A DNA stretch of 64,000 nt from positions 1 to 64,000 of the forward strand of contig JADJNC010000009.1 of assembly GCA_016709335.1 (NCBI GenBank). The letters are read 5' to 3'. This document shows, piece by piece, positions 1 through 64,000 of the stretch. The DNA comes from Candidatus Propionivibrio dominans (GTDB lineage: Bacteria > Pseudomonadota > Gammaproteobacteria > Burkholderiales > Rhodocyclaceae). The notes below the pieces were generated by a model. It saw only the letters and a program-made list of their open reading frames with translations, made no database searches and was not told the origin of the DNA. The translations under genes were made by a program, and so were the position numbers. Each line of letters begins with the position of its first letter. Positions within the stretch are counted from its first letter, which is position 1.

Positions 1-54
1 TTGCGCATGGGGTCTTGCTGGTGGTCTAAACTGGTGGTCGTTAACAAGGTTTTA

Positions 55-294
55 GCCTTGCGCATGAAAACAACTGACGCTTGGGAGTCAGTTAAAAAAT
101 CATTACTGCCTGATTTCCACGCTCGTCATCCCGGTGAAAGCCGGGGTCCAGTTCGTTTACTTATTTCTTAATAAATATCAGAGGAAGGTACTGGATACCG
201 GCTTTCGCCGGTATGACGGCAGATTCTGACTTCATCGGGCCGCAGCAACAGGTGGCGAGCTATTGAGACCCTTGCATATGAAAATAACTGACAC
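55..294. repeat. Imperfect 25-bp direct repeats flanking a REP-like element
   Basis: Two similar segments (about 57-79 and 268-293) share the pattern CTTGC.CATGAAAA.AACTGAC. The first contains a small hairpin, AACTGAC at 72-78 pairing with GTCAGTT at 87-93. The paired-hairpin repeat lies between them and the sensor-kinase gene starts just after the second copy. This looks like a local duplication or a remnant of repeat insertion. No gene is supported in positions 1-299. Confidence 0.45.
94..226. repeat. Paired-hairpin REP/BIME-like repeat, copy A
   Basis: Two imperfect palindromes (CCCGGTGAAAGCCGGGG near 130 and ACCGGCTTTCGCCGGT near 197) are separated by about 50 A+T-rich bases containing ATATCAGAGGAAGGTACTGG. 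A closely similar unit lies at 38287-38416 and a more distant one near 53990-54100. Multiple intergenic copies with conserved hairpins are typical of REP/BIME families. Confidence 0.75.
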
Positions 295-299
295 CTGAG

Positions 300-1721
300 A
301 TGATTCGACTATCGTTTCGCCAGAGCATGCTGGCCGGATTCCTGTTGATCGCTTTGCTGCTAAGCTGGGCGGCGCTACGAAGCTGGCTGGTGCTTGAGCA
401 GTTTGTCGAGCAAAGCCGGCAGGGTAGCGAACAGGCACTGCAACTGAGCGCATCGATCCAGGAACTCGCCGAACGGACGGTCGATCTCGAACGCAGCACG
501 CGCCAGTTCATGGTGCTCAACGATGCCGCCCTGCTCGGTCGCTTTGACGAGAATGTAAACCACTCACTGGACGCAGTGAAGCGCCTGGAGTCGGTTCCGG
601 GAGAGCCGCTGGGGAAACTGCCCGGCGCCTGGCGACAGGCCGTTGAGCAGCTCAGCCAGGGTCTTCACCAGGCGGAGTCACGGGCCTCAAGGGCCGGGCT
701 GGTGCCTGTTCTGAACCGGCTGGCCAGGGTCAATAGCGAACTGGAACATACCGGCCGGCGCTGGATCAACGCGCAGCAGGCGAGCATGCTGGCCGAACTG
801 GAACAGAGCCGCCAGCACCTGACACGGCTGGTGATGGCGGCGGTCGTCGGCGCCTTTCTGGTGGCGCTGGCAATGGGCTGGTGGCGGGCCCGACCGATAG
901 TCAGTCTGGAGCGATCAATAGAACGCCTGGGCGAGAGCCGCTTCGACCAGCCGGTGACGGTTGGCGGACCCGCCGACCTGCGGCGAGTCGGACGCCGCCT
1001 GGACTGGCTGAGGCGTCGTCTGGGCGAACTCGAAGCCGAACGCGAGCGCACCCTGCGCCATGTTTCGCATGAATTGAAGACTCCGCTAACGGCCTTGCGC
1101 GAAGGCATCGCGCTACTGCAGGAAGAGGTGGTCGGGTCGCTTGAAGGATCGCAGCAGGAAGTCGTCGATATCCTGCAAGACAACGTGATGGCCTTGCAGC
1201 GACATATCGAAAGCCTGCTCCGGCTCAATGCCGCAGCCTTCGAGGCGCGCCGCCTGTGCTACCGGCCGTTGCCTCTGAGAAAACTCCTGGCCGACGTGGT
1301 ACAGGGCCGGGAGTTGCAGATTCAGGCGCGCCAACTGAGCGTGCTTGCCGATGCGCCGGCGATCACGCGCACACTCGACGGCGAAAAGCTGCAGGTGGCA
1401 CTCGATAACCTCCTTTCCAACGCCATCGATTTCAGCCCGCAAGGCGGAGTCATCCGGCTGCAGGCCGAGGTCGTCGACAACATCCTGCGCATCGCCTGCA
1501 TCGACCAGGGACCGGGCATTGCGGCAGAGGATGCCGAGCGTATCTTCGAGCCCTTTGTGCAGGGTGGACGCGCCTCTCCGACACCACGGCAAGGTAGCGG
1601 AGTCGGCTTGTCGATTGTCCGCGAACTGATGACGGCAATGGGTGGACGCGTGTTGCTGGTGCCGGGTAACAGGAACGCGCCGGGGGCAAATTTTTGCATT
1701 GAGGTACCCTGTGAGTCGTAG
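300..1721 (+). CDS. glrK: GlrK/QseE-like sensor histidine kinase
   Basis: 473-aa membrane sensor kinase. Transmembrane helices lie at about 8-30 and 177-196, with a periplasmic sensing region between them and a HAMP linker to about 245. The HisKA motif HVSHELKTPL has its phospho-acceptor at H257. The ATPase domain shows an N box around N370/N374, G1 DQGPGI (402-407) and G2 GSGVGLSIV (432-440). It precedes a lipoprotein and a sigma-54 response regulator in the order of the enterobacterial glrK-qseG-glrR locus, so it probably phosphorylates the regulator at 2354. The signal is unknown. The symbol rests on synteny and architecture. Confidence 0.85.
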   Translation: MIRLSFRQSMLAGFLLIALLLSWAALRSWLVLEQFVEQSRQGSEQALQLSASIQELAERTVDLERSTRQFMVLNDAALLGRFDENVNHSLDAVKRLESVPGEPLGKLPGAWRQAVEQLSQGLHQAESRASRAGLVPVLNRLARVNSELEHTGRRWINAQQASMLAELEQSRQHLTRLVMAAVVGAFLVALAMGWWRARPIVSLERSIERLGESRFDQPVTVGGPADLRRVGRRLDWLRRRLGELEAERERTLRHVSHELKTPLTALREGIALLQEEVVGSLEGSQQEVVDILQDNVMALQRHIESLLRLNAAAFEARRLCYRPLPLRKLLADVVQGRELQIQARQLSVLADAPAITRTLDGEKLQVALDNLLSNAIDFSPQGGVIRLQAEVVDNILRIACIDQGPGIAAEDAERIFEPFVQGGRASPTPRQGSGVGLSIVRELMTAMGGRVLLVPGNRNAPGANFCIEVPCES

Positions 1722-1793
1722 ATCTGATTTTGCTGTCGCTGCCGCGCCATGGCACCCTGGCGGCGAGGTTCTGGTTTTTAACGGGATGAGTCC

Positions 1794-2357
1794 ATGAAGT
1801 TGTATCGAATGCACAGTGCCTGGCCGGGGCTGCTTGCTGCCGCTCTGCTCGCCGCCTGCGCCACCCAGCCGGCGCCAGATGTGCCGCCACCACCGGCAGC
1901 ACCGGCAGTCGAGGCCGAGCTCGATGCGAGTGCGATGTTGCCGCTGCTCGCCTACTTCCAGCGCCTGCAACGCATGTCGGCGCAGGACCTGGTGCGGGAA
2001 CGCAATGTGCTTGCTGCTTTACCGCCAAGCCCGGCGATCCAGGTGCGCCTGGCCATGCTGTTGGGGCTGGTGCGCGGCCCGATGGATCTCTACCGGGCGC
2101 TGGCTTTGCTCGAAGCCGTGCTGAAATCAGGCGACCCGGCGGCGGCCAGCCTGCACCCGCTGGCGAGGACACTGGCCAGTCAATATCAGGAGCGGCTGAA
2201 ACTCGAAATGCAAAACGAAAAACTTGCCCAGCAGTTGAAGGAAAGCCAGCGCCGCAGCGGCGAACTTCAGGAGAAGCTCGATGCCCTGGCCGATATCGAA
2301 CGCTCGCTGCCGGTGCGCCCGACCGCCGGCGAGAACCTGCCCGGAGCACCGCGATGA
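1794..2357 (+). CDS. QseG/YfhG-like lipoprotein
   Basis: 187-aa predicted lipoprotein with signal peptide and lipobox LLAAC (C22). A proline/alanine-rich stretch follows, then a mostly helical body; residues about 140-175 are rich in Q/E/K/L and likely coiled coil. It sits between the sensor kinase and the response regulator, which is where QseG (YfhG) lies in enterobacteria; there QseG is an outer-membrane partner of the kinase. The stop codon overlaps the next start (ATGA), indicating translational coupling. Sequence similarity to QseG could not be tested here, so the role is inferred from position. Confidence 0.7.
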   Translation: MKLYRMHSAWPGLLAAALLAACATQPAPDVPPPPAAPAVEAELDASAMLPLLAYFQRLQRMSAQDLVRERNVLAALPPSPAIQVRLAMLLGLVRGPMDLYRALALLEAVLKSGDPAAASLHPLARTLASQYQERLKLEMQNEKLAQQLKESQRRSGELQEKLDALADIERSLPVRPTAGENLPGAPR

Positions 2358-3760
2358 AGCCTGCGCTCAAACCCGGTCTGAAGTCCGACGCTGCTCACGT
2401 CCTGGTCATCGACGATGACCTCGATTTGCTGCGCCTGCTATCGATGCGCCTGAATTCCTGGGGGTTCCGGGTATCGACGGCGGCCTCCGCCGAGGAAGGC
2501 CTGGCGCGCATTGCCGTCGAAGCACCGCAACTGGTGCTCAGCGATATCCGCCTGCCCGGCAAGGACGGGCTGGCCCTGTTCGATGAAATCCGCTCGACCC
2601 GACCGACCCTGCCGGTAATCCTGCTGACCGCGCACGGAACGATTCCCGACGCGGTGCAGGCCATGTCACGCGGCGTCTTCGGCTATCTGACCAAGCCTTT
2701 CGAGAGCAGGATCCTGCTGGAGAAGATCGAGCAGGCCCTGCAACTCTCCCCGCTCGGTGCCGTGCAGGAAACGGGGAATGGCGAAGCCTGGCGCGAAGGC
2801 ATCGTCTTCCGCAGCAGCCGCATGGCGGAGGTGATGGAGGAAGCCCGGGTGGTCGCTGCCTCCGACGCCAGCGTCCTCATCCGCGGCGAAAGCGGAACCG
2901 GGAAGGAAGTCCTGGCACGCGCCATCCACCGCGCCAGCCCGCGCGCCAGGGCACCTTTCGTGGCCATCAACTGCGGGGCGATTCCTGAGCAACTGCTCGA
3001 GTCGGAACTCTTCGGCCACGCTCGCGGGTCGTTCACCGGTGCCGCCGGCGCGCACGTCGGCCTGTTCCAGACCGCCGACGGCGGGACGCTGTTTCTCGAC
3101 GAAATCGGCGACATGCCGCTGGCACTGCAAGTCAAGCTGCTGCGCGTTCTGCAGGATCGGGCCGTGCGACCGGTCGGCGCCACCCGTGCCGAGCCGGTCG
3201 ATGTGCGGGTGCTTTCCGCCACCCACCGCGACCTTGAAGTCGCCATGGCCGAAGGCCAGTTTCGCGAGGACCTTTACTACCGCCTGGACGTCGTCACCCT
3301 GACGCTGCCGCGCCTCGACGAACGGCGCGAGGACATTCCGCTGCTGGCCGCCTATTTTGTCCAGGAACTGGTCAGAAAATACAAGAAAGGGATCACCGGC
3401 ATTGCACCGGAAGCGCTCGAAGTCCTTGCCAGCGCCGCCTGGCCGGGCAATGTGCGCCAGCTCTACAACGTGGTCGAGCAGTCCTGCGCGCTGGCCACCA
3501 CGCCGCTGATCACGCTGACCCTCATCCAGCGCGCCCTGCGCGTCCAGAGCATGGAGGCGCTGTCCTACGCCGAGGCGAAACAGCGCTTTGAACGCAACTA
3601 TCTGGTGCAACTCCTGAAACTGACCGACGGGAGCGTGGCCGACGCTGCCCGAATCGCTGATCGCAACCGCACCGAGTTCTACCGCCTGCTGCAGAAACAC
3701 GAACTCACGCCGGACATGTTCCGCAGCGTCCCCGGCAGCACCGGGGTATCTGATCGGTGA
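2354..3760 (+). CDS. glrR: GlrR/QseF-like sigma-54 response regulator
   Basis: 468-aa NtrC-type activator. The receiver domain (about 14-125) has acidic residues D20-D22, phospho-acceptor D64 in LVLSDIRLPG and K114. The AAA+ domain has Walker A GESGTGKE (178-185), a GSFTGA loop (225-230; most activators have GAFTGA) and Walker B GTLFLDE. A Fis-type helix-turn-helix ends the protein (about 425-455). It should activate sigma-54 promoters when phosphorylated by the upstream kinase; in E. coli the orthologue controls glmY, but no such target is visible here. Overlaps the lipoprotein gene by 4 bp. Confidence 0.88.
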   Translation: MKPALKPGLKSDAAHVLVIDDDLDLLRLLSMRLNSWGFRVSTAASAEEGLARIAVEAPQLVLSDIRLPGKDGLALFDEIRSTRPTLPVILLTAHGTIPDAVQAMSRGVFGYLTKPFESRILLEKIEQALQLSPLGAVQETGNGEAWREGIVFRSSRMAEVMEEARVVAASDASVLIRGESGTGKEVLARAIHRASPRARAPFVAINCGAIPEQLLESELFGHARGSFTGAAGAHVGLFQTADGGTLFLDEIGDMPLALQVKLLRVLQDRAVRPVGATRAEPVDVRVLSATHRDLEVAMAEGQFREDLYYRLDVVTLTLPRLDERREDIPLLAAYFVQELVRKYKKGITGIAPEALEVLASAAWPGNVRQLYNVVEQSCALATTPLITLTLIQRALRVQSMEALSYAEAKQRFERNYLVQLLKLTDGSVADAARIADRNRTEFYRLLQKHELTPDMFRSVPGSTGVSDR

Positions 3761-3855
3761 GCGGTTAGTGGGACTGCATTTGTTGTTCTGCTTGTTGCCG
3801 GAAACAGGTTACGAAGTGCCGGCCCGTCATGTGCGGATTTGAATCGGCTTTCATC

Positions 3856-4863
3856 TCATCGCGTCGCATGGATCAGAATATCGTCTCCGCTGTTCGGATC
3901 CTTCCGCAGCCGGGCGATGGCTTTCTTTTGGAATCGCATGGCTTCCCACCTGATGTCGTCACCAATCTCCAGGTCAACGGCGAACCTGCCGTTGCGAAGA
4001 ATGGCGAGGCTTCCGGCGGCGACCCTTGACGCATTGGCTGCCGAGGTCCAGGTGCGTATCTCCTTGAATCCCGCGCGGGAAACCAGTTGTTCGATCGACT
4101 TCATGCTGAAAACCTGCAGATGTCGCGGCACGTCCAGCGCCATCCATGCGGCACCAAAAGTGGCAAGGCCGAAGCTGGTGGCGTTCGGGGTTGCCATCGC
4201 CAGTATTCCGCCGGGCTTCAACAGGGTGTGGCATGAGCGCAGCAATGATGCCGGGTCGGATACATGTTCGATGACATGATTCAAGACAATGGCATCGAAT
4301 GACGAAGGAGCGAGCGACAGGTCCCCCAGTTTTCCGCAGTGGACGGGAACGCCATACGTATTCCGGGCGTTTGCGGCCGCCTTTTCGTCAACATCCTGCC
4401 CTTCCACTACCCAGCCATGCCGCGTGAGCAACTGCAGGCGTTCTCCGCCGCCGCATCCGACTTCGAGAAGATGCCTGCCTTGACCAGCAGGCAAGTGGAG
4501 AAGCTTCAATTGTGCACGTTCCGCTTTCAGCCCGTAGAAGCGTTTGATGACACGGGTGGCCAGCCTGAACGCCTGGTGCTTCAGATGCCCGAAAGAATGG
4601 GAGGCGTTATCATCGTTGCCCGCTGCGTGGGTGTAATAGCGCGCATAGGCCTTGAACAACTCCTGTTCAACCGGGCGCGGATCGATCCATAACGACTGAC
4701 AGTCATTGTTGGCGCATTCCATCTCGCGCCAGGTCCCTTCGACGCAACAGAAGATTCGATCAGTCAGACCCTCAAAAAGGACGCGACCTGATGAGCCACA
4801 GAAGGGGCAGTTTTCCTGAGGCTCGCACTTGATAGCGGCCCCGGTATTCGGCTTGTTCGTCAC
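3856..4863 (-). CDS. Class I SAM-dependent methyltransferase with N-terminal zinc-ribbon-like motif
   Basis: 335 aa. The N-terminal 70 residues carry CPFCGSSG and further cysteines (CC...EC....C), suggesting a zinc-binding module. The methyltransferase core follows: SAM-binding LLEVGCGGGERL (motif I), an acidic residue in EGQDVD, then FDAIVLNHVIEHVSDP and LLKPGGILAMATPN. This layout is typical of methyltransferases acting on sugars or other small molecules in cell-surface pathways, but no pathway genes are adjacent and the substrate is unknown. It is convergent with the glrR gene. Confidence 0.75.
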   Translation of the reverse strand: MTNKPNTGAAIKCEPQENCPFCGSSGRVLFEGLTDRIFCCVEGTWREMECANNDCQSLWIDPRPVEQELFKAYARYYTHAAGNDDNASHSFGHLKHQAFRLATRVIKRFYGLKAERAQLKLLHLPAGQGRHLLEVGCGGGERLQLLTRHGWVVEGQDVDEKAAANARNTYGVPVHCGKLGDLSLAPSSFDAIVLNHVIEHVSDPASLLRSCHTLLKPGGILAMATPNATSFGLATFGAAWMALDVPRHLQVFSMKSIEQLVSRAGFKEIRTWTSAANASRVAAGSLAILRNGRFAVDLEIGDDIRWEAMRFQKKAIARLRKDPNSGDDILIHATR

Positions 4864-5374
4864 AGGAACACTCTCTTCCCTTCACGACCTAGCATGTGCC
4901 GGGCTGCACCGCTGTCATCGTTTACAGTCTTCAGCAACATGACGTGCTCCAGTTTGCGACAATCTTCCCGCGCTTCGCGAATCAGCCAAGGTAAAACTCC
5001 CCGCCGTCTGCACGCCCCGGCTTGATTTGAATGGTCAGGAATTACAAGCGAATGGGCGGAGTATCTCTGACGGTCAAAAACTGGTCAATGCCAGTTTACC
5101 CACGTGGCCATGCCAAATCCCGCGATATTCTTCCGTGTTCAGACCGGTAGGGCCGGAAAATTTCCGGTGTCGCATCGTCAATCTGGCGCTGTCGCCATTC
5201 CAAAGCAATTCCAAAGCAATTCAAAAACCAAATGGCAAGTAAAATGCCGCATGCGGGCAGCAAGGCCGCACCTGACCCGGTTCAACGAGGAGACAGCTTT
5301 TCTCCTGGCGAACCGTCACGCCGGGTTGCCCGCCAGCGATCCGCATGATCGATTTTTCAGAAGGAGTTCTACCC
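4864..5374. other. Intergenic region without supported gene
   Basis: About 510 bp between divergent genes. Short ORFs here lack ribosome-binding sites and recognisable motifs. It must hold promoters for both flanking genes. I see no repeat or RNA structure that I would defend. Confidence 0.4.
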
Positions 5375-6358
5375 GTGACTAAACTTTATCGGCATATATT
5401 GGCCCTGGCGGGCGCTGCCCTGATGGGCCTCGCGCCTCTCGCCCAGGCCGAAGCCCCGCAGGTTCAGACGCAGGTGCCCGGCTATTACCGCACCCAGCTT
5501 GGCCAGTTCGAAATTACCGCCCTTTATGATGGCGAGATCGAACTCGACACAAAACTGCTGCGCAACACCAGCGCAAACGAACTGCAAGCGTTGCTGTCGC
5601 GCCTTTTTGTCGGCAATCCGAAAATGCAGACGGCAGTTAACGCCTATTTGATCAACACCGGCAACCATCTGGTGCTGGTCGATACCGGCGCCGCCAGACT
5701 GTTCGGCCCCTCGCTGGGTTACGTGTTGCAGAATATGAAAGCGTCGGGCTACGAGCCGGCGCAGGTCGATACCGTCATCATCACCCATCTGCACGGCGAC
5801 CATGTCGGCGGGCTGAATGGTGCCAGTGGCCAGCCACTTTTCCCGAAGGCCAGAATTCTGGTGGCACAGGCGGATAACGACTTCTGGCTGTCGCAGAAGA
5901 TCGCCGATGGCGCGCCGGCTGAAGTCCAGCCCTTCTTCAAAATGGCGCGCGACAGCGCGGCGCCTTATCTGGCCAGCGGACAATGGCACACCTTCAGCGA
6001 GGGTAGCGTACTGCTACCGGGCATTCAGGCCGTCAAGGCCAGCGGCCATACGCCGGGCCATACCGCTTTTGCCATCGAGTCGGAAGGACAGAAGTTGCTG
6101 ATCTGGGGTGATCTGGTGCATGCCCACGCCGTGCAGTTTGCCCGACCGGGCGTTTCCATCGAGTTCGATATCGACCAGAAACAGGCCATCGCGACCCGGC
6201 GCAGCCTCGCCATGAAAGCGATGGCGGCGAGCAAATCCCTGGTCGCCGGCATGCACTTGCCCTTTCCTGGCATCGGTCATGTTCGGGCGGACGGCAAGGG
6301 CAGTTACAGTTGGGTGCCGATAGAGTTTGCGCCAATGCCCCAAGTGGCAAAGCAATAA
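5375..6358 (+). CDS. Exported metallo-beta-lactamase-fold hydrolase
   Basis: I place the start at the GTG preceded by AAGGAG (5361-5366), giving 327 aa with a signal peptide (LALAGAALMGLAPLAQA). An ATG 30 bases upstream lacks a ribosome-binding site. Zinc-binding motif THLHGDHVGGL and the later GHTPGHT loop identify the metallo-beta-lactamase superfamily. The overall form resembles periplasmic members such as quorum-quenching lactonases or alkylsulfatase-like hydrolases, but nothing fixes the substrate. Apparently monocistronic. Confidence 0.85.
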   Translation: MTKLYRHILALAGAALMGLAPLAQAEAPQVQTQVPGYYRTQLGQFEITALYDGEIELDTKLLRNTSANELQALLSRLFVGNPKMQTAVNAYLINTGNHLVLVDTGAARLFGPSLGYVLQNMKASGYEPAQVDTVIITHLHGDHVGGLNGASGQPLFPKARILVAQADNDFWLSQKIADGAPAEVQPFFKMARDSAAPYLASGQWHTFSEGSVLLPGIQAVKASGHTPGHTAFAIESEGQKLLIWGDLVHAHAVQFARPGVSIEFDIDQKQAIATRRSLAMKAMAASKSLVAGMHLPFPGIGHVRADGKGSYSWVPIEFAPMPQVAKQ

Positions 6359-6493
6359 TTCAGGCGCGTGTGGTAATGCGATAGAGTTACCGCTTTGCGG
6401 CCCGACGTGGCCCAGGCCATGGAGTGCGCCGGAGCGAAGCCGTCTTAAGCACTCTAGTCGTAGCGAAGGTTTGACCAGCAAACAGGTGACCCC

Positions 6494-7123
6494 ATGAAGA
6501 TTGCAGTGATCGGCGCTTCTCGCGGAATTGGTTATGAGTTGCTCAGATTGGCCCTGGCTGAAGGCCACGAAGTCACGGCTTTGCTGCGCAACCCGGCCAG
6601 GCTGAATATCACCGACTCACGCCTGAAGCTGGTAGCCGGCGACATACTTGACCCGGCATCGACTGCGGCCGTTGTCGCCGGTCAGGACGCGATTTGCGTT
6701 TGCATCGGCGTCGCGCCAACCCTGCAGGCAGTCAATGTGTTTTCGCGTGGAATTGAATGTGTATTGGCGGCAATGGGCCAGGATTCACGGCAAAAACTGA
6801 TTTCGGTTACCGGTATCGGCGCCGGAGACAGCAAAGGTCATGGCGGCTGTTTGTACGATCGGCTGCTCAACCCGCTTTTCCTTGGCACCATTTACGCCGA
6901 CAAGGACCGCCAGGAAGCCATCATCAGAGCGAGTAAGGCCGACTGGCTGATTGTGCGTCCGGGATTTCTGACCCATGGGCCCCGGACCGGACAATACCGG
7001 GTGATTGAAAACATCACGGGTGTTACGGCAGGAAAAATTTCACGCCGCGATGTTGCCGACTTCATGCTGAAACAGTTGGCCACGCCAACGTGCTTTGGAA
7101 AAACGCCCTTGCTCTGCTATTAG
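6494..7123 (+). CDS. NAD(P)-binding Rossmann-fold protein (atypical SDR / NmrA-like)
   Basis: 209 aa. The N-terminal GASRGIGYELL fingerprint and ALLRNPARL are typical of atypical short-chain dehydrogenases related to biliverdin-reductase-B/NmrA-like proteins. The protein lacks a clear YxxxK catalytic pair, so it may be a redox sensor or flavin-reductase-like enzyme. Starts at ATG after GGTGA. No operon partners; the next gene is convergent. Confidence 0.75.
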   Translation: MKIAVIGASRGIGYELLRLALAEGHEVTALLRNPARLNITDSRLKLVAGDILDPASTAAVVAGQDAICVCIGVAPTLQAVNVFSRGIECVLAAMGQDSRQKLISVTGIGAGDSKGHGGCLYDRLLNPLFLGTIYADKDRQEAIIRASKADWLIVRPGFLTHGPRTGQYRVIENITGVTAGKISRRDVADFMLKQLATPTCFGKTPLLCY

Positions 7124-7204
7124 CACGATAGCCTTCAATACATTGCCAGCCCGACCGTGCGTGCTGTGCAGACAGAAGCGCAAGCAGATTTTTCAGCCGC
7201 CGGC

Positions 7205-7690
7205 TTACCAGAACTTCCACCACCACTTTTTCTTCTTCATCGTCTTCTCGACTTCCTTGGTCCAGGTCGAGTATTGACCCAGCCCGACCTTCTGGAAGTG
7301 GGCGCCGAAGCGCTTGTCGCTGTCATTGATATGCTGCACCAGCCAGTTCTTCAGGAAATGCAGCAGCTCGAAGGTGATCGTCGTATTTTCATTGTCAAGT
7401 TTGTGCTGCAGGGACTGCACCTGAGCCATCAGTTCTTCATGCTGCTGCTTGTGGATCTCGAACCCCGGGTAGTGAGTCAGGCGCATCAGGCTTTCTTCGA
7501 GCATGAAGTGGGTGCGCGTGTATTCGGCCAGGCGGTCGAGGATCTCGCGTGAAGTAGCCTTGCCATGATGCTCGATAATCGCCACGTGGAGCTGGTTAAG
7601 CAGGCCGACAAGTACTTTATGCTGTTCGTCGACTTCCTGAATATGCACACTGAAGTCGTCGGACCAGGTAAACAGTTCGGTAGCGATCAT
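7205..7690 (-). CDS. Bacteriohemerythrin
   Basis: 161 aa from the internal ATG (MIATELFTWSDDF), the usual hemerythrin N-terminus; an upstream start would add 14 atypical residues. The di-iron ligand pattern is visible: H in VHIQEVDEQHKVL, HFMLEE, then HKQQHEE and QHINDSDKRF. Expected to bind O2 reversibly at a non-heme di-iron centre, serving oxygen storage, delivery or sensing. A lysine/tryptophan-rich tail (KKKKWWWKFW) is unusual and could help membrane association. Confidence 0.9.
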   Translation of the reverse strand: MIATELFTWSDDFSVHIQEVDEQHKVLVGLLNQLHVAIIEHHGKATSREILDRLAEYTRTHFMLEESLMRLTHYPGFEIHKQQHEELMAQVQSLQHKLDNENTTITFELLHFLKNWLVQHINDSDKRFGAHFQKVGLGQYSTWTKEVEKTMKKKKWWWKFW

Positions 7691-8237
7691 GAGGAAGATT
7701 CCGGAATGAAAGTTTTTTTGAGTGCAGACCAACTATGGCCGCGATGTTTTTTACCAGGTTGAATACCCATGCTGATTATAGGAGAAATTCCCTGAACAGT
7801 CATTTCGAATCGGATATTATGGCTGCTGATCTGCGGCAAAGTGGGTTACCGGAGATCACACAAACCTCGGGTACCTGCGTTGGTCGATAACAAGATGTGC
7901 ATCGATGCTGTTGCCGCTTCAGTAAACGCAACTTTCCGGGAATGAATGGCGACGGGAGCGGTTTGCTTGGCATGTATCATTTGCTCCGTGATGTGACTGA
8001 CGATACCGCCATGAACGCGCTGTTCGATCAGGCAGCCAGGCTGATGTTGAAGAATGCTTCATGCAGAAGCAATCAGATGGTCGAGACTCAAAGTAAAATC
8101 GCAGAACAATTTTCTGCAATGACAGTCAAAACGGCTTTAGCAACACCGCGTTGATGTAACAGAGCAGCCACTTTTCATCATCTCTCAATTTACGCCACAG
8201 AATTTCTAATCCTGTCTTGACAAAATAATAGGAAGTC
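7691..8237. other. Intergenic region upstream of the Mrp-like operon
   Basis: About 545 bp. A possible 85-codon reading frame at 7897-8154 shows no recognised motif and no convincing ribosome-binding site. The region must contain the promoter for the antiporter operon starting at 8238, but no site could be assigned. Confidence 0.35.
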
Positions 8238-8786
8238 ATGTCATTGCCATCCACGCCCACTGACCAACCGAGTCTTGCGCCGCGTAAGCAAACTGCCGGC
8301 GAGGCCCTGCTATGGATAATCATGTTTGTGCTGCTGTGGTCGGCCATCAATCCCGGCGACCTCCATTCCTGGCTGGTCGGCATTCCTGTTGTGGCCTTGG
8401 CGAGCGTTGTTGCGTTGCGCCTGCACAGCCCGGTGCCGCGACGGTACAGCCTGCTCGGCGCAGTGCGCCTTACGACATTCTTCGTCGACCAATCCTTTCG
8501 TGGCGGCTGGGACGTCGCCAAACGCGCGCTCTCACCGGCCATGCCGCTGAATCCGGCAATGCTCAATTACCCACTGCGCTTGCGCGATGAATTGGCGCAA
8601 GTGCTTCTGGTCAACCTGAACAGCTTGTTGCCCGGAACGCTTTCTGCCGATTTGGCGGATGGCGTCGTTACTTTTCACGTACTGGATGCCGGCCCGGAGA
8701 CCTTCGCCGACATGCAAACCCTCGAAGAGCGGGTAGCGGGCTTGTTTTCCATCCCCTTGGGCACGGGAAAGGACGTACGCGCATGA
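8238..8786 (+). CDS. mrpE: Mrp-type Na+/H+ antiporter subunit E
   Basis: 182 aa. The hydrophobic N-terminus (two to three helices around LLWIIMFVLLWSAI and IPVVALASVVAL) is followed by the MrpE-typical region MLNYPLRLRDELAQVLLVNLNSLLPGTLSADL. First gene of a nine-gene run with 4-11 bp overlaps throughout. MrpE is a non-channel membrane subunit needed for assembly of Mrp antiporters. AGGAAG lies just before the ATG. Confidence 0.88.
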   Translation: MSLPSTPTDQPSLAPRKQTAGEALLWIIMFVLLWSAINPGDLHSWLVGIPVVALASVVALRLHSPVPRRYSLLGAVRLTTFFVDQSFRGGWDVAKRALSPAMPLNPAMLNYPLRLRDELAQVLLVNLNSLLPGTLSADLADGVVTFHVLDAGPETFADMQTLEERVAGLFSIPLGTGKDVRA

Positions 8787-9070
8787 ATGAATTCAACCTC
8801 GCGATGTGCGTACTGCTCCTGCTGATGATCGTCGCGGGATTGGTGCGCATCCTGAACGGACCGACGCCAGGCGACCGCATGCTGGCTGCGCAACTGTTCG
8901 GTACAAGCGGAGTGGCTGTTGTGCTCTTGTTCGCTTTTGCCATGGACATTCCGCGCCTGCTTGATCTGGCTCTGGTGTTTGCGGTCCTGGCGGCGGTCGT
9001 CGGCGTCGCATTTGCGCTGCGCGGCTGGGTCGAACCCGAGTCAAACCGGGGGGATAGAAGTGAACCTTAG
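8783..9070 (+). CDS. mrpF: Mrp-type antiporter subunit F
   Basis: 95 aa, three predicted helices. RILNGPTPGDRMLAAQLFGTSG is the family signature (RxxxGPTxxDRxxA). The start overlaps the end of mrpE by 4 bp. Small membrane subunit of the antiporter. Confidence 0.9.
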   Translation: MNEFNLAMCVLLLLMIVAGLVRILNGPTPGDRMLAAQLFGTSGVAVVLLFAFAMDIPRLLDLALVFAVLAAVVGVAFALRGWVEPESNRGDRSEP

Positions 9071-9359
9071 CGAATCGATATCCGCCGTGCTGATTCTGGG
9101 TGGGATGTTCTTCTTTGTGGCCGGAACAGTCGGCTTGCTCAGGTTTCCGGATTTCTTCACCCGCCTGCACGCGCTGACCAAAGCGGACAATCTCGGTCTC
9201 GGCCTGGTCATCGCCGGTCTGGCTGTGCAGGCCAGTTCGTGGGCAGACGTAACGCGGCTGGTACTGATCTGGCTGCTGGTACTGGGCGCCAGCGCAACCT
9301 TGTGCTTCCTTGTTGCCCGTACCGCGCTACGCCACGGGCAGAAGCCCTGGACGAAATGA
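9060..9359 (+). CDS. mrpG: Mrp-type antiporter subunit G
   Basis: 99 aa from a GTG start that overlaps the end of mrpF by 11 bp. Signature GLLRFPDFFTRLHALTKADNLG and three helices identify MrpG (MnhG/PhaG). The GTG start is chosen because the family begins just before the first helix (SESISAVLILGGMFFF). Confidence 0.88.
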   Translation: MNLSESISAVLILGGMFFFVAGTVGLLRFPDFFTRLHALTKADNLGLGLVIAGLAVQASSWADVTRLVLIWLLVLGASATLCFLVARTALRHGQKPWTK

Positions 9360-9640
9360 TGGACACGCTGCAAACGGTCTTCGACCTGGTGCTGGTGCTG
9401 GCACTGCTCTGGCTCGCGTGGCGCGTTTTGGCGGCAGCGGATTTATTCAAGGGCATCGTGCTGTTCATTGCGTTTGGCCTGCTCATGGCGCTGGCCTGGA
9501 TGCGGCTACGTGCGCCGGACATCGCCCTGGCGGAAGCGGCCGTCGGTTCCGGCATCACCGGTGCGCTGCTGCTGTCGGGACTGGCGCGCTTACGTCGCCT
9601 TGAGCGGAGTGCTCAGCCGCACATCGGAAGCGAACCATGA
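9356..9640 (+). CDS. DUF4040 / MbhD-like subunit (detached MrpA C-terminal segment)
   Basis: 94 aa, three helices. MRLRAPDIALAEAAVGSGITGALLL matches the domain found near the C-terminus of large MrpA proteins or as separate MbhD in hydrogenase-linked complexes. Here it is a separate gene, starting at one of two tandem ATGs (9356/9359) overlapping the mrpG stop. Confidence 0.8.
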   Translation: MMDTLQTVFDLVLVLALLWLAWRVLAAADLFKGIVLFIAFGLLMALAWMRLRAPDIALAEAAVGSGITGALLLSGLARLRRLERSAQPHIGSEP

Positions 9641-10371
9641 ACGCTCCCGATGACTTCACCGACGACACCCGGCTCACCCCTTTGCGGCTGATGATCATGC
9701 TGTTCGTGCTGACGCTGGCTGGCGCGCTCGGCTGGGCTGTCTGCTCGCTGCCGGCATATTCCTCCGGTCTTGCCGTAACAGCGCTCGCCGAATTGTCAAA
9801 CAGCGGCGTCCTCAATCCCGTCACGGCGGCGGTATTGAACTACCGCGGTTACGACACGCTGCTGGAGATCGCCGTTCTCCTGCTCGCGGTGATTGGTGTC
9901 TGGTCCTTGGCGCAAGCGGAGCCGCCAGCGGCGTTTGAGCCTGCGAGTCCTGTCTTGCTCTCTTTCTTGAGAATTGTTTTGCCGCTGATGATACTCATCG
10001 CCGGTTACCTGCTGTGGATTGGCTCCTTCGCGCCTGGCGGCGCGTTTCAAGGGGGTGCGGTGCTGGCTGGCGTTCTTGTCCTGTTGCGTTTGTCCAATCA
10101 AGACCGCGCGATCTGGTCGCACGAGGTTTGGCTCCGCTTTTGCCTGGTGCTGGGTTTGTCCGTCTTCATCGCGGTCGCCGTCGGCGTGATGGCTGGTGGC
10201 GGCAAACTGCTCGAGTACCCGCGCGCCCACGCCGGGATGCTCATCCTGCTCATTGAATCCGCCGCGCTCATCTCCATCGCCCTGACGCTGGCCGCACTGT
10301 TCGTCGGCGGTCGAGCGCTCAGTGATGAAGATTCGAGCAGAGCATCCGATAATGGCGTGCAGCCCGAATGA
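9637..10371 (+). CDS. mrpB: MrpB-domain subunit with MbhE-like N-terminus
   Basis: 244 aa, two parts: an N-terminal ~90-residue segment with two helices resembling MbhE, and a C-terminal MnhB/MrpB domain with IGSFAPGGAFQGGAVLAGVLVLL (PGG.FQGG signature) and several helices. Overlaps both neighbours by 4 bp. The N-terminal part represents another piece normally fused into MrpA. Confidence 0.82.
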   Translation: MNAPDDFTDDTRLTPLRLMIMLFVLTLAGALGWAVCSLPAYSSGLAVTALAELSNSGVLNPVTAAVLNYRGYDTLLEIAVLLLAVIGVWSLAQAEPPAAFEPASPVLLSFLRIVLPLMILIAGYLLWIGSFAPGGAFQGGAVLAGVLVLLRLSNQDRAIWSHEVWLRFCLVLGLSVFIAVAVGVMAGGGKLLEYPRAHAGMLILLIESAALISIALTLAALFVGGRALSDEDSSRASDNGVQPE

Positions 10372-10685
10372 CTCTCGAACCATACCTGCTCTACGCGCTC
10401 GCTGGCGTCGGTCTGTTCGCCATTGGCCTTTACGCCCTCATCGCCCGCACGCACTTGCTGAGAAAAATTCTGGCGTTGAATGTCATGGGCACCGGTGTGT
10501 TTCTGTTTCTCATCGCCATCGCGTATCGCTCAGAGCCCGTAGCTGACCCGGTGCCACAGGCCATGGTGTTGACCGGCATCGTTGTCTCCGTGTGTGCAAC
10601 CGGCCTGGCCTTAGCATTGGCGCACCGCGTACAGACGACGACGGGCAGGATGGTACTGGCGGAAAATGACGAGTCTGGCGCATGA
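10368..10685 (+). CDS. mrpC: Mrp-type antiporter subunit C (NuoK-like)
   Basis: 105 aa, three helices. LYALIARTHLLRKILALNVMGTGVFLFL and MVLTGIVVSVCATGLALAL are the NuoK/MrpC pattern. Overlaps the adjacent genes by 4 bp. Confidence 0.9.
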   Translation: MTLEPYLLYALAGVGLFAIGLYALIARTHLLRKILALNVMGTGVFLFLIAIAYRSEPVADPVPQAMVLTGIVVSVCATGLALALAHRVQTTTGRMVLAENDESGA

Positions 10686-12184
10686 CACTATGGGACACTG
10701 CCCCGTGGCTCCTCTGGAGCATCGTGTTGCCGCTGAGCGCGGGAATCCTTACCTTTCTTTTCCGGCGGGCTGCGCCCTGGATCGGTATCGCCACGACACT
10801 CGGCAGCGTCGTCTCGGTTGCCGGTCTGGCAGCGCAGGTGGTGCACTCTGGTCCCTTGCGTTACTCGGTCGGGGGCTGGGGGGTGCCACTCGGCATCGAC
10901 TTGCGCGCGGATGGCTTGAGTGTCCTGATGCTGGTAATGAGCGCAGTCATCGGTGTGGCAGTGAGCGTCTATGCGGCCCGCTACTTTTCAGACGCAGACG
11001 CGACGGATGAGCGCGCAGTCCAGGCCCACCAGCGCGCCTATTTCTGGCCACTCTGGATGTTTCTGCTGGCGGGTCTGAACGGGCTTTTTCTCGCAGCGGA
11101 TATCTTCCATCTTTACGTCACTCTGGAATTGCTCGGCTTCGCTGCCGTCTCGCTGGCAGCGCTTGCGGGCAAACGCGCCGCTGTTGTCGCGGCAATGCGC
11201 TATTTGCTGGTGAGCTTGTCGGGTTCGCTCTTTTTCCTGTTTGGCGTGGCCATTCTTTACGCGGCTTATGCCACTGTGGATCTGACGGCGTTAGCCGGGA
11301 AGGTGCAGCCCGGCCCGCTGGCCTGGTCGGCACTGGCCTTGATGGCGTCTGGACTGTTGATCAAGGGCGCGGTGTTCCCGCTGCATTTCTGGCTGCCCCC
11401 GGCACATGCCAACGCACCCACGCCGGTGAGCGCGCTGCTCTCCGCGCTGGTGGTCAAGGCCTCGTTCTACATCCTCCTGCGGCTCTGGTTCGAACTGTTC
11501 GGCGCGGTAGTGACTCCCGCTACGGCGACCTTCCTTGGTCTGCTCGGTGCCGGGGCGATTTTGTGGGGTTCGGCGCAAGCACTTCATCAGCCTCGACTCA
11601 AGCTGCTCGTCGCTTATTCCACCGTTGCGCAACTCGGCTACCTGATGCTGGTCTTTCCGCTCGCGCAGAATGCCGGCTCGGCGCTGACTGCCTGGAGCGC
11701 TTGCGTTTACTTCGTGCTGGCTCATGCCTGCGCGAAGACGGCCATGTTCCTGGCTGCCGGCAACATCGCCCATGCTGCCGGGCACGACCGCATTGCCGAC
11801 CTGGACGGTATCACGCAGGCGCTACCGTTATCGGTGGCGGCATTTGCCCTGGCCGGCATCAGCCTCATCGGTCTGCCGCCGAGCGGTGGATTCATCGCAA
11901 AGTGGATGTTGTTACAGGCGGCCATCGGCAGCGGAAAGTGGGGTTGGGCAACGCTCATCCTGGTCGGCAGCCTGCTCGCGGCGGCTTACGTGATGCGGGT
12001 ACTCTGGCATGCCTTCACGCAAGTTGAGGTAGCGCGCCCCTTGCATCGCGTACCGCGCACGATGGAGTGGTCAGCGCTTGCACTGTCACTGCTGGCGGTG
12101 CTGCTGGGACTGATGGCGGCACGCCCGGTGGAATTGCTGCGCAGCGGGGCGCCCGTGTCAATGCATGCACCGGGTCAAACATGA
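10682..12184 (+). CDS. mrpD: Mrp-type antiporter subunit D (first large channel subunit)
   Basis: 500 aa, about 14 helices, of the NuoL/M/N proton-channel family. Conserved lysine/histidine region GLLIKGAVFPLHFWLPPAHANAPTPVSALLSALVVKASFY and LELLGFAAVSL (conserved glutamate in an early helix) are present. In Mrp complexes this subunit takes part in cation/proton exchange. Coupled by ATGA overlaps on both sides. Confidence 0.88.
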   Translation: MTLWDTAPWLLWSIVLPLSAGILTFLFRRAAPWIGIATTLGSVVSVAGLAAQVVHSGPLRYSVGGWGVPLGIDLRADGLSVLMLVMSAVIGVAVSVYAARYFSDADATDERAVQAHQRAYFWPLWMFLLAGLNGLFLAADIFHLYVTLELLGFAAVSLAALAGKRAAVVAAMRYLLVSLSGSLFFLFGVAILYAAYATVDLTALAGKVQPGPLAWSALALMASGLLIKGAVFPLHFWLPPAHANAPTPVSALLSALVVKASFYILLRLWFELFGAVVTPATATFLGLLGAGAILWGSAQALHQPRLKLLVAYSTVAQLGYLMLVFPLAQNAGSALTAWSACVYFVLAHACAKTAMFLAAGNIAHAAGHDRIADLDGITQALPLSVAAFALAGISLIGLPPSGGFIAKWMLLQAAIGSGKWGWATLILVGSLLAAAYVMRVLWHAFTQVEVARPLHRVPRTMEWSALALSLLAVLLGLMAARPVELLRSGAPVSMHAPGQT

Positions 12185-13677
12185 ATCTCGACCACTGGCT
12201 TCTGGTTTTCATTCTGCTCAGTTCGTTTGTCACCGGGCTGATCATTTTCTTTCTCAAGGAGGAAGCGCACCGCTTGCGTACGCTGCTCAATCTCTTTGGT
12301 GCGCTGCTGAAAGTGATTCTCGTCGGCGTGATGATTGCCGGCGTGCAGGCCAATCACGTCTATGAGTCACGGCTCGAACTGTTGCCCGGTCTCGACCTGG
12401 TGTTACGCGCCGACGCCATGTCGGCACTTTTCGCCACGCTGTCGTCGGTGCTCTGGCTGGTCACCACGCTCTACGCTGTCGGCTATCTGGAAGGCGAGCC
12501 ACACCGCAGCCGCTTCTTCGGATTCTTCAGCATCTGCGTCAGTGCCACAACCGGCGTTGCGCTGGCCGGCAACCTGATTACCTTCCTCATCTTCTACGAA
12601 CTTCTGACGCTGTCCACCTACCCTCTCGTCGTGCATCGCGGCACAGAAAAGTCGCTGCAGGCCGGACGCACATATCTCATCTACACCTTGAGCGGCGGCG
12701 CGCTATTGCTCCTGGCCACAGTCTGGTTGCACACACTGGCGGGACCGGTAGAGTTCTCGCTCGGCGGAGCACTGGCGCAGGTTGCGACGCAACACCGGAG
12801 CGAGTTGATCGCCATCTTCGCGCTGCTCATTACCGGGCTTGGCGTGAAGGCCGCACTGTTCCCGCTGCACGGCTGGCTACCCCAGGCGATGGTCGCTCCC
12901 GCGCCGGTCAGCGCGCTGTTGCATGCTGTGGCGGTGGTGAAGGCCGGCGCCTTCGGTATCGTGCGCGTCGTGTATGACCTCTACGGCGTGTACACGGCTG
13001 AAGCCCTCGGCGTGCTCGCACCGCTGGCCGGCGTCGCGGCTTTCACCATTATTTACGGCTCCGTGCGTGCCTTGTTTCAGGATGACCTCAAGCGACGGCT
13101 GGCCTTTTCCACCGTCAGCCAGGTGTCCTACATCGCGCTGGGCACGGCGCTGTTCGGGTATCTTTCGACGATTGGCGGCCTCACGCATCTTGTTCATCAG
13201 GGCATCATGAAAATCACCCTGTTCTTCTGCGCCGGAATTTTCGCTCACACCCTCGGTGTACACAAAGTCAGCGAGATGGCAGGGCTGGGCCTGAGGATGC
13301 CTTGGAGCATGGCAGCGTTCACCATCGCCGCGCTGGGCATGATCGGTGTGCCACCGTTCGCCGGGTTTATCAGCAAATGGTACATCGGCCTGGGCGCAGT
13401 GGGCTCAGGCAGCTATTGGGCGGTGGCCATTCTCGCCGCCAGCAGCGCGCTCAATGCCGCCTACTTCCTGCCCATTTTGCATGCTGCCTGGTTCAAGAAA
13501 CGGCAGGATCCGTGGCCTGCCGATCATGCGCACGGCGCCGGGGAAGGTCACTGGATGCTGCTGGCCCCGCCCCTGGTCACGGCGGCGCTGGTCGTGGCGG
13601 CAGGCGTGCTGGCCAACGCGCCGTTCAGTCCGCTCGAATGGGTGCGGTACATCACCGAAATCGAATACGGCAAATGA
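12181..13677 (+). CDS. Second MrpD/NuoM-like proton-channel subunit
   Basis: 498 aa. The start at 12181 overlaps the previous stop (ATGA); a longer in-frame extension upstream would overlap mrpD by 118 bp and is rejected. Channel signature GLGVKAALFPLHGWLPQAMVAPAPVSALLHAVAVVKAGAF, FYELLTLSTYPLVVH with the conserved glutamate, and about 14 helices are seen. Paralogue of the neighbouring large subunits. Confidence 0.85.
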   Translation: MNLDHWLLVFILLSSFVTGLIIFFLKEEAHRLRTLLNLFGALLKVILVGVMIAGVQANHVYESRLELLPGLDLVLRADAMSALFATLSSVLWLVTTLYAVGYLEGEPHRSRFFGFFSICVSATTGVALAGNLITFLIFYELLTLSTYPLVVHRGTEKSLQAGRTYLIYTLSGGALLLLATVWLHTLAGPVEFSLGGALAQVATQHRSELIAIFALLITGLGVKAALFPLHGWLPQAMVAPAPVSALLHAVAVVKAGAFGIVRVVYDLYGVYTAEALGVLAPLAGVAAFTIIYGSVRALFQDDLKRRLAFSTVSQVSYIALGTALFGYLSTIGGLTHLVHQGIMKITLFFCAGIFAHTLGVHKVSEMAGLGLRMPWSMAAFTIAALGMIGVPPFAGFISKWYIGLGAVGSGSYWAVAILAASSALNAAYFLPILHAAWFKKRQDPWPADHAHGAGEGHWMLLAPPLVTAALVVAAGVLANAPFSPLEWVRYITEIEYGK

Positions 13678-15407
13678 ACTTTCCTGACTTCAATGCCGCA
13701 CTCCTGCTTGGCGCCATCGCTCTGCCGCTCCTGCTGGCAGCAGGAATGGCGCGGCGCGGCTGGCGTTCATGCTTGCTGCGGCTGGCACCGTGGGCGGCCT
13801 TGCCGGCACTCCTCGTCGTGTTTGTGGTGCCTCAGGGCGCCGCAGCTTCTTTTTCCTGGCTCTTCCTCGGTAGCCACCTGGGATTCGACCAGACCGGCTA
13901 CATCTTTCTTCTGTTTACCTCCACGCTGTGGCTGTTGTCAGGTCTGTTTGCACAAACCTATCTGGCAGATGACACGCAGCGCTCACGCTTCTTCGCTTTT
14001 TACCTGCTGGCAATGGCCGGCAACTTCGGGCTGATTCTCGCGCAGGACCTGGTGACGTTTTACGTGTTCTTTTCGCTGATGAGTTTTTCATCCTACGGCC
14101 TGGTCATTCACAATGGCGAAAACGAATCGCTCCGCGCCGGCCGCATTTATCTCTGCCTTGTCGTTCTCGGTGAATTGATGCTCTTTGCAGCAATGGTGAC
14201 GATGGCAACGAACGCCAACTCCATTCTGCTGCGCGACGTCATCGCCGAGCCGATGAGCGACGTGACGCTGGCGTTGCTGCTACTCGGCTTTGGCATCAAG
14301 GCCGGTGCATTGCCCTTGCACGTCTGGCTACCACTGGCACATCCTGCCGCACCGGTACCCGCGAGCGCGGTATTGAGCGGCGCGATGATTAAAGCCGGTC
14401 TGCTCGGCTGGATTCGTTTCCTCCCGCTAGGCCTGGAAGCGTTTCCGCAATGGGGCGCACTCGTCATGGGTGCAGGGCTGGCGGCCGCATTTTTCGGCGC
14501 ACTTGTCGGTGTAACACAAACGAATTCCAAAACCGTGCTGGCCTATTCGAGTATCAGTCAGATGGGGTTGATCACGATCGCCGTCGGCGTCGTGTTGATG
14601 GTGCCCTCGCTGTGGCCGCCTGTCTTGACGGCGATCCTGATTTACGCGTTGCACCACGCGCTGGCCAAAGGCGCGTTGTTTCTCGGTGTCGGCGTGGCCA
14701 GCCATGCCGCAACTCGGGCACAGCGCTTGTGGCTATTCGTCGGCATGTTGGTGCCCGCATTGGCGCTGATCGGCGCGCCATTCACCAGCGGTGCCATTGC
14801 GAAAACGGCGTTGAAGGCCGACTTCACTTCACTCCCGGCGCCCTGGGCAGGCTTCCTGCAGATCGCGCTGCCACTCGCCGCTGTCGGCACAACACTGCTG
14901 ATGGCGCGCTTCCTCTGGCTGCTATGGTCGAAGCCCGCCGCTCATGGTCACTCGCGTTCTGGCCTGTGGATTGCATGGGGATTGCTGCTCGTCGCCGTAG
15001 CCTTGGTCGCCTGGACCCTGCCGATCGCCAACAGCAGCGGGCAAGACGCGCTGAAGATTGACAAAATCCTGGCGGGCTTGTGGCCTTTCGCCATCGGCAT
15101 CCTGGTGGCGTCGGTGGCGCTTGTACGTTCCGGCAGGGAAGGAGGAATGGGCTACCCCAGAATACCAGCGGGTGACTGGCTCGCGCTAATCGCCTGGGCA
15201 GCCCCATACGCGACGCGGATCGGTCTGGATCTACCCATTGATCACCTGATCGTATTCTGGAAAAAAACAGCGGCCTCATTGTTGCTAGCACTACGACGTC
15301 TAGACTCCGGGCTACGCTGGTCGCGCATGGAAGGCTGTCTGAGGAGTTGGAGCGCGGCGGGTATGGCCCTTCTCTGCATCACCATCATTCTCTACCTGCT
15401 CGCTTAA
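13674..15407 (+). CDS. Third MrpD/NuoM-like proton-channel subunit, extended C-terminus
   Basis: 577 aa from the ATG overlapping the previous stop. Contains GFGIKAGALPLHVWLPLAHPAAPVPASAVLSGAMIKAGLLGW and the central TQTNSKTVLAYSSISQMG of the antiporter-like NuoL/M/N family. The C-terminal ~120 residues add two helices and a basic segment. Last gene of the run; a third large channel subunit is not part of the standard seven-gene Mrp operon. Confidence 0.83.
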   Translation: MNFPDFNAALLLGAIALPLLLAAGMARRGWRSCLLRLAPWAALPALLVVFVVPQGAAASFSWLFLGSHLGFDQTGYIFLLFTSTLWLLSGLFAQTYLADDTQRSRFFAFYLLAMAGNFGLILAQDLVTFYVFFSLMSFSSYGLVIHNGENESLRAGRIYLCLVVLGELMLFAAMVTMATNANSILLRDVIAEPMSDVTLALLLLGFGIKAGALPLHVWLPLAHPAAPVPASAVLSGAMIKAGLLGWIRFLPLGLEAFPQWGALVMGAGLAAAFFGALVGVTQTNSKTVLAYSSISQMGLITIAVGVVLMVPSLWPPVLTAILIYALHHALAKGALFLGVGVASHAATRAQRLWLFVGMLVPALALIGAPFTSGAIAKTALKADFTSLPAPWAGFLQIALPLAAVGTTLLMARFLWLLWSKPAAHGHSRSGLWIAWGLLLVAVALVAWTLPIANSSGQDALKIDKILAGLWPFAIGILVASVALVRSGREGGMGYPRIPAGDWLALIAWAAPYATRIGLDLPIDHLIVFWKKTAASLLLALRRLDSGLRWSRMEGCLRSWSAAGMALLCITIILYLLA

Positions 15408-15500
15408 GTATTGTAGCGGGAGGCGTTTAGAGAGTTGAAACGCTGCATCAACTCAGGCGAGGTGAGCCATTTGGTGAATGCGGCACCAGCAGGCAAACAC

Positions 15501-16601
15501 TCACGATTTCCTGTCAATCATGTTGTTGCGCGGCGTGCGCCACTCACGCCACGCCAGTACCCCCAGGGTGAGGGCCGTCAGGGGCAGCACCACCGTTGTC
15601 ATGACGAATCCGAAACTGGCCAGCAAATCATGACGCTGCACGGCGAGCACAAGATAGGCGGTGTAGACCATGTAGTAAGCGAGGAACACAGCGCCCTCCC
15701 AGAGCGAAATCAGATGGCCGGTAAAGAAGATCGGAAGGCATGCTCCCGCTACCGCGATCATGACAGGCAAATCGAAACTCAACATGGACTGTGGCACGGA
15801 CAGGCTTTCAGGTGCCACCAGACTCGACAGCCCAAGAACACCGAGGATGTTGAACATGTTGCTACCCACCACGTTACCCACCGCAATGTCGCGCTCGCCA
15901 CGCAAGGCGGCGACGACCGAGGTGGCCACTTCCGGCATTGAGGTACCAGCCGCAACGATGGTGAGTCCGATCACCAGTTCACTCACACCGAGTTGCTTGG
16001 CGAAGGTGACCGCCGCACCGACCAGCCAGTCCGCACCCAGCACCAGTAGCGCAAGACCAGCAGCAATCAGCGTCACCTGAACGCCCCAGTGCTGTCCCTC
16101 ACCCACTTTGACCTCGCCGATCTGCTGCACGTATTCGGCCTCGATGGACTGGCTTTCCCTGCGGCTCTGCCGGATAAGAAAAACTGTATAGGCCGAAAGC
16201 AGGCCGAAGAGCAGTGCCCCGTCGAAGCGCGAAATGCCTCCGTCCCAGGCCAGCGCGAACAACAACAAGGACGCACCGATCATGATCGGCACTTCCTGCC
16301 GTATCAACTGGCTGGCGACCAGCAGCGGCGTGATCAGGGCGGATACGCCGAGGATGAACAGCACATTGAAGATGTTGCTGCCCACCACGTTACCCAGAGC
16401 GATATCGACCTGCCCGCTCCAGGCCGATTGCACCGAAACCGCCAGTTCAGGCGCACTGGTGCCGCAGGCCACCACCGTCAGCCCGACCACCAGTGGCGAA
16501 ATGCCGAAAGACAGCGCGAGCTTCGAAGCACCTCGCACCAGCAGTTCGGCGCCCGCTACCAGTGCCAGCAGACCGAGAATGAAGAAAAGCAAGGGTGTCA
16601 T
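15501..16601 (-). CDS. CaCA-family Ca2+(cation)/Na+(H+) exchanger, YrbG-like
   Basis: 366 aa, about 10-11 helices, with the duplicated alpha repeats of the family: GTSAPELAVS with GNVVGSNIFN in the first half and GTSMPEVATS with GNVVGSNMFN in the second. The glutamates in APEL/MPEV are the expected cation ligands. Convergent with the Mrp-like operon; together they suggest a cation-homeostasis neighbourhood. Starts at ATG 16601; MTPLLFFILGLLALVAGAELLVRGASKLA is the usual family start. Confidence 0.9.
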   Translation of the reverse strand: MTPLLFFILGLLALVAGAELLVRGASKLALSFGISPLVVGLTVVACGTSAPELAVSVQSAWSGQVDIALGNVVGSNIFNVLFILGVSALITPLLVASQLIRQEVPIMIGASLLLFALAWDGGISRFDGALLFGLLSAYTVFLIRQSRRESQSIEAEYVQQIGEVKVGEGQHWGVQVTLIAAGLALLVLGADWLVGAAVTFAKQLGVSELVIGLTIVAAGTSMPEVATSVVAALRGERDIAVGNVVGSNMFNILGVLGLSSLVAPESLSVPQSMLSFDLPVMIAVAGACLPIFFTGHLISLWEGAVFLAYYMVYTAYLVLAVQRHDLLASFGFVMTTVVLPLTALTLGVLAWREWRTPRNNMIDRKS

Positions 16602-17433
16602 GGTAATTGGCTCAGTTGGTATTGCACATTAATGTTACAAACTCACGTTCAACAACTGACAAGGTCGCCTGAATGACAATACAGGGCAGGCTAGGGTTCA
16701 ATCGAGCAGGTGGCAGGGTTGCCTGTGGGAGGAAAATTCGTAGCATTATATTGATTAGGCTAAAGCATTCGATACCCTTGCCCGCCATTCTCTCCCAACT
16801 ATGACCAGAAGGAATGATTGGCCTTGAACACCGAATGCATACTTTCGTCGACGGAGACATCGGCCTGCTGATCAGCGAGATCTTCGCCCACCTGGTCGAC
16901 GACGGCGCCTCGCCTGAGAAGCGTCATCGTTTTTTGGTACTATGCGCTGCGCTTGGTGCATCCTTATAGGCTGTGGTTCGGTAAGTTCCTTTGCGAACTT
17001 TATGGTGTTACGATGATGCCCGTTACCCCGTTCATGTTTGAGTATATTTTTGCTAAGCACGGCCAGCACTCCGCGCTGACATTGGCTTCACAATCTTGTT
17101 ACTGTTTCAGTTTTTTCGACTTCAAGACCCCCGCAGCTCAAGGCAACTCCTTCAATGCCCCCTTCTTCGCCATTGGCAAACGCTGGCATGACCTGACTGC
17201 CGTGCTGGCGATGCATGTTCTGATAGTGCATTGGATCCCGGTGCACCCTGTTCGATACCATGGACCTGACGTTGAAAGACCGGGATCTGGCGATAGCGCT
17301 TGCCGCGTCGCTACCGATGCTGGATGAAGTGAGCAAGCTATTGTCATTGCTATCCAGGATTAAGCACTGACCAACAATGGGTTGGGCAGATACCTTACCC
17401 AACCAGAATTGCAGGAAATCAGAGGAGAAAAGA
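16602..17433. other. Long intergenic region with possible gene remnants
   Basis: About 830 bp without a convincing gene. A 51-codon frame at 16814-16969 (DGDIGLLISEIFAHLVDDG within it) reads like the tail of a globular protein, and a 36-codon frame at 17260-17370 (DLTLKDRDLAIALAASLPML) reads like a short helical protein end. Neither has a good start or recognised family. The stretch may be the eroded remains of one or two genes. Confidence 0.3.
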
Positions 17434-17922
17434 ATGAACGAAAATGAAACCGGCGGCATGCCGACACAGCAAGACGTTTTCGATGAACCCCTTGTCCGTC
17501 GCCTGCGCGCCAGCATCCGCCACGCCGCCCGGGTACTGGCCGTGCTGATGGTGATGGTGATCTGGTGGGGTGTGGCCGACGTTGTTTATGTACTGTATAG
17601 CCGTGTCAGCAAACACCCTTACTACCTGCTTGAGATCAGCGACATTCTCGCTGTCTTCGGGGCGTTCATGGCTGTATTGATTGCGATAGAAGTATTTGTG
17701 AATATCGTCAGTTACCTCAAAGAAGACGCATTGCATATAGACATCGTGTTGGCGACAGCCTACATGGCGGTTCTCCGAAAGATCATCATTCTCGATTACA
17801 AGGAGGTAAGCCCGGACTATGTTTACGCAACAGCAGCGCTCGCTCTGGCGCTGGCGGTCGGCTACTGGCTGACTAAAAAGTCGCATCGAGAACGACCTTC
17901 CAACTTAAAACCCAACCCCTAG
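17434..17922 (+). CDS. psiE: PsiE-family inner-membrane protein
   Basis: 162 aa from the ATG preceded by AGAGGAG. Four predicted helices; the segments WWGVADVVYVLYSRV and ILDYKEVSPDYVYATAALALALAVGYWL match the phosphate-starvation-inducible E family (function unknown; in E. coli controlled by phosphate and cAMP-CRP). No Pho box is evident upstream. Confidence 0.82.
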   Translation: MNENETGGMPTQQDVFDEPLVRRLRASIRHAARVLAVLMVMVIWWGVADVVYVLYSRVSKHPYYLLEISDILAVFGAFMAVLIAIEVFVNIVSYLKEDALHIDIVLATAYMAVLRKIIILDYKEVSPDYVYATAALALALAVGYWLTKKSHRERPSNLKPNP

Positions 17923-17983
17923 CGGGTATGACTTTGGCAGGCACCCCGAGTAAAACAAGCCATGCCCGTTTCCTTCCCTCCAA

Positions 17984-18006
17984 CCCCTCGCGCAACGGGC
18001 GAGGGG
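17984..18006 (+). terminator. Hairpin downstream of psiE
   Basis: CCCCTCGC (17984-17991) pairs with GCGAGGGG (17999-18006) around a 7-base loop, 62 bp after the psiE stop. The following TAATTTG is a poor T-tract, so termination efficiency is uncertain. Confidence 0.4.
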
Positions 18007-18111
18007 TAATTTGAGGATCGTGTGCGGACATTGGCTTCCGGTCATCATTCCTTCATGCACACGGCAATCATTGAATAGTTGACTAATACGTTCAGGTTTA
18101 TTACAGTCACT

Positions 18112-18245
18112 CCGTCCCAAGGGGGAGTAGCTCTTCGCCGTGGCGTCGTCAATACGGAAATTCCTGTGGTTTTCAGGGTTTCCCGGCGCTCCGGGCGGTT
18201 ATCGCAAGACAGCCGCGAGCAAGACCTTTGCCGCGTTGGCTGAGG
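18112..18245 (+). promoter_or_regulatory. yybP-ykoY family (Mn2+) riboswitch upstream of TerC gene
   Basis: The leader carries both conserved ends of the yybP-ykoY class: AAGGGGGAGTAGCT at about 18119-18132 and ACAGCCGCGAGCAAGACC followed by TTTGCC at about 18209-18232, with an intervening variable stem. The same motif precedes alx (terC family) in E. coli and mntP, where it senses Mn2+. Its position 115-250 bp before a TerC-family gene, followed by a terminator (18265-18300), supports an ON-switch. Exact boundaries need a covariance model. Confidence 0.85.
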
Positions 18246-18264
18246 CTCCCTTGTCAGAACACCG

Positions 18265-18300
18265 AACGGCCCTCAGTCCTCGCTGGACAAGGGCCGTTTT
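18265..18300 (+). terminator. Riboswitch-controlled intrinsic terminator
   Basis: AACGGCCCT (18265-18273) pairs with AGGGCCGTT (18290-18298) followed by TTTTGATTT. An upstream CCCTTGTC (18248-18255) is perfectly complementary to GACAAGGG (18286-18293) inside the terminator's 3' arm, so an antiterminator can form instead. This links the Mn2+ aptamer to transcription of the TerC gene. Confidence 0.78.
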
Positions 18301-18359
18301 GATTTGTCGGGTTTGCCGGCAGTCGATGCATTTTTCGTTCTGGCAGGGAGCATTGTTAA

Positions 18360-19352
18360 ATGGAAACAATCGGTACGTGGTGGATGTGGGCGGGTTTCTT
18401 CGTCATCGTCCTGGCCATGCTGGCGATCGACCTTTTCGTGGGCGGCGGCAAGGAGCATCGGGTCTCGTTCAAGGAAGCAGCGACCTGGTCCGGTATCTGG
18501 GTCTGCGTTTCGTTTGCCTTCGCCGGCGCGCTGTGGTGGTATCTCGATGGCGAAATGGGCCGCGAGTTCGCCAACCAGAAGGCGCTCGAATACATCACCG
18601 GCTACCTGATCGAAAAATCGCTGGCGGTCGACAATGTCTTCGTCTGGATGATGATTTTCAGTTTCTTCGCCATCCCGATCGAGATGCAGAAGCGCGTGCT
18701 GATTCTCGGCGTCCTAGGCGCCATTGTCATGCGCACGGTCATGATCTTCGCCGGCGTCTGGCTGATCGCCCAGTTTCACTGGCTGCTCTATGTCTTCGGC
18801 GCCTTCCTGCTGATTACCGGCATCAAGATGTGGTGGTTCGCCGACGAGAAGCCCGACCTCAACAACAACCCGGCGATAAACTGGCTGCGCCGGCACATGA
18901 AAGTGACCCAGGAACTGCACGGCGAGCGCTTCTTCGTCATGAAGGAAGAGGCCGGAAAATGGGTGCGCTACGCGACGCCGCTGTTCCTGGTGCTGATCCT
19001 GGTCGAGATATCCGACCTGATCTTCGCCGTTGACTCGATCCCGGCGATCTTTGCCATCACCACGGATCCCTTCATCGTGCTGACCTCAAACATCTTCGCC
19101 ATCCTCGGCCTGCGTGCGATGTACTTCCTGCTCGCAGACATGGGCGATCGCTTCTCGCTGCTCAAGTATGGCCTGGCCATCGTACTGATGTTCATCGGCG
19201 TCAAGATGTTGCTGATCGACCTGTTCAAGATCCCGGTGCTGTTCTCGCTTGGCGTTGTTGCGGCGATCATTGCCACTTCGATTGCCCTCTCGCTGCGCAA
19301 TGAGGCACGTCAGCGACGCGCAGCAACACAGTCCGACGCCGAGAAGCGCTGA
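18360..19352 (+). CDS. TerC/Alx-family membrane protein, probable Mn2+ exporter
   Basis: 330 aa, about nine helices. Family motifs with conserved acidic residues: IEKSLAVDNVFVWMMIFSFF and LVEISDLIFAVDSIPAIFAIT; LSLRNEARQRR ends the protein. TerC/Alx proteins export manganese, sometimes metalating exported enzymes. Control by a yybP-ykoY riboswitch directly upstream supports Mn2+ as the substrate. The voltage-gated channel gene begins 4 bp downstream, so the two are probably cotranscribed. Confidence 0.9.
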   Translation: METIGTWWMWAGFFVIVLAMLAIDLFVGGGKEHRVSFKEAATWSGIWVCVSFAFAGALWWYLDGEMGREFANQKALEYITGYLIEKSLAVDNVFVWMMIFSFFAIPIEMQKRVLILGVLGAIVMRTVMIFAGVWLIAQFHWLLYVFGAFLLITGIKMWWFADEKPDLNNNPAINWLRRHMKVTQELHGERFFVMKEEAGKWVRYATPLFLVLILVEISDLIFAVDSIPAIFAITTDPFIVLTSNIFAILGLRAMYFLLADMGDRFSLLKYGLAIVLMFIGVKMLLIDLFKIPVLFSLGVVAAIIATSIALSLRNEARQRRAATQSDAEKR

Positions 19353-19355
19353 GCA

Positions 19356-20189
19356 ATGATCATGGCAAACAAAGCGTCATACGCCCCGCGCAACTTCGCC
19401 GGTCTTGCCGCCTGGCTCGAAACGCCGCTCGTCCAGCGCACCCTGATCGTGCTGATTCTGGTCAATGCGGTGATTCTCGGCCTGGAAACCAGCCCGTCAC
19501 TGATGGCCGACTGGGGGCCCTGGCTGGTCGCCGCCGACCGGGCGATCCTCGCCGTCTTTGTCGTCGAGATTGCCCTGCGCCTCATTGCGCATCGTTTCAA
19601 TTACTTCCGTGACCCGTGGAACGTTTTCGATTTCACGGTCGTGGCCATTGCACTGATTCCTGCGTCGGGTCCGCTCGCTGTATTGCGTGCCTTGCGCGTG
19701 CTGCGCGTGTTGCGTCTGATCACGATGGTACCGAGCATGAAGCGCGTCGTCGGCGGACTGCTGTCGGCGCTCCCGGGGCTCGGCTCGGTCAGCGCGATCA
19801 TCGGCATCATTTTTTACGTTTCGGCGGTGATCGCCACAAAACTTTTCGCCGGGCAGTTTCCCGAGCTGTTCGGCGACCTGGGGCGCACGGCCTTTACCCT
19901 GTTTCAGGTGATGACGCTTGAAGGGTGGGCGATGGAAGTCGTTCGTCCGGTGATGGCGGTCTATCCGCTGGCGTGGATCTTTTTCCTGCTGTTTATCCTG
20001 GCTTCGACCTTCACTCTGCTCAACCTGTTCATCGCCGTCATCGTCAACGCCATCCAGCAGGAGCATGGCGACGAGGCGAAGCCGGTTGCGGAGAGCGAGA
20101 TGGCGGCACTGCGACGTGAAATTGCCGCTCTGCGCAAGCAACTTCAAACCATTCGCCCGCAGGCTTCCGCTGCAAGGAATAAGCGATGA
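19356..20189 (+). CDS. Bacterial voltage-gated cation channel (NaChBac/NavAb type)
   Basis: 277 aa six-helix ion-channel monomer. S4 has arginines at every third position (R111, R114, R117, R120 in RALRVLRVLR). The pore ends with the filter TLEGWAM (187-193); NaChBac and NavAb have TLESW, so S is replaced by G at filter residue 190. S6 (about 205-235) is followed by a C-terminal coiled coil (about 242-266) typical of BacNav tetramers. The E189 ring should make it cation selective; the glycine could alter Na+/Ca2+ preference. Probably cotranscribed with the TerC gene. Confidence 0.88.
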   Translation: MIMANKASYAPRNFAGLAAWLETPLVQRTLIVLILVNAVILGLETSPSLMADWGPWLVAADRAILAVFVVEIALRLIAHRFNYFRDPWNVFDFTVVAIALIPASGPLAVLRALRVLRVLRLITMVPSMKRVVGGLLSALPGLGSVSAIIGIIFYVSAVIATKLFAGQFPELFGDLGRTAFTLFQVMTLEGWAMEVVRPVMAVYPLAWIFFLLFILASTFTLLNLFIAVIVNAIQQEHGDEAKPVAESEMAALRREIAALRKQLQTIRPQASAARNKR

Positions 20190-20304
20190 CCGTGTCAATC
20201 GGCGATCCTGAGACCGTGTGACGTGCTCAGGCAATACATGTTGGCTACTGCGGTCAATGTCTTCAGGAGGGCCGAGTTTATTGGCCAGTAGCTCTGCCCG
20301 TTGT

Positions 20305-20822
20305 TCAACGATAGTCAATAAAGCGTGCCGGATAGTGGGCAGTTGCCCAGGCCAGAAAGACATATTTCACCATTTTGCCGATACCGACAGCGATCAGCAC
20401 ACCAGAGGCCGAGGGTTGACCAGCGAATAGAGAAACAATGCTGGCGTTTGCGGCATGGGAGAGCCGGCGATGATCATCAGGGCAAACAGGCCGTAGCTCT
20501 CCAGCCAGTCACTGGCCAGTTGCCAGGTTACCGATTCGACCAACTCCGGAAAGCGCGAGATAACCAGCTCCCGGCCAAAGTACTGGAATAATTCGACCAG
20601 CACGGCAGCTCCCATACCGCTGGCCATGCCGCACAGCAGGCCGAGTATCAGCCAGCGTCGGGGTGCGATGAGCACGGCAGGAATCAACACGATCACGAAG
20701 GGGAAGGCAAAAGTGGCGGCCGAGGCGAAGGCGATCAGCGCCACCACCAGCGGGTAATAGCGATGTCCGGCACTGCGGTCGAGGACTCGCCGGAGCCAGG
20801 CGGGTATGTGCGGCCTGTTCAT
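20305..20822 (-). pseudogene. VTT/DedA-like membrane protein, frameshifted near the C-terminus
   Basis: The main frame (likely start MNRPHIPAWL at 20822) encodes four to five helices (PLVVALIAFASAATFAFPFVIV; GLLCGMASGMGAAVLVELFQYFG; LMIIAGSPMPQTPALFLYSLV) and then stops early after VNPRPLVC. One base later in register, the next frame continues SASGVLIAVGIGKMVKYVFLAW, the conserved family C-terminus, to a stop at 20305. A missing C in the run AACCCTCGG (around 20404) explains it. VTT/DedA proteins are lipid-scramblase-like membrane proteins. Either a decayed gene or a sequencing indel. Confidence 0.72.
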
Positions 20823-21074
20823 GCGATCTTCTGCCGCTGGCCTGAAGTCATCCCGATCATCGACTTGCCGACCGACGGTCGTGCGGAATGGTATTATTTT
20901 CATGTCGCTCAACGGTTTTTTCCTGAAGGAACTACTTTTGCATCCTGGAACAAACGAGTTACCGCCAATCAATGCGCTGTGGATTGTAAGCGCTTTCGGG
21001 CAGAAGACTACCCTGACGGAACCGCTGCGCGCCACTGATCAGAGTCTGCGTCCCTGGGCAAGCAGGCAGACAAC

Positions 21075-21560
21075 ATGCTGAACAGGCTCTTCGCCGGCCT
21101 GCTTTCCGGCCTGATGGCAATCGTCCTGCCGGCCTGCGATGGCCTCAATCTTGAGAAGTTGAAACCAGGCATTTCGACGCTACAGGACGTGCGTGACATC
21201 ATGGGTCCGCCGACCATGGAGTGGGCGGATCCCGACGGCACGCTGACCTGGGAATACCCACGCACCCCGGAAGGTATCGTCAACTACATGATCGTCTTCG
21301 GCCCGGACAAGAGGCTGCGCGAAGTCAGGCAGGTGCTGAGCGAGGAAAATTTTGCCCGGGTCAGGGAAGGCATGAGCCGCGAGGAAATCCGCCGCCTGCT
21401 CGGCAAACCGGCGCACGAGTTCTATTTCCCGCTCAAGAAGGAACACGTCTGGGACTGGAAAAGCAAAGTCGAGCCGGGCATGGTCTGGTATTTCAACGTG
21501 CATTTCGACGAAAGCGGGCGCGTGGTGCGGACAAGTTCAAGTTTTGACCCCAAAGGTTGA
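21075..21560 (+). CDS. BamE/SmpA-like outer-membrane lipoprotein
   Basis: 161 aa with signal peptide and lipobox VLPAC (C21). Two BamE-like repeats: KLKPGISTLQDVRDIMGPPTMEW and REGMSREEIRRLLGKPAHEF, each with the PGxSxxDVxxxxGxP pattern. Such SmpA/OmlA-fold lipoproteins act at the outer membrane; this tandem form is not the canonical single-domain BamE, so a specific role in BAM is not claimed. Confidence 0.82.
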   Translation: MLNRLFAGLLSGLMAIVLPACDGLNLEKLKPGISTLQDVRDIMGPPTMEWADPDGTLTWEYPRTPEGIVNYMIVFGPDKRLREVRQVLSEENFARVREGMSREEIRRLLGKPAHEFYFPLKKEHVWDWKSKVEPGMVWYFNVHFDESGRVVRTSSSFDPKG

Positions 21561-21898
21561 TGAGGCCGACGAACTCCAACTCACGTCCGGTTTCGGTTGC
21601 GGACCAGCCATGCTTTCCTGGCCGGTTGACAGGCCCTGTTCATTTAACATTCCGATCGGATAGACGAATCTTGATTCCGGCTTTTGCCGGAATGAGCGCG
21701 AAGCCTGGCCTCGGGCCACAGTGGACTTTTCGCACAAATTTACCCTGTTGGAAACGCCGTTAGCGCTTGACAATCAAGGGCCTGAAACGTAGATTTACGC
21801 CCTTGCCCGACTCCAGCACAGGGCTTGCGCCGATTTGATCTGTACAGATTGCGGGCGCGTTAGAAATTCCGCTAAAGCGAAGCCGGTAACGTCACACG
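21561..21898. other. Intergenic region before metH, with a solitary REP-like hairpin
   Basis: About 340 bp. ATTCCGGCTTTTGCCGGAAT at about 21672-21691 is the same hairpin core as in the larger dispersed repeats, here single. The rest up to the terminator-like hairpin at 21899 has no supported gene; no cobalamin box or SAM/SAH riboswitch core was recognised. Confidence 0.5.
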
Positions 21899-21932
21899 AA
21901 AACCCGTCGAGCTTTACGCTGGCGGGTTTTTT
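21899..21932 (+). terminator. Strong intrinsic terminator 50 bp upstream of metH
   Basis: AAAACCCG (21899-21906) pairs with CGGGTTTT (21923-21930), with an inner AGC/GCT pair and T-rich tail TTTTTTCTTT. No gene ends just upstream, so it probably terminates a leader transcript or small RNA from about 21780-21930, possibly as an attenuator for metH. Confidence 0.65.
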
Positions 21933-21980
21933 CTTTACAAGCGGCCAGACAGGCAACGCACGACCAACAAGGTAGAATCC

Positions 21981-24900
21981 ATGCAGCCCGACCGTACAGC
22001 CGAACTGAAATCCCTGCTCGAAAAACGCATCCTCATTCTCGACGGGGCGATGGGCACGATGATCCAGAGCCACCGGCTGCAGGAGGCCGACTATCGCGGC
22101 ACGCGCTTTGCCGATCATGCGCATGACCTGAAGGGCAACAACGATCTGCTGCTGCTGACCCGGCCCGATGTCATTCGCGGCATCCATGCCGACTATCTGG
22201 CCGCCGGCGCCAACATTATCGAAACCAATACCTTCAACGCGACGGCGGTATCGCAGGCCGACTACAAACTCGAAAGCATTGTTTATGAGCTGAACGTCGC
22301 CGGGGCGAAACTGGCGCGTGAAGCGTGTGACGAATACACCGCGCGAGATCCGGCCAAACCGCGTTTCGTTGCCGGCGTGCTCGGCCCGACTTCGCGCACG
22401 GCGTCGATCTCGCCGGACGTCAACGATCCGGGCTGCCGCAATACCAGCTTCGATCAACTGGTCGACACCTACAGCGAAGCCATTCGTGGCCTGACTGACG
22501 GCGGCGCCGATATCCTGCTCGTCGAAACAATATTCGACACGCTCAATGCCAAGGCGGCACTGTTCTCGATCGAGCAGTATTTTGAACAGCTCGGCCGACG
22601 CTGGCCGGTGATGATCTCCGGCACCATTACCGATGCCTCCGGGCGCACGCTTTCCGGGCAAACCGCCGAAGCCTTCTGGAACTCGCTCAACCACATCCGG
22701 CCGCTGTCCTTCGGGCTGAACTGCGCGCTCGGCGCCGCCGAACTGCGCCAGTATGTCGAGGAACTTTCGCGCATCTGCGAGTGCTTCGTTTCGGCGCACC
22801 CGAACGCCGGTTTGCCCAACCCGCTGTCGCCTACCGGTTACGATGAAACCCCCGAGCAACTGGCGAAGGAAATCGTCGACTGGGCGCAAAATGGCTTTGT
22901 GAACATCGTCGGTGGCTGCTGCGGCACGACGCCGGCACACATTGCAGCCATTGCCCAAGGTGTCGCCGGCATCAAGCCGCGCGAGATTCCGCAGGTCGAG
23001 AGGAAACTGCGCCTCAGTGGCCTGGAGCCCTTCAATGTCGGTCGCGAGTCGCTCTTTGTCAATGTCGGCGAACGCACCAACGTTACCGGCTCGAAAGCCT
23101 TTTCGCGAATGATCCTCGAAGGCCGCCTTGACGATGCACTGGCGGTCGCCCGTCAGCAGGTCGAAAACGGCGCGCAGTTGATCGACATCAACATGGACGA
23201 GGCGATGCTCGACTCGAAGGCGGCGATGGATCGCTTCCTCAAGCTGATCGCCACCGAGCCGGACATCTCGCGCGTGCCGATCATGATCGACTCGTCCAAG
23301 TGGGAAATCATCGAGGCCGGCCTCAAGTGCATCCAGGGCAAAGGCATCGTCAATTCGATCTCGATGAAGGAGGGCGAAGCGGCCTTCCTGCACCAGGCCA
23401 GACTGGCACGCCGTTATGGCGCCGCCGTGGTGGTCATGGCCTTCGACGAAGCCGGGCAGGCCGACACCTACCAGCGCAAGACCGAAATCTGCAAGCGTGC
23501 CTACGACCTGCTGACGGCATCGCCGGAGCACGGCGGAGCCGGTTTCCCACCCGAAGACATCATCTTCGACCCCAACATCTTCGCCATCGCCACCGGCATC
23601 GAGGAGCACAACAACTACGCCGTCGACTTCATCGAGGCCTGCCGCTGGATTCGCGCCAATCTGCCCTGGGCGCAGATTTCCGGCGGCGTCTCCAACGTCT
23701 CCTTCAGCTTCCGCGGCAACGACCCGGTGCGCGAGGCGATCCACACCGTCTTCCTCTACCACGCGGTCAGGGCCGGGCTGTCGATGGGCATCGTCAACGC
23801 CGGCATGCTCGGCCTGTATGACGATCTCGATCCGGCACTGCGCGACAAGGTCGAGGACGTGGTACTCAACCGCAACGCCGAGGCCGGCGAAGCGCTGGTC
23901 GAATTCGCGCAAACGGTCAAGGAAGGCAAGGCAAAAGACTCGGGACCCGATCTGTCGTGGCGCGAACTGTCGGTCGAAGCGCGTCTCTCGCATGCGCTGG
24001 TCAAGGGCATTACCGACTTTGTCGTGGCCGACACCGAGGAATGCCGCGCCGCGCTGGAAGCCGCCGGTCAGCCGCCCCTGGCGGTCATCGAAGGGCCGCT
24101 GATGAGCGGTATGAATGTCGTCGGCGACCTCTTCGGCGCCGGCAAAATGTTCCTGCCGCAGGTGGTCAAATCGGCGCGCGTCATGAAGCAGGCAGTAGCG
24201 CATCTGATTCCCTATGTCGAAGCGGAGAAGCTGCGCACCGGTGCCAGCAGCAAGGGCAAGATCGTCATCGCCACGGTGAAGGGTGACGTTCATGACATCG
24301 GCAAAAACATTGTCGGCGTGGTGCTCGGCTGCAACGGCTACGACATCGTCGATCTCGGTGTCATGGTCTCCTGCGACAGGATACTGCACGCGGCGAAAGA
24401 GCACGGCGCGCAGGCTATCGGTCTGTCCGGGCTGATCACGCCTTCGCTGGAGGAAATGAGTCACGTCGCGGCTGAAATGCAGCGTCTTGGCTTTGCCGAC
24501 GGAACCCATGGCGAGGCCATCCCGCTGTTGATCGGTGGAGCGACGACCAGCCGTGCGCACACCGCGATCAAGATTGCGCCGCATTACAGCGGCCCGGTCG
24601 TTTACGTTCCGGATGCTTCGCGCGCCGTCGGCGTCGTCACCAAGCTGTTGTCGATCGATAACGCCGCCAGCTTCAAGGCCGAAGTCGCCGCCGACTACGA
24701 CAAGGTGCGTGCCCAGCACGCCGGCAAGAAAGGCATCCCGCTGGTGTCGCTGGAGAAGGCGCGCAGCAATCGTCTGGCGTGGAACAGCGATCCCGCCTAC
24801 CAGCCGGGCGCACCGAACAAGCCCGGCCTGCACGTGCTGCGCAACATCGATCTGGCGACGCTGGCCGACCACATCGACTGGAGCCCGTTCTTCCAGACCT

Positions 24901-25730
24901 GGGATCTGGCCGGCAGTTATCCGAAGATTCTCGATGACGCGACGGTGGGCGAAGCGGCGCGTTCGGTCTTTGCCGATGCCCAGGCCATGCTGGCGCAGAT
25001 CATCGCTGACCGGCACAGCAACCCGTGGATCACCGCCAACGCCGTTTTCGGTCTCTATCCGGCCAACGCCGTCGGCGACGACATCGAGATCTACAGCGAC
25101 GAATCACGCCGGGAAAAACTGATGACCTGGCACAACCTGCGTCAGCAGCAGGAGCGCCCGGCGGGCAAGCCGCATTACTGTCTGAGCGATTTCGTCGCCG
25201 ATCGAGTCGATCAAGGCGGCGTGCCCGACTGGATCGGCGTTTTCGCCGTCAGCGCCGGGCTGGGCATCGAGAAGAAACTTGCCGAATTCGAGGCCACGCA
25301 CGACGACTATCGCGCGATCATGCTCAAGGCACTCGCCGACCGTTTCGCCGAAGCCTGTGCCGAGTGGCTGCACGCGCAGGTCCGGCGCGACTACTGGGGT
25401 TACGCCGCTGAAGAGTCGCTCTCCAACGACGCGATGATCCGCGAGGAATATCGCGGCATCCGGCCAGCACCCGGCTACCCGGCGTGTCCCGATCACACCG
25501 CCAAAGGCGCATTGTTCGAGCTGCTCGACGCCCCGGCCAATGCCGGAATGGGCATCACCGAATCCTTCGCCATGACGCCCGCTGCCGCCGTTTCCGGCTT
25601 CTACCTGGCGCATCCGCAAGCGCAGTATTTTGCAGTCAGCAAGATCGGCCGCGACCAGTTGGAGGACTGGGCGCAACGCGCCGGCTTCAGCGTCGCCGAA
25701 GCCGAACGCTGGCTGGCACCGTTACTGTAA
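21981..25730 (+). CDS. metH: Cobalamin-dependent methionine synthase
   Basis: 1249 aa, full length (E. coli 1227). Homocysteine domain with zinc cysteines C248 (NCALGA) and C313/C314 (GGCCGTT); methyltetrahydrofolate domain ([13 protein letters not shown] onward); cobalamin module with DVHDIGKN, whose H771 is the lower cobalt ligand; C-terminal SAM-binding reactivation domain ([22 protein letters not shown]). Catalyses methyl transfer from methyl-tetrahydrofolate to homocysteine in the cytosol. The B12 requirement fits the btuF/cobD/cbiB/cobQ genes 26-30 kb away. Confidence 0.98.
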
Positions 25731-25765
25731 TGGCGATCGCCCGGACAACTCGTTAGAATACGCCC

Positions 25766-26353
25766 ATGAATCTTGATCTATTGTCCGACTACATTCATAC
25801 CCACTACGAAGTACATGAATGGAAACATTCCTGCGCCATCCTGAAACAGGATTTTCCTGCAGAATGGAGTGACATTTGTGAGGTATTGACGGACTTCCGA
25901 CTGAGAAAAAGCTGGATAACTGTCGGAGGCGGAAGAAAATCGAAAGTTTCCGAATCACTCGACAGTGCTCTCGGACAGCGCGGCTGGGTTGAAAAAGGAT
26001 TCGACACAAAAGTTGTCGTCGACCAGCACAGCCTGGATTCACCGACGCATAAAGTGGATTGTTTCAAGAATCGGGTTGCGCTTGAAATCGAATGGAACAA
26101 CAAGGATCCTTTCTTTGATCGGGATCTGAATAACTTTCGTCTCCTTTTCGATCTGCGAGTGGTCAGCGTTGGCGTTATCATTACCCGATGCGACGACTTG
26201 CAGGATATTTTCGACGATCTTGGGCGAGGATCATCTTACGGTTCATCAACGACGCATATGAGCAAGCTGTTACCCAAAATACAGGGCGGTAGTGGCGGGG
26301 GTTGTCCCTTGCTCGTATTCGGAATTAAAAAATCCCTGTTTGTGGAGGATTGA
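25766..26353 (+). CDS. BglII/BstYI-family type II restriction endonuclease
   Basis: 195 aa. HKVDCFKNRVALEIEWNNKD carries the active-site pattern of the BglII/BstYI fold (D98, then E107-x-E109; BglII has D, E and Q), followed by FDRDLNNFRLLFDLRVVSVGVIITR. Size matches BstYI (about 200 aa). Family members cut RGATCY or AGATCT, but the specificity of this one is not determined. Followed 3 bp later by an adenine methyltransferase. The pair is visibly more A+T-rich than flanking metH and murB, suggesting transfer. Confidence 0.85.
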   Translation: MNLDLLSDYIHTHYEVHEWKHSCAILKQDFPAEWSDICEVLTDFRLRKSWITVGGGRKSKVSESLDSALGQRGWVEKGFDTKVVVDQHSLDSPTHKVDCFKNRVALEIEWNNKDPFFDRDLNNFRLLFDLRVVSVGVIITRCDDLQDIFDDLGRGSSYGSSTTHMSKLLPKIQGGSGGGCPLLVFGIKKSLFVED

Positions 26354-26356
26354 TTC

Positions 26357-27025
26357 GTGCAAACAGCGGCTGAAGACTTCAAGAATTCGATCCATGGCAA
26401 GTTTGGCACCATCCTGGCCGACCCACCGTGGCAGTTCCAGAACAGAACTGGAAAGATGGCGCCAGAACACAAGCGCCTGTCGCGTTATTCAACCCTGACG
26501 CTGGAAGATATCAAGGCCATTCCGGTTGCTGACGCCGCTGCTCCGACAAGCCACCTTTATCTGTGGGTGCCCAACGCGCTTCTGGCTGAAGGTCTGTCCG
26601 TACTTAAGGCTTGGGGATTTACTTACAAGTCGAACCTCGTCTGGCACAAAATCAGGAAAGACGGCGGGCCGGATGGTCGTGGCGTCGGCTTCTACTTCCG
26701 CAATGTGACCGAACTGGTTCTGTTCGGTGTGCGTGGCAGCATGCGAACTCTACCTCCCGGACGACGTCAGGTTAATTTCCTTGCAACAAAAAAACGTGAG
26801 CACTCGCGCAAACCAGACGAATTCTATGAAATCGTCGAGTCCTGTAGCCCAGGCCCCTATCTTGAGCTGTTTGCGCGCCATCGACGCGAAAATTGGGAAA
26901 ACTGGGGAAACGAAGTTCCTGAAGTTGTCGGTGATCATATTCTGACCGAACGGAAACTGACTCGGGAAACCCAGCTTCGCTTGCTCCAGGAAACCGCGCT
27001 ATATGTGCCCGGTTGCGTCGACTGA
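26357..27025 (+). CDS. MT-A70-family adenine-N6 DNA methyltransferase (R-M partner)
   Basis: 222 aa from GTG with GGAGGA upstream, inside the end of the endonuclease gene. The catalytic DPPW motif (ILADPPWQF) is near residue 21; [40 protein letters not shown] and [16 protein letters not shown] are typical of the MT-A70 branch that includes M.MunI. It should protect host DNA against the adjacent endonuclease. Its 3' end overlaps murB by 23 bp, an unusual junction for an acquired cassette. Confidence 0.88.
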
Positions 27026-28046
27026 AGCATCACAGCCGCAAGTCCATGTCGATCTGACCAGGGCCAACACGCTGGCACTGCCAGGACATGCGGCGCTTTA
27101 TGCCGAAATTACTTCTGCGCTTCAACTGACTGCTTTCGCCGGCCGCACCACTGATCGCTGCTTCATCCTCGGCGGCGGCAGCAACCTCGTGCTGACAGGC
27201 GATTTTGACGGCCTCGTGGTGCACATGGCCATCACCGGCCGCGAACTGGCCGGTGAGGATGCCGATGCCTGGTATGTGCGCGCCGGGGCCGGCGAAAACT
27301 GGAATGACTTTGTTGAGTGGACGCTGGCGCAAGGCTGGCCGGGGCTGGAAAACCTGTCGCTGATCCCCGGAACGGTCGGCGCCGCGCCGATCCAGAATAT
27401 CGGTGCTTACGGACTGGAAGTGGCCGAACGCTTTCATTCGCTCGCCGCCTGCGACATGCACACCGGCCGGATCGTGGACTTTGACCGCAACGCCTGCCGC
27501 TTCGGCTATCGCAACAGCATTTTCAAACAGGAAGGCTGGTACCTCGACGGGCGCTACGCCATCACCGAGGTCACTTTTCGCCTGCCCAAGGTCTGGCAGC
27601 CACTCACGCGCTACGCCGATGTCGCTGCCGAACTGGCTGCGCAAGGCATTGTCACGGCAAACGCCCGCCAGATCGCTGCGGCGGTGATCGCCGTACGCCA
27701 GCGCAAGCTGCCCGATCCTGAGCAAATACCCAACGTCGGCAGCTTCTTTCACAACCCGGTGGTCGATGCAGCAATGGCAGACCGGCTACATTCGGCGCAT
27801 CCCGGCTTGCCGCTTTACCCGCAAAGCGAGGGCCGGGTCAAACTCGCTGCGGGCTGGCTGATCGAGCAGGCCGGCTGGAAGGGGAAGAATCTCGGCCCGG
27901 TCGGCATGTACGAAAAGCAGGCACTGGTCCTGGTCAATCGGGGCGGCGCAACGGGCGCCGATGTGGCCATGCTCATGCAGGCCGTGCAGCGCGACGTGCG
28001 CATTAAATTCGGCGTCGAACTGACGCCGGAGCCGATTTTTCTGTGA
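27003..28046 (+). CDS. murB: UDP-N-acetylenolpyruvoylglucosamine reductase, type I
   Basis: 347 aa flavoenzyme of peptidoglycan precursor synthesis (reduces enolpyruvyl-UDP-GlcNAc to UDP-MurNAc using NADPH). FAD-binding [10 protein letters not shown] and [17 protein letters not shown], the type-I insertion (FRNSIFK-like region), active-site VGSFFHNP, and [12 protein letters not shown] near the C-terminus are present. The ATG at 27003 lies within the end of the methyltransferase gene; a downstream start would remove conserved N-terminal residues only marginally, so a shorter form is possible. Confidence 0.95.
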
Positions 28047-28110
28047 ACAAAGCCACGGCGGCGATGCGCTCCAAGCGGCAATCCTGGCTTACCCCGTCAC
28101 CGACCTCTGG

Positions 28111-29274
28111 TCAGAAAGACCTCGGCAAACCGAGGACGTGCTCGGCCACGTAGGCATAAATCATGTTGGTGGAAATCGGCGCCACCTGGTACAGACGGGT
28201 CTCGCGGAACTTGCGTTCGACATCGTATTCGTTGGCAAAACCGAAGCCGCCGTGGAACTGGATGCAGGCGTTGGCCGCTTCCCAGCTCGCCTTGGCAGCG
28301 AGGTATTTGGCCATGTTGGCCTGCGCCGCGCAGGGCTGGCCGGCATCGAACAGTTCGCAGGCCTTGAAGCGCATCAGATTGGCGGCTTCGACTTCGATGT
28401 AGGCGTCGGCAATCGGGAACTGCACGCCCTGGTTTTGCCCGATCGGGCGGCCAAAAACCACGCGCTCCTTGACGTATTTCGTCACCCGGTCGAGAAACCA
28501 GTAGCCGTCGCCGATGCATTCGGCGGCAATCAGCGTGCGCTCGGCGTTCAGGCCATCGAGGATGTATCTGAAGCCCTGGCCTTCCTGCCCAATCAGGTTT
28601 TCCTCCGGTATTTCCAGATTCTCGAAGAACAGCTCGTTGGTCTCGTGGTTAACCATGTTGCGGATCGGGCGTACCGTCATTCCGGTCTTTTCGGCCAGCC
28701 GCAGGTCGACCATGAAGATCGACATGCCTTCGGACTTTTTCCTGACGTCGGCCAGCGGCGTGGTGCGCGCCAGCAAAATCATCCACTCCGAGTGCTGCAC
28801 GCGGGATATCCACACCTTCTGGCCATTGACCACGTAACGATCGCCCTTTTTTACGGCGCTGGTCTTGATTTTGGTGGTGTCAGTGCCGGTAGTCGGTTCG
28901 GTCACGCCCATCGACTGCAAACGCCATTCGCCGCTGGCGATTTTTGGCAGGTACCGCTCCTTCTGCGCGAGCGATCCGTGGCGCAACAGCGTACCCATGT
29001 TGTACATCTGGCCGTGGCAGGCACCCGAGTTGCCGCCGCTGCGATTGATCTCTTCCATGATCACCGAAGCTTCAACCAGGCCCAGACCGGAGCCGCCGTA
29101 TTCATGTGGAATCAAGGCGGCCAGCCAGCCAGCCTGGGTCAGGGCCTCGACAAAAGCCTCGGGGTAGCCACGCTGCTCGTCGATGTTGCGGTGGTAGCCA
29201 TCGGGAAACCCGGCGCACAGGGCACGCACCGCATCGCGGATGTCCTGGTACCGGTCGGGGGCGGTTTTGATCAT
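28111..29274 (-). CDS. Acyl-CoA dehydrogenase
   Basis: 387 aa with the standard three-domain fold: FAD/substrate motif MGVTEPTTGTDTTKIKTSA (about 122-140), FWISRVQHSEWMIL-type beta domain, and C-terminal helices with FHGGFGFANEYDVERKFRETRLYQVAPIST. The usual catalytic Glu of medium/short-chain enzymes near the C-terminus (YEG) is replaced by APIS, whereas E245 in GLNAER aligns with the alternative position used by isovaleryl-CoA and long-chain dehydrogenases. Oxidises an acyl-CoA and passes electrons to ETF; substrate unknown. Stands alone. Confidence 0.88.
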   Translation of the reverse strand: MIKTAPDRYQDIRDAVRALCAGFPDGYHRNIDEQRGYPEAFVEALTQAGWLAALIPHEYGGSGLGLVEASVIMEEINRSGGNSGACHGQMYNMGTLLRHGSLAQKERYLPKIASGEWRLQSMGVTEPTTGTDTTKIKTSAVKKGDRYVVNGQKVWISRVQHSEWMILLARTTPLADVRKKSEGMSIFMVDLRLAEKTGMTVRPIRNMVNHETNELFFENLEIPEENLIGQEGQGFRYILDGLNAERTLIAAECIGDGYWFLDRVTKYVKERVVFGRPIGQNQGVQFPIADAYIEVEAANLMRFKACELFDAGQPCAAQANMAKYLAAKASWEAANACIQFHGGFGFANEYDVERKFRETRLYQVAPISTNMIYAYVAEHVLGLPRSF

Positions 29275-29639
29275 GGTTCTGCTGTCGGTTGTTGGGAGAT
29301 CAGGCGAGTCCGGGCTTGCACGGCAGGGTCAGCCCGTCTTGCAGACTCAGCGTGTTTGTCGCACTTTATCCCAATGGTGGTTCGTGTTGCCAGTGTTAAC
29401 TCGAAACACATGTCGTCAAGTCTGGCGCCTGGATTCAACCCCTCCCGGCCTCCCCTTGTCAGGGGAGGGGGGCCTCGCGGGGCTGGGGGGATTTGCGGCG
29501 GTGTATCTCGTCAATGAGAATTCCGTGCTGTAGAGACATATTTCGGACAGAATGGCGGCCTTGCTTGAAACAGTCGATCGAAGCGGAAAGCCGGGATCGG
29601 CTGATCGGCGCGTCAATCAAAACCATGAGGAGATTTTGC
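29275..29639. other. Intergenic region with G/C-rich hairpin
   Basis: About 365 bp. CCTCCCC (29449-29455) pairs with GGGGAGG (29462-29468) over a six-base loop, but has no T-tract on either strand. It resembles the C/G-rich hairpin cores in other intergenic regions of this window. No gene is supported. Confidence 0.45.
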
Positions 29640-30383
29640 ATGATCGTGAAAGGCATCGTTTTCGATATCAACGGAACAATGACGGATATCCTGACGAATG
29701 AAGCAGACGACGGCGTGTATCGTGTCATCAGCAATCTTTTATCATATCAGGGTGTTTTTCTCGACCCGGCCGCAACCAAGGATTTGTATTTCAGTATCCA
29801 GAAGGAGCAGCGTGCGGCAGCCCAGGAACCCTACCCGGAATTCGATGCCATTGAAATCTTTCGTGAAATCATCAGGCAGCATTCGACAGACTTCACGCGC
29901 GCGCTGCCGGCCGCAAAGCTTGAACAGCTTCCCGGATTGTTCGCCGAAACCTACCGTGCCGCCTCCCGACACCGCCTGCAGCTCTATCCAGGCGTCGATC
30001 AAACCATCCGGCAACTGCACCAGAACTATCGTCTGGCAATAGTTTCCGATGCCCAGACGGCCTACGCCATCCCGGAGCTGAACGCCGTCGGGCTCTACGG
30101 GTATTTTGACCCGATCATCGTCTCGGGAGACTACGGTTACCGCAAGCCCGACGAACGCCTATTTACAAACGCATTGAGTGCCATGGGAATTGACGCATCA
30201 GAGGTAATCTATGTCGGCAACGACATGCACTGCGATGTTCACGGGGCGCAAAGACTCGGGATTAAAACGGTCTTTTTCAAGTCGAACCAGGGGAACCAGG
30301 AAATGCAAGGCGTAGAGCCCGACTACATCATTTATCATTTCCCGGAATTGCTGAACGCTGTCCGGTTTTTTGAAAGCCGGTAG
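29640..30383 (+). CDS. HAD-superfamily hydrolase
   Basis: 247 aa from the ATG following GAGGAG. Motif I is FDINGTMTD, with the usual second Asp replaced by Asn (DxN); motif II VSDAQ; motif III GYRKPDERLF; motif IV GNDMHCDVHGAQRLG. The cap is helical between I and II (C1 type). Probably a small-molecule phosphatase; the DxN variant retains the nucleophile but lacks the general acid/base, so activity could be reduced or different. Confidence 0.82.
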   Translation: MIVKGIVFDINGTMTDILTNEADDGVYRVISNLLSYQGVFLDPAATKDLYFSIQKEQRAAAQEPYPEFDAIEIFREIIRQHSTDFTRALPAAKLEQLPGLFAETYRAASRHRLQLYPGVDQTIRQLHQNYRLAIVSDAQTAYAIPELNAVGLYGYFDPIIVSGDYGYRKPDERLFTNALSAMGIDASEVIYVGNDMHCDVHGAQRLGIKTVFFKSNQGNQEMQGVEPDYIIYHFPELLNAVRFFESR

Positions 30384-30557
30384 GAACGAAAGCCTCAACC
30401 CGGCATCGGAAAACCCCTTCGGGCAACGGGCTCTTCTGATCTTCCTTCGCTCGCCTTTGCCGCTGTGAGGTGCTTTGCTGAAAGCTGATAAATAGTCTGC
30501 CCCTAGCGCTGCAAGTCATGCTATTTTTTGCCTTTCTCTTACTCGAGAGTATCGCTC

Positions 30558-30971
30558 ATGACGCTGGATCGCTTGATCACCCTGACCGCCCTGTCCGGAA
30601 TGCTCGCTGCCTGCTCGACGACGGGGTCGCAGCAGACAACTGATGCAGCCCGCCAGGAAAGTGCCAAAGGCCGTCAGAATCAACAACTGAAGTTCAAGCT
30701 CGCCAGTGGCGTCTACCAGTGCGAACTCGGTCAGAGTGTCGAAATTCAGCGCGATACCCGCAATGCCAATCAGATCGAAGTCAACTGGCAGGGCAGTCGT
30801 CACACACTGCAACGCTACGACTCCTCCTCCGGTCTTCCGCGCTACGAGGACCGGCAGAATGGCCTGCTGTGGATCGATCTGCCATGGAAAAGCGTCCTGA
30901 TGGACAGCAACAATGGTCGTCCCCTCGCCAACGAGTGCAAGATGGCGCAAAACAAGACGAAGAACAGTTGA
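30558..30971 (+). CDS. Small lipoprotein of unknown function
   Basis: 137 aa with signal peptide and lipobox LAAC (ITLTALSGMLAAC). The mature part has a lysozyme-inhibitor-like look (a beta-rich segment GVYQCELGQSVEIQRD and a second cysteine near the C-terminus) but I cannot assign the family. The ATG start at 30558 puts the signal peptide at the N-terminus. No operon partners. Confidence 0.7.
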   Translation: MTLDRLITLTALSGMLAACSTTGSQQTTDAARQESAKGRQNQQLKFKLASGVYQCELGQSVEIQRDTRNANQIEVNWQGSRHTLQRYDSSSGLPRYEDRQNGLLWIDLPWKSVLMDSNNGRPLANECKMAQNKTKNS

Positions 30972-31032
30972 CTCCGGGCCGCTTCGAGCTGCGTGTTCAT
31001 CCCGTTGATGCAGGTTATCAAGGCACCCACAA

Positions 31033-31142
31033 CGTCTTCGGCGAAAGCCGGAATCAAGCCTTCTCCATATCCAAAACCATCAGATAAACCAGCTGACCTG
31101 GCTTTTGCCCGAAGGATTCCGGCGTGCGCCGGGGTGACGAGT
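31033..31142. repeat. Degenerate paired-hairpin repeat
   Basis: TTCGGCGAAAGCCGGAAT near 31038-31055 and GATTCCGGCGTGCGCCGGGG near 31113-31132 are the two hairpin halves of the dispersed REP-like repeat, with a diverged spacer. It lies between convergent genes and could act in transcript 3'-end stabilisation. Confidence 0.6.
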
Positions 31143-31176
31143 TGGAAATCAGGCTTCGATGATTTATTCACAGCGT

Positions 31177-32886
31177 TCAGTCGACGCTTTGCCGGATCGC
31201 CAGATGGCGCTCCTGTCGCTGCGCCAGCGCCCGTGCATGGGGCAGGGGCGCATCGCGCCTGGGTAACAGCCCTTGCAAGGCCCTCGGATTGCCGCGCGCG
31301 CCGCTACCCGCATAGTCGGACACCAGGGCTTGTTGAACGGTCTGTGCAGGCCACCCGCGCCTGGTGCAGAGATAATCAAACAGGGCATCGACCAGAAACT
31401 CGGGCGACAGGCCGCTGGATTTTCCCGTGCGCTCCCACAGCCAGTCAGCAAAGCCAAGAAAAGCATAAAACGGCGAATCCGCCACCCCATTGACGAGGGT
31501 ACGAGCAGGCCGGCGGGCATCCGTTTGCACCTGCCCACCCTCACCGAGCAGCAAGGACAGCGTCTGTCTGAAGCGCCCGGAATTGGCCACCCGCTCCCAA
31601 TAGCGCGAGAAGCGGATGAAGCGCTGGATCGTCGCCGAATCCACCGCCCCGGTTTGCTGCACCGCGTAAGGCGGGACAGCGTCATACACCATGCCGAATC
31701 CGGCCGTATGCCGGTCAATCGGGGTGCCGCGCAAACGCTTCAGCAGACCCGGCTGAATCTCGTGCGCGCCGATGGCATAGAGACGGTCAAAACCACGGGC
31801 AAAGCTCTCCAGCGTTTCGCCGGGCAGGCCAAAGATCAAGTCGGCGTGCACGTGGGCCTTCGAATCATTAATCAGCCAGCGCAGGTTGGCCTCGCTTCTG
31901 GCGTTGTCCTGCTGGCGCGAAATGCGCTGCTGCACCTCGACATTGAAGCTCTGGATGCCGACCTCGAATTGCAGCACACCCGGCGGAAACTGGGCGATCA
32001 CCTGTTTGAGGCGATCGGGCAGATGATCGGGGACGACCTCAAAATGCACGAACAGATCGCCTGACGGATTGCCCATTCCCGGTGCGGGCAAGCGATCGAG
32101 AAAAAACTGAAGGATGCGCACCGAGGCGTCAATCTTCAAATTGAAGGTGCGGTCAACAAACTTGAAATTGCGCGCGCCACGCAGGTACAAGCCCTGCATT
32201 GCCGCCAGGAAGGCCTCCAGATCGAACGCCCAGGCCGTTCGGTCCAGTGCGCTCAGACAGAATTCACAGGTGAAAGGGCAGCCCCGTGACGCCTCGACAT
32301 AGATCTGGCGGTGCTTCAGGTCGGTGTCGGAATATTCGGCGTAGGGCAGTGCTATCCGCTTCAAGTCCGGCTGCTCTCCGGCGATTACCTTGTGCAAGGG
32401 GCGAGTACCGTTCAACAGGGCGCGGCATAGTCCGGGGAAGCTCAGGTCGCCCCAGCCGGTGATGATATGGTCGGCGAGCTGGACGATTTCCTGCCTGTCG
32501 AGCTCATGGCTGACCTCCGGCCCGCCCAGAACCACGATTATCCCTGGGCGTGCCGCCTTGAGCAGCCGCAGCACGGCGGTGGTTTGCACGACGTTCCAGA
32601 TATAGACGCCCAGGCCGACGATTTGCGGACCTCGGGCGCCCCGCACCGCGCTTGATGCCGGGCCGTCCAGCGTCAGCAACAGCTCATCGACCACGTCCTG
32701 CGCCTTGCGCGCGATAGTGAATTCGCATAACGCCGTCTGTGCCCTCAGATCGCCCATGTTGGCCAGCAGGTAGCGCAGCCCGAGCGACGCATGAATATAC
32801 TTTGCGTTGAGCGTGGCCAGAACGATGGCCGGAGGAAGTGCAGGCTGATTGGAAACCATTCCGGCATTATCAAAGCACAGGCTCAT
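31177..32886 (-). CDS. B12-binding-domain radical SAM protein (DUF4080 family)
   Basis: 569 aa. N-terminal cobalamin-binding-like Rossmann domain (about 20-150: GLGVYIWNV, VVLGGPEVSHE), radical SAM core with cluster cysteines C203, C207, C210 (ASRGCPFTCEFC) and GLPGETLESF, then a C-terminal DUF4080 extension. Such proteins do B12-dependent or B12-domain-containing methylation and related radical chemistry; the substrate is unknown. An alternative start (MVSNQPALPP, 32859) is equally plausible. Confidence 0.85.
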   Translation of the reverse strand: MSLCFDNAGMVSNQPALPPAIVLATLNAKYIHASLGLRYLLANMGDLRAQTALCEFTIARKAQDVVDELLLTLDGPASSAVRGARGPQIVGLGVYIWNVVQTTAVLRLLKAARPGIIVVLGGPEVSHELDRQEIVQLADHIITGWGDLSFPGLCRALLNGTRPLHKVIAGEQPDLKRIALPYAEYSDTDLKHRQIYVEASRGCPFTCEFCLSALDRTAWAFDLEAFLAAMQGLYLRGARNFKFVDRTFNLKIDASVRILQFFLDRLPAPGMGNPSGDLFVHFEVVPDHLPDRLKQVIAQFPPGVLQFEVGIQSFNVEVQQRISRQQDNARSEANLRWLINDSKAHVHADLIFGLPGETLESFARGFDRLYAIGAHEIQPGLLKRLRGTPIDRHTAGFGMVYDAVPPYAVQQTGAVDSATIQRFIRFSRYWERVANSGRFRQTLSLLLGEGGQVQTDARRPARTLVNGVADSPFYAFLGFADWLWERTGKSSGLSPEFLVDALFDYLCTRRGWPAQTVQQALVSDYAGSGARGNPRALQGLLPRRDAPLPHARALAQRQERHLAIRQSVD

Positions 32887-32992
32887 TCCGGGAAACTGTT
32901 TTTCTCGCCCTTACGAGGGCTGCCCTGATGTTATTGGCCAATACGTCGTTCGACGCCCTTGGTCAAAGGTCGCGCAAGTGGGCCAGTTCCCA

Positions 32993-34871
32993 TTACTGGC
33001 AGTCGCCACGCAAGGCCGTGACATCCATCTGAAGCCGTTCCGGTGACGCCTCGGCGGCAGGCACGGCAGGACCCATGACCAGTTCGATGCGTGAAAACAA
33101 GCCACGGCGGAACGGCCGGGTCATCGCCGGACCATCCTTGCGCGAGAAGAAGCTGCCCCACAGGCCGCGCAGGGCCATCGGTACCACGGGGACCGGGTTG
33201 CGCTGCAGGATGCGGGTGATGCCGGGGCGGAAGGGATTGATGTTGCCGTCGGCGGTGATCCTGCCCTCGGGGAATATACCGACGAGATCGCCGGCATCGA
33301 GCGCCTTGGCGACTTCATCGAAGGCCTTATCCATCATTGCCTGATCTTCCCTGGCCGAGGCGATCGGGATGGCCTTGCTGGTGCGGAAAACGAAGTTGAG
33401 CACCGGCCAGCGAAAGATCTGGTGATCCATGACAAAGCGGATCGGACGGCGGCAGGCGGCCATGATCACCAGGGCATCGACGAAGCTGACATGGTTGCAG
33501 ACGATCACCGCCGGACCCTCCTCCGGCACCTGGTCCAGCTCCTGCACACGCAGGCGATAAACACTGTGAATCAGCATCCAGACGATGAAGCACAGCAGGA
33601 ATTCGGGCACCAGGCCGTAGATGAACAGCGCCACCGCGGCGTTGCAGAGCGCTGCCACGGCAAAAAGCAGCGGAATCGACAGACCGGCGGCAAGCAGGCC
33701 GGCGGCACAGAGGGCACCGACCACCATGAACAGTGCATTCATGATGTTGTTGGCGGCGATGATGCGGGCGCCGTGCGCGGGGTTGGAGCGCTGCTGCACC
33801 AGCGCATACAGCGGAACGATGAAGAAGCCGCCGAAGATGCCGATCATCGCCAGGTCGAGCAATACTCGCCAGGTCTGCTCGTAGGCCAGCAGGCCGATCG
33901 CACCCAGCGGCGAGGGCGAGGGCGAGGCGGGCGAGGCGATGGCGAGGTCGAGCGCGAACAGCGTCAGGCCGATCGATCCCAGCGGAACCAGGCCCAGTTC
34001 GACGCGGCGCGCCGAGAGCTTTTCGCATAACAGCGAGCCGACGCCGATGCCGAAGGTGAAGGTCGCCAGCAGCAGGGTCACTGCGGTTTCGCTGCCGCCG
34101 AGGACGTTCTTCGTGTAGGCGGGAAACTGGGCTAGGAACATCGCGCCGAACAGCCAGAACCACGATATTCCCATGATCGAGAGGAAAACGGTCTGGTTCT
34201 CGCGGGCAAACCGGATGTTGCGCCAGGTCTCGGTCAGCGGATTGATACTGATGGCCAGCGTCGGCGCTGGCGGCGCGGCGGCAGGAATCGAACGCGAGGC
34301 ACCATAGCCGGCGATGGCAATCGCCAGACCGGCGCCGGTGATCCATGCCGTCCCGCCCTGACTGCCGGCGAGCAGGCCGCCGAGCAGGGTGCCGACCAGG
34401 ATGGCGATGAAGGTGCCGGCCTCGATCAGCGCGTTGCCGCCGACCAGTTCTTCGCTCTTGAGGTGCTGTGGCAGGATCGCGTACTTCACCGGGCCGAACA
34501 GTGTCGAATGCAGTCCCAGCAGAAAGAGGCTGACAAACAGAATCGCAATGCTGTGAAGCATGAAACCCAGGCCCGCCACCAGCACGATGCCGATTTCCAG
34601 CAGCTTTCACCATCTGCGCCAGCCGCGCCTTGTCGTATTTGTCGGCCAGTTGCCCCGCCGTCGCGGAAAACAGGAAGAAGGGCAGGATGAAAATTCCCGC
34701 CGCCAGGTTGGCCAGCAGTTCGGGCTTCAGCGTGGTCCAGCTCGCCGCCTGGAAGGTCAGCAGGACGATCATCGCGTTCTTCAGCACGTTGTCGTTGAGT
34801 GCGCCGAGGAACTGGGTGACGAACAGCGGGGCGAAGCGGCGGGCGCGCAGCAGGCCGGATTGGGTACTCAT
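32993..34871 (-). pseudogene. MFS transporter-acyltransferase fusion, frameshifted
   Basis: N-terminal MFS part begins at 34871 (RFAPLFVTQFLGALNDNVLKN, LADKYDKARLAQMVK), then the frame breaks near 34603; the rest (VLVAGLGFMLHSIAIL onward) is in another frame to 32993. One extra G in GTGAAAGCTGCTGG (minus strand) accounts for it; deleting it restores VKLLEIGIVLVAG. The C-terminal ~190 residues are a PlsC-type acyltransferase (ICNHVSFVDALV, FPEGRIT). LplT-Aas-like fusions move and reacylate lysophospholipids at the inner membrane. Genuine decay or sequencing error cannot be separated here. Confidence 0.8.
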
Positions 34872-34948
34872 CGGGAGGATTCCTTAAGGCAGGTTGTTTG
34901 GGCGTTCCACAGGGATGTCATATTGTCGCAAGAATCATGAAAGCCGGT

Positions 34949-35836
34949 TCAGGTTTCAATGGCCGCCGGGCGCCACGGGCGATCGTCTGGCAAGGTGTGG
35001 AGTCGCAGCGGCGCACCGCCGAGACCGGAACGTTGCATCCAGGCGAACACCGAGTCGACCGTGACGGTGTCGATCTGCCCGGCCATGCGCCGCCCGAAGG
35101 GATGGTCGTCGAAGCTGATGCTGGCCGACGACACGCGGGCCCCGAGGCGCGTCATGGACGATATCTGCAAGGTCGTCGGCCGGTAATCGTGGGCGAGCAG
35201 CCAGCTACGAGCCGCTGCGCGGCTAACCACGGCGGGATCCACCAGCATCGCCAGGGTTTCGATCGCCCACTGGTTGCTTTGCTGATAGGGCCCGGACCAC
35301 GGATAGGCGAGCATGTTGTAGCGCGGTTCGTGCAGCGTGGTCAAGAGCATGTCATCCTTCAGTTGCTTCGTCAGGCGCATGGCGATCCCCGGCTTGAATA
35401 CCACGATACCGGCTTCGTGAGCGTAAAGACCGTCGCCGAAGAATTCGGCCAGTCCTTGCCGGTAGAGCATGCTGCGCTCGCTGCCACATTGGTTGAGCTT
35501 GTGCACCACACGCCATGCGCCGCGACCGCCGAGTGCCGCATCGTCGCGATAGGCGATGCCGAGATGCGAATAGCGCAGGCCGTACTGGCTGAGATCCTGC
35601 CCGGCGCGGGCGATCAGAACGACCTGGGTGCCGTCGCGCCTGGCCATCTCGTCGAGCTGGTCGGCAACGCTGGCCGCCAGCGCCAGGTCGCGCCTGATCG
35701 AATCCAGGCTGGGCTTGCGCGGCTCGCAATTCTGCCCGGCCAGTGCCGGACCACCGGCACCGGCCAGGGTCGCCACGAGCATCACGGCGCATAGTGCGCG
35801 GCAGCCGCCGCCCATCAACCGGCTCAGGAAGTTCAT
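34949..35836 (-). CDS. DUF2145 family exported protein
   Basis: 295 aa from the ATG at 35836 with GAGGAT upstream; longer frames upstream only overlap the preceding gene. Signal peptide (ALCAVMLVATLAGAGGPALA) then CEPRKPSL, conserved YSHLGIAYRDD and WRVVHKLNQCGS of DUF2145. Function unknown; a papain/NlpC-like cysteine hydrolase fold has been suggested for similar exported proteins, which I cannot verify. Last gene of a three-gene operon; its start overlaps the preceding stop (TGATG). Confidence 0.8.
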   Translation of the reverse strand: MNFLSRLMGGGCRALCAVMLVATLAGAGGPALAGQNCEPRKPSLDSIRRDLALAASVADQLDEMARRDGTQVVLIARAGQDLSQYGLRYSHLGIAYRDDAALGGRGAWRVVHKLNQCGSERSMLYRQGLAEFFGDGLYAHEAGIVVFKPGIAMRLTKQLKDDMLLTTLHEPRYNMLAYPWSGPYQQSNQWAIETLAMLVDPAVVSRAAARSWLLAHDYRPTTLQISSMTRLGARVSSASISFDDHPFGRRMAGQIDTVTVDSVFAWMQRSGLGGAPLRLHTLPDDRPWRPAAIET

Positions 35837-36285
35837 CACCGTATCCTCTCGTTGTAGAGCAGCGACTCGCCCAGGGCATTGGGCACCAGGCACAGCACTT
35901 CGCCGGCGACGGAGAGCAGCCAGCCGGCGGCGATGGCGGTAACCGATATGGCGGTTCCGGCCACCACCAGCGATGCAGCGGCGACTTCTCCGCTGAAGCG
36001 CAGGCTGGCAGTGGCGCCGTCCGAGACGCGGCGCAGCAGCCACACCGTACCCGTGGCGGAAGCCTCGACGGCGACCACGGTCAGCATGGCGCCGGCACTG
36101 AGGATCGTCACCGGCGCGACGCTGAGCACGGCGACCGGCAGCGAGAGCAAAAGGCTTGATGCGGCGCTGGCCTCCACTGCGCCGCCATGCGCCCGGCTGG
36201 GTGCGGCCAGAAAGGCAGCGGCGGTAGCGAAAGACAGGCCGATCAGGGTGTGCAAGGCGCGGCGGCGGGAGCTATCGTGTTTCAT
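35836..36285 (-). CDS. Hypothetical exported protein with hydrophobic segments
   Basis: 149 aa with a basic N-terminus (KHDSSRRRALHTL) that resembles a Tat-type leader and ends at AAPSRA. The rest is alanine/valine-rich with two to three hydrophobic stretches, so it is either exported or inner-membrane. No family recognised. Coupled to the DUF2145 gene by a TGATG overlap and preceded 35 bp upstream by the YiaA/B gene. Confidence 0.65.
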   Translation of the reverse strand: MKHDSSRRRALHTLIGLSFATAAAFLAAPSRAHGGAVEASAASSLLLSLPVAVLSVAPVTILSAGAMLTVVAVEASATGTVWLLRRVSDGATASLRFSGEVAAASLVVAGTAISVTAIAAGWLLSVAGEVLCLVPNALGESLLYNERIR

Positions 36286-36320
36286 GTGGGTTCTCCTTGA
36301 TCGTGAGTGGATCGATTGAT

Positions 36321-36818
36321 TTAGTGGTTCGTGCTGGCGTGAGTTGCCGCTTGTGCCGTAGCGGATTCGCTGGCGGGCAGCGCAAGGGCTGGGTCCTGTC
36401 CGTGTTCGAATCGCTCGGCCTCGTAGGCATCGCGCAGGGTCTTGGCCAGCGTGAATGCCGACGAGATCAGGTACAGCCAACTGACCAGCAGATAAGCCTT
36501 CCAGGTCGGGTTGATCTCCATGCGCCACAGCCCCCAGCCAGTGAGTGCCATGGCCAGGGCGAAGCCGCCCCAGACGACCATGCCCCACATCGGCGTGTCG
36601 GAGGAAGCGATGGCTTTGTCGCGGACATATTTCGACAGCACGAAGGCCGCCGAAAGGCAGAAGAAATAGCCCATGATCATAAAGACGCGGTCGAGATCCC
36701 CGCCCGGTAGCCACGCCAGTCCGCTGCCGCAGACCAGCACGGCGATGCCGAAGGAAATCCATACCTGCATGCGCCAGGCGCCTGTGTCGCGTTGAATGAT
36801 GCGAATCGTGCTTTCCAT
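36321..36818 (-). CDS. YiaA/YiaB-family inner-membrane protein
   Basis: 165 aa from the ATG after AAGGAGAAC. Four helices in two YiaAB-type pairs (ISFGIAVLVCGSGLAWLPGG / MIMGYFFCLSAAFVLSKYVRD; GMVVWGGFALAMALTGWG / YLLVSWLYLISSAFTLAKTLRD). Function unknown. First gene of the three-gene operon divergent from the HTH regulator at 36961. Confidence 0.82.
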   Translation of the reverse strand: MESTIRIIQRDTGAWRMQVWISFGIAVLVCGSGLAWLPGGDLDRVFMIMGYFFCLSAAFVLSKYVRDKAIASSDTPMWGMVVWGGFALAMALTGWGLWRMEINPTWKAYLLVSWLYLISSAFTLAKTLRDAYEAERFEHGQDPALALPASESATAQAATHASTNH

Positions 36819-36919
36819 GATGTTCTCCTTGTTGGTTGTGTCGGGTGACGGGCACATCATCGGCGCGCTTGGTCAGCGGTACAAGCAAGAGCGACGATGT
36901 GCCATTTATCTCGACTTGT

Positions 36920-36938
36920 AGTATCGTTGGAAGATACT
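36920..36938. promoter_or_regulatory. Candidate operator between divergent genes
   Basis: Perfect inverted repeat AGTATC-N7-GATACT, 22 bp before the HTH-regulator start and 102 bp before the YiaA/B start. Its position in a divergent promoter region beside a Cro/C1-type regulator suggests autoregulation or control of the operon. Not experimentally known. Confidence 0.45.
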
Positions 36939-36960
36939 TTTATCCGGAATTGTAAATGTC

Positions 36961-37704
36961 ATGAGCACCACAGCCGATCTGATTACGCACCTCAAGAGCG
37001 AACTCAAGGCCGCCGGGGTCACGTATGCCGTGGTTGCCGGGCGCCTCGGTATGGCCGAATCCAGCGTCAAACGGATGTTCTCGAAAGGCGGTGACATGCC
37101 GGTGTCGCGCATCGACGATATCTGCCGCACCATCAATCTCGACTTTGCCGACCTCGCCCGCCGCGTCGCCGATACCCAGCCCCTGATGCTGGAATTGACG
37201 CTGGCGCAGGAGAAGGCGGTCGTTGCCGACCGCACGCTGCTGGTGGTGGCGATCTGCGTCGTCAGCCAGATGCCCGCCGCAGAGATCCTCGCCACCTACG
37301 AGGTGAGCGAAGCGAAACTGGTCCGTGCCCTGACGCAGCTCGACCGGATCGGCATCATCGATTTGCGCCCCGGCAACCGCTATCGACTCAAGGTGGCCAA
37401 GGGTTTCCGCTGGTTGCCGCACGGCCCGGTGATGGCCTTCTTCCGCAAGGAGGTGTTGCACGATTATTTCGCCGGCGGCTTCAACGGCGAATCGGAAATG
37501 CTGATGGTGGTGCATGGCGAGATCGGTCGCGGTCTGGCCAATTCCTTCCGCGAACGTCTGACGCGCATCGGGCAGGACTTTTCCAATCAGCACCTCACCG
37601 ACCAGAAACTGCCGCCGGAGCAGCGCCGCCCCTACACCATCGTCATTGGCATGCGTTCATGGCTGATGGCGGCGCTGGCGGACATGCAAAGGCGCAAGTC
37701 CTGA
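36961..37704 (+). CDS. Cro/C1-type HTH transcriptional regulator
   Basis: 247 aa. N-terminal lambda-repressor-like HTH (about 8-65: VTYAVVAGRLGMAESSVKRMFS), then a second winged-helix-like segment (about 85-145, MPAAEILATYEVSEAKLVRALTQLDRIGIIDLRPGNRYRLKV) and a C-terminal sensor-like region. Divergent from the YiaA/B-DUF2145 operon with a palindrome in between. Confidence 0.82.
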   Translation: MSTTADLITHLKSELKAAGVTYAVVAGRLGMAESSVKRMFSKGGDMPVSRIDDICRTINLDFADLARRVADTQPLMLELTLAQEKAVVADRTLLVVAICVVSQMPAAEILATYEVSEAKLVRALTQLDRIGIIDLRPGNRYRLKVAKGFRWLPHGPVMAFFRKEVLHDYFAGGFNGESEMLMVVHGEIGRGLANSFRERLTRIGQDFSNQHLTDQKLPPEQRRPYTIVIGMRSWLMAALADMQRRKS

Positions 37705-37994
37705 GTCGGGGCGCATCATCGCATATCTAATTTTTGGGACCTTTGCTTCCTGGCGCGATGGCAGTTCAGAAGACTCATGACAGCAAGGAACTTATGTCCG
37801 AAGAACCAGTCCGATTTCGTAATTTACCAATTCGACTGCACAGCTACACCAGAAAGAAATTCGAAGCGATACTGGGTAAGATGGGGCTCTTGTCGAGGTG
37901 ATTTTCCAGCTTTACACGGGTCGGGCGCAGAGAATCATCGCTTGTGGCCGTCACGCCCCGGCTCGCTTCAACACGGATCATTCAGGAGGTACAC
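37705..37994 (+). other. Upstream region of the candidate RiPP precursor, with a 35-codon ORF
   Basis: A short frame at 37794-37901 (EEPVRFRNLPIRLHSYTRKKFEAIL within it) has balanced composition but no ribosome-binding site and no known family. It could be a gene fragment or a small protein. No promoter could be assigned. Confidence 0.3.
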
Positions 37995-38279
37995 ATGAAT
38001 ACCAAATCAACCAAGCCTTCCAGCACGACTGAAGCCACTGCGATCAAGCCCACCGCGACCGTAGTAACTCCCGGCCCGGGCGCATTGAGCGATGGCGAAC
38101 TCGACCAGGTTTCGGCGGGTCTGTCCTTGATGGATGGAGGCACAGTGCTGCCGCTGGCGCCGGGCGACGAGCTGCTCAACCTGGGCAAGCTGGTCGGGGG
38201 TAAGGATCTGTTGGCGCAGATCCGCCCGGGTGGGCGAGGGGTGAACCCAATCGACCATCAGTCAAGGGATATGGACTGA
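37995..38279 (+). CDS. Candidate RiPP/bacteriocin precursor peptide with double-glycine-like leader
   Basis: 94 aa with a strong AGGAGGT ribosome-binding site. The N-terminal 30 residues are K/T/S/P-rich; residues 31-42 read LSDGELDQVSAG, the amphipathic pattern of double-glycine leaders (LSxxELxxVxGG) with AG in place of GG. The predicted core (43-94) contains GG and PGG turns, several Asp/Glu and Ser/Thr/Lys, and no Cys. An ATP-grasp enzyme gene follows 186 bp later. No protease/transporter gene is nearby. Product and modification are inference. Confidence 0.55.
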   Translation: MNTKSTKPSSTTEATAIKPTATVVTPGPGALSDGELDQVSAGLSLMDGGTVLPLAPGDELLNLGKLVGGKDLLAQIRPGGRGVNPIDHQSRDMD

Positions 38280-38286
38280 GAATCTG

Positions 38287-38416
38287 TGAAAAATCATTAC
38301 TGCCTGCTTTCCTCGCTCGTCACCCCGGCGCAAGCCGGGGTCCAGTTCGTTTATCTGATTGTTTTAATGGATATCAGAGGAAGGTACTGGATTCCGGCTT
38401 GCGCCGGAATGACGGC
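38287..38416. repeat. Paired-hairpin REP/BIME-like repeat, copy B
   Basis: Almost the same unit as at 94-226, including the shared leader AAAATCATTACTGCCTG and ATATCAGAGGAAGGTACTGG, with hairpins CACCCCGGCGCAAGCCGGGG and ATTCCGGCTTGCGCCGGAAT. It sits between the peptide gene and the ATP-grasp gene and may set their relative transcript levels. Confidence 0.8.
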
Positions 38417-38465
38417 TTGGGAGGTGTTCATCCATTAATTCACAGCCTCTGAGCAGCCACACCCG

Positions 38466-39893
38466 ATGCGCGTCGGAATCCATCGCGGCGCGTCAGTACT
38501 TCCGGGTACCGAAAGCGCACTGATCGTTTGCGCTACAGGCATCGTAGATGCGGTAGTTCGGGCTTGGGATCGGCAATTGGTGTCGCGCGATCTGGCGGCA
38601 CCGCTTCGAATGTGGCGGTCGATCTCCGGAAACGAGTATCTGAACGGGCGGTGCTATCCTTTCCTGCTCGAAGATCGGCTGGAAGCCTTCTTGCGGGCCG
38701 GGCACGGCCGGACCTGGATTCCCCGGTCGCTTTCGGTTGAACTCGACCTCCTCGCCGCTGATTGCGCCGGCTACGCGGCGGCCGGTGCCTTGCTGACCGA
38801 TGCCGCGCTCGCTCGCGGCTGGCCGGCCTTGCCGCTAGCTCTGGGTCGCCTGCCGGCGATCCTGTTCGGGTGCGCTGCCCGGCACCGGATCGTGCCGATG
38901 AATCTCGCACCGACGACCTCTCCCGTACTCGTGCTGGCGGGTTGCGACAAGGACATCGGTCGTGGCTTACTTCAATCGTACGGATTGCCCGTGGCCGAAG
39001 GGGGGCGTGCCGATAGCCCTCAGGCTGCGGTCTGTATCGCGCGTTCGCTTGACGCGCCAGTCGTTCTGAAGCGTGTCCGGGGAGCCAACAGCCGGGGAGT
39101 AAGAGTCGAAATCCAGGGCGACCGCGATGTCCGCCGGGCCGCACATGAACTACTCGCGGGGCATCGATTCATCATCGTCGAGCGCTTCGTGAAAGGCGTC
39201 GAGCTTCGCGTCCATTTCGTGCGTGGCCTTATCCATCAGACGCTGTCTCGCCGAATCGCAGGCGAAGCCGGTACAACGCATCCTCCCGGGGCCTTCGTTC
39301 CCTGGGTCGGCGAAAGTCAGCGCAACGGACCGCTGCATCCTGCCGACATCGAGATGCTCGAATGTTTCCTGTCGATGCAGGGCAACCCCAGCGGGGCCTT
39401 CGATATCGTGATTCCGCGCGCCGGCGAACGCATCGCTGCGGGCGGTGCCGTGCTGGAAGTCAATGTTCCTTCCGGTGCCTGGTATTTGTCTGATCGCGAA
39501 GCGGCAGCAGACGAGGAACTCGACGGCTGGCTGGGCAACGAGCGTAGTTTCATGGACGGCGAAGGCCGGGTGCCGGTCTGGCTGGTTCCGTCGCCTGCCA
39601 TTGGCGCCACTGCGGCAAAACGGATCGCTGCCGCGTTTTGCACCTCTTATCCGGCGGGCGCGCAGAGAAACCTGACGCTCGTTGGCGGATGGGCTCCCGT
39701 TCTGACAACGCCGGCCCCGGCTCTCCTGGTGACCGTAGCCGAACCGGCCATCGAGCGGCACGGACTGCCGATGAATCTTCGGCCGCGGGTTTGGCACACG
39801 GGTTCAATCGAGGAATTCGCCAACGCCAACCCGCTGCTCGCCGCAATGCTCGTGCACAGCGGTGAAGGTGTCAGGTTCGGCTTTGCTGGATAA
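38466..39893 (+). CDS. ATP-grasp enzyme, cyanophycin-synthetase-like ligase fold
   Basis: 475 aa. Residues about 130-340 show ATP-grasp signatures in cyanophycin-synthetase order: AARHRIVPMNLAPTTSP, CDKDIGRGLLQSYGLPV, phosphate-binding VVLKRVRGANSRGV (K202, loop 206-212), ERFVKGVELRVHFVRG, and Mg-binding D313, E331 and N333 (AVLEVNVPSG). The N-terminal 125 and C-terminal 120 residues match nothing I recognise. ATP-grasp ligases couple carboxylates to amines or hydroxyls; the peptide gene upstream suggests a peptide substrate. No clear ribosome-binding site precedes the ATG. Confidence 0.72.
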   Translation: MRVGIHRGASVLPGTESALIVCATGIVDAVVRAWDRQLVSRDLAAPLRMWRSISGNEYLNGRCYPFLLEDRLEAFLRAGHGRTWIPRSLSVELDLLAADCAGYAAAGALLTDAALARGWPALPLALGRLPAILFGCAARHRIVPMNLAPTTSPVLVLAGCDKDIGRGLLQSYGLPVAEGGRADSPQAAVCIARSLDAPVVLKRVRGANSRGVRVEIQGDRDVRRAAHELLAGHRFIIVERFVKGVELRVHFVRGLIHQTLSRRIAGEAGTTHPPGAFVPWVGESQRNGPLHPADIEMLECFLSMQGNPSGAFDIVIPRAGERIAAGGAVLEVNVPSGAWYLSDREAAADEELDGWLGNERSFMDGEGRVPVWLVPSPAIGATAAKRIAAAFCTSYPAGAQRNLTLVGGWAPVLTTPAPALLVTVAEPAIERHGLPMNLRPRVWHTGSIEEFANANPLLAAMLVHSGEGVRFGFAG

Positions 39894-39982
39894 GCAGCAA
39901 GGGACCAAAGCAGACCAAATTTTCACGTACCCCTTGTAGCCTTTTTTGGTGCACTTGTTCCAGACAGGACTATGGCTTTGGT

Positions 39983-40372
39983 CTAACGTCCCCAGTGCCC
40001 TTCAAAGTCAAAAGAAAGTTGCCGCTGGTGCCGGATGGCGAGCAGGTAAATTGCTCCGCCAGTCAACGCGTAGAGCAGAAGGTAATCCTTGAGCACGTAT
40101 TCGCGTAACGCATCGGTGTCAGATGTCAGCGCCGACAACTTCGTGCGGAGCGTTGCCAGTGCATTGGTGGCCTCGACGGAGCACGGCTGGCGTGCCATAA
40201 ACGGCCGCCCCATGTCCGGGAAGCGCTCAAGGTTCGGTATCACCGTTTCGAGCAGTTCATCCAGCAAGCCGTCGAAGGCCTGCGGCGCTTCTGCTTCGGT
40301 CAGGAATAGTTCGATGTCTTCGAGGTTGCGCTCAAAATTCGCGGTGAATTTGACGGCAGGTTTTTTCGCCAC
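39983..40372 (-). CDS. RelE/ParE-superfamily toxin
   Basis: 129 aa from GTG. KFTANFERNLEDIELFL, IPNLERFPDMGRPF and DYLLLYALTGGAIYLLAIRHQRQLSFDF give the ParE/RelE fold with its conserved R-H-x-R region near the C-terminus. Lies 18 bp after its probable antitoxin gene. Somewhat longer than the usual 90-100 aa because of an insertion around residues 60-85. Confidence 0.8.
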   Translation of the reverse strand: MAKKPAVKFTANFERNLEDIELFLTEAEAPQAFDGLLDELLETVIPNLERFPDMGRPFMARQPCSVEATNALATLRTKLSALTSDTDALREYVLKDYLLLYALTGGAIYLLAIRHQRQLSFDFEGHWGR

Positions 40373-40390
40373 AAGCAGACCCGCCGCAAC

Positions 40391-40681
40391 TTACGCGCTG
40401 CGACGACGCTTGATGGACTGGATCACGCTGCGGGCGTCCTTCACCTTGCCAGCCGCAACGTCATCGAGTCCTTTGACGGCATCGTCGATCAGCAGCAGGT
40501 GAATGCGCTCGCGCTCCAACTGATGGTAGTAGTCCAATCGGCGGGCGTCGATCAGGGCAATATAGCTCTCGCCGTTCTTGGTGATGATCTTCTCGGCACC
40601 GGCTTTGACCTCTTCCGCCAATTCGGAGAAGTTCGCTCGGGCGTGCGAGAGCGTGATGACGTCGCTTGCAGAAATACCCAT
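40391..40681 (-). CDS. Phd/YefM-family antitoxin
   Basis: 96 aa from the ATG with GGAGACC upstream; a longer frame would start without a ribosome-binding site. DVITLSHARANFSELAEEVKAGAEKIITKNGESYIALID is the Phd/YefM DNA-binding domain; the C-terminal part (GLDDVAAGKVKDARSVI) should bind the toxin. Antitoxin gene precedes toxin gene, as usual. Likely autoregulated. Confidence 0.85.
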   Translation of the reverse strand: MGISASDVITLSHARANFSELAEEVKAGAEKIITKNGESYIALIDARRLDYYHQLERERIHLLLIDDAVKGLDDVAAGKVKDARSVIQSIKRRRSA

Positions 40682-41059
40682 GGTGGTCTCCTGTGCCGGA
40701 AAAAAACGTGCAGTATTTTGTACATGATACGCTTTGGCGCTGAGGGTCAAAAGGAATTTTAGGTTGCTGCTATTACGGGATAAATGAAAAAGCAGGTCAC
40801 GGCGGGGCGTGAAGCCTTAGTCTAATAGAACCTGGGTTTGCTATTGGCACCACGCGGACGTGCGAATAATGCACTTGACGGCACGCTGGATTTCAAATGG
40901 TAGAGGAAACTCAATTCACAATTTGAGTTAGCATGCGCAGTGGAAAACAAAAAGCGCTTAAAAAGAATCAAGGACAGCTCCGGCTAACAAACCGGAGCTG
41001 CTGGACCCCTGAAGATAATACTGTCTTGGACAAATTACTAAAAGTCTGCTCCTAAAAAA
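40682..41059. other. Intergenic region with hairpin
   Basis: About 380 bp without a gene. CAGCTCCGG (40975-40983) pairs perfectly with CCGGAGCTG (40992-41000) over an eight-base loop, 60 bp downstream of the fasciclin stop on the minus strand. No T-tract follows directly in either direction (TCCTTGATTCTTTTT on the minus strand), so it is only a possible terminator. Confidence 0.45.
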
Positions 41060-41527
41060 TTACTTCGGCATCAGCACAGTGTCGATTGGATGAATGACAC
41101 CGTTGCTGGCCATTACGTCGGTAGCGATTACCTTGGCATTATTTACCTTGACGCCACCGTCGGTGGTAATGGTCAGTTTGCCACCCTGCACCGTCGCTAC
41201 TTCGCCGGCTTTCACATCCTTGGCCAGCACCAGAGCCGGTACCACGTGGTACGTCAGCACCGCCGAAAGCTTGGCCTTGTCTGCAAGCAAAGCGTCAAGC
41301 TGGGCTTTGGGTATCTTGGCAAAGTTTCGTCGGTCGGCGCGAACACCAGAACGGGCCTCGTCCTTGAGCGTTTCGACCAGGCCGGCTTTTTGTACTGCAA
41401 TGACCAGGGTCTTGAAATTTCCCGCGGCGACTGCGGTATCGACGATATCCTTGTCGGCGGCCGTGGCGGATAAACTGAACAATGCAAACGAAGCAACAAC
41501 CAGTGCGGACTTGAGTTTAGTTATCAT
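41060..41527 (-). CDS. Exported fasciclin-domain protein with internally shifted segment
   Basis: 155 aa from the ATG with GGAG upstream. Signal peptide (ALVVASFALFSLSATA), then a single fasciclin domain: AVAAGNFKTLVIAVQKAGLVETL, LSAVLTYHVVPALVL, NGVIHPIDTVLMP. Where the conserved GPFTVFAPTDxAF belongs, the frame reads ARSGVRADRRNF; the other frame of the same DNA encodes VFAPTDET. Two or three compensating indels explain this. Fasciclin proteins are surface or periplasmic adhesion-type proteins often found near photolyase genes. Confidence 0.78.
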   Translation of the reverse strand: MITKLKSALVVASFALFSLSATAADKDIVDTAVAAGNFKTLVIAVQKAGLVETLKDEARSGVRADRRNFAKIPKAQLDALLADKAKLSAVLTYHVVPALVLAKDVKAGEVATVQGGKLTITTDGGVKVNNAKVIATDVMASNGVIHPIDTVLMPK

Positions 41528-41575
41528 GCTGTTCTCCAAAAGTTAAGGGTAAAACGAAAGAGACCTATTGTCTCT

Positions 41576-41588
41576 TTGTCTAGGACAA
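41576..41588. promoter_or_regulatory. TTGTCTAGGACAA palindrome upstream of fasciclin gene
   Basis: Member of a recurring TTGTCCNGGACAA-like motif, about 55 bp upstream of the fasciclin ATG. Related sites lie at 45450, 45523 and 45699, all in promoter regions of the photolyase/oxidative-stress genes. Confidence 0.6.
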
Positions 41589-41766
41589 GATGACAATAAC
41601 CGAGTTCAATCTTTTTCAACATTCGCAATCGGCACCTTCCTTCAGCGAGTGACTCGCAGGGTATCGGTTGCGAAGCGAAGCCTCGCTTGACCACAACAAT
41701 CGTCGGTGATGAGAGCGATTGAAGCCATGGGGCAGGTAAAGAAGGTGCAGCAGGTTGAATCGGTAA

Positions 41767-42207
41767 TCAGCCGGGCGGGGCGGGACGCTCCAGCCGGGAC
41801 GCCCAGCGCTGTAGCGCCGGCCGACAGCGCAGAAAAAGAAGGTACGTACGCTCCATCGCCCAGGCCGCGCCTGGCAGGCGACCGGCCAGTGCCAGCCAGC
41901 GCCAGCACGGCAGCGCCGCCCACAATGCCAGGAACGCCTGCGCGCCGCTGAGCAGTTGGCCGTCGCTGCTGCGCACGTGAAAGCGCGCCAGCAGTTCCTG
42001 GCGCGTGGTGTCCGGCGGCAGCGGCTGTGCGCTGTCGCTGACATCGGCAAAGCACACCGGCGAGTTCGGCCGCAGGCCGCGATAGATGCCGATCTCGCGC
42101 CGGCACAGCGGGCACGCGCCATCGTAGAGCACGGTCAGCGGCGGCGCTTCGACGGAAAGCTCGTTCTCGCGCTTGTTATCGCGCTTGTCCCTGGTTTCGG
42201 TCAGCAT
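41767..42207 (-). CDS. DCC-family thiol-disulfide oxidoreductase-like protein (DUF393)
   Basis: 146 aa. LTVLYDGACPLCRREIGIYR has the DxxCPLC motif of DUF393, followed by a helix-rich C-terminal part (LSGAQAFLALWAALPCWRWLA). The function is not settled; DCC proteins commonly sit beside photolyase and fasciclin genes in light-induced clusters. The start overlaps the stop of the upstream flavoprotein gene by 7 bp (ATGCTGA). Confidence 0.82.
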   Translation of the reverse strand: MLTETRDKRDNKRENELSVEAPPLTVLYDGACPLCRREIGIYRGLRPNSPVCFADVSDSAQPLPPDTTRQELLARFHVRSSDGQLLSGAQAFLALWAALPCWRWLALAGRLPGAAWAMERTYLLFLRCRPALQRWASRLERPAPPG

Positions 42208-43418
42208 TCGAGCACCTCGTTGACGGCCAGCAGGTCCGCAGCCGAGCCCATATTCCGCGTGGCACGAGCCCACCATTGAGAGAAGGAATCGCAGCGTCGA
42301 TCTACCTGCGGAAACAGCGCCGGCGGAACTTCGCAGCCAGCCCAGTTCGCCAGCCACGGCGCGAGGTGCGGCTCGTCGATACTGCGCACGCGGCGTGCGC
42401 CAGCCAATGCGGTACCGATGGCTGCGGCGTTGCCGTACCAGCGCTGCGGCGCGAGCTCGGCCATGCGGCGGCAAACGAAGCGCCAGCGCCGCTCGCTCCA
42501 CGGCCAGGCGCGGTGGAAGTCGGCGACGAAAACGCCGATCACCACCGTGTCGGGCGGCAACGCGGCAGGCAGCGCACCCAGGCTCCAAGGGTGCACCAGC
42601 CAGACGTCGCGGTCCGTCACGATGGCGGCATCGGGCATGGTCAACCCCAGGTCGTCGGGCGGGCGGGCATCGAGGCGCGGCTCGTCCAGCGAGTGCTTGC
42701 CGGATGGCGCGCCGAAGTTGCACTGCTGTTCTTGCACCGGCTGGCGTGCCATGCGCTCAAGCGCCTCGTAGGAGGTGTCGATCACGCTGCCAGGGCTGTG
42801 CCATGCCTCGGGTGCGTAGCGTGCTACGTTTTCGGCGTTGAACAGGTAGGGCTTGCGGCTGCCGGTACCGGCCACCCATTGCCAACTCAGATGGTTGCTG
42901 GCCAGGTCGCCATCGAGCAGGTGGCTGTAAAGCCAGTCGGCGCCGGCGCGCCAGTGCACCTTGCGCACATGCACCACGTAGCTGGCCAGCCACATGCGCG
43001 CGTGGTTATGCAGCGTGCCGGTGGCATACAGCGAACGCACCGCTTCGTCGATCACCGGCACCCCGGTGCAGCCCTGGCGGATATCCGTCGGCAGCTCGCA
43101 GGCGTACGCATCGTCGGGGAGCGGCCCTTCGTGCAGCGAGCACAAGATGCCCTCGCCGTGGTACTGCCAGACATGGCGGAAGTAGGCGCGCCAGCCGAGT
43201 TCGAAGACGAACTTGTGCTGCACGTCGAGCGCATGGCGTGCTGCCATATTGGTCAGCACGTCAGTCAGCGTGACGAAACCATGCGTGATGTAAGGCGACA
43301 GGCCGCTGACGGCGCCGTCGAGCGCATTGCGTGTGCGCGCGTAGGCAGCCGGACGCAGCGCAGCAATGAGGGCCTGCGCTGCGGCGAGCTTGGGCGCAAA
43401 GGTCTCAGGCATGAACAT
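42201..43418 (-). CDS. Photolyase-family FAD-binding protein with FAD domain at the N-terminus
   Basis: 405 aa. Residues about 5-215 correspond to the C-terminal FAD domain of photolyases: GAVSGLSPYITHGF, FELGWRAYFRHVW, TGVPVIDEAVRSLYATGTLHNHARMWLASYVVH, DGDLASNHLSWQWVAGTGS. The remaining ~150 residues (DAAIVTDRDVWLVHPWSLG..., ERRWRFVCRRMAEL) resemble the alpha/beta antenna domain normally found first, so domain order looks inverted. Start is one of two ATGs (43418/43412) overlapping the photolyase stop. DNA-repair or light-sensor role is inferred. Confidence 0.78.
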   Translation of the reverse strand: MFMPETFAPKLAAAQALIAALRPAAYARTRNALDGAVSGLSPYITHGFVTLTDVLTNMAARHALDVQHKFVFELGWRAYFRHVWQYHGEGILCSLHEGPLPDDAYACELPTDIRQGCTGVPVIDEAVRSLYATGTLHNHARMWLASYVVHVRKVHWRAGADWLYSHLLDGDLASNHLSWQWVAGTGSRKPYLFNAENVARYAPEAWHSPGSVIDTSYEALERMARQPVQEQQCNFGAPSGKHSLDEPRLDARPPDDLGLTMPDAAIVTDRDVWLVHPWSLGALPAALPPDTVVIGVFVADFHRAWPWSERRWRFVCRRMAELAPQRWYGNAAAIGTALAGARRVRSIDEPHLAPWLANWAGCEVPPALFPQVDRRCDSFSQWWARATRNMGSAADLLAVNEVLEC

Positions 43419-44988
43419 CGACCCCGATCTCGCCGCGCCGGATGGCCGCCGCGCGTTCGCTCACCGCCTGCTTTTGCACCTCGCTCAGCCGCGCCACGTT
43501 CTTCACCTGCAGCGCCATGCGCGGGTTCTTCGCCAGTGCTGCTTGATGGCGCATCAGGAAGTCCCAATACAGGGTGGTGAACGGGCAGGCCTTGTCGCCG
43601 CTGCGCTGCGCGGGGTCGTAGCGACAGCCCTTGCAGTGCGGGCTCATGCGGGCGATGTACTTGCCGGTGGCGATGTAGGGCTTGCTGCCCATCACGCCGC
43701 CGTCGGCGTACTGGCTCATGCCCAGGGTGTTCGGCAACTCGACCCACTCCACGGCATCGACATAGACCGCCAGGTACCAGGCGTGCACCTGTTTCGGCTG
43801 CACGCCCAGCATCAGCGCAAAGAGGCCGGTGACCATCAGCCGCTGGATATGGTTGGCGTAGCCGTGTGTCAGCGTTTGCGCCAGCGCGTCACGCAGGCAG
43901 GCCATGTCCGTGGCGCCAGTCCAGTACCACGCGGGCAAGTCCTCCTGGGCGTCGAGCGCGTTGCGCTCCAGGTAGTCCGGCATCTGCGTCCAGTAGATGC
44001 CGCGCACGTACTCGCGCCAGCCGAGGATCTGGCGAACGAAGCCTTCGACGCTGGCCAGGGGCGCATGCCCGGCCTGGTAGGCCGCAACGGCTGCCGCCAC
44101 CACTTCGCGCGGGTTCAGCAGCTTCAGGTTGAGCGCCGCCGAGAGGTGCGCGTGGTACAGCCACGGGTCGCCCGGCCACATCGCGTCCTGGTAGCGGCCG
44201 AACAGCGGCAGGCGCTCCTTGATAAAAGCCTGCAAGGACTGCAAGGCGTCAGCCCGCGTGACGGGCCAGGCAAAGCTGTCGAGCCGGCCGGGGTGGGCGG
44301 CGAAGCGGGTGTTGACGAGCGCGATCACCTCACGTGTCACGGCATCGGCCGCGAAGACCGAGCGCGGTGGAACGACACCCGGACCGGCCACGCCGAAGGC
44401 CTCGCGGTTGTCGGCGTCGAAGTTCCACTGGCCGCCGATGGGCTGATCGCCTTCCATCAACACGTCGTGACGCTTACGCTGCTCGCGGTAAAAATACTCC
44501 ATGCGCAGCGATTTGCGACCCTTGGCATGCGCCGCGAATTCGCAAATGCTGCTGAAAAAGTGGCGGTCTTCGCGGATATCCAAGGGCAGGGAATTGGCCT
44601 CGGCCACGGCCTTGATCGACTGCAGCACGCGCCAGTCGCCCGGGGCGGTCATCACCAGACAGGTCGGGTTCAGGCGCAGGATGTCGGCTTGCAACTGGGC
44701 ACCCAGACTGCCGCCATTGCCGGGCGCATCAAGACGCGTATAGTGCAGCAACCGGCCGGCGGCTTGCAGGGCCAGCGCAAAGTGGCGCATCGCCGCCAGG
44801 AACATCACGGTGCGCGGCTTGCTCGACCAGACATGGGTCGACTCGTCGGCCACCTCGGCCATCCAGACGGCGTCGAGACCGGAATCGAAGCCGTCGAAGG
44901 CGGCGGCGTCGAGGTCGAGCTGGTCGCCCAGTACGACGATCAAGGCGCGTAGCTTAGCCACGCGCAGTCCTGTTGCGTCGGCAGGCAT
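43405..44988 (-). CDS. phrB: Iron-sulfur bacterial cryptochrome/photolyase (PhrB-like, FeS-BCP)
   Basis: 527 aa. Cluster cysteines C364, C452, C455 and C468 have the same 88/3/13 spacing as C350/C438/C441/C454 of Agrobacterium PhrB. ALIVVLGDQLDLD begins the antenna domain; GWREYVRGIYW, HAWYLAVYVDAVEWVELPNTLGMSQYADGG are FAD-binding. Expected to repair (6-4) photoproducts using FAD, a 4Fe-4S cluster and a lumazine antenna. A GTG at 44961, overlapping the DUF2256 stop, is an alternative start. Confidence 0.9.
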   Translation of the reverse strand: MPADATGLRVAKLRALIVVLGDQLDLDAAAFDGFDSGLDAVWMAEVADESTHVWSSKPRTVMFLAAMRHFALALQAAGRLLHYTRLDAPGNGGSLGAQLQADILRLNPTCLVMTAPGDWRVLQSIKAVAEANSLPLDIREDRHFFSSICEFAAHAKGRKSLRMEYFYREQRKRHDVLMEGDQPIGGQWNFDADNREAFGVAGPGVVPPRSVFAADAVTREVIALVNTRFAAHPGRLDSFAWPVTRADALQSLQAFIKERLPLFGRYQDAMWPGDPWLYHAHLSAALNLKLLNPREVVAAAVAAYQAGHAPLASVEGFVRQILGWREYVRGIYWTQMPDYLERNALDAQEDLPAWYWTGATDMACLRDALAQTLTHGYANHIQRLMVTGLFALMLGVQPKQVHAWYLAVYVDAVEWVELPNTLGMSQYADGGVMGSKPYIATGKYIARMSPHCKGCRYDPAQRSGDKACPFTTLYWDFLMRHQAALAKNPRMALQVKNVARLSEVQKQAVSERAAAIRRGEIGVDVHA

Positions 44989-45380
44989 CGGAGCAGTATT
45001 TCACCTCGGCCCAGTTGTTCGCCCAGCGACGGCGCCAGCTTATTGCCAGGCCGCAGGCCAGACAAGGCTTGCTCGGCAATGCGGCCTTGTTGCCGCGAAA
45101 GCTGGCGCGGGCCCGCCACCAGCTTGCCGGGAAACAGCGTGCAAGCGGCGGACTTGTCGGTGGCCTTGCCCTGGAAGAGCGCGCAGTTGGCGCAGTGCTG
45201 GCCGGCGACGAACTTCGGGAATTTCTTGACGTCGACGCGCTTGGCATCCGCCACGTAGCCGAGCGCTGCGGCCTGGGCATCTTTTTCATCGACGAGGGTC
45301 TGAGCCTGGACGCGGGTGGCAAGCGCCGCGCCGGTAACGGCCAGCGCGATCATGAAATTACGGCGGGGTGGTCGGTTCAT
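44940..45380 (-). pseudogene. High-potential iron-sulfur protein (HiPIP), 3' part replaced
   Basis: From the ATG with AAGGAG upstream: Tat-like leader (NRPPRRNFMIALAVTGAAL), then the HiPIP core FVAGQHCANCALFQGKATDKSAACTLFPGKLVAG. The final conserved segment with the fourth cluster cysteine (usually GWCxAY) is absent; the frame runs instead out of phase through the DUF2256 sequence. HiPIPs are periplasmic electron carriers with a 4Fe-4S cluster bound by four Cys; with three remaining, function is doubtful. The junction lies near 45112. Confidence 0.72.
44954..45112 (-). pseudogene. DUF2256 zinc-finger protein lacking a start
   Basis: In a frame different from the HiPIP gene it overlaps, this segment encodes SKPCLACGLAISWRRRW and WAEVKYCSDACRRNR, the C-x2-C ... 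C-x3-C signature of DUF2256, a small protein that usually precedes photolyase genes. No ATG, GTG or TTG lies in frame before the domain, so its 5' end was probably lost by the same deletion that removed the end of the HiPIP gene. Confidence 0.7.
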
Positions 45381-45449
45381 TTGCAACTCCTTGGGTGGGT
45401 GGTGGGGTGAAAGGAAAGGAAATTCAACAATTCCAGCCGAGTATCCATG

Positions 45450-45462
45450 TTGTCCAGGGCAA
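45450..45462. promoter_or_regulatory. TTGTCCAGGGCAA palindrome upstream of HiPIP/photolyase operon
   Basis: One mismatch from the TTGTCCAGGACAA palindrome at 45523. Lies 70 bp upstream of the minus-strand HiPIP start and is a candidate operator for the phrB operon. Confidence 0.55.
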
Positions 45463-45476
45463 ACTATCGAAGAGGG

Positions 45477-45535
45477 TTGACAAGGTAGCTGGAAGTATCT
45501 AATCTAGCATCACATTAGATATTTGTCCAGGACAA
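45477..45535 (+). promoter_or_regulatory. Promoter-like elements with two palindromes in the divergent region
   Basis: TTGACA (45477-45482) and TAATCT (45500-45505) are spaced 17 bp on the plus strand. TATCTAAT (45496-45503) and ATTAGATA (45514-45521) form a perfect inverted repeat with a 10-bp spacer around the -10, followed immediately by the TTGTCCAGGACAA palindrome (45523-45535). Likely controls the glutathione-peroxidase side of the cluster. Confidence 0.55.
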
Positions 45536-45550
45536 TAAGAAAGTACTATC

Positions 45551-46327
45551 GTGCGTCATGATGAAGCTCCATATCCAACCAGACCTTCCCCGACGGATTG
45601 GCATGTGTTTTTGCGCGGCTTTCCTTCGGTTGCGGACGCTGTCCACAATACACTAACGAATTGTGAGACCGTAAGCATCAGGACAGTTTCGCGCATCAAT
45701 GTCCTGGACAATTCACGCTTAGCCCGGCCTTTGATTCCGGCACCCGTTGCCGTCCGTGAAGGCACGACTGGCGCCCTGAGACTATCTGCTCTGGTTCTGG
45801 CGTTCAGCCTGGTGGCTGCTGTGCCTGCTTTCGCAGCCGATGCCTGCCCGGCGATCCTGAATCATCGCTTCCAGCCGCTGCAGGATCAGAAGTCACAGTC
45901 ACTTTGCCAGTGGCAGGGCAAAGTGGTGCTGGTAGTGAACACCGCCAGTTACTGTGGTTTCACCTCGCAGTACGATGGTCTCGAAAAGCTCTATGCCCGG
46001 CTTAAGGATCGCGGACTGGTCGTTGTCGGATTTCCGTCCAATGACTTCGGCAACCAGGAACCCGGCAGCGACCGTGAAATTGCCGAGTTTTGCCGGCTGA
46101 CCTATGGCGTGAAGTTCCCGATGTTCGCCAAGACAACGGTAGTCGGCAAGAACGCCAACCCGTTCTACGCGCAACTGGCCAAAGCGACCGGTTCGGAACC
46201 GCAATGGAATTTTCACAAGTACCTGATCGATCGTAGCGGCCAGCAGGTGCTGAGCTTCGGTAGTCGCGTCAAGCCCGAGGACAGGGCTTTGCTCGCAAGG
46301 ATCGAAGAGTTTCTCGGCAAACCGTGA
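45551..46327 (+). CDS. Exported glutathione peroxidase
   Basis: The open frame begins at GTG 45551, but the first ~60 residues look non-coding and another palindrome lies inside (45699-45711); a start near TTG 45731 just before the signal peptide (LRLSALVLAFSLVAAVPAFA) is more likely. The mature enzyme has catalytic NTASYCGFTSQYDGL (Cys form), GFPSNDFGNQEPG and WNFHKYLID, the Cys-Gln-Trp triad. Reduces peroxides with thiols in the periplasm, fitting the oxidative-stress context. Confidence 0.85.
   Translation: MRHDEAPYPTRPSPTDWHVFLRGFPSVADAVHNTLTNCETVSIRTVSRINVLDNSRLARPLIPAPVAVREGTTGALRLSALVLAFSLVAAVPAFAADACPAILNHRFQPLQDQKSQSLCQWQGKVVLVVNTASYCGFTSQYDGLEKLYARLKDRGLVVVGFPSNDFGNQEPGSDREIAEFCRLTYGVKFPMFAKTTVVGKNANPFYAQLAKATGSEPQWNFHKYLIDRSGQQVLSFGSRVKPEDRALLARIEEFLGKP
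45699..45711. promoter_or_regulatory. ATGTCCTGGACAA palindrome upstream of glutathione-peroxidase signal peptide
   Basis: Fourth copy of the TTGTCCNGGACAA-type motif, 20 bp before the more likely translation start at 45731. Suggests that the functional peroxidase promoter lies between 45650 and 45730. Confidence 0.5.
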
Positions 46328-46376
46328 CCAACGTCCGTCTGACATCCAGCCTTTTCGCCACCATGGAGACCACAAA

Positions 46377-46469
46377 ATGAACGCCCCAGACAGATTCTTC
46401 CTTCCCGACATGCAGGCCCGCGCCGACCTCCGCCCTTTGGCGAGTACTTATCCTGGAAACCGCAGTTGA
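46377..46469 (+). pseudogene. Short ORF truncated/altered by MITE insertion
   Basis: Starts at ATG with GGAG upstream, 50 bp after the peroxidase gene (NAPDRFFLPDMQARADLRPLA) and stops inside the MITE. Removing the 177-bp MITE and one CTTAT copy gives a 27-codon ORF ending in TGA that overlaps the ATG of the following hydrolase gene, suggesting a coupled leader ORF before insertion. Confidence 0.45.
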
Positions 46470-46628
46470 GCGCGACCAATTGGCTGCAACACCATGTTTG
46501 GCGAGGGTTTGGCCCTCACCCCGGCCCTCTCCCACAGGGAGAGGGGGTTTGCACCCTTCTCCCTGCGGGAGAAGGGCCGGGGATGAGGGCCTACGATACT
46601 GGCATTACGCTCAACTGCGTTTTTTAGG
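46452..46628. mobile_element. 177-bp MITE, copy 1
   Basis: Ends are inverted repeats of the form CCT..AAA.CGCAGTTGAGCG; the element is flanked by the 5-bp direct repeat CTTAT. The interior holds two large C/G-rich hairpins (CCCTCTCCCACAGGGAGAGGG and CTTCTCCCTGCGGGAGAAG). It has no coding capacity. A second copy of exactly 177 bp (after removing the IS) is at 57997-59647 with TTAAA target duplication. Needs a transposase supplied in trans. Confidence 0.88.
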
Positions 46629-46638
46629 CTTATTCACC

Positions 46639-47733
46639 ATGAAATTTTTCAGGCAGCTCATTACCAAGTCGTCAAACAGGATCGTGATACCCGTGTTCAT
46701 AACGCCTTTGCCAAGGTTCGCCGTGGCCGCAAGCGCAACGTTTGTCGTGCTCTTTTTCGCGTCGACTCGTCTCGCGGCCCAAATGGTCGAGGTGCCGGTG
46801 ACCGTCCCCGCCGGTATCGCGCAGACGGAGACCGTCGTTGAAGCTGGCGCTGCGCAGTTCGTTACCCATGATTTCGACTGGTTCGATACGGCACGCAACC
46901 GCGCCGTTCCGGTGCGGCTGTATCTTCCGGCGCAAACGGCGCCTGCACAGACGCTGCCGCTGGTGGTGTTTTCGCACGGCATGGGTGGATCACGACGGGG
47001 TTATAGTTATCTCGGCGCCTACTGGGCCAGTCACGGCTATGCCAGTTTGCACCTGCAGCATGTCGGCAGTGACCGTTCGTTGTGGTCCGGTAACCCCTTC
47101 GGCCTGGTCGGGCGGCTTCAGGTAGCGGCCAAGGAAGATGAGGCGATCGCTCGTGTCGGTGATCTGCGCTTTGCGCTTGATCAGATTCTCGCCGATAAAG
47201 AAATGGGCTCAAGGATCGACGCCGGCCGCATTGTTGCTGCCGGCCATTCCTACGGCGCCAATACCGTCATGCTGGCGCTTGGCGCGCGCATCGAGCGCCA
47301 TGATCAGATCATTGACCTGGTTGAGCCGCGTCTCAGGGCGGCCGTACTGCTTTCGGCACCGCCCTTTTATGGTGAAAGCAACCCGGCTGGAATTCTCTCG
47401 GAAATCAGGGTGCCGTCACTGCATATTACTGCGACCGAAGACATCATCCGCATTCCGGGGTACTACTCGGGGGTTGAGGACAGGATCGCAGTCTTCGATG
47501 CCATGCCCGGCACGCACAAAGTGCTTGCGGTATTCGACGGCGGGTCCCACAGCATGTTTACCGATCGTACTGGCACCGGCGGTACCGAACTCAATTTGCT
47601 GGTCAAGTCCGCGACCAAGGAACTCTCGCTCGCTTTCTTCGAGAGTATATTTGGCAGCGACGATGCGGCACTGCGCAACTGGCCTGCACGCCATAATACG
47701 ATTGTCGCCAAGTTCATTACACCGGGTTCTTAA
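46639..47733 (+). CDS. Exported alpha/beta hydrolase
   Basis: 364 aa from the first ATG after the MITE. Signal-anchor region (FAVAASATFVVLFFASTRLAA), oxyanion LVVFSHGMGGSRRG, nucleophile elbow AGHSYGANT, later acid THITATEDI-type Asp region and FDGGSHSMF histidine. Resembles platelet-activating-factor acetylhydrolase/chlorophyllase-like or dienelactone hydrolases. The natural ribosome-binding region was displaced by the MITE 10 bp upstream, so expression may be reduced. Confidence 0.82.
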   Translation: MKFFRQLITKSSNRIVIPVFITPLPRFAVAASATFVVLFFASTRLAAQMVEVPVTVPAGIAQTETVVEAGAAQFVTHDFDWFDTARNRAVPVRLYLPAQTAPAQTLPLVVFSHGMGGSRRGYSYLGAYWASHGYASLHLQHVGSDRSLWSGNPFGLVGRLQVAAKEDEAIARVGDLRFALDQILADKEMGSRIDAGRIVAAGHSYGANTVMLALGARIERHDQIIDLVEPRLRAAVLLSAPPFYGESNPAGILSEIRVPSLHITATEDIIRIPGYYSGVEDRIAVFDAMPGTHKVLAVFDGGSHSMFTDRTGTGGTELNLLVKSATKELSLAFFESIFGSDDAALRNWPARHNTIVAKFITPGS

Positions 47734-47771
47734 GCCATTCTTCCTTACGTTTTTTCATTTGACCGGATGCC

Positions 47772-48401
47772 ATGCTCCTCTATCTGTTTAGCTTCGTCCT
47801 TCTGGTGGCGCCTGTCGTGACCCGCGCCACTGAAGAGCCGACCCATGAAGTGCTGCGCAAGCTCGAAAACAACATCGAGATTCGACAGTATGCGCCCTAT
47901 GTGGTCGCCGAAGTCCTTGTCGAGGGCAGCGCCGATACGGCAGGCAATGATGCCTTTCCGATTCTCGCAGGCTACATCTTCGGAAATAACAAGGGTGAGC
48001 GGAGTTTTTCGATGACCGCGCCGGTAACGCAGACCGTCGCCCCGGTGAAGCTGGAGATGACGGCGCCAGTCACCCAGACGGCGGTCGCCGACGGCTGGAT
48101 CGTGCAGTTCGTGCTGCCCAGGGGGGTGAAGCTTGCCTCGGCACCCGAGCCGAATGATTCGAGAGTCAAGCTGCGCGAGGAGCCAGGCAGACGTATTGCG
48201 GCGATACGTTACTCGGGATTCTGGTCCGCCGATAACTACGTAGAGCACCTGGACAAGCTAAAGGCAACACTCACCTTGGAAGGGCTTGCCTGGTCAGGTG
48301 AACCGGTTTTCTCCCGCTACAACCCGCCATTTACACCGTGGTTCTTGCGACGCAATGAAATCTGGCTGTCACTGTCTTCAGAGCAGGTAGAATCAAAATG
48401 A
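47772..48401 (+). CDS. SOUL-family heme-binding protein
   Basis: 209 aa with signal peptide. The motif ERSFSMTAPVTQT, repeated as LEMTAPVTQT, and IAAIRYSGFWSADNYVEHLDKLKATL are SOUL/HBP hallmarks; NPPFTPWFLRRNEIWL ends the domain. SOUL proteins bind tetrapyrroles; in bacteria they often sit in light-regulated clusters. Probably in one transcription unit with the hydrolase. Confidence 0.9.
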   Translation: MLLYLFSFVLLVAPVVTRATEEPTHEVLRKLENNIEIRQYAPYVVAEVLVEGSADTAGNDAFPILAGYIFGNNKGERSFSMTAPVTQTVAPVKLEMTAPVTQTAVADGWIVQFVLPRGVKLASAPEPNDSRVKLREEPGRRIAAIRYSGFWSADNYVEHLDKLKATLTLEGLAWSGEPVFSRYNPPFTPWFLRRNEIWLSLSSEQVESK

Positions 48402-48443
48402 ATGAGTTCGCAGAGAGAGAGATGGATTTTTCGACCGGAGAGA

Positions 48444-48803
48444 ATGATGCTGAAAGTTACGAATAGTGTTGCACTGCTGCTGATCGCGCTGGGAGGCGGA
48501 GCGTTCATCGTTTCCTCCAGCCCCACTGCCTTGCTTCCGGCCTATGTGGGCGTCGCGTTGCTGGTGCTTGGCGTGCTCTCGATCGCCTTTGTTGGGGCGC
48601 GCAAGCACCTGATGCATAGTGCGTCGCTGGTCGCCCTGCTCGGCGCACTGGCTCCCGCAGCGGCGCTGGCGATCCGCGCCGGTCAAATGAGCCCGCTTGC
48701 ACTCACGGTGAACCTCGGGATGCTCGCGCTGTGTGCCGCGCTGTTCGTGCTACAGGTCCGCTTTTTCCTCAAGGCGCGCCGGACGCGTGCTGCCGCTCTT
48801 TAG
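48444..48803 (+). CDS. Small four-helix membrane protein
   Basis: 119 aa from ATG after CGGAGAG. Four hydrophobic helices (VALLLIALGGGAFIV, YVGVALLVLGVLSIAFVG, LVALLGALAPAAALAI, LGMLALCAALFVLQVRFFL) and a basic tail. No family recognised. A 22-codon ORF (48398-48466) overlapping the SOUL stop may couple translation. Likely the last gene of the photo-oxidative-stress run. Confidence 0.65.
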   Translation: MMLKVTNSVALLLIALGGGAFIVSSSPTALLPAYVGVALLVLGVLSIAFVGARKHLMHSASLVALLGALAPAAALAIRAGQMSPLALTVNLGMLALCAALFVLQVRFFLKARRTRAAAL

Positions 48804-48863
48804 GCGACGAGCGGTGCGCTGACGGCATCCACGATTGCCGCCGAACTACCAGAAGCAGTGGTG

Positions 48864-49031
48864 ATGTACTCCCTCCGTCATACGGCGATTAGCGAAATGA
48901 TACTTGCTGGAATGGGCTCTTACATCGTGGCAAACCTCGCCGGTACATCTGATGCGATGATCGAGCAGAATTACGGACACCTGAAGCATTCAGTATTAAT
49001 CTCGAAGCTCGACAGGGTAGTGATGTTATAG
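48864..49031 (+). pseudogene. Tyrosine recombinase C-terminal fragment
   Basis: The frame reads YSLRHTAISEMILAGMGSYIV and IEQNYGHLKH, the RH..S...AG and final Y-x-HL of phage-type integrases; the same frame extends upstream without a start. The N-terminal two thirds are missing. Remnant of an integrated element. Confidence 0.75.
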
Positions 49032-49336
49032 CACCCGCACTGCGCCAACAAAAAGGGCAGGGCTGACGTGATACCTCATGAACGGCGGCGTCAAGTGTCG
49101 TCTGTGCGGATGCACACCCGTTTCGGCTGATTGCCGCTATCCATTGCGCCTTGCTGCTCTTCGTGAGTATGTCGCTAGCGAGTGTCAAAGTCGGGCCCCA
49201 CTGGCGGAGATAAAAACAGTGACCACATTAACCAATGAGGGTTGATATTCAGACACCGAAGTTCAAGTTGGCGGAATAACAGGCCTCGGCTTCGGCACCC
49301 TTTTTTATGCGCGGCACCCTGACGTCGGGCGAGCAA
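49032..49336. other. Intergenic stretch between integrase remnant and DUF2442 gene
   Basis: About 305 bp; no gene, repeat or RNA structure that I can support. Probably decayed mobile-element DNA. Confidence 0.35.
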
Positions 49337-49636
49337 TCAGGCCGCCAGACGATGCTCAATAGCCGCGCGTGCTAGATCTGGAACAAACGCACCTTCATCT
49401 ATCGATGGAAAATAGAGATCGAAACCGCCGCCTTCCAAGCGAACATCGGACAAATCCGCTGTTGCCGGCAAGCCAAGGGCGCTAGCCGGGATGGCAAGTT
49501 CGACGCTTCCTTCAAATTCCAAAACAAGACGGTTACGAGTCGTGTCGAAACGAGCGGCTACAGCGCGTGGCTCGACTGCGGCCGCGTCCTCGCCGCGCTT
49601 CATCGCGCGAGCAATCATTTCGTCAATAGGTTCCAT
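49337..49636 (-). CDS. DUF2442-domain protein
   Basis: 99 aa. The middle (FDTTRNRLVLEFEGSVELAIPASALGLPATADLSDVRLEGGGFDLYFPSIDEGAFVPDL) matches DUF2442, usually encoded next to DUF4160 as a toxin-antitoxin-like pair. The start overlaps the end of the DUF4160 gene by 14 bp. Function unproven. Confidence 0.82.
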   Translation of the reverse strand: MEPIDEMIARAMKRGEDAAAVEPRAVAARFDTTRNRLVLEFEGSVELAIPASALGLPATADLSDVRLEGGGFDLYFPSIDEGAFVPDLARAAIEHRLAA

Positions 49637-49871
49637 GCATTAATCTCCAATCTTCGCAAAGTGCTGAAAGTGCCTGCTCAATCTGACCTAACGCTCGCTT
49701 CAGCGTTCCCGCGTCAATGCTTCGAGAATCAATCAGTACGACCGGCCCTTCCGGGCAATTTAGTGCGATCTTAGCCCGGCCATGTGGACCCACCAGGTGA
49801 ACATGGGCCGGAGCATGGTCGTGAGTGTAGATCATCACCCGCCAAGTCCCAATTCTTAATCGCGTTCCCAT
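49623..49871 (-). CDS. DUF4160-domain protein
   Basis: 82 aa. RVMIYTHDHAPAHVHLVGPHGRAKIAL has the HDHxPAHVHV-type signature of DUF4160. First gene of the two-gene unit with DUF2442; such pairs are common in accessory DNA and are suspected toxin-antitoxin modules. Confidence 0.85.
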   Translation of the reverse strand: MGTRLRIGTWRVMIYTHDHAPAHVHLVGPHGRAKIALNCPEGPVVLIDSRSIDAGTLKRALGQIEQALSALCEDWRLMHGTY

Positions 49872-49873
49872 TG

Positions 49874-50095
49874 TTACCCCATTCTTTCGGCTAGCTTTGT
49901 AGCCCGCAGGTGCGTATATTTCTTTAACATCTGCACTGTCTTGCGACCGCTGACCGCTGCCAACTCCAGCAAGCTAAAACCGCCACGTTCGGCTAGGCGG
50001 CTAAGCGGGGTTTTAAGCCCGAACCCCCAATTTTCTGCCAGATACCTTGGAAGGCGAGGTTTTCGGACGAAGCACCTATCCGACATTTTTTCCAA
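49874..50095 (-). pseudogene. Second tyrosine recombinase C-terminal fragment
   Basis: SRLAERGGFSLLELAAVSGRKT and QMLKKYTHLRATKLAERMG are the last 45 residues of a site-specific integrase, including the catalytic tyrosine in KYTHL. Upstream residues of the same frame do not match. Only 3 bp separate it from the DUF4160 gene. Together with the fragment at 48864 it brackets the DUF4160/DUF2442 pair. Confidence 0.75.
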
Positions 50096-50793
50096 AAGTT
50101 GTGCCCGGTTTGCGTCCCTTTGTTGCCAGTGTCGAGAAACAAGTGTTTGTAGTCAACCTGCACCGTTACTGGCTTTTCACTTGCGTCGGAAAAATCATGG
50201 GTTCCGGCCTACACCCCCAGACCAGACCCCGGGTACGGCGGCGTTTGCCGTTGGAAGCATCCGTCGCTGGTGGCTGAGCATGGGAAAAGAAAAATACCCA
50301 TCGGTGTTAACGCCGAGTTAAAACTGACCCAGTTGTCCCGGCAAGGAAGCAACTAGCATATTACCGACATTCGCAGTTCGCTGAAATTGGCAAAATGAAC
50401 GTCAGCATCGCCCCCAGACGGTGGACGCTCGCAATATCGATATCAATGAGTGCTTATCGTTTTTATGCAGCGCTCCACATAAGGCCGAGGAGCGGACCCG
50501 CCGATGAAAGCATCGAGTGACAAGCTTGAGGTCAGTTACCTGTCGTTCGTGTCGCCGCGTTTCACCTGCCTTGAATGATTGCAAATTGCAACAGAACTCT
50601 TTCGGGCTAGACCTGAATGGCGGGTAACGCTTTGTATTGAGGCCAGTGGTTTCTTTTGTTGCGACAGTCAACCAGCGAGACACTCTGGCTGGCTGGACGA
50701 TTGTTTGGCCTCCGTTTTTTACCGACGACAGAACACTGATTTCCGTACGTCAAGAAAAAGGCCACCAGAAGTCTGCCTAAGTCTTTGATTTTA
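50096..50793. other. Intergenic region downstream of tRNA-Arg
   Basis: About 700 bp between the integrase remnant and the tRNA 3' end. No gene is supported; short frames have no recognised motifs. Given the tRNA and integrase fragments it is probably eroded integrative-element DNA. No duplicate of the tRNA 3' end (att site) was recognised. Confidence 0.4.
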
Positions 50794-50870
50794 TGGCGCG
50801 CCCGACACGATTCGAACGTGCGACCCCTGCCTTCGGAGGGCAGTACTCTATCCAGCTGAGCTACAGGCGC
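50794..50870 (-). tRNA. tRNA-Arg (anticodon CCG)
   Basis: 77-nt cloverleaf with encoded CCA. Acceptor GCGCCTG pairs with CGGGCGC; D-arm AGCTCAGCTGGATAGAG; anticodon stem CTGCC/GGCAG with loop CTCCGAA (anticodon CCG); T-arm CACG-TTCGAAT-CGTG. Reads codon CGG. Confidence 0.95.
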
Positions 50871-51032
50871 GAAGAGGGTGCGAAGCATAGCCGGTTTGGC
50901 GGGCGGCGTCCATCGTGACAGGAAGTCTGCCCGATGACCGGCCTGTGCAGCGCATGAAATGGCGATGTGCACGCGGCCTGCCGCGCAGCCGACTATCTAC
51001 GCCCTTCTTCACGGCAGCATCGCCAGGTTCGC

Positions 51033-51917
51033 CTATCCACGCGGTCTCCGGCTGCGTGCCGTTTCGAGTTGCTGGCAAAGGCGTTCGGCACCGTCCAGCA
51101 GGCGCGGCGTATGACGCTGGATCAATTCAGGCTGGACAAAGAAGAGGTTGTCGCGCGCGACGGCGGTAATTGACGTCCACCGTTTCCAGTCATCCAGCCA
51201 CTCGGGGCGCGATTCGCCCATGCCGCTGGCGACGATGGCCTCGGGGTTGGCGGCGATCACCGCTTCCACGGTCACCGTTGGCGCCAGCATTTCCAGCTTT
51301 TCAAAAACGTTCTCGCCGCCGCACAGGCGGATGACGCTGGAGATGATCTGCTTGCCGCCGACGGTCATCAGCGGTTGCTTCCAGATCTGGTAGAAAGTGC
51401 GTACCGGGGGCCGCTTGCTGTAGCGCTCCTGCAGCGCGGCGAAGCGCTCGCGAAAACGCCCGGCGGCGGCATTGCCGGCGGCACTGGTGCCGGCCAGGAT
51501 GCCAAAGCGTTCGATCTCGGAGGCCACGTCCTCGATGCGATCGATTTGTGAAATATAGACCGGGAAACCGAGTCCGCGCAGCTTTTCGATATTCGCCGCT
51601 GAATTGCCGCTGAGCCAACCGATGATCAGGTCAGGCTTCAGGGCAACCACGGTTTCAAGATCAACGCGCTCGTAGCTGCCAACGCGGGTGATCTTCTTCG
51701 CTTCTTCCGGGTAGTTGCTGAACTGTACGGTGCCGACCAGTTTTTCGCCGGCGCCGGCGGCAAAAAGGGTTTCGACCAGATGCGGCGCCAGCGTGATGAT
51801 GCGTTGGGCCGGCTGGGGCAGGCTGACCGTTGCCCCGGTATCGTCCTTGACCAGCACTTCGGCGCCGGCCATACGACAGGCAGCAACGATGACTAAAGCA
51901 AGCAGGGTTTTCAGCAT
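51033..51917 (-). CDS. btuF: Periplasmic cobalamin-binding protein (BtuF-like)
   Basis: 294 aa from the ATG that overlaps the cobD stop by 7 bp; signal peptide (LLALVIVAACRMAGA). DDTGATVSLPQPAQRIITLAPHLVETLFAAGAGEKLVG and VGSYERVDLETVVALKPDLIIGW are the helical-backbone substrate-binding fold of class III binding proteins. Location at the end of a cobalamin operon supports corrinoid binding; the BtuC/BtuD partners are not in the window. Confidence 0.88.
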   Translation of the reverse strand: MLKTLLALVIVAACRMAGAEVLVKDDTGATVSLPQPAQRIITLAPHLVETLFAAGAGEKLVGTVQFSNYPEEAKKITRVGSYERVDLETVVALKPDLIIGWLSGNSAANIEKLRGLGFPVYISQIDRIEDVASEIERFGILAGTSAAGNAAAGRFRERFAALQERYSKRPPVRTFYQIWKQPLMTVGGKQIISSVIRLCGGENVFEKLEMLAPTVTVEAVIAANPEAIVASGMGESRPEWLDDWKRWTSITAVARDNLFFVQPELIQRHTPRLLDGAERLCQQLETARSRRPRG

Positions 51918-52912
51918 GGGGGAGTCCATTCGGCAATGGCCGTAGTCAATCGTTGCCACTGCTCTTCGCTGCCGGGCAGACCGAAGCGTAGCAGGGCGTT
52001 TTGGTCGAAGCGGCGCGTCAGAATGGCGCGGCGGGCGAAGTGTTCGTGCAGTGCCGTCAAATGCGCAACATTATCCGGCATGCTCAGCGTGCAGAACAGG
52101 GCGGTGCGGCTGACCGCGCCGAGCGGCGCCAGCAGTTCGGCCAGGCGCCGGGAACTCCCGGCCAGCCGGGCGCGTGTCGCGGCCTGCCATGCCGAATCGG
52201 CCAGCGCCTGCCGTGCCACGGCGCGTGCGGGATGCGACACCGGCCACGGGCCGATGGCTTCGCGCAGGCGATCGAGCTTTTCCGCCACGCCGAAAACGAA
52301 GCCGACACGCGCGCCGGCCAGCCCGAAAAACTTGCCGAGCGAACGCAGCACGATCAGGTTGGGCGCCTCTGCGCTGCCGGCCAGCGCGGCGATGCCATTC
52401 TCCGCTTCGCTTTCAGCAAAGGCTTCGTCGACGATCAGCCAGCCGCCGCGCTGCTCAAGCCGGGCGGCGGCATCGAGCAGCGCGCTGCGCGGCAGCGTCA
52501 GCGCGCTCGGGTTGTTGGGGTTGCACAGCACGACGTTCGGCGTCGCCGCAGCCAGTGCGCGTTGCAGCGTCGGCAGGCGACGCAGCCGGTGGCCGGCGCG
52601 CTGCCAGGCTTGCGGCAGTTCCTCGTAAATCGGCGTCAGGCAGGCCACAGCAACCGGCGCGAACAGCGCCGGCAGGATCTGGATCGCCGCCTGCGAACCG
52701 GGCAGCACGAGCAGCCGCTCGTTGCCGTAGTACGCCGCGGCGGCAGCCTCCAGGCCGTCGTCGTCTTCCGGCAGACGTTGCCAGCAGGCCGGATCGATCG
52801 GCGGGATCGGGTAGCCGAGCGGGTTGATGCCGGTCGACAGGTCGATCCAGTCGGCCAGAGCAATGCCATAGTGCTGCGCGGCGGCGCGCAGTTTGCCGCC
52901 ATGCTCAAGCAC
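51911..52912 (-). CDS. cobD: L-threonine-O-3-phosphate decarboxylase (Salmonella CobD; CobC in other nomenclature)
   Basis: 333 aa from a GTG overlapping the cbiB stop by 8 bp; the family start HGGKLRAAAQHYGI follows at once. PLP aminotransferase fold I: LSTGINPLGYP, LLVLPGSQAAIQILP, VVLCNPNNPSALTLP, WLIVDEAFAE, LRSLGKFFGLAGARVGF with the PLP lysine in SLGK. Makes (R)-1-amino-2-propanol phosphate for the lower-ligand arm of cobalamin. Operon cbiB-cobD-btuF. Confidence 0.92.
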   Translation of the reverse strand: MLEHGGKLRAAAQHYGIALADWIDLSTGINPLGYPIPPIDPACWQRLPEDDDGLEAAAAAYYGNERLLVLPGSQAAIQILPALFAPVAVACLTPIYEELPQAWQRAGHRLRRLPTLQRALAAATPNVVLCNPNNPSALTLPRSALLDAAARLEQRGGWLIVDEAFAESEAENGIAALAGSAEAPNLIVLRSLGKFFGLAGARVGFVFGVAEKLDRLREAIGPWPVSHPARAVARQALADSAWQAATRARLAGSSRRLAELLAPLGAVSRTALFCTLSMPDNVAHLTALHEHFARRAILTRRFDQNALLRFGLPGSEEQWQRLTTAIAEWTPPC

Positions 52913-53882
52913 CGGCCAGCCCGATGCAAACGTAGAGCGCCAGCCACAGCGCGGTGCTGCGGCGAACGAGCGACAGCGCCCGCGCGATGTCGTCGCCGCG
53001 TGCTGCGCGCCCTGCGCCCAGCAGCGGCCGCTCCTCGACGCGCCCCTGGTAGATCGCCGCACCACCGAGCTGCAGGCCGAGGCTTCCGGCACCGGCCGCC
53101 ATCACCGGGCCGGCGTTCGGGCTTTCCCACTGCGCGGCCTGCCGGCGCCAGCAGGCCAGGGCGCGGTGTGAGTTTTCGAAGCTTCCGCCGCACAGCGCGT
53201 AGGCCAGCGCGGTCAGACGGGCCGGCAGGTAATTGAGCACATCGTCGAGGCGCGCTGCCGCCCAGCCGAAGCGCAGAAAGCGATCGCTCTTGTAGCCCCA
53301 CATCGCGTCGAGCGTGTTGGCCAGACGGAAGAACAGCGCGCCCGCTCCGCCAAACAGGACAAACCAGAAGAGCGCGCCGATCACCGCGTCGTTGCCGTTC
53401 TCCAGCGTCGATTCGACGCAGGCTGTGGCGACGCCGGTTTCATCGAGCGCGCTGGTATCGCGCGAAACGATCCACCCGACATGCTGCCGTGCGGCGGGCA
53501 GGTCAGCGGCAGCAAGATCGGCGGCAACGCGTTCGGCATGCAGCGCCAGACTGCGCCCGCCGAGTGCAAAATACAGCAGCATGACATCGACCAGCCAGCC
53601 GATGAAGTCATAGCGCTTGCCCACGAAAGCAAGCACCACCCACGGCAGAACGAGCAACGCCCAGGCCAGCAGGCCAGCCACGCGCCGCCCCAAGCCACTG
53701 TGGCCGCGATTCAACGCCCGCTCGACGACGTTGGCCAAAGCGCCAAAACCGGCCAGCGGATGCCAGCGCTTCGGCTCACCGAGCAGACGATCGAGCGCGA
53801 CACCCGCCAGCGCGGCAAACGGCAACCACAGTGTCGCCGGGACGTAGCGTGTGAATAGATCGGGGGTAAGCGAGATGGGCAT
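52905..53882 (-). CDS. cbiB: Adenosylcobinamide-phosphate synthase (CbiB/CobD)
   Basis: 325 aa from ATG 53882 (MPISLTPDLF); upstream in-frame codons add a poor N-terminus. Membrane protein: LDRLLGEPKRWHPLAGFG, IVSRDTSALDETGVATACVESTLENGNDAVIGALFWFVLFGGAGALFFRLANTLDAMWGYKSDRF are hallmark CbiB motifs. Attaches aminopropanol phosphate to adenosylcobyric acid at the inner membrane. First gene of the minus-strand cobalamin operon, divergent from cobQ. Confidence 0.94.
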   Translation of the reverse strand: MPISLTPDLFTRYVPATLWLPFAALAGVALDRLLGEPKRWHPLAGFGALANVVERALNRGHSGLGRRVAGLLAWALLVLPWVVLAFVGKRYDFIGWLVDVMLLYFALGGRSLALHAERVAADLAAADLPAARQHVGWIVSRDTSALDETGVATACVESTLENGNDAVIGALFWFVLFGGAGALFFRLANTLDAMWGYKSDRFLRFGWAAARLDDVLNYLPARLTALAYALCGGSFENSHRALACWRRQAAQWESPNAGPVMAAGAGSLGLQLGGAAIYQGRVEERPLLGAGRAARGDDIARALSLVRRSTALWLALYVCIGLAGA

Positions 53883-53989
53883 GAGAAAATCGGCGGAAGG
53901 AAGCCAAGATTCTACGCCGAACCCTTTGAACACGGCTAAGCACGAAGGGCACAGACAAGTAAATTAATTCTTACGCCTACATATTGAAT

Positions 53990-54100
53990 TACGGTCATTC
54001 CGGGCTTGACCCGGAATCCAGTTCGTTTATCAAAACAGTTTTTCTAACAACTTGATCAGATGTACAAATCTGGATTCCGGCGTTCGCCGGAATGACGACA
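53990..54100. repeat. Paired-hairpin REP/BIME-like repeat, copy C
   Basis: GTCATTCCGGGCTTGACCCGGAATCC at 53994 and GGATTCCGGCGTTCGCCGGAATGAC at 54070 with the shared CAGTTCGTTTATC segment; the spacer differs from copies A and B. It lies between the divergent cbiB and cobQ genes and fills most of that region. No cobalamin box was recognised. Confidence 0.75.
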
Positions 54101-54140
54101 TGTGAACAAATCTTCTCCGTAACTTATTGACTTCCCAAAC

Positions 54141-55631
<1,491 letters not shown>

Positions 55632-55681
55632 CTTTGATAGCCGCTTCAGCGGATAACCCGCAACACCCCGGAATCAGGAAT

Positions 55682-57028
55682 TCAGGCCGCGTTGCTCTTG
55701 TCGTCCGCAGTAGTCAGTGCGAGCTTTCGGTAGAGAGTCCGGGAACTGACAGCGAGGCAATCGGCAAGCGCTGCACGATCTCCTTCAAAACGTTGCGCAG
55801 CCCAGGCGATATAACGACGTTCTACCTCGTCGAGCGGGACGGGTGAGTCGATGAGAAAGGCGCTGGCTGGCCACGAGGAGCTCTGTTGACCTGGCGACAT
55901 CGCCTCCATGTCGAAATGCCGCTCGGAGATCTCTTCGCCGTCAACGAGTATGGTTGCCCGTTCGATCAGGTTGCGCAGTTCGCGGATGTTGCCCGAATAG
56001 CGGCGCTGTTTGAGCCCTGTAACGGCTGCCGTAGACAGTCGCAGATTCCGTTCGCCAGCAACGCGTTTGAGAAATGAATCCGCCAGCAATGGAATGTCAT
56101 CAATGCGCTCGGCAAGGGACGGGACGTGGATGGGAAACGTACTGATGCGGTGAAAGAGATCGCGCCGGAAACCCTCCTGTTCAACCATTTGTTTGATGTC
56201 TCGATGCGTGGCGCAAACCAGCCTGAAGTCCGAGCGCAGTGTTTCCACGCCACCGACGCGCCGATAGGTGCCGCTTTCGAGCAGGCGCAGGAGTTTGACT
56301 TGAAGCGGCAGGGGAATATCGCCAACCTCGTCAAGAAACAGCGTGCCACCACTTGCAGACTCAACCAGACCTGTCTTTCGGTGCACGGCGCCGGTGAATG
56401 CCCCTTTTTCATAACCGAACAACTCGCTCTCGAAAAGCGATTCGGTCAGCCCCAAGCAGTCCACGGCAACAAACGGCCCACTGGCGCTTTTCCCGGCCTC
56501 ATGCAGCAAGCGAGCCACCAGTTCCTTGCCCGTACCGGTCTCACCCAGCAGCAGAACGGCCGCGTTGGTCGGGGCAACGCGCATTGCCAACGCGAGCATC
56601 TGCTTGAAGCTCGCCGAGCGGCCGACCAGACCCTCCGCTGCCGGGCTGCTGAACGCCTGTTTGACGACACGCATCGTCTCGACAAAATAGACGATGTTTC
56701 CCTTTTCGTCGCGGATGGGGATGGTTTCAACGTCGACATGTTCTTCGCCACGCGCGGTGTGATGCAGATGGAGAACGCGTTGTACCTGCCCGCTTTCCTG
56801 ACTCATGCGTAGCGGGCAAGGTTCGCCCGCCTGATCGCAGGGCGCGCTGAAATGGTGGGAGACCTCATAACAGTGTTGCCCGGCCACCGGGCCGCATTGC
56901 GCAAAAGCCTCGCTGTAGGCACGGTTGGCGGCGACTATCCGGTACTCGGCATCCATGACGATGCGCGGTTCCGTCTGACCATCGAGAAAGGAAACCAGCT
57001 CGGGCAAGGACTTGACCGGAAAATCCAT
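55682..57028 (-). CDS. PAS-domain sigma-54 transcriptional activator
   Basis: 448 aa from the ATG at 57028. N-terminal PAS (about 15-120) with [21 protein letters not shown] (C53, C64, C71), a possible metal, heme or redox site. AAA+ domain with Walker A GETGTGKE (162-169), GAFTGA (209-214), [12 protein letters not shown]-terminal Fis-type HTH ([20 protein letters not shown]). Probably activates the divergent small gene at 57237, whose upstream region has palindromes and a -24/-12-like element. No receiver domain, so it senses a ligand directly. Confidence 0.88.
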
Positions 57029-57084
57029 TGTTCTACCAGAGGATGTCAAAATTGGCACCAATCTATCACAAACTCTCGGCAAAC

Positions 57085-57098
57085 TGCCATTTATGGCA
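57085..57098. promoter_or_regulatory. TGCCATTTATGGCA palindrome in divergent region
   Basis: Perfect 14-bp palindrome 57 bp before the activator start. Shares half-site TGCCA/TGGCA with the second palindrome at 57171-57189; both are candidate enhancer sites for the PAS sigma-54 activator. Confidence 0.55.
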
Positions 57099-57170
57099 CA
57101 CAAAATTCACCAAGCATCAATTATTTATTTCAAAAATTTATAAAAATCAGCAAGTTGGAATAATTGGCGT

Positions 57171-57198
57171 ATGCCAGAAATACTGGCATGAAGTTTGA
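57171..57198 (+). promoter_or_regulatory. Palindrome overlapping sigma-54-like promoter
   Basis: ATGCCAG-AAATA-CTGGCAT is a perfect inverted repeat. Its right arm begins TGGCAT-GAAGT-TTGA (57184-57198), close to the sigma-54 consensus TGGCAC-N5-TTGC, 39 bp before the small membrane-protein gene. The site fits control by the divergently encoded activator. Confidence 0.5.
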
Positions 57199-57236
57199 TA
57201 GGTACTTGGTGACACAACTTTTTTAGGGCAACTTAG

Positions 57237-57407
57237 ATGACCACCCTCACACTCAGGAACAACGTCGTGCAAACCGCTCAGATGATTGCACTGGCACCCA
57301 TACTGCTCGCGGCTCTGATCGGTATCGCCCCGCTACTCATCCCCTGCATCGCCTGTCGATGCTGCAAGGAACTGGTCGCCTGGATACTGGGAGCTAGCCC
57401 ACGTTGA
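57237..57407 (+). CDS. 56-residue cysteine-containing membrane peptide
   Basis: Short ORF with a 25-residue hydrophobic helix (MIALAPILLAALIGIAPLL) followed by IPCIACRCC and a short tail. Supported by context rather than homology: a sigma-54-like promoter and palindromes upstream, and a strong intrinsic terminator 60 bp downstream, making a complete monocistronic unit. The CxxCxCC cluster could bind metal. No family recognised. Confidence 0.5.
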   Translation: MTTLTLRNNVVQTAQMIALAPILLAALIGIAPLLIPCIACRCCKELVAWILGASPR

Positions 57408-57464
57408 ATAAACGAGACGCGCGGACGAATCACTTCGCACCGTGCGCCATTTGCAATACCTTTG

Positions 57465-57506
57465 TCCCGGACGGAGACCCCATCCCCTCGTCCGGGATTT
57501 CTCTTT
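57465..57506 (+). terminator. Intrinsic terminator after the small membrane-peptide gene
   Basis: TCCCGGACG (57465-57473) pairs with CGTCCGGGA (57489-57497), followed by TTTCTCTTTT. Strong rho-independent form on the plus strand; it defines the 3' end of the transcript covering 57237-57407. Confidence 0.8.
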
Positions 57507-57550
57507 TAAATTCGGGGTTCCGGGAAACGTCTGACTGTTATGTCGCGCGT

Positions 57551-57973
57551 TCAGTAGCTCAGAATTTTTACATTGGGTTGCAGCAAATAAGCCGCAATGT
57601 CAGCCGGCTTGGCAACGCTGACCCCCTCGATCAGGTCAGGCAGTTTCCAATCGCTGTTGGGCAGGAACAGGGCACAGACTTCAACCTTGGCGCCGGCTTT
57701 CAGCAGACTTTGCAGCATGTCCTTGGGGCTTACATGACGCGGCTTCAAGGGCACCGATTCCTTGTTCCTGACAGCGAGTTGGCCACCTTCGCTGCACAAC
57801 AAAACCCGCACAACGGCTTTCTGCTCGACGGCCTGGGTAGCCAGAACCAGGGCCATGCCCTGCGTCTGCGGATTGCCTGAGTTGAGTGTCACGAAAAGTT
57901 CTGTCGAGGTTTCGGCGTGCACCGGCAAGGCAATGGAACACCCCAGCGCCAGAGTGATAAGCAGCTTGTTCAT
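57551..57973 (-). CDS. Exported DsrE/DsrF-like protein
   Basis: 140 aa with signal peptide (LLITLALGCSIALPVHA). TELFVTLNSGNPQTQGMALVLATQAVEQKAVVRVLLCSEGG and VEVCALFLPN fit the DsrE fold; cysteines in LLCSEGG and VCALF could carry persulfide. Its ATG is preceded by TAGGAT. Before the MITE/IS insertions it directly followed the triple-rhodanese gene with a 4-bp ATGA overlap, so it belongs to the octaheme-cytochrome sulfur operon. Confidence 0.78.
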   Translation of the reverse strand: MNKLLITLALGCSIALPVHAETSTELFVTLNSGNPQTQGMALVLATQAVEQKAVVRVLLCSEGGQLAVRNKESVPLKPRHVSPKDMLQSLLKAGAKVEVCALFLPNSDWKLPDLIEGVSVAKPADIAAYLLQPNVKILSY

Positions 57974-58094
57974 GATTTGATCCTATTGAAGTTAAACCTA
58001 AAAAACGCAGTTGAGCGTAATGCCGATATCGTAGGCCCTCATCCCCGGCCCTTCTCCCGCAGGGCGAAGGGTGCAAACCCCCTCTCCCTGCGGG

Positions 58095-59500
58095 CTAATC
58101 TATGCACACATCTTTTGTAGCCAATTTCCAGCCTTGGCAGATCGCCGAGAGGCGCTGCAATCCATGAAGCATGGTGATAGGGCCGGGCTTGGCTTCAGAA
58201 GCATAGCCCTTCCACCCGCCCAGACGCGCAATGACCCATGCGGCTTGGGCAAGGGAGCCTGTACGGTGAGGGTTTTTCTGCTTTTGCGTTTTTCCTTCAA
58301 GGGTCGGTCGTATGCGCTGCAAGACTTCGATCTCGTCCGCATTGAATACGTCGGCGGCTTGAACGGCACTGTGTCCGTCGCGGGCCAAGGTCAATTGCAT
58401 GGTGAGCACCGCCGCCTGAATGGCCAGACAGGCCAGCTTGGTCAGTCCCGCCGCAGTTTCAACCTGGCTGGACTCAAGGTTCAAGCCTTGCTTCTTCAAG
58501 GTTCGGAACAGTTGTTCGATGTGCCAGCGCTGCCGGTACCAGTCGACGCATTGCAAGGCCTCCTCAAGACATGCGATACGGTGCGTGGTCAGCAGGCGCC
58601 AATGAATGGGCGCTTCATTGCCCACCACGCTGCCTGGCAATTCTTTGACTTCAACAACGCTCAATTCAATCTGCGGCGGTGCGCTTTTGTCCGAGCAGGA
58701 GGCGGGACGCCGAATCGTGACACGCCCAAAGCGTACGTCCAGCGTGGCTTGGTGGGCGCTGCGCTTGCCCGGGCGGGCCGGCACGTCAAAGCAGTGGGTG
58801 CCTTGTGCGGGTTGCGCATCGATCCACGCATACAGTTTATCGCCAGCGGCCAGGGTGCGGTCACGGCAAGCACGCGTGAGCAGATGCGTGCGCTCGTCAG
58901 GCACCCTCGCCCATTCTTCATAGATATCGCTTTCCCGGTCGGCAATGATCGTCACCATGGCCGCTTCGGACAGGCAATTCTTGCCGGCTTCGGCGACGTC
59001 CAGCCAGCGGTAGGATTCCCTGTCTTCTATCGGGAGTTTCCGGTAAGCGGGGGAGGCTTTGCCGGTCCTGATCCAGTGATGAATGTGCGCCAAGCCAAGA
59101 CAGGCGCCATCACTGGCATCAACAACCAGCAAGGGATGGAGAAACATGCCCACGTCGCGTCCATTCCCTACCGTGCCAAGGCCGCTGACGCGACCTGCGT
59201 GGGCTTGGTGGTTCAGCTCTGTCGTGTCCTGGATCGCCAGCACATGCCGTCGCCCCGCGGCAATCGCTCCGGTTCGCGCACAGGCACTGACGATCAACTG
59301 TGCAGGCGTCACTTTGTCATTCGCCAGCCAGCGACCATACTGCACCTCTCGCGCCCTGCTTCCTGCCAGTTGCCGAAGACAGACCGTCTGCTTCGACACC
59401 ATGCTCTGAAACAGTGCCGCGCCGTTTTTTTTAACCGAACATCGCCAAAATCACCCACATCGTAGGTCTCATTCCTCTCCAACGCTTGCACACTTTCCAT
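58095..59500 (-). pseudogene. IS4-family transposase, reading frame shifted at an A8 run
   Basis: Starts at ATG 59500 with GGAGG upstream (ESVQALERNETYDVGDFGDVRLKK), then the frame changes at AAAAAAAA (59425-59432, minus strand) and continues as NGAALFQSMVSKQTVCLRQLAGSRAREVQYGRWLANDKVT in the second frame to 58095. Downstream: DDE elements in VLAIQDTTELN, ADRESDIYEEW and YRQRWHIEQLFRTLKKQG. Joined length is 468 aa. Either one A was lost or the slippery A-run allows -1 frameshifting/transcript slippage. Confidence 0.85.
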
Positions 59501-59559
59501 GTCAATCCTCCGGTTATCATTCACCAAAAGATTTAAAGCAAAATGTGTGCATAGATTAG
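58095..59559 (-). mobile_element. IS4-family-like insertion sequence (1465 bp)
   Basis: Terminal inverted repeats CTAATCTATGCACACA and its complement at 59544-59559, flanked by the 9-bp direct repeat CCCTGCGGG (58086-58094 / 59560-59568). Encodes one transposase on the minus strand whose TAG stop codon forms the last bases of the element. The perfect target duplication shows a recent insertion. Confidence 0.93.
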
Positions 59560-60834
59560 CCCTGCGGGAGAGGGTCGGGGTGAGGGCCAAAACCTTGCCA
59601 AACATGGTGTTGCAGCCAATAAGTCGCGCTCAACTGCGGTTTCTAGGTTAAATGCAATCCACCAATGGATTGCGGATGGGCTATTTTTCTGGACCATGCT
59701 GTAAGCACCGTCATTGTTGAACTTGATATCGGCGTCGATGAAATACGCCTGTACCTCGCCCCTGAGCAGCTTTACGGTATCGTAAGCTTCGCCGGAACGT
59801 GCGCCGGTACCACAGATAAACACAACCGGCTTGTCAGTGGGTAGCGTGCCGACTTTTTTCTCCAGGTCATTGATCGGCAAGCTCACCGCCCCCTTGATCG
59901 TGCCGGAGGCAAACTCCTTGGCATCGCGCACATCGACGAGCATGATTGCCGCTGGATTTGCTTTCCAGGCCTGTTCAAACGATTCGACCGTCACCGAGCC
60001 CTTCTCCTTGCCGGGCATCAATGTCGCCGTTGCCGCTTTGCCTGCTGCCGTACCCGAAGCAGTTGTCGCTACCGGTGGTGCACTGTGGAGTTTTTCCCAC
60101 TCGGGATAACCTTCCGGGTAAGTCAGTACCGTCGTGTAGCCAAGCTTCTTCGCCTTCTCTGCCGACTTGTCGGAAAGCAGGCATTCGAGTCCGCCGCAGT
60201 AGTAAATCAAGGGTGTCGCCTTGTTTGCCGGCAACTTGTCGACCTGTTTGTCGAACTCGCTATCGGAGATATTGATCGAGGTCGGGATCATTCCCTTGTC
60301 GGAAACGCGCTTGGGCCGCGCGTCGATCAGGGCGTAAGCCGCCTTGTCGTCGATCAGCTTCTTGATGTAGGCCGCTGACACCGATACCGGTGCCCCCTTG
60401 CTCACCCACTCCGGCATGCCTGCCGCATAGACCTTGATATTCGTAAAACCCAGCTTCTCGGCCTTGAATGCCGAATTGTGGCTCAGCATGCAATCGACAC
60501 CACCACAATAGAATATCAACAAGGTCGATTTGTCGGTCGGTAGCCGCTCGACCTGCTTGTCGAACTGGCTATCGGGAATGTTGATGGCACCAGGAATATG
60601 GCCCGGATCAAACTGTCTGGCAGCCGGCCGCGAGTCGATGAGCAGCACGCCCTTCACGGGTGGAATATCCACATTCGAGCGAACAAAGTCGAAGTCGACC
60701 AGCACCTTGTACCACCCCTCCCTGGCCTGAATTACCGGCGCATCGGCCGCCTGAACAGAAGCGGGGTAGAGCACCGGGAAAGCCACCAGACCGGCCGCGA
60801 AAACAGCCAGCAAACCCAATCGTTTTACGTTCAT
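59533..60834 (-). CDS. Exported triple-rhodanese-domain sulfurtransferase
   Basis: 433 aa as it now reads, from the ATG after AAGGAG; signal peptide (LLAVFAAGLVAFPVLYPASVQA). Three rhodanese domains with active-site Cys C110 (YCGGVDC), C213 (YCGGLEC) and C341 (CGTGARSG). Residues from about 397 to the end are encoded by the MITE and IS; before insertion the protein ended FNRIKS (about 402 aa) with its stop overlapping the dsrE-like start. Moves sulfane sulfur in the periplasm, presumably with the downstream DsrE-like protein. Confidence 0.85.
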   Translation of the reverse strand: MNVKRLGLLAVFAAGLVAFPVLYPASVQAADAPVIQAREGWYKVLVDFDFVRSNVDIPPVKGVLLIDSRPAARQFDPGHIPGAINIPDSQFDKQVERLPTDKSTLLIFYCGGVDCMLSHNSAFKAEKLGFTNIKVYAAGMPEWVSKGAPVSVSAAYIKKLIDDKAAYALIDARPKRVSDKGMIPTSINISDSEFDKQVDKLPANKATPLIYYCGGLECLLSDKSAEKAKKLGYTTVLTYPEGYPEWEKLHSAPPVATTASGTAAGKAATATLMPGKEKGSVTVESFEQAWKANPAAIMLVDVRDAKEFASGTIKGAVSLPINDLEKKVGTLPTDKPVVFICGTGARSGEAYDTVKLLRGEVQAYFIDADIKFNNDGAYSMVQKNSPSAIHWWIAFNLETAVERDLLAATPCLARFWPSPRPSPAGLIYAHILL

Positions 60835-60866
60835 TACAATCTCCTTCCTGAAAAGTGATATGGGGA

Positions 60867-61259
60867 TTAACTGCAACTGGCCGGTGCCTCACCGTCCTTG
60901 GCCCCCTTGATCAGAAACGCCTTGATGTCATCAAGCAGTTCCTGATCCGGCACTTCGGCAAATTTCTCGGCGGCCTTGTTGGCCGATTTTATGCTGGCGC
61001 GATAGCTCTTGCTCACATACTGCTTGACCGTGTCTTTACCCTTGGCATGCTTGTCGGCCTGTATGTAGCTCGACCATTCGGCCATCGTCTTGGCACTTGG
61101 ATTGATCGAGCCGACAGGCATCGCCACATGGCATGAAGTGCACACGCTGCGGTAGTAGATGCGACCGCGCTTCCAGTCGGCATCGTAAGCGCTTGCGGAA
61201 AAGGATGCACCGAGCAGAGTGAGCAGGACGGCGGCAGCTATGGGTTTTGCGGATTTCAT
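60867..61259 (-). CDS. Periplasmic c-type cytochrome (one CxxCH)
   Basis: 130 aa from MKSAKPIAA with signal peptide. Single heme motif CTSCH (C40-H44), then MPVGSINPSAKTMAEW, where a methionine could be the second axial ligand. Probably carries electrons between the cytochrome b subunit and the octaheme protein. 33 bp upstream of the rhodanese gene, in the same operon. Confidence 0.85.
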   Translation of the reverse strand: MKSAKPIAAAVLLTLLGASFSASAYDADWKRGRIYYRSVCTSCHVAMPVGSINPSAKTMAEWSSYIQADKHAKGKDTVKQYVSKSYRASIKSANKAAEKFAEVPDQELLDDIKAFLIKGAKDGEAPASCS

Positions 61260-61308
61260 GATTTGGGCTCCATTGCAGTGGGTTGGTATTCGTTGGATGA
61301 ATTGCTCG

Positions 61309-61908
61309 TCAGGTCTCATCCCAGCCAGTAATCATGGCCTTGATTTGAGATGTGGGCGTATGCCCTGTTGTCACCAGATAAATGTGGGAAACGAAAAAAG
61401 CCAGCATCAGGAAGGCACCGATGGTATGGCCGATGGCCACCCATTCAAGTTGCAGACCGCTCAGGCCACAGGCCGACCATTCGCCATGGAAGAGATAAAG
61501 CCAGCCAGTGATCCAGATCAGCGGGCTGATGAACAACAACACCCCTAGATAGGTCAGACGCTGCAAAGGATTGTGCTTGTTAAGCTGGCTTGGCTTGAAG
61601 GGATGCGGCTCGTTCCGGAAAATACCGGAGGAATAGAAACGCGCAATGACCAGAACTTTCTCGACGCTCGGGATGTAGTGCCGCCACTCACCCGTCGTCA
61701 GGTGCCAGAAAATCGCAAAGATCCACAAGCCGACCAGCGACCATGCGGCAATGTTGTGAAAGCTCACTGCCCGTTCGAAGCCGAAGAGCGAATAGGCACC
61801 ATGGATTTCAAAACCCGTCAGCATCATGAACATGATCAGGCCGGCTTGCGACCAGTGCCAGAAGCGTTCAAAACCCTTGAAGATATATACGCGTTCGCCC
61901 ATTTTCAT
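61309..61908 (-). CDS. Cytochrome b561-type membrane subunit
   Basis: 199 aa, four to five helices. ERFWHWSQAGLIMFMMLTGFEIHG, SFHNIAAWSLVGLWIFAIFWHL, and GHTIGAFLMLAFFVSHIYLVTTGHT carry the histidines expected to bind two b hemes (Ni/Fe-hydrogenase/thiosulfate-reductase cytochrome b family). Exchanges electrons with quinol for the periplasmic octaheme subunit. Starts at ATG overlapping the octaheme stop by 4 bp. Confidence 0.88.
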   Translation of the reverse strand: MKMGERVYIFKGFERFWHWSQAGLIMFMMLTGFEIHGAYSLFGFERAVSFHNIAAWSLVGLWIFAIFWHLTTGEWRHYIPSVEKVLVIARFYSSGIFRNEPHPFKPSQLNKHNPLQRLTYLGVLLFISPLIWITGWLYLFHGEWSACGLSGLQLEWVAIGHTIGAFLMLAFFVSHIYLVTTGHTPTSQIKAMITGWDET

Positions 61909-63521
61909 TCTCCTTGGTGCTTGCGACGAGCGACGAAGAGCATCAGGCCGTGGCCAAGCGAGCCGAGCAGGGCCAGCAGGGCAATTCCCCAGCCGATGGT
62001 GTCGATCAGTTTGTTGGCATCGCGGCCCGGGATATAGACGCCCTGAATGCCCGCCAGGCGGCCATTCTTGCTGTGGCATTCGACGCAGGCCAGGGCATTT
62101 TCCTTGGGGGCGACCATGTGCGTGATCGGCCAGAACATCTCGGTCTTGACGAAATCAACCTTGCCCGAGAAGGGCAGGCCGGCGTCCTTCATGCCCGTTT
62201 CAACCGCCTTGTCCCAGACCAGATTTTTCCAGTAGCCGGTGTCGTCGTTGCCCGCGGTGTGCGGCTTGACCAGCGTCTTGTTTATCGGATCGAAAGGCTG
62301 TGAGCCGCGGAAGACCTTGACCGGCCAGATCAACGACTTGCCGTCCGTGGGACTACCGCCGAGCCAGTTGATGCGGATGACGCCCTCGGACTTCTCGATC
62401 TTGTCGGTCACCAGCGTGTAATTGACGTCGCCATTGAACCAGAAGTATTCGGGTTTTACGTTTTCGCCCAGCGTAAATGTGCCTTTTCTCGACTCGTAGA
62501 TGACGCGGCCCTTGTCGTCCTTCCTGACGACCTGTTTGCCCTCGGCATCACGCTCGCCAGCCGTCGACCAGTCCCAGCTCATCTTGGTAGCCACACCACC
62601 CCGGGCAAAGGCCGGAATATGGCAGGTCTGGCAGGCGACCTTGGTAGCGTGCTGATTGAGGCGTTCTTCCTTCTTGTGCGGCCCGTTCCCATGGCAGGAA
62701 ACACAGGTCGCCGGATTGCTGTTGTCCACCTTGCCCCGGATGTGAACTCCGTCCTTGTCCATCGCCGTCGGGTTGTAACGGCTACCGGCGACATCATGGC
62801 TGGATGTCTTGTGACAGGTGGCACAGGTAAAATCCAGTCCGGTGGCATCCATATGCACGTCCAGTTCCCTGTCCGGCGCGGCCATCGAACTGTCGAGGTC
62901 ACCATGCTTGACGGCGTCACCGCCGCCACCGAAGAAATGGCATGCGCCACAGGTGTCGCGACTGGATTTGCCCACCTTCTGCGCGACCTTGGTGATGTCG
63001 ATACCCTTGACGATCTTGCCGGACCCGGGCGGCAGTTCCATGTCCTTGATCACCGGATTGCCAGCCAGACCCGGCGGTTTCTTGTAAATGCCGGTGGTGT
63101 CGTGACAAACCAGACAGTCGATGTTTTCCTTGACGCTGAAGTCGAAATTGGCGTCTTTCCAGCCGTATCCGATGTGGCAACTGGTACAGGCCGAGTAATT
63201 GGAGGCGATGGAAATGCAGAAGTTGTTGAGGATGTGCTTTTTGCCCAGCGTCTGCCCGCTGTCGGGATTAAGGTGCTCCCACTTCCAGTGCTTGGTACGG
63301 TGTATCTGGCCAGCCGCCTCGGTGTGGCAGGTCAGGCAGGCCTTGGTCACCTCCGGACCGGACTGAAATTCTCGCTGCAGCTCCTTGAATTTGGAGTGAT
63401 CAGCCGTCGTCGTCAGCTTGAGTGGCTTCGGCTCATCAGCCGCCAACGTGGTTACAGAAAACAGATACAACAAGACCGCAAGAGCACATCCTGCAGACTG
63501 TCGTAAGGAATTGAGCCCCAT
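61905..63521 (-). CDS. otr: Octaheme tetrathionate-reductase-type cytochrome c (OTR)
   Basis: 538 aa with signal peptide. Eight CxxCH motifs: residues 62-66, 112-116, 136-140, 191-195, 233-237, 273-277, 297-301 and 479-483; a C-terminal transmembrane helix (about 509-530) anchors it. Size and heme layout fit the octaheme OTR family, able to reduce tetrathionate, nitrite and hydroxylamine in vitro. In this operon with cytochrome b and c, a triple rhodanese and DsrE, a sulfur-compound redox role is likely. First gene of the operon. Confidence 0.9.
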   Translation of the reverse strand: MGLNSLRQSAGCALAVLLYLFSVTTLAADEPKPLKLTTTADHSKFKELQREFQSGPEVTKACLTCHTEAAGQIHRTKHWKWEHLNPDSGQTLGKKHILNNFCISIASNYSACTSCHIGYGWKDANFDFSVKENIDCLVCHDTTGIYKKPPGLAGNPVIKDMELPPGSGKIVKGIDITKVAQKVGKSSRDTCGACHFFGGGGDAVKHGDLDSSMAAPDRELDVHMDATGLDFTCATCHKTSSHDVAGSRYNPTAMDKDGVHIRGKVDNSNPATCVSCHGNGPHKKEERLNQHATKVACQTCHIPAFARGGVATKMSWDWSTAGERDAEGKQVVRKDDKGRVIYESRKGTFTLGENVKPEYFWFNGDVNYTLVTDKIEKSEGVIRINWLGGSPTDGKSLIWPVKVFRGSQPFDPINKTLVKPHTAGNDDTGYWKNLVWDKAVETGMKDAGLPFSGKVDFVKTEMFWPITHMVAPKENALACVECHSKNGRLAGIQGVYIPGRDANKLIDTIGWGIALLALLGSLGHGLMLFVARRKHQGE

Positions 63522-63585
63522 ACTCTTCCCCTTGCGATTCAGTATGACATATTATTTAATCATTAATTGCTAATACAATAGTCCT

Positions 63586-63603
63586 TTGATCGACTGAAAT
63601 CAA
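63586..63603. promoter_or_regulatory. TTGAT-N8-ATCAA inverted repeat upstream of otr
   Basis: Located 65-82 bp before the otr start. Resembles an FNR/CRP-type half-site pair (TTGAT...ATCAA) but the spacer is 8 instead of 4 bp, so FNR control is doubtful. An unknown regulator or coincidence is possible. Confidence 0.3.
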
Positions 63604-63735
63604 TCCCCTACCAGCCAAATATGTATTTTTTCCAAACGTCGACTCTGGCAAAGCCTCGTATAAAATAGGCAAAAAACAGTTCTCCAGCCGTAATGACGGC
63701 TTGCCCTATTACAACCTGGCCAAAGGAATACTTCG

Positions 63736-63918
63736 ATGAGAGGAAATTACGGCGCCTTCGTCCTGATCCTGATCGGCGCCCTGGCGCTGGCACACAACCT
63801 GGGCTACCTCGACATCAACCTCGCACAGTTGATGCGCACCTGGTGGCCGCTGATCCTGATCGCCCTCGGTATCGGTTTTTTCTTTACGCCCGACGCCAGC
63901 AGCAAGAACAAAAGATAG
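63736..63918 (+). CDS. Small LiaI-LiaF-like two-helix membrane protein
   Basis: 60 aa. GAFVLILIGALALAHNLGYLDI and MRTWWPLILIALGIGFFF form the typical two-helix hairpin with a central LxxLWPLxLIxxGI-like motif (DUF5668/LiaI-LiaF TM type). Divergent from otr. Membrane-stress role in other bacteria; unproven here. Confidence 0.75.
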   Translation: MRGNYGAFVLILIGALALAHNLGYLDINLAQLMRTWWPLILIALGIGFFFTPDASSKNKR

Positions 63919-63960
63919 GGTTTCCGGATTCGGTGATTGAAGTCATGCTGTGTAGCTCAA

Positions 63961-63985
63961 CAGCATAAGTGACTGACTTATGCTG
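63961..63985 (+). terminator. Hairpin after the small membrane-protein gene
   Basis: CAGCATAAGT (63961-63970) pairs perfectly with ACTTATGCTG (63976-63985) over a five-base loop. No T-run within view (TGGAGTTACTGG), so it may be a repeat or weak terminator; the window ends shortly after. Confidence 0.4.
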
Positions 63986-64000
63986 GAGTTACTGGTTGTC

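Follow-up and report, generated by a model that had tools for sequence, protein, structure and literature searches.

To our knowledge, the in vivo role of the octaheme cytochromes of the OTR family is unsettled; the Shewanella enzyme reportedly reduces tetrathionate, nitrite and hydroxylamine, and its catalytic heme is said to be lysine-ligated. PsrABC is a molybdenum enzyme. According to the accessible part of PMC12142623, an exported triple-rhodanese protein stands beside this quinone-linked sulfur redox enzyme in Desulfurivibrio dismutans, as one does in the locus described here; however, PsrABC is replaced in our locus by an octaheme cytochrome and a cytochrome b561, and there is no molybdopterin catalytic subunit among the cluster genes, which sets them apart from Psr/Phs systems. 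In lucinid symbionts, which are sulfur oxidizers, otr is found beside a periplasmic sulfur carrier (soxY-S3, soxZ), but this carrier is SoxYZ and not a rhodanese, and the available excerpt of PMC11237559 describes no set of b561, cytochrome c and YeeE. Clusters 5-T/4 of Dethiobacter alkaliphilus combine a SirA/Otr-like octaheme cytochrome, upregulated on thiosulfate, with rhodanese-domain proteins, whereas these octahemes are distant (20% identical to Otr, 22-23% to SirA) and have other neighbours, as far as the excerpt of PMC10376724 goes. The YTD cluster (YeeE, TusA-like YeeD, DsrE-like, Chp1, Chp2) joins YeeE to a DsrE-like protein, as do some relatives of our locus, but contains neither rhodanese nor cytochromes as described in the excerpt of PMC13047784; with no YeeE between its genes and with an exported DsrE, our locus is not a YTD cluster, which is defined by YeeE and TusA-like genes. 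The first-pass annotation did not recognise the OTR–b561–cytochrome c–rhodanese–DsrE combination as described, and our literature search, in the portions of text that it returned, likewise found no account of it.

The window, a stretch of 64,000 nucleotides from Candidatus Propionivibrio dominans, carries otr, cytochrome b561, cytochrome c, triple rhodanese and dsrE-like genes in this order, all on the minus strand, and profile searches bore out the arrangement first read from the letters. Its features are as follows:

55682..57103, minus strand, PAS / sigma-54 activator (PF00158, 214 bits; PF08448; PF02954)
57551..57973, minus strand, exported DsrE-like protein, 140 aa (AlphaFold2 model and structure matches)
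57992..57996, plus strand, TTAAA target duplication of the MITE, copy 1 (alignment with L001)
57997..59647, no strand assigned, MITE of 177 bp, interrupted by the IS, with imperfect terminal repeats CCTAGAAACCGCAGTTGAGCG / CCTAAAAAACGCAGTTGAGCG
58086..58094, plus strand, target duplication CCCTGCGGG of the IS, copy 1
58095..59559, minus strand, IS4-family insertion sequence, 1465 bp (NF033590, 325.8 bits, cut-off 160)
58095-59402, transposase of the IS
59533..60834, minus strand, exported triple-rhodanese protein (PF00581 in three stretches); the native part ends at about 59689, and the foreign tail beyond is read through MITE and IS (minus strand; endings compared)
59560..59568, plus strand, target duplication CCCTGCGGG of the IS, copy 2
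59648..59652, plus strand, TTAAA target duplication of the MITE, copy 2 (alignment with L001)
59684..59688, minus strand, A-run with one base fewer than that of L001 (alignment with L001)
60867..61259, minus strand, mono-heme cytochrome c, 130 aa (CTSCH; PF13442 only below its cut-off)
61309..61908, minus strand, cytochrome b561-type membrane protein, 199 aa (PF01292, 88 bits, cut-off 30.1)
61905..63521, minus strand, otr, octaheme c-type cytochrome of the tetrathionate reductase family (TIGR04315, 639.3 bits, cut-off 375)

The OTR of the window belongs to TIGR04315 by score, by its eight CXXCH sites (at 62, 112, 136, 191, 233, 273, 297 and 479) and by the motif GGGGDAVKHGD at 198, the lysine of which we take, from the work on 1SP3, to be the distal ligand of the active-site heme. 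Shewanella oneidensis Otr (1SP3), of the same family, is its sole PDB match at E 0.001 (E 2.6e-116) and aligns with residues 48-490 at 391.6 bits, heme sites and lysine motif included. The Shewanella chain in the PDB has 443 residues, and its alignment extends no further than residue 490 of the window protein. The latter is exported and differs from it in having a C-terminal membrane helix, a following b561 gene whose start codon shares the sequence ATGA with the otr stop, and an accompanying sulfur-transferase set. Among the 75 complete OTRs, 74 have eight CXXCH sites and 70 the GGGGD..KHG motif. The cytochrome c, the model of which matched no PDB entry at E 0.001, ends in a near-invariant penultimate Cys (53 of 54 rows, window included), which offers a concrete target. 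Two CGGxxC domains and one CGTGAR domain make up the rhodanese, each a PF00581 domain with an active-site Cys, and Cys110, 115, 213, 218 and 341 are invariant in 42 of 42 rows, including that of the window. No Pfam or NCBIfam family of its own is assigned to the DsrE-like protein at E 0.001, and it falls short of the gathering score of PF02635, which is carried by three of its 120 listed homologues (P0068, P0070 and P0086); some close homologues are named DsrE family. A DsrE-type fold is nevertheless predicted by its AlphaFold2 model (pLDDT 87.6), which matches the DsrE-type structure 3pnx (E 2.4e-07) as well as 1jx7 and 2hy5_A, and across 24 sequences Cys60 and Cys100 are each conserved to 90% or more; one of them may correspond to the catalytic Cys78 of DsrE.

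The five genes had been taken for one operon, and that they belong together is supported by sequence comparison, the same order without insertions being present in L001, L002 and L003, whereas the proposed coupling of rhodanese and dsrE fails, as described below. A triple rhodanese lies within 8 kb in 44 of 80 OTR loci, in several gene orders and always together with b561 and cytochrome c. All 45 rhodanese-linked rows of the OTR tree, including the window, fall on one side of a starred branch (62 of 81 rows); five members of this clade with room for the triple rhodanese lack it, downstream in L024, L048, L049 and L069 and upstream in L061. Database record names place the clade in Sulfuritalea, Sulfuricella, Sulfurimicrobium, Aromatoleum, Propionivibrio, Accumulibacter and others. 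Among 150 genomes of the family, an OTR above cut-off occurs in 20 of 20 rhodanese genomes, of which G096 and G124 have only a partial match, versus 41 of 150 overall (Fisher 7e-14; such values are overstated because the genomes are related). The cluster is not fixed at five genes. A PF04143 transporter (YeeE/YedE) is encoded between cytochrome c and rhodanese in relatives, 24 of the 44 rhodanese-linked clusters contain a YeeE/YedE gene, and no YeeE relative occurs in the genomes of L001-L006; dsrE is optional, standing downstream of the rhodanese gene on the same strand in eight of the 44 loci, as the first-pass annotation expected of relatives, and as a fragment on the opposite strand in a ninth, L020. 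This linkage also bears on the reading of OTR as a nitrite/hydroxylamine reductase or NO-detoxifying enzyme, with rhodanese and DsrE protecting from sulfur or being bystanders. The hosts include denitrifiers, and Atkinson et al. reportedly found in 2007 that the Shewanella enzyme reduces nitrite and hydroxylamine; nonetheless, mere bystanders would hardly be linked in so many loci and gene orders, co-occur in every rhodanese genome and be joined by YeeE as well, and we regard this reading as improbable. The PAS / sigma-54 activator is a possible regulator of the cluster; a homologue lies at most 8 kb from otr in nine of 80 OTR loci, two of them (L074 and L075) outside the rhodanese-linked clade, and in the window otr is not preceded by a good sigma-54 site.

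From the gene content, linkage, conserved residues and co-occurrence observed, we infer that the locus is probably a conserved sulfane-sulfur redox module, composed of a quinone-linked octaheme oxidoreductase with a periplasmic relay. In the predicted complex, the membrane-anchored octaheme cytochrome would sit on the cytochrome b561, exchange electrons with the quinone pool, and form or cleave S–S bonds of periplasmic sulfane sulfur; the sulfur would be carried by the triple rhodanese, the C-terminal Cys of the mono-heme cytochrome c and, where present, DsrE. A sulfur-transfer pathway had already been suggested, and it is favoured by the protein families present: rhodanese, DsrE-like and, in relatives, YeeE. 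In the YeeE-bearing version, sulfur would be handed into the cytoplasm to reverse Dsr, and we accordingly settle on net oxidation there. We know of no activity for the rhodanese-linked OTR clade; that it constitutes a dedicated, quinone-linked persulfide oxidoreductase, acting on sulfur held by a protein thiol (of the rhodanese or the C-terminal Cys arm of cytochrome c), is a speculative assignment that we consider rather unlikely. If it were true, an OTR-family octaheme cytochrome would gain a physiological role, and the clade would form, in Betaproteobacteria, the periplasmic gate through which sulfane sulfur reaches YeeE and reverse Dsr; a clade with sulfur carriers, a b561 partner and a sulfur importer mostly beside reverse Dsr makes a sulfur role testable.

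Among rhodanese-locus genomes, dsrA is present in 20 of 24 with YeeE versus 2 of 20 without it, a contrast inflated by relatedness, and soxB in 22 of 24 versus 4 of 20. A tree-aware test yielded four independent pairs (about 2.9 agreeing and 0.2 disagreeing for dsrA, 1.9 and 0.1 for soxB), too few for significance. In the 150 family genomes, dsrA accompanies OTR in 21 of 41, versus 13 of 109 others; within the OTR genomes, the rhodanese is no predictor of sox or dsr (16/20 versus 13/21, p 0.31). The nearest sequenced relative of the window carries neither soxB nor dsrA above cut-off.

For the YeeE-less window, we tentatively prefer an oxidation of sulfide or thiosulfate to a carrier persulfide or polysulfide, with electrons passing to quinone, over the reverse direction, which is possible though less likely. 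In the latter, quinol would deliver electrons through b561 to an OTR reducing tetrathionate, thiosulfate or polysulfide supplied by the periplasmic rhodanese, in analogy to polysulfide reductase and its sulfur-transferase but without molybdenum. Such a reductive respiration is consistent with the tetrathionate reduction for which the OTR family is named and with 1SP3 as sole structural match; with the nearest model of the cytochrome b, thiosulfate reductase cytochrome B, albeit at 134.5 bits, below the cut-off of 204; with the absence of soxB and dsrA above cut-off, at the limits used, from the genomes of the near relatives L001-L004 and L006; and with the fact that the Desulfurivibrio dismutans Psr operon includes an exported triple-rhodanese protein, as given in the accessible part of PMC12142623. 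However, both OTR and rhodanese occur preferentially where a genome has Sox and reverse Dsr, and the YeeE version goes along with reverse Dsr, so that oxidation fits better. The same co-occurrence with Sox and Dsr makes it highly improbable that the module handles selenium instead of sulfur: selenoprotein models do pick up the rhodanese domains (TsoB, 117 bits), and YedE/FdhT picks up YeeE (110.7), but these scores are all far below the cut-offs (805 and 350, respectively).

The nested insertions between the rhodanese and dsrE-like genes proved to be as annotated, namely an IS with a 9-bp duplication inside a MITE with a TTAAA duplication. The IS is assigned to the IS4 family by its transposase model, its perfect 17-bp terminal repeats and its target duplication; once it is excised in silico, an element of 177 bp remains, bounded by imperfect terminal repeats and flanked by the TTAAA duplication. 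This element has the features of a MITE, being short, with terminal inverted repeats, a target duplication and several copies: two in the window, each with a 5-bp duplication, and further relatives in G001, only one of four with an exact 5-bp duplication. In L001, a 97% relative with the same five genes, the site is empty of both insertions and corresponds to intergenic DNA. The MITE arrived first and the IS second, entering the hairpin of the MITE, and the rhodanese and dsrE-like genes have thereby been moved about 1.66 kb apart. To call the operon split was too strong: the three rhodanese domains are intact, a foreign tail being the sole addition, and the elements sit where L001 has intergenic DNA.

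Scripted excision of both elements reproduced the earlier observation that the rhodanese gene then ends HWWIAFNFNRIKS-stop, with its TGA overlapping the dsrE ATG. The claim built on it, that an ATGA overlap originally coupled the translation of the two genes in this lineage until the insertions destroyed it, did not survive the test set for it beforehand, a restored overlap in uninterrupted homologues. The L001 rhodanese ends MVQKK, its stop lying 51 nt before dsrE, because the A-run is one A longer than in the window. Among eight further loci read, the distance is 52-86 nt in L002, L003, L009, L010, L018 and L019, and 568 nt in L017. In the distant relative L025, an ATG in the dsrE frame does overlap the rhodanese TGA as ATGA (a second ATG follows 14 nt past the stop), and this may be an overlap of its own, independent of the window; a close or overlapping junction thus occurs once in the family, in other sequence and not in the nearest relatives of the window. 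None of the best 120 rhodanese homologues has an FNRIK or HWWIA tail, and P0121 from Propionivibrio sp., identical over the 378 of 378 residues searched, ends MVQKK. An original coupling is therefore already contradicted for this lineage and is most improbable.

Because its A-run is one base short, the window rhodanese is read through into a foreign C-terminal tail, added to three unaffected domains. The missing A is either a mutation or a base error. We lean slightly towards a base-calling or assembly error, by which the gene of the living cell would end MVQKK with no foreign tail: the position is a homopolymer and P0121, identical over the residues searched, has the normal end, although P0121 may come from another strain and one base may really have been lost. 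The case illustrates that a homopolymer short of a single base can be enough to produce a gene overlap that looks convincing and is nonetheless false.

Judged from their neighbourhoods in related genomes, the five genes described by the first-pass annotation belong together, as a conserved grouping of known families that has apparently not been described. The features concerned are as follows.

57551-63521, minus strand: genes for otr (octaheme cytochrome of the tetrathionate reductase family, OTR), cytochrome b561, mono-heme cytochrome c, triple rhodanese and a DsrE-like protein, in that order
60870-61259 in the window, 10263-10652 in L001: cytochrome c, ending AKDGxxPASC(S/N) or close to it
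61905-61908: ATGA overlap of the otr and b561 genes, also found in L001
58095-59559: IS4-family insertion sequence between the rhodanese and dsrE-like genes, inside a MITE, with 17-bp perfect terminal repeats (NF033590, 325.8 bits) and a 9-bp target duplication, CCCTGCGGG
177-bp MITE carrying this insertion sequence, with a TTAAA duplication
46452-46628: uninterrupted second MITE of the same family, 177-bp, with CTTAT as its 5-bp duplication

A genome-contig scan with the window OTR yielded 168 relatives, of which the best 80 were kept; genes within 8 kb of otr were counted from tblastn matches with score limits, since simple ORF calling overlooked genes or put them in the wrong place at many loci, and ORF calls were used for gene order only. 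Among these best 80 of 168, the b561 gene was found in 70 loci, cytochrome c in 54, the triple rhodanese in 44, the YeeE/YedE sulfur transporter (PF04143) in 30, a DUF302 gene in 15, a dsrE relative in 10 and a sigma-54 regulator in 9. All 44 rhodanese-linked loci contain both b561 and cytochrome c, 24 contain YeeE, and 9 contain dsrE, including an opposite-strand fragment in L020. The gene order is variable, with the rhodanese gene after, before or divergent from otr; the exact order of the window, free of insertions, occurs in L001, L002 and L003. The ATGA overlap of otr and b561 does not characterise the cluster in general: among the rhodanese-linked rows that could be judged, just 5 of 45 have it (9/71 judged overall). 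Some Sulfuritalea-type clusters have two added half-size PF04143 sulfur transporter genes ahead of YeeE (L009:10743-11877), and in L046 (11935-13776) and L055 (11936-13756) a protein of 613 or 606 aa, respectively, and a 107-aa protein are encoded immediately 3' of the rhodanese gene; the 613-aa L046 protein is a DUF3373 member.

On the OTR tree (81 rows), all 45 rhodanese-linked rows lie on one side, of 62 rows, of a starred branch. Among the 17 other rows on that side, L016 and L023 show part of a rhodanese at the edge of the contig, in ten the contig stops where a rhodanese could lie, and five lack the triple rhodanese despite room for it (L024, L048, L049 and L069 downstream, L061 on its YeeE side), L048 giving only a 33% match inside an ArsR-rhodanese protein. 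The 14 DUF302-labelled rows form one group outside the 62-row side (support 89, not starred). In this sister OTR group the genes run DUF302-otr-b561 and the triple rhodanese is missing; its members are L053, L054, L056-L060, L063-L067, L073 and L077, many in Sulfuricellaceae; Sulfuricella sp. T08 carries both OTR types (L044, L054).

The anatomy proposed at first pass, namely the minus-strand gene order and an insertion sequence with a 9-bp duplication nested in a MITE with a TTAAA duplication, is right, because scripted removal of both elements reproduces the described junction, in which the rhodanese gene ends FNRIKS-stop and overlaps dsrE as ATGA. That this overlap was the original state, making the two genes translationally coupled, did not survive comparison with the nearest sequences, which come from Propionivibrio MAGs. 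In L001 (OTR 97% identical) the site is empty of insertions and the rhodanese gene closes with YSMVQKK-stop, leaving 51 nt to dsrE; the corresponding A-run in the window is one A shorter, so that the rhodanese frame is opened. The database homologue P0121 (Propionivibrio sp.), identical to the window rhodanese over the 378 residues searched, also ends MVQKK, and neither an FNRIK nor an HWWIA tail occurs in any of the 120 best of 2934 rhodanese homologues. Sulfuritalea hydrogenivorans also has a homologue of this rhodanese. Since L001 and P0121 end MVQKK and the tail is absent from the 120 best homologues, the FNRIKS tail, on the sequences compared, results from the loss of one base or from a base error, and the coupling claim is wrong in this lineage. 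Among eight other loci read, the rhodanese stop lies 52-86 nt before dsrE in six (L002, L003, L009, L010, L018, L019), and 568 nt before it in L017, with a single-rhodanese gene in between. In L025, a Hydrogenophaga MAG, an ATG in the dsrE frame overlaps the rhodanese TGA as ATGA (L025:14459-14477), with a further dsrE-frame ATG 14 nt past the stop; this may represent an overlap independent of the window's. No sign of dsrE decay after the insertion was seen in its dN/dS between window and L001 (0.26, most of the divergence possibly predating the insertion); the rhodanese gave 0.22 and the other three genes 0.04-0.09.

Across 81 genomes searched, the insertion sequence was found only in G001, the genome of L001, which carries a complete copy (98%) besides three incomplete ones at the ends of contigs. 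In the window (58086-59568) and in 4/4 G001 copies or copy ends it starts at a palindrome, CCCTGCGGG or CCCGCAGGG, within hairpin repeats of one kind (L087-L090 being the loci listed with this observation); only 3 bases of the far flank of the full G001 copy are present. The element is thus apparently a target-specific insertion sequence, and its nesting in the MITE would follow from its choice of the hairpin-repeat palindrome as target. Matches to the MITE end (20 bases, one mismatch allowed) were found in 2/81 genomes, five times in G001, where four pair into elements of 166-177 bp and one has no partner, and once in G075, where it pairs into a 133 bp element. The rhodanese had no match in PLSDB plasmids at E 1e-60.

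Eight CXXCH motifs are present in 74/75 complete OTRs, and a GGGGD..KHG motif in 70/75. A C-terminal helix exceeds the hydropathy threshold of 1.6 in 61/75, 13 of the other 14 being near it (1.25-1.59), and the L070 protein lacks a hydrophobic tail and carries just 7 CXXCH; the single solved structure matched by the window OTR is Shewanella Otr (1SP3). Five Cys of the rhodanese are invariant in 42/42 complete rows including the window, which has CGGVDC, CGGLEC and CGTGAR; the rhodaneses of L046, L051 and L055 look lipoprotein-like by eye. The cytochrome c has a penultimate C-terminal Cys in 53/54 rows, window included, reminiscent of the SoxY swinging-arm Cys; one invariant His (64) lies in CTSCH and a second is His 91, no Met besides the start Met is conserved at 85%, and no fold match was obtained at E 0.001 (best 4j20, E 0.49). 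The DsrE-like protein has no Pfam match, and its model (pLDDT 87.6) matches DsrE-type structures.

Most probably, OTR and b561 would together make up a membrane enzyme that is coupled to quinone and acts on sulfane sulfur, with the rhodanese, the cytochrome c and sometimes DsrE serving as sulfur carriers, and that where YeeE is present the sulfur would be handed on to reverse Dsr. In the 44 genomes behind the rhodanese-linked loci, where genes that are split or incomplete were also counted, dsrA (E 1e-40) was found in 20/24 genomes with YeeE versus 2/20 without, and soxB (E 1e-60) in 22/24 versus 4/20, contrasts that kinship inflates. One of the two YeeE-less dsrA exceptions is G005, where the gene may stem from mixing of bins, because this bin, titled Selenomonadales, has an OTR identical to that of the Propionivibrio MAG locus L004; its contig L005 (JARKPR010000047.1) is probably misbinned. 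YeeE changes five times on the OTR tree; a tree-aware test of four independent pairs on starred branches, too few to reach significance, gave about 2.9 agreeing and 0.2 disagreeing for dsrA, and about 1.9 and 0.1 for soxB. At the limits used, soxB and dsrA are absent from the window's close-relative genomes G001-G004 and G006. Complex formation, direction and substrate are inferred; for the window's version oxidation, at a little under even odds, is favoured somewhat over reduction.

In 150 genomes of G001's family, OTR was over cut-off in 41, soxB in 59 and dsrA in 34, soxB and dsrA being counted only where flagged as over cut-off; the triple rhodanese (E 1e-40) was found in 20, two of them (G096, G124) with just a partial match. 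An OTR accompanies the rhodanese in every one of these 20 (Fisher 7e-14, inflated by kinship), and, with the same inflation, soxB occurs in 26/41 OTR genomes versus 33/109 without OTR, and dsrA in 21/41 versus 13/109. Among the OTR genomes, presence of the rhodanese was no predictor of sox or dsr (p 0.31).

No description of the octaheme-b561-c-rhodanese combination was found in literature titles, abstract starts and passages, which is weak evidence since subscription papers lie mostly outside the search, nor in the available passages of PMC13188914, PMC7887784, PMC11879220, PMC6548844 and PMC7096707. Partial parallels, likewise from excerpts, are a Psr operon with a triple rhodanese (PMC12142623), otr adjoining soxYZ (PMC11237559), a SirA/Otr-like octaheme cytochrome with rhodaneses (PMC10376724) and the YTD cluster joining YeeE and DsrE (PMC13047784).

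A sigma-54 promoter upstream of otr, which would have tied the cluster to the PAS/sigma-54 gene, was rejected, the best window site matching only 5/11 positions; over 12 upstream regions the highest match, as a raw count, was 9/11, in L024. Between 57400 and 60000 there are no minus-strand sigma-70-type sites; promoter-like sites on the plus strand number two, as do terminator-like sites, versus shuffle means of 0.8 and 3.3. At L048:11977-12642 an ArsR-type regulator-rhodanese fusion directly adjoins an otr-b561-YeeE cluster, a placement that fits sulfane-sulfur control.
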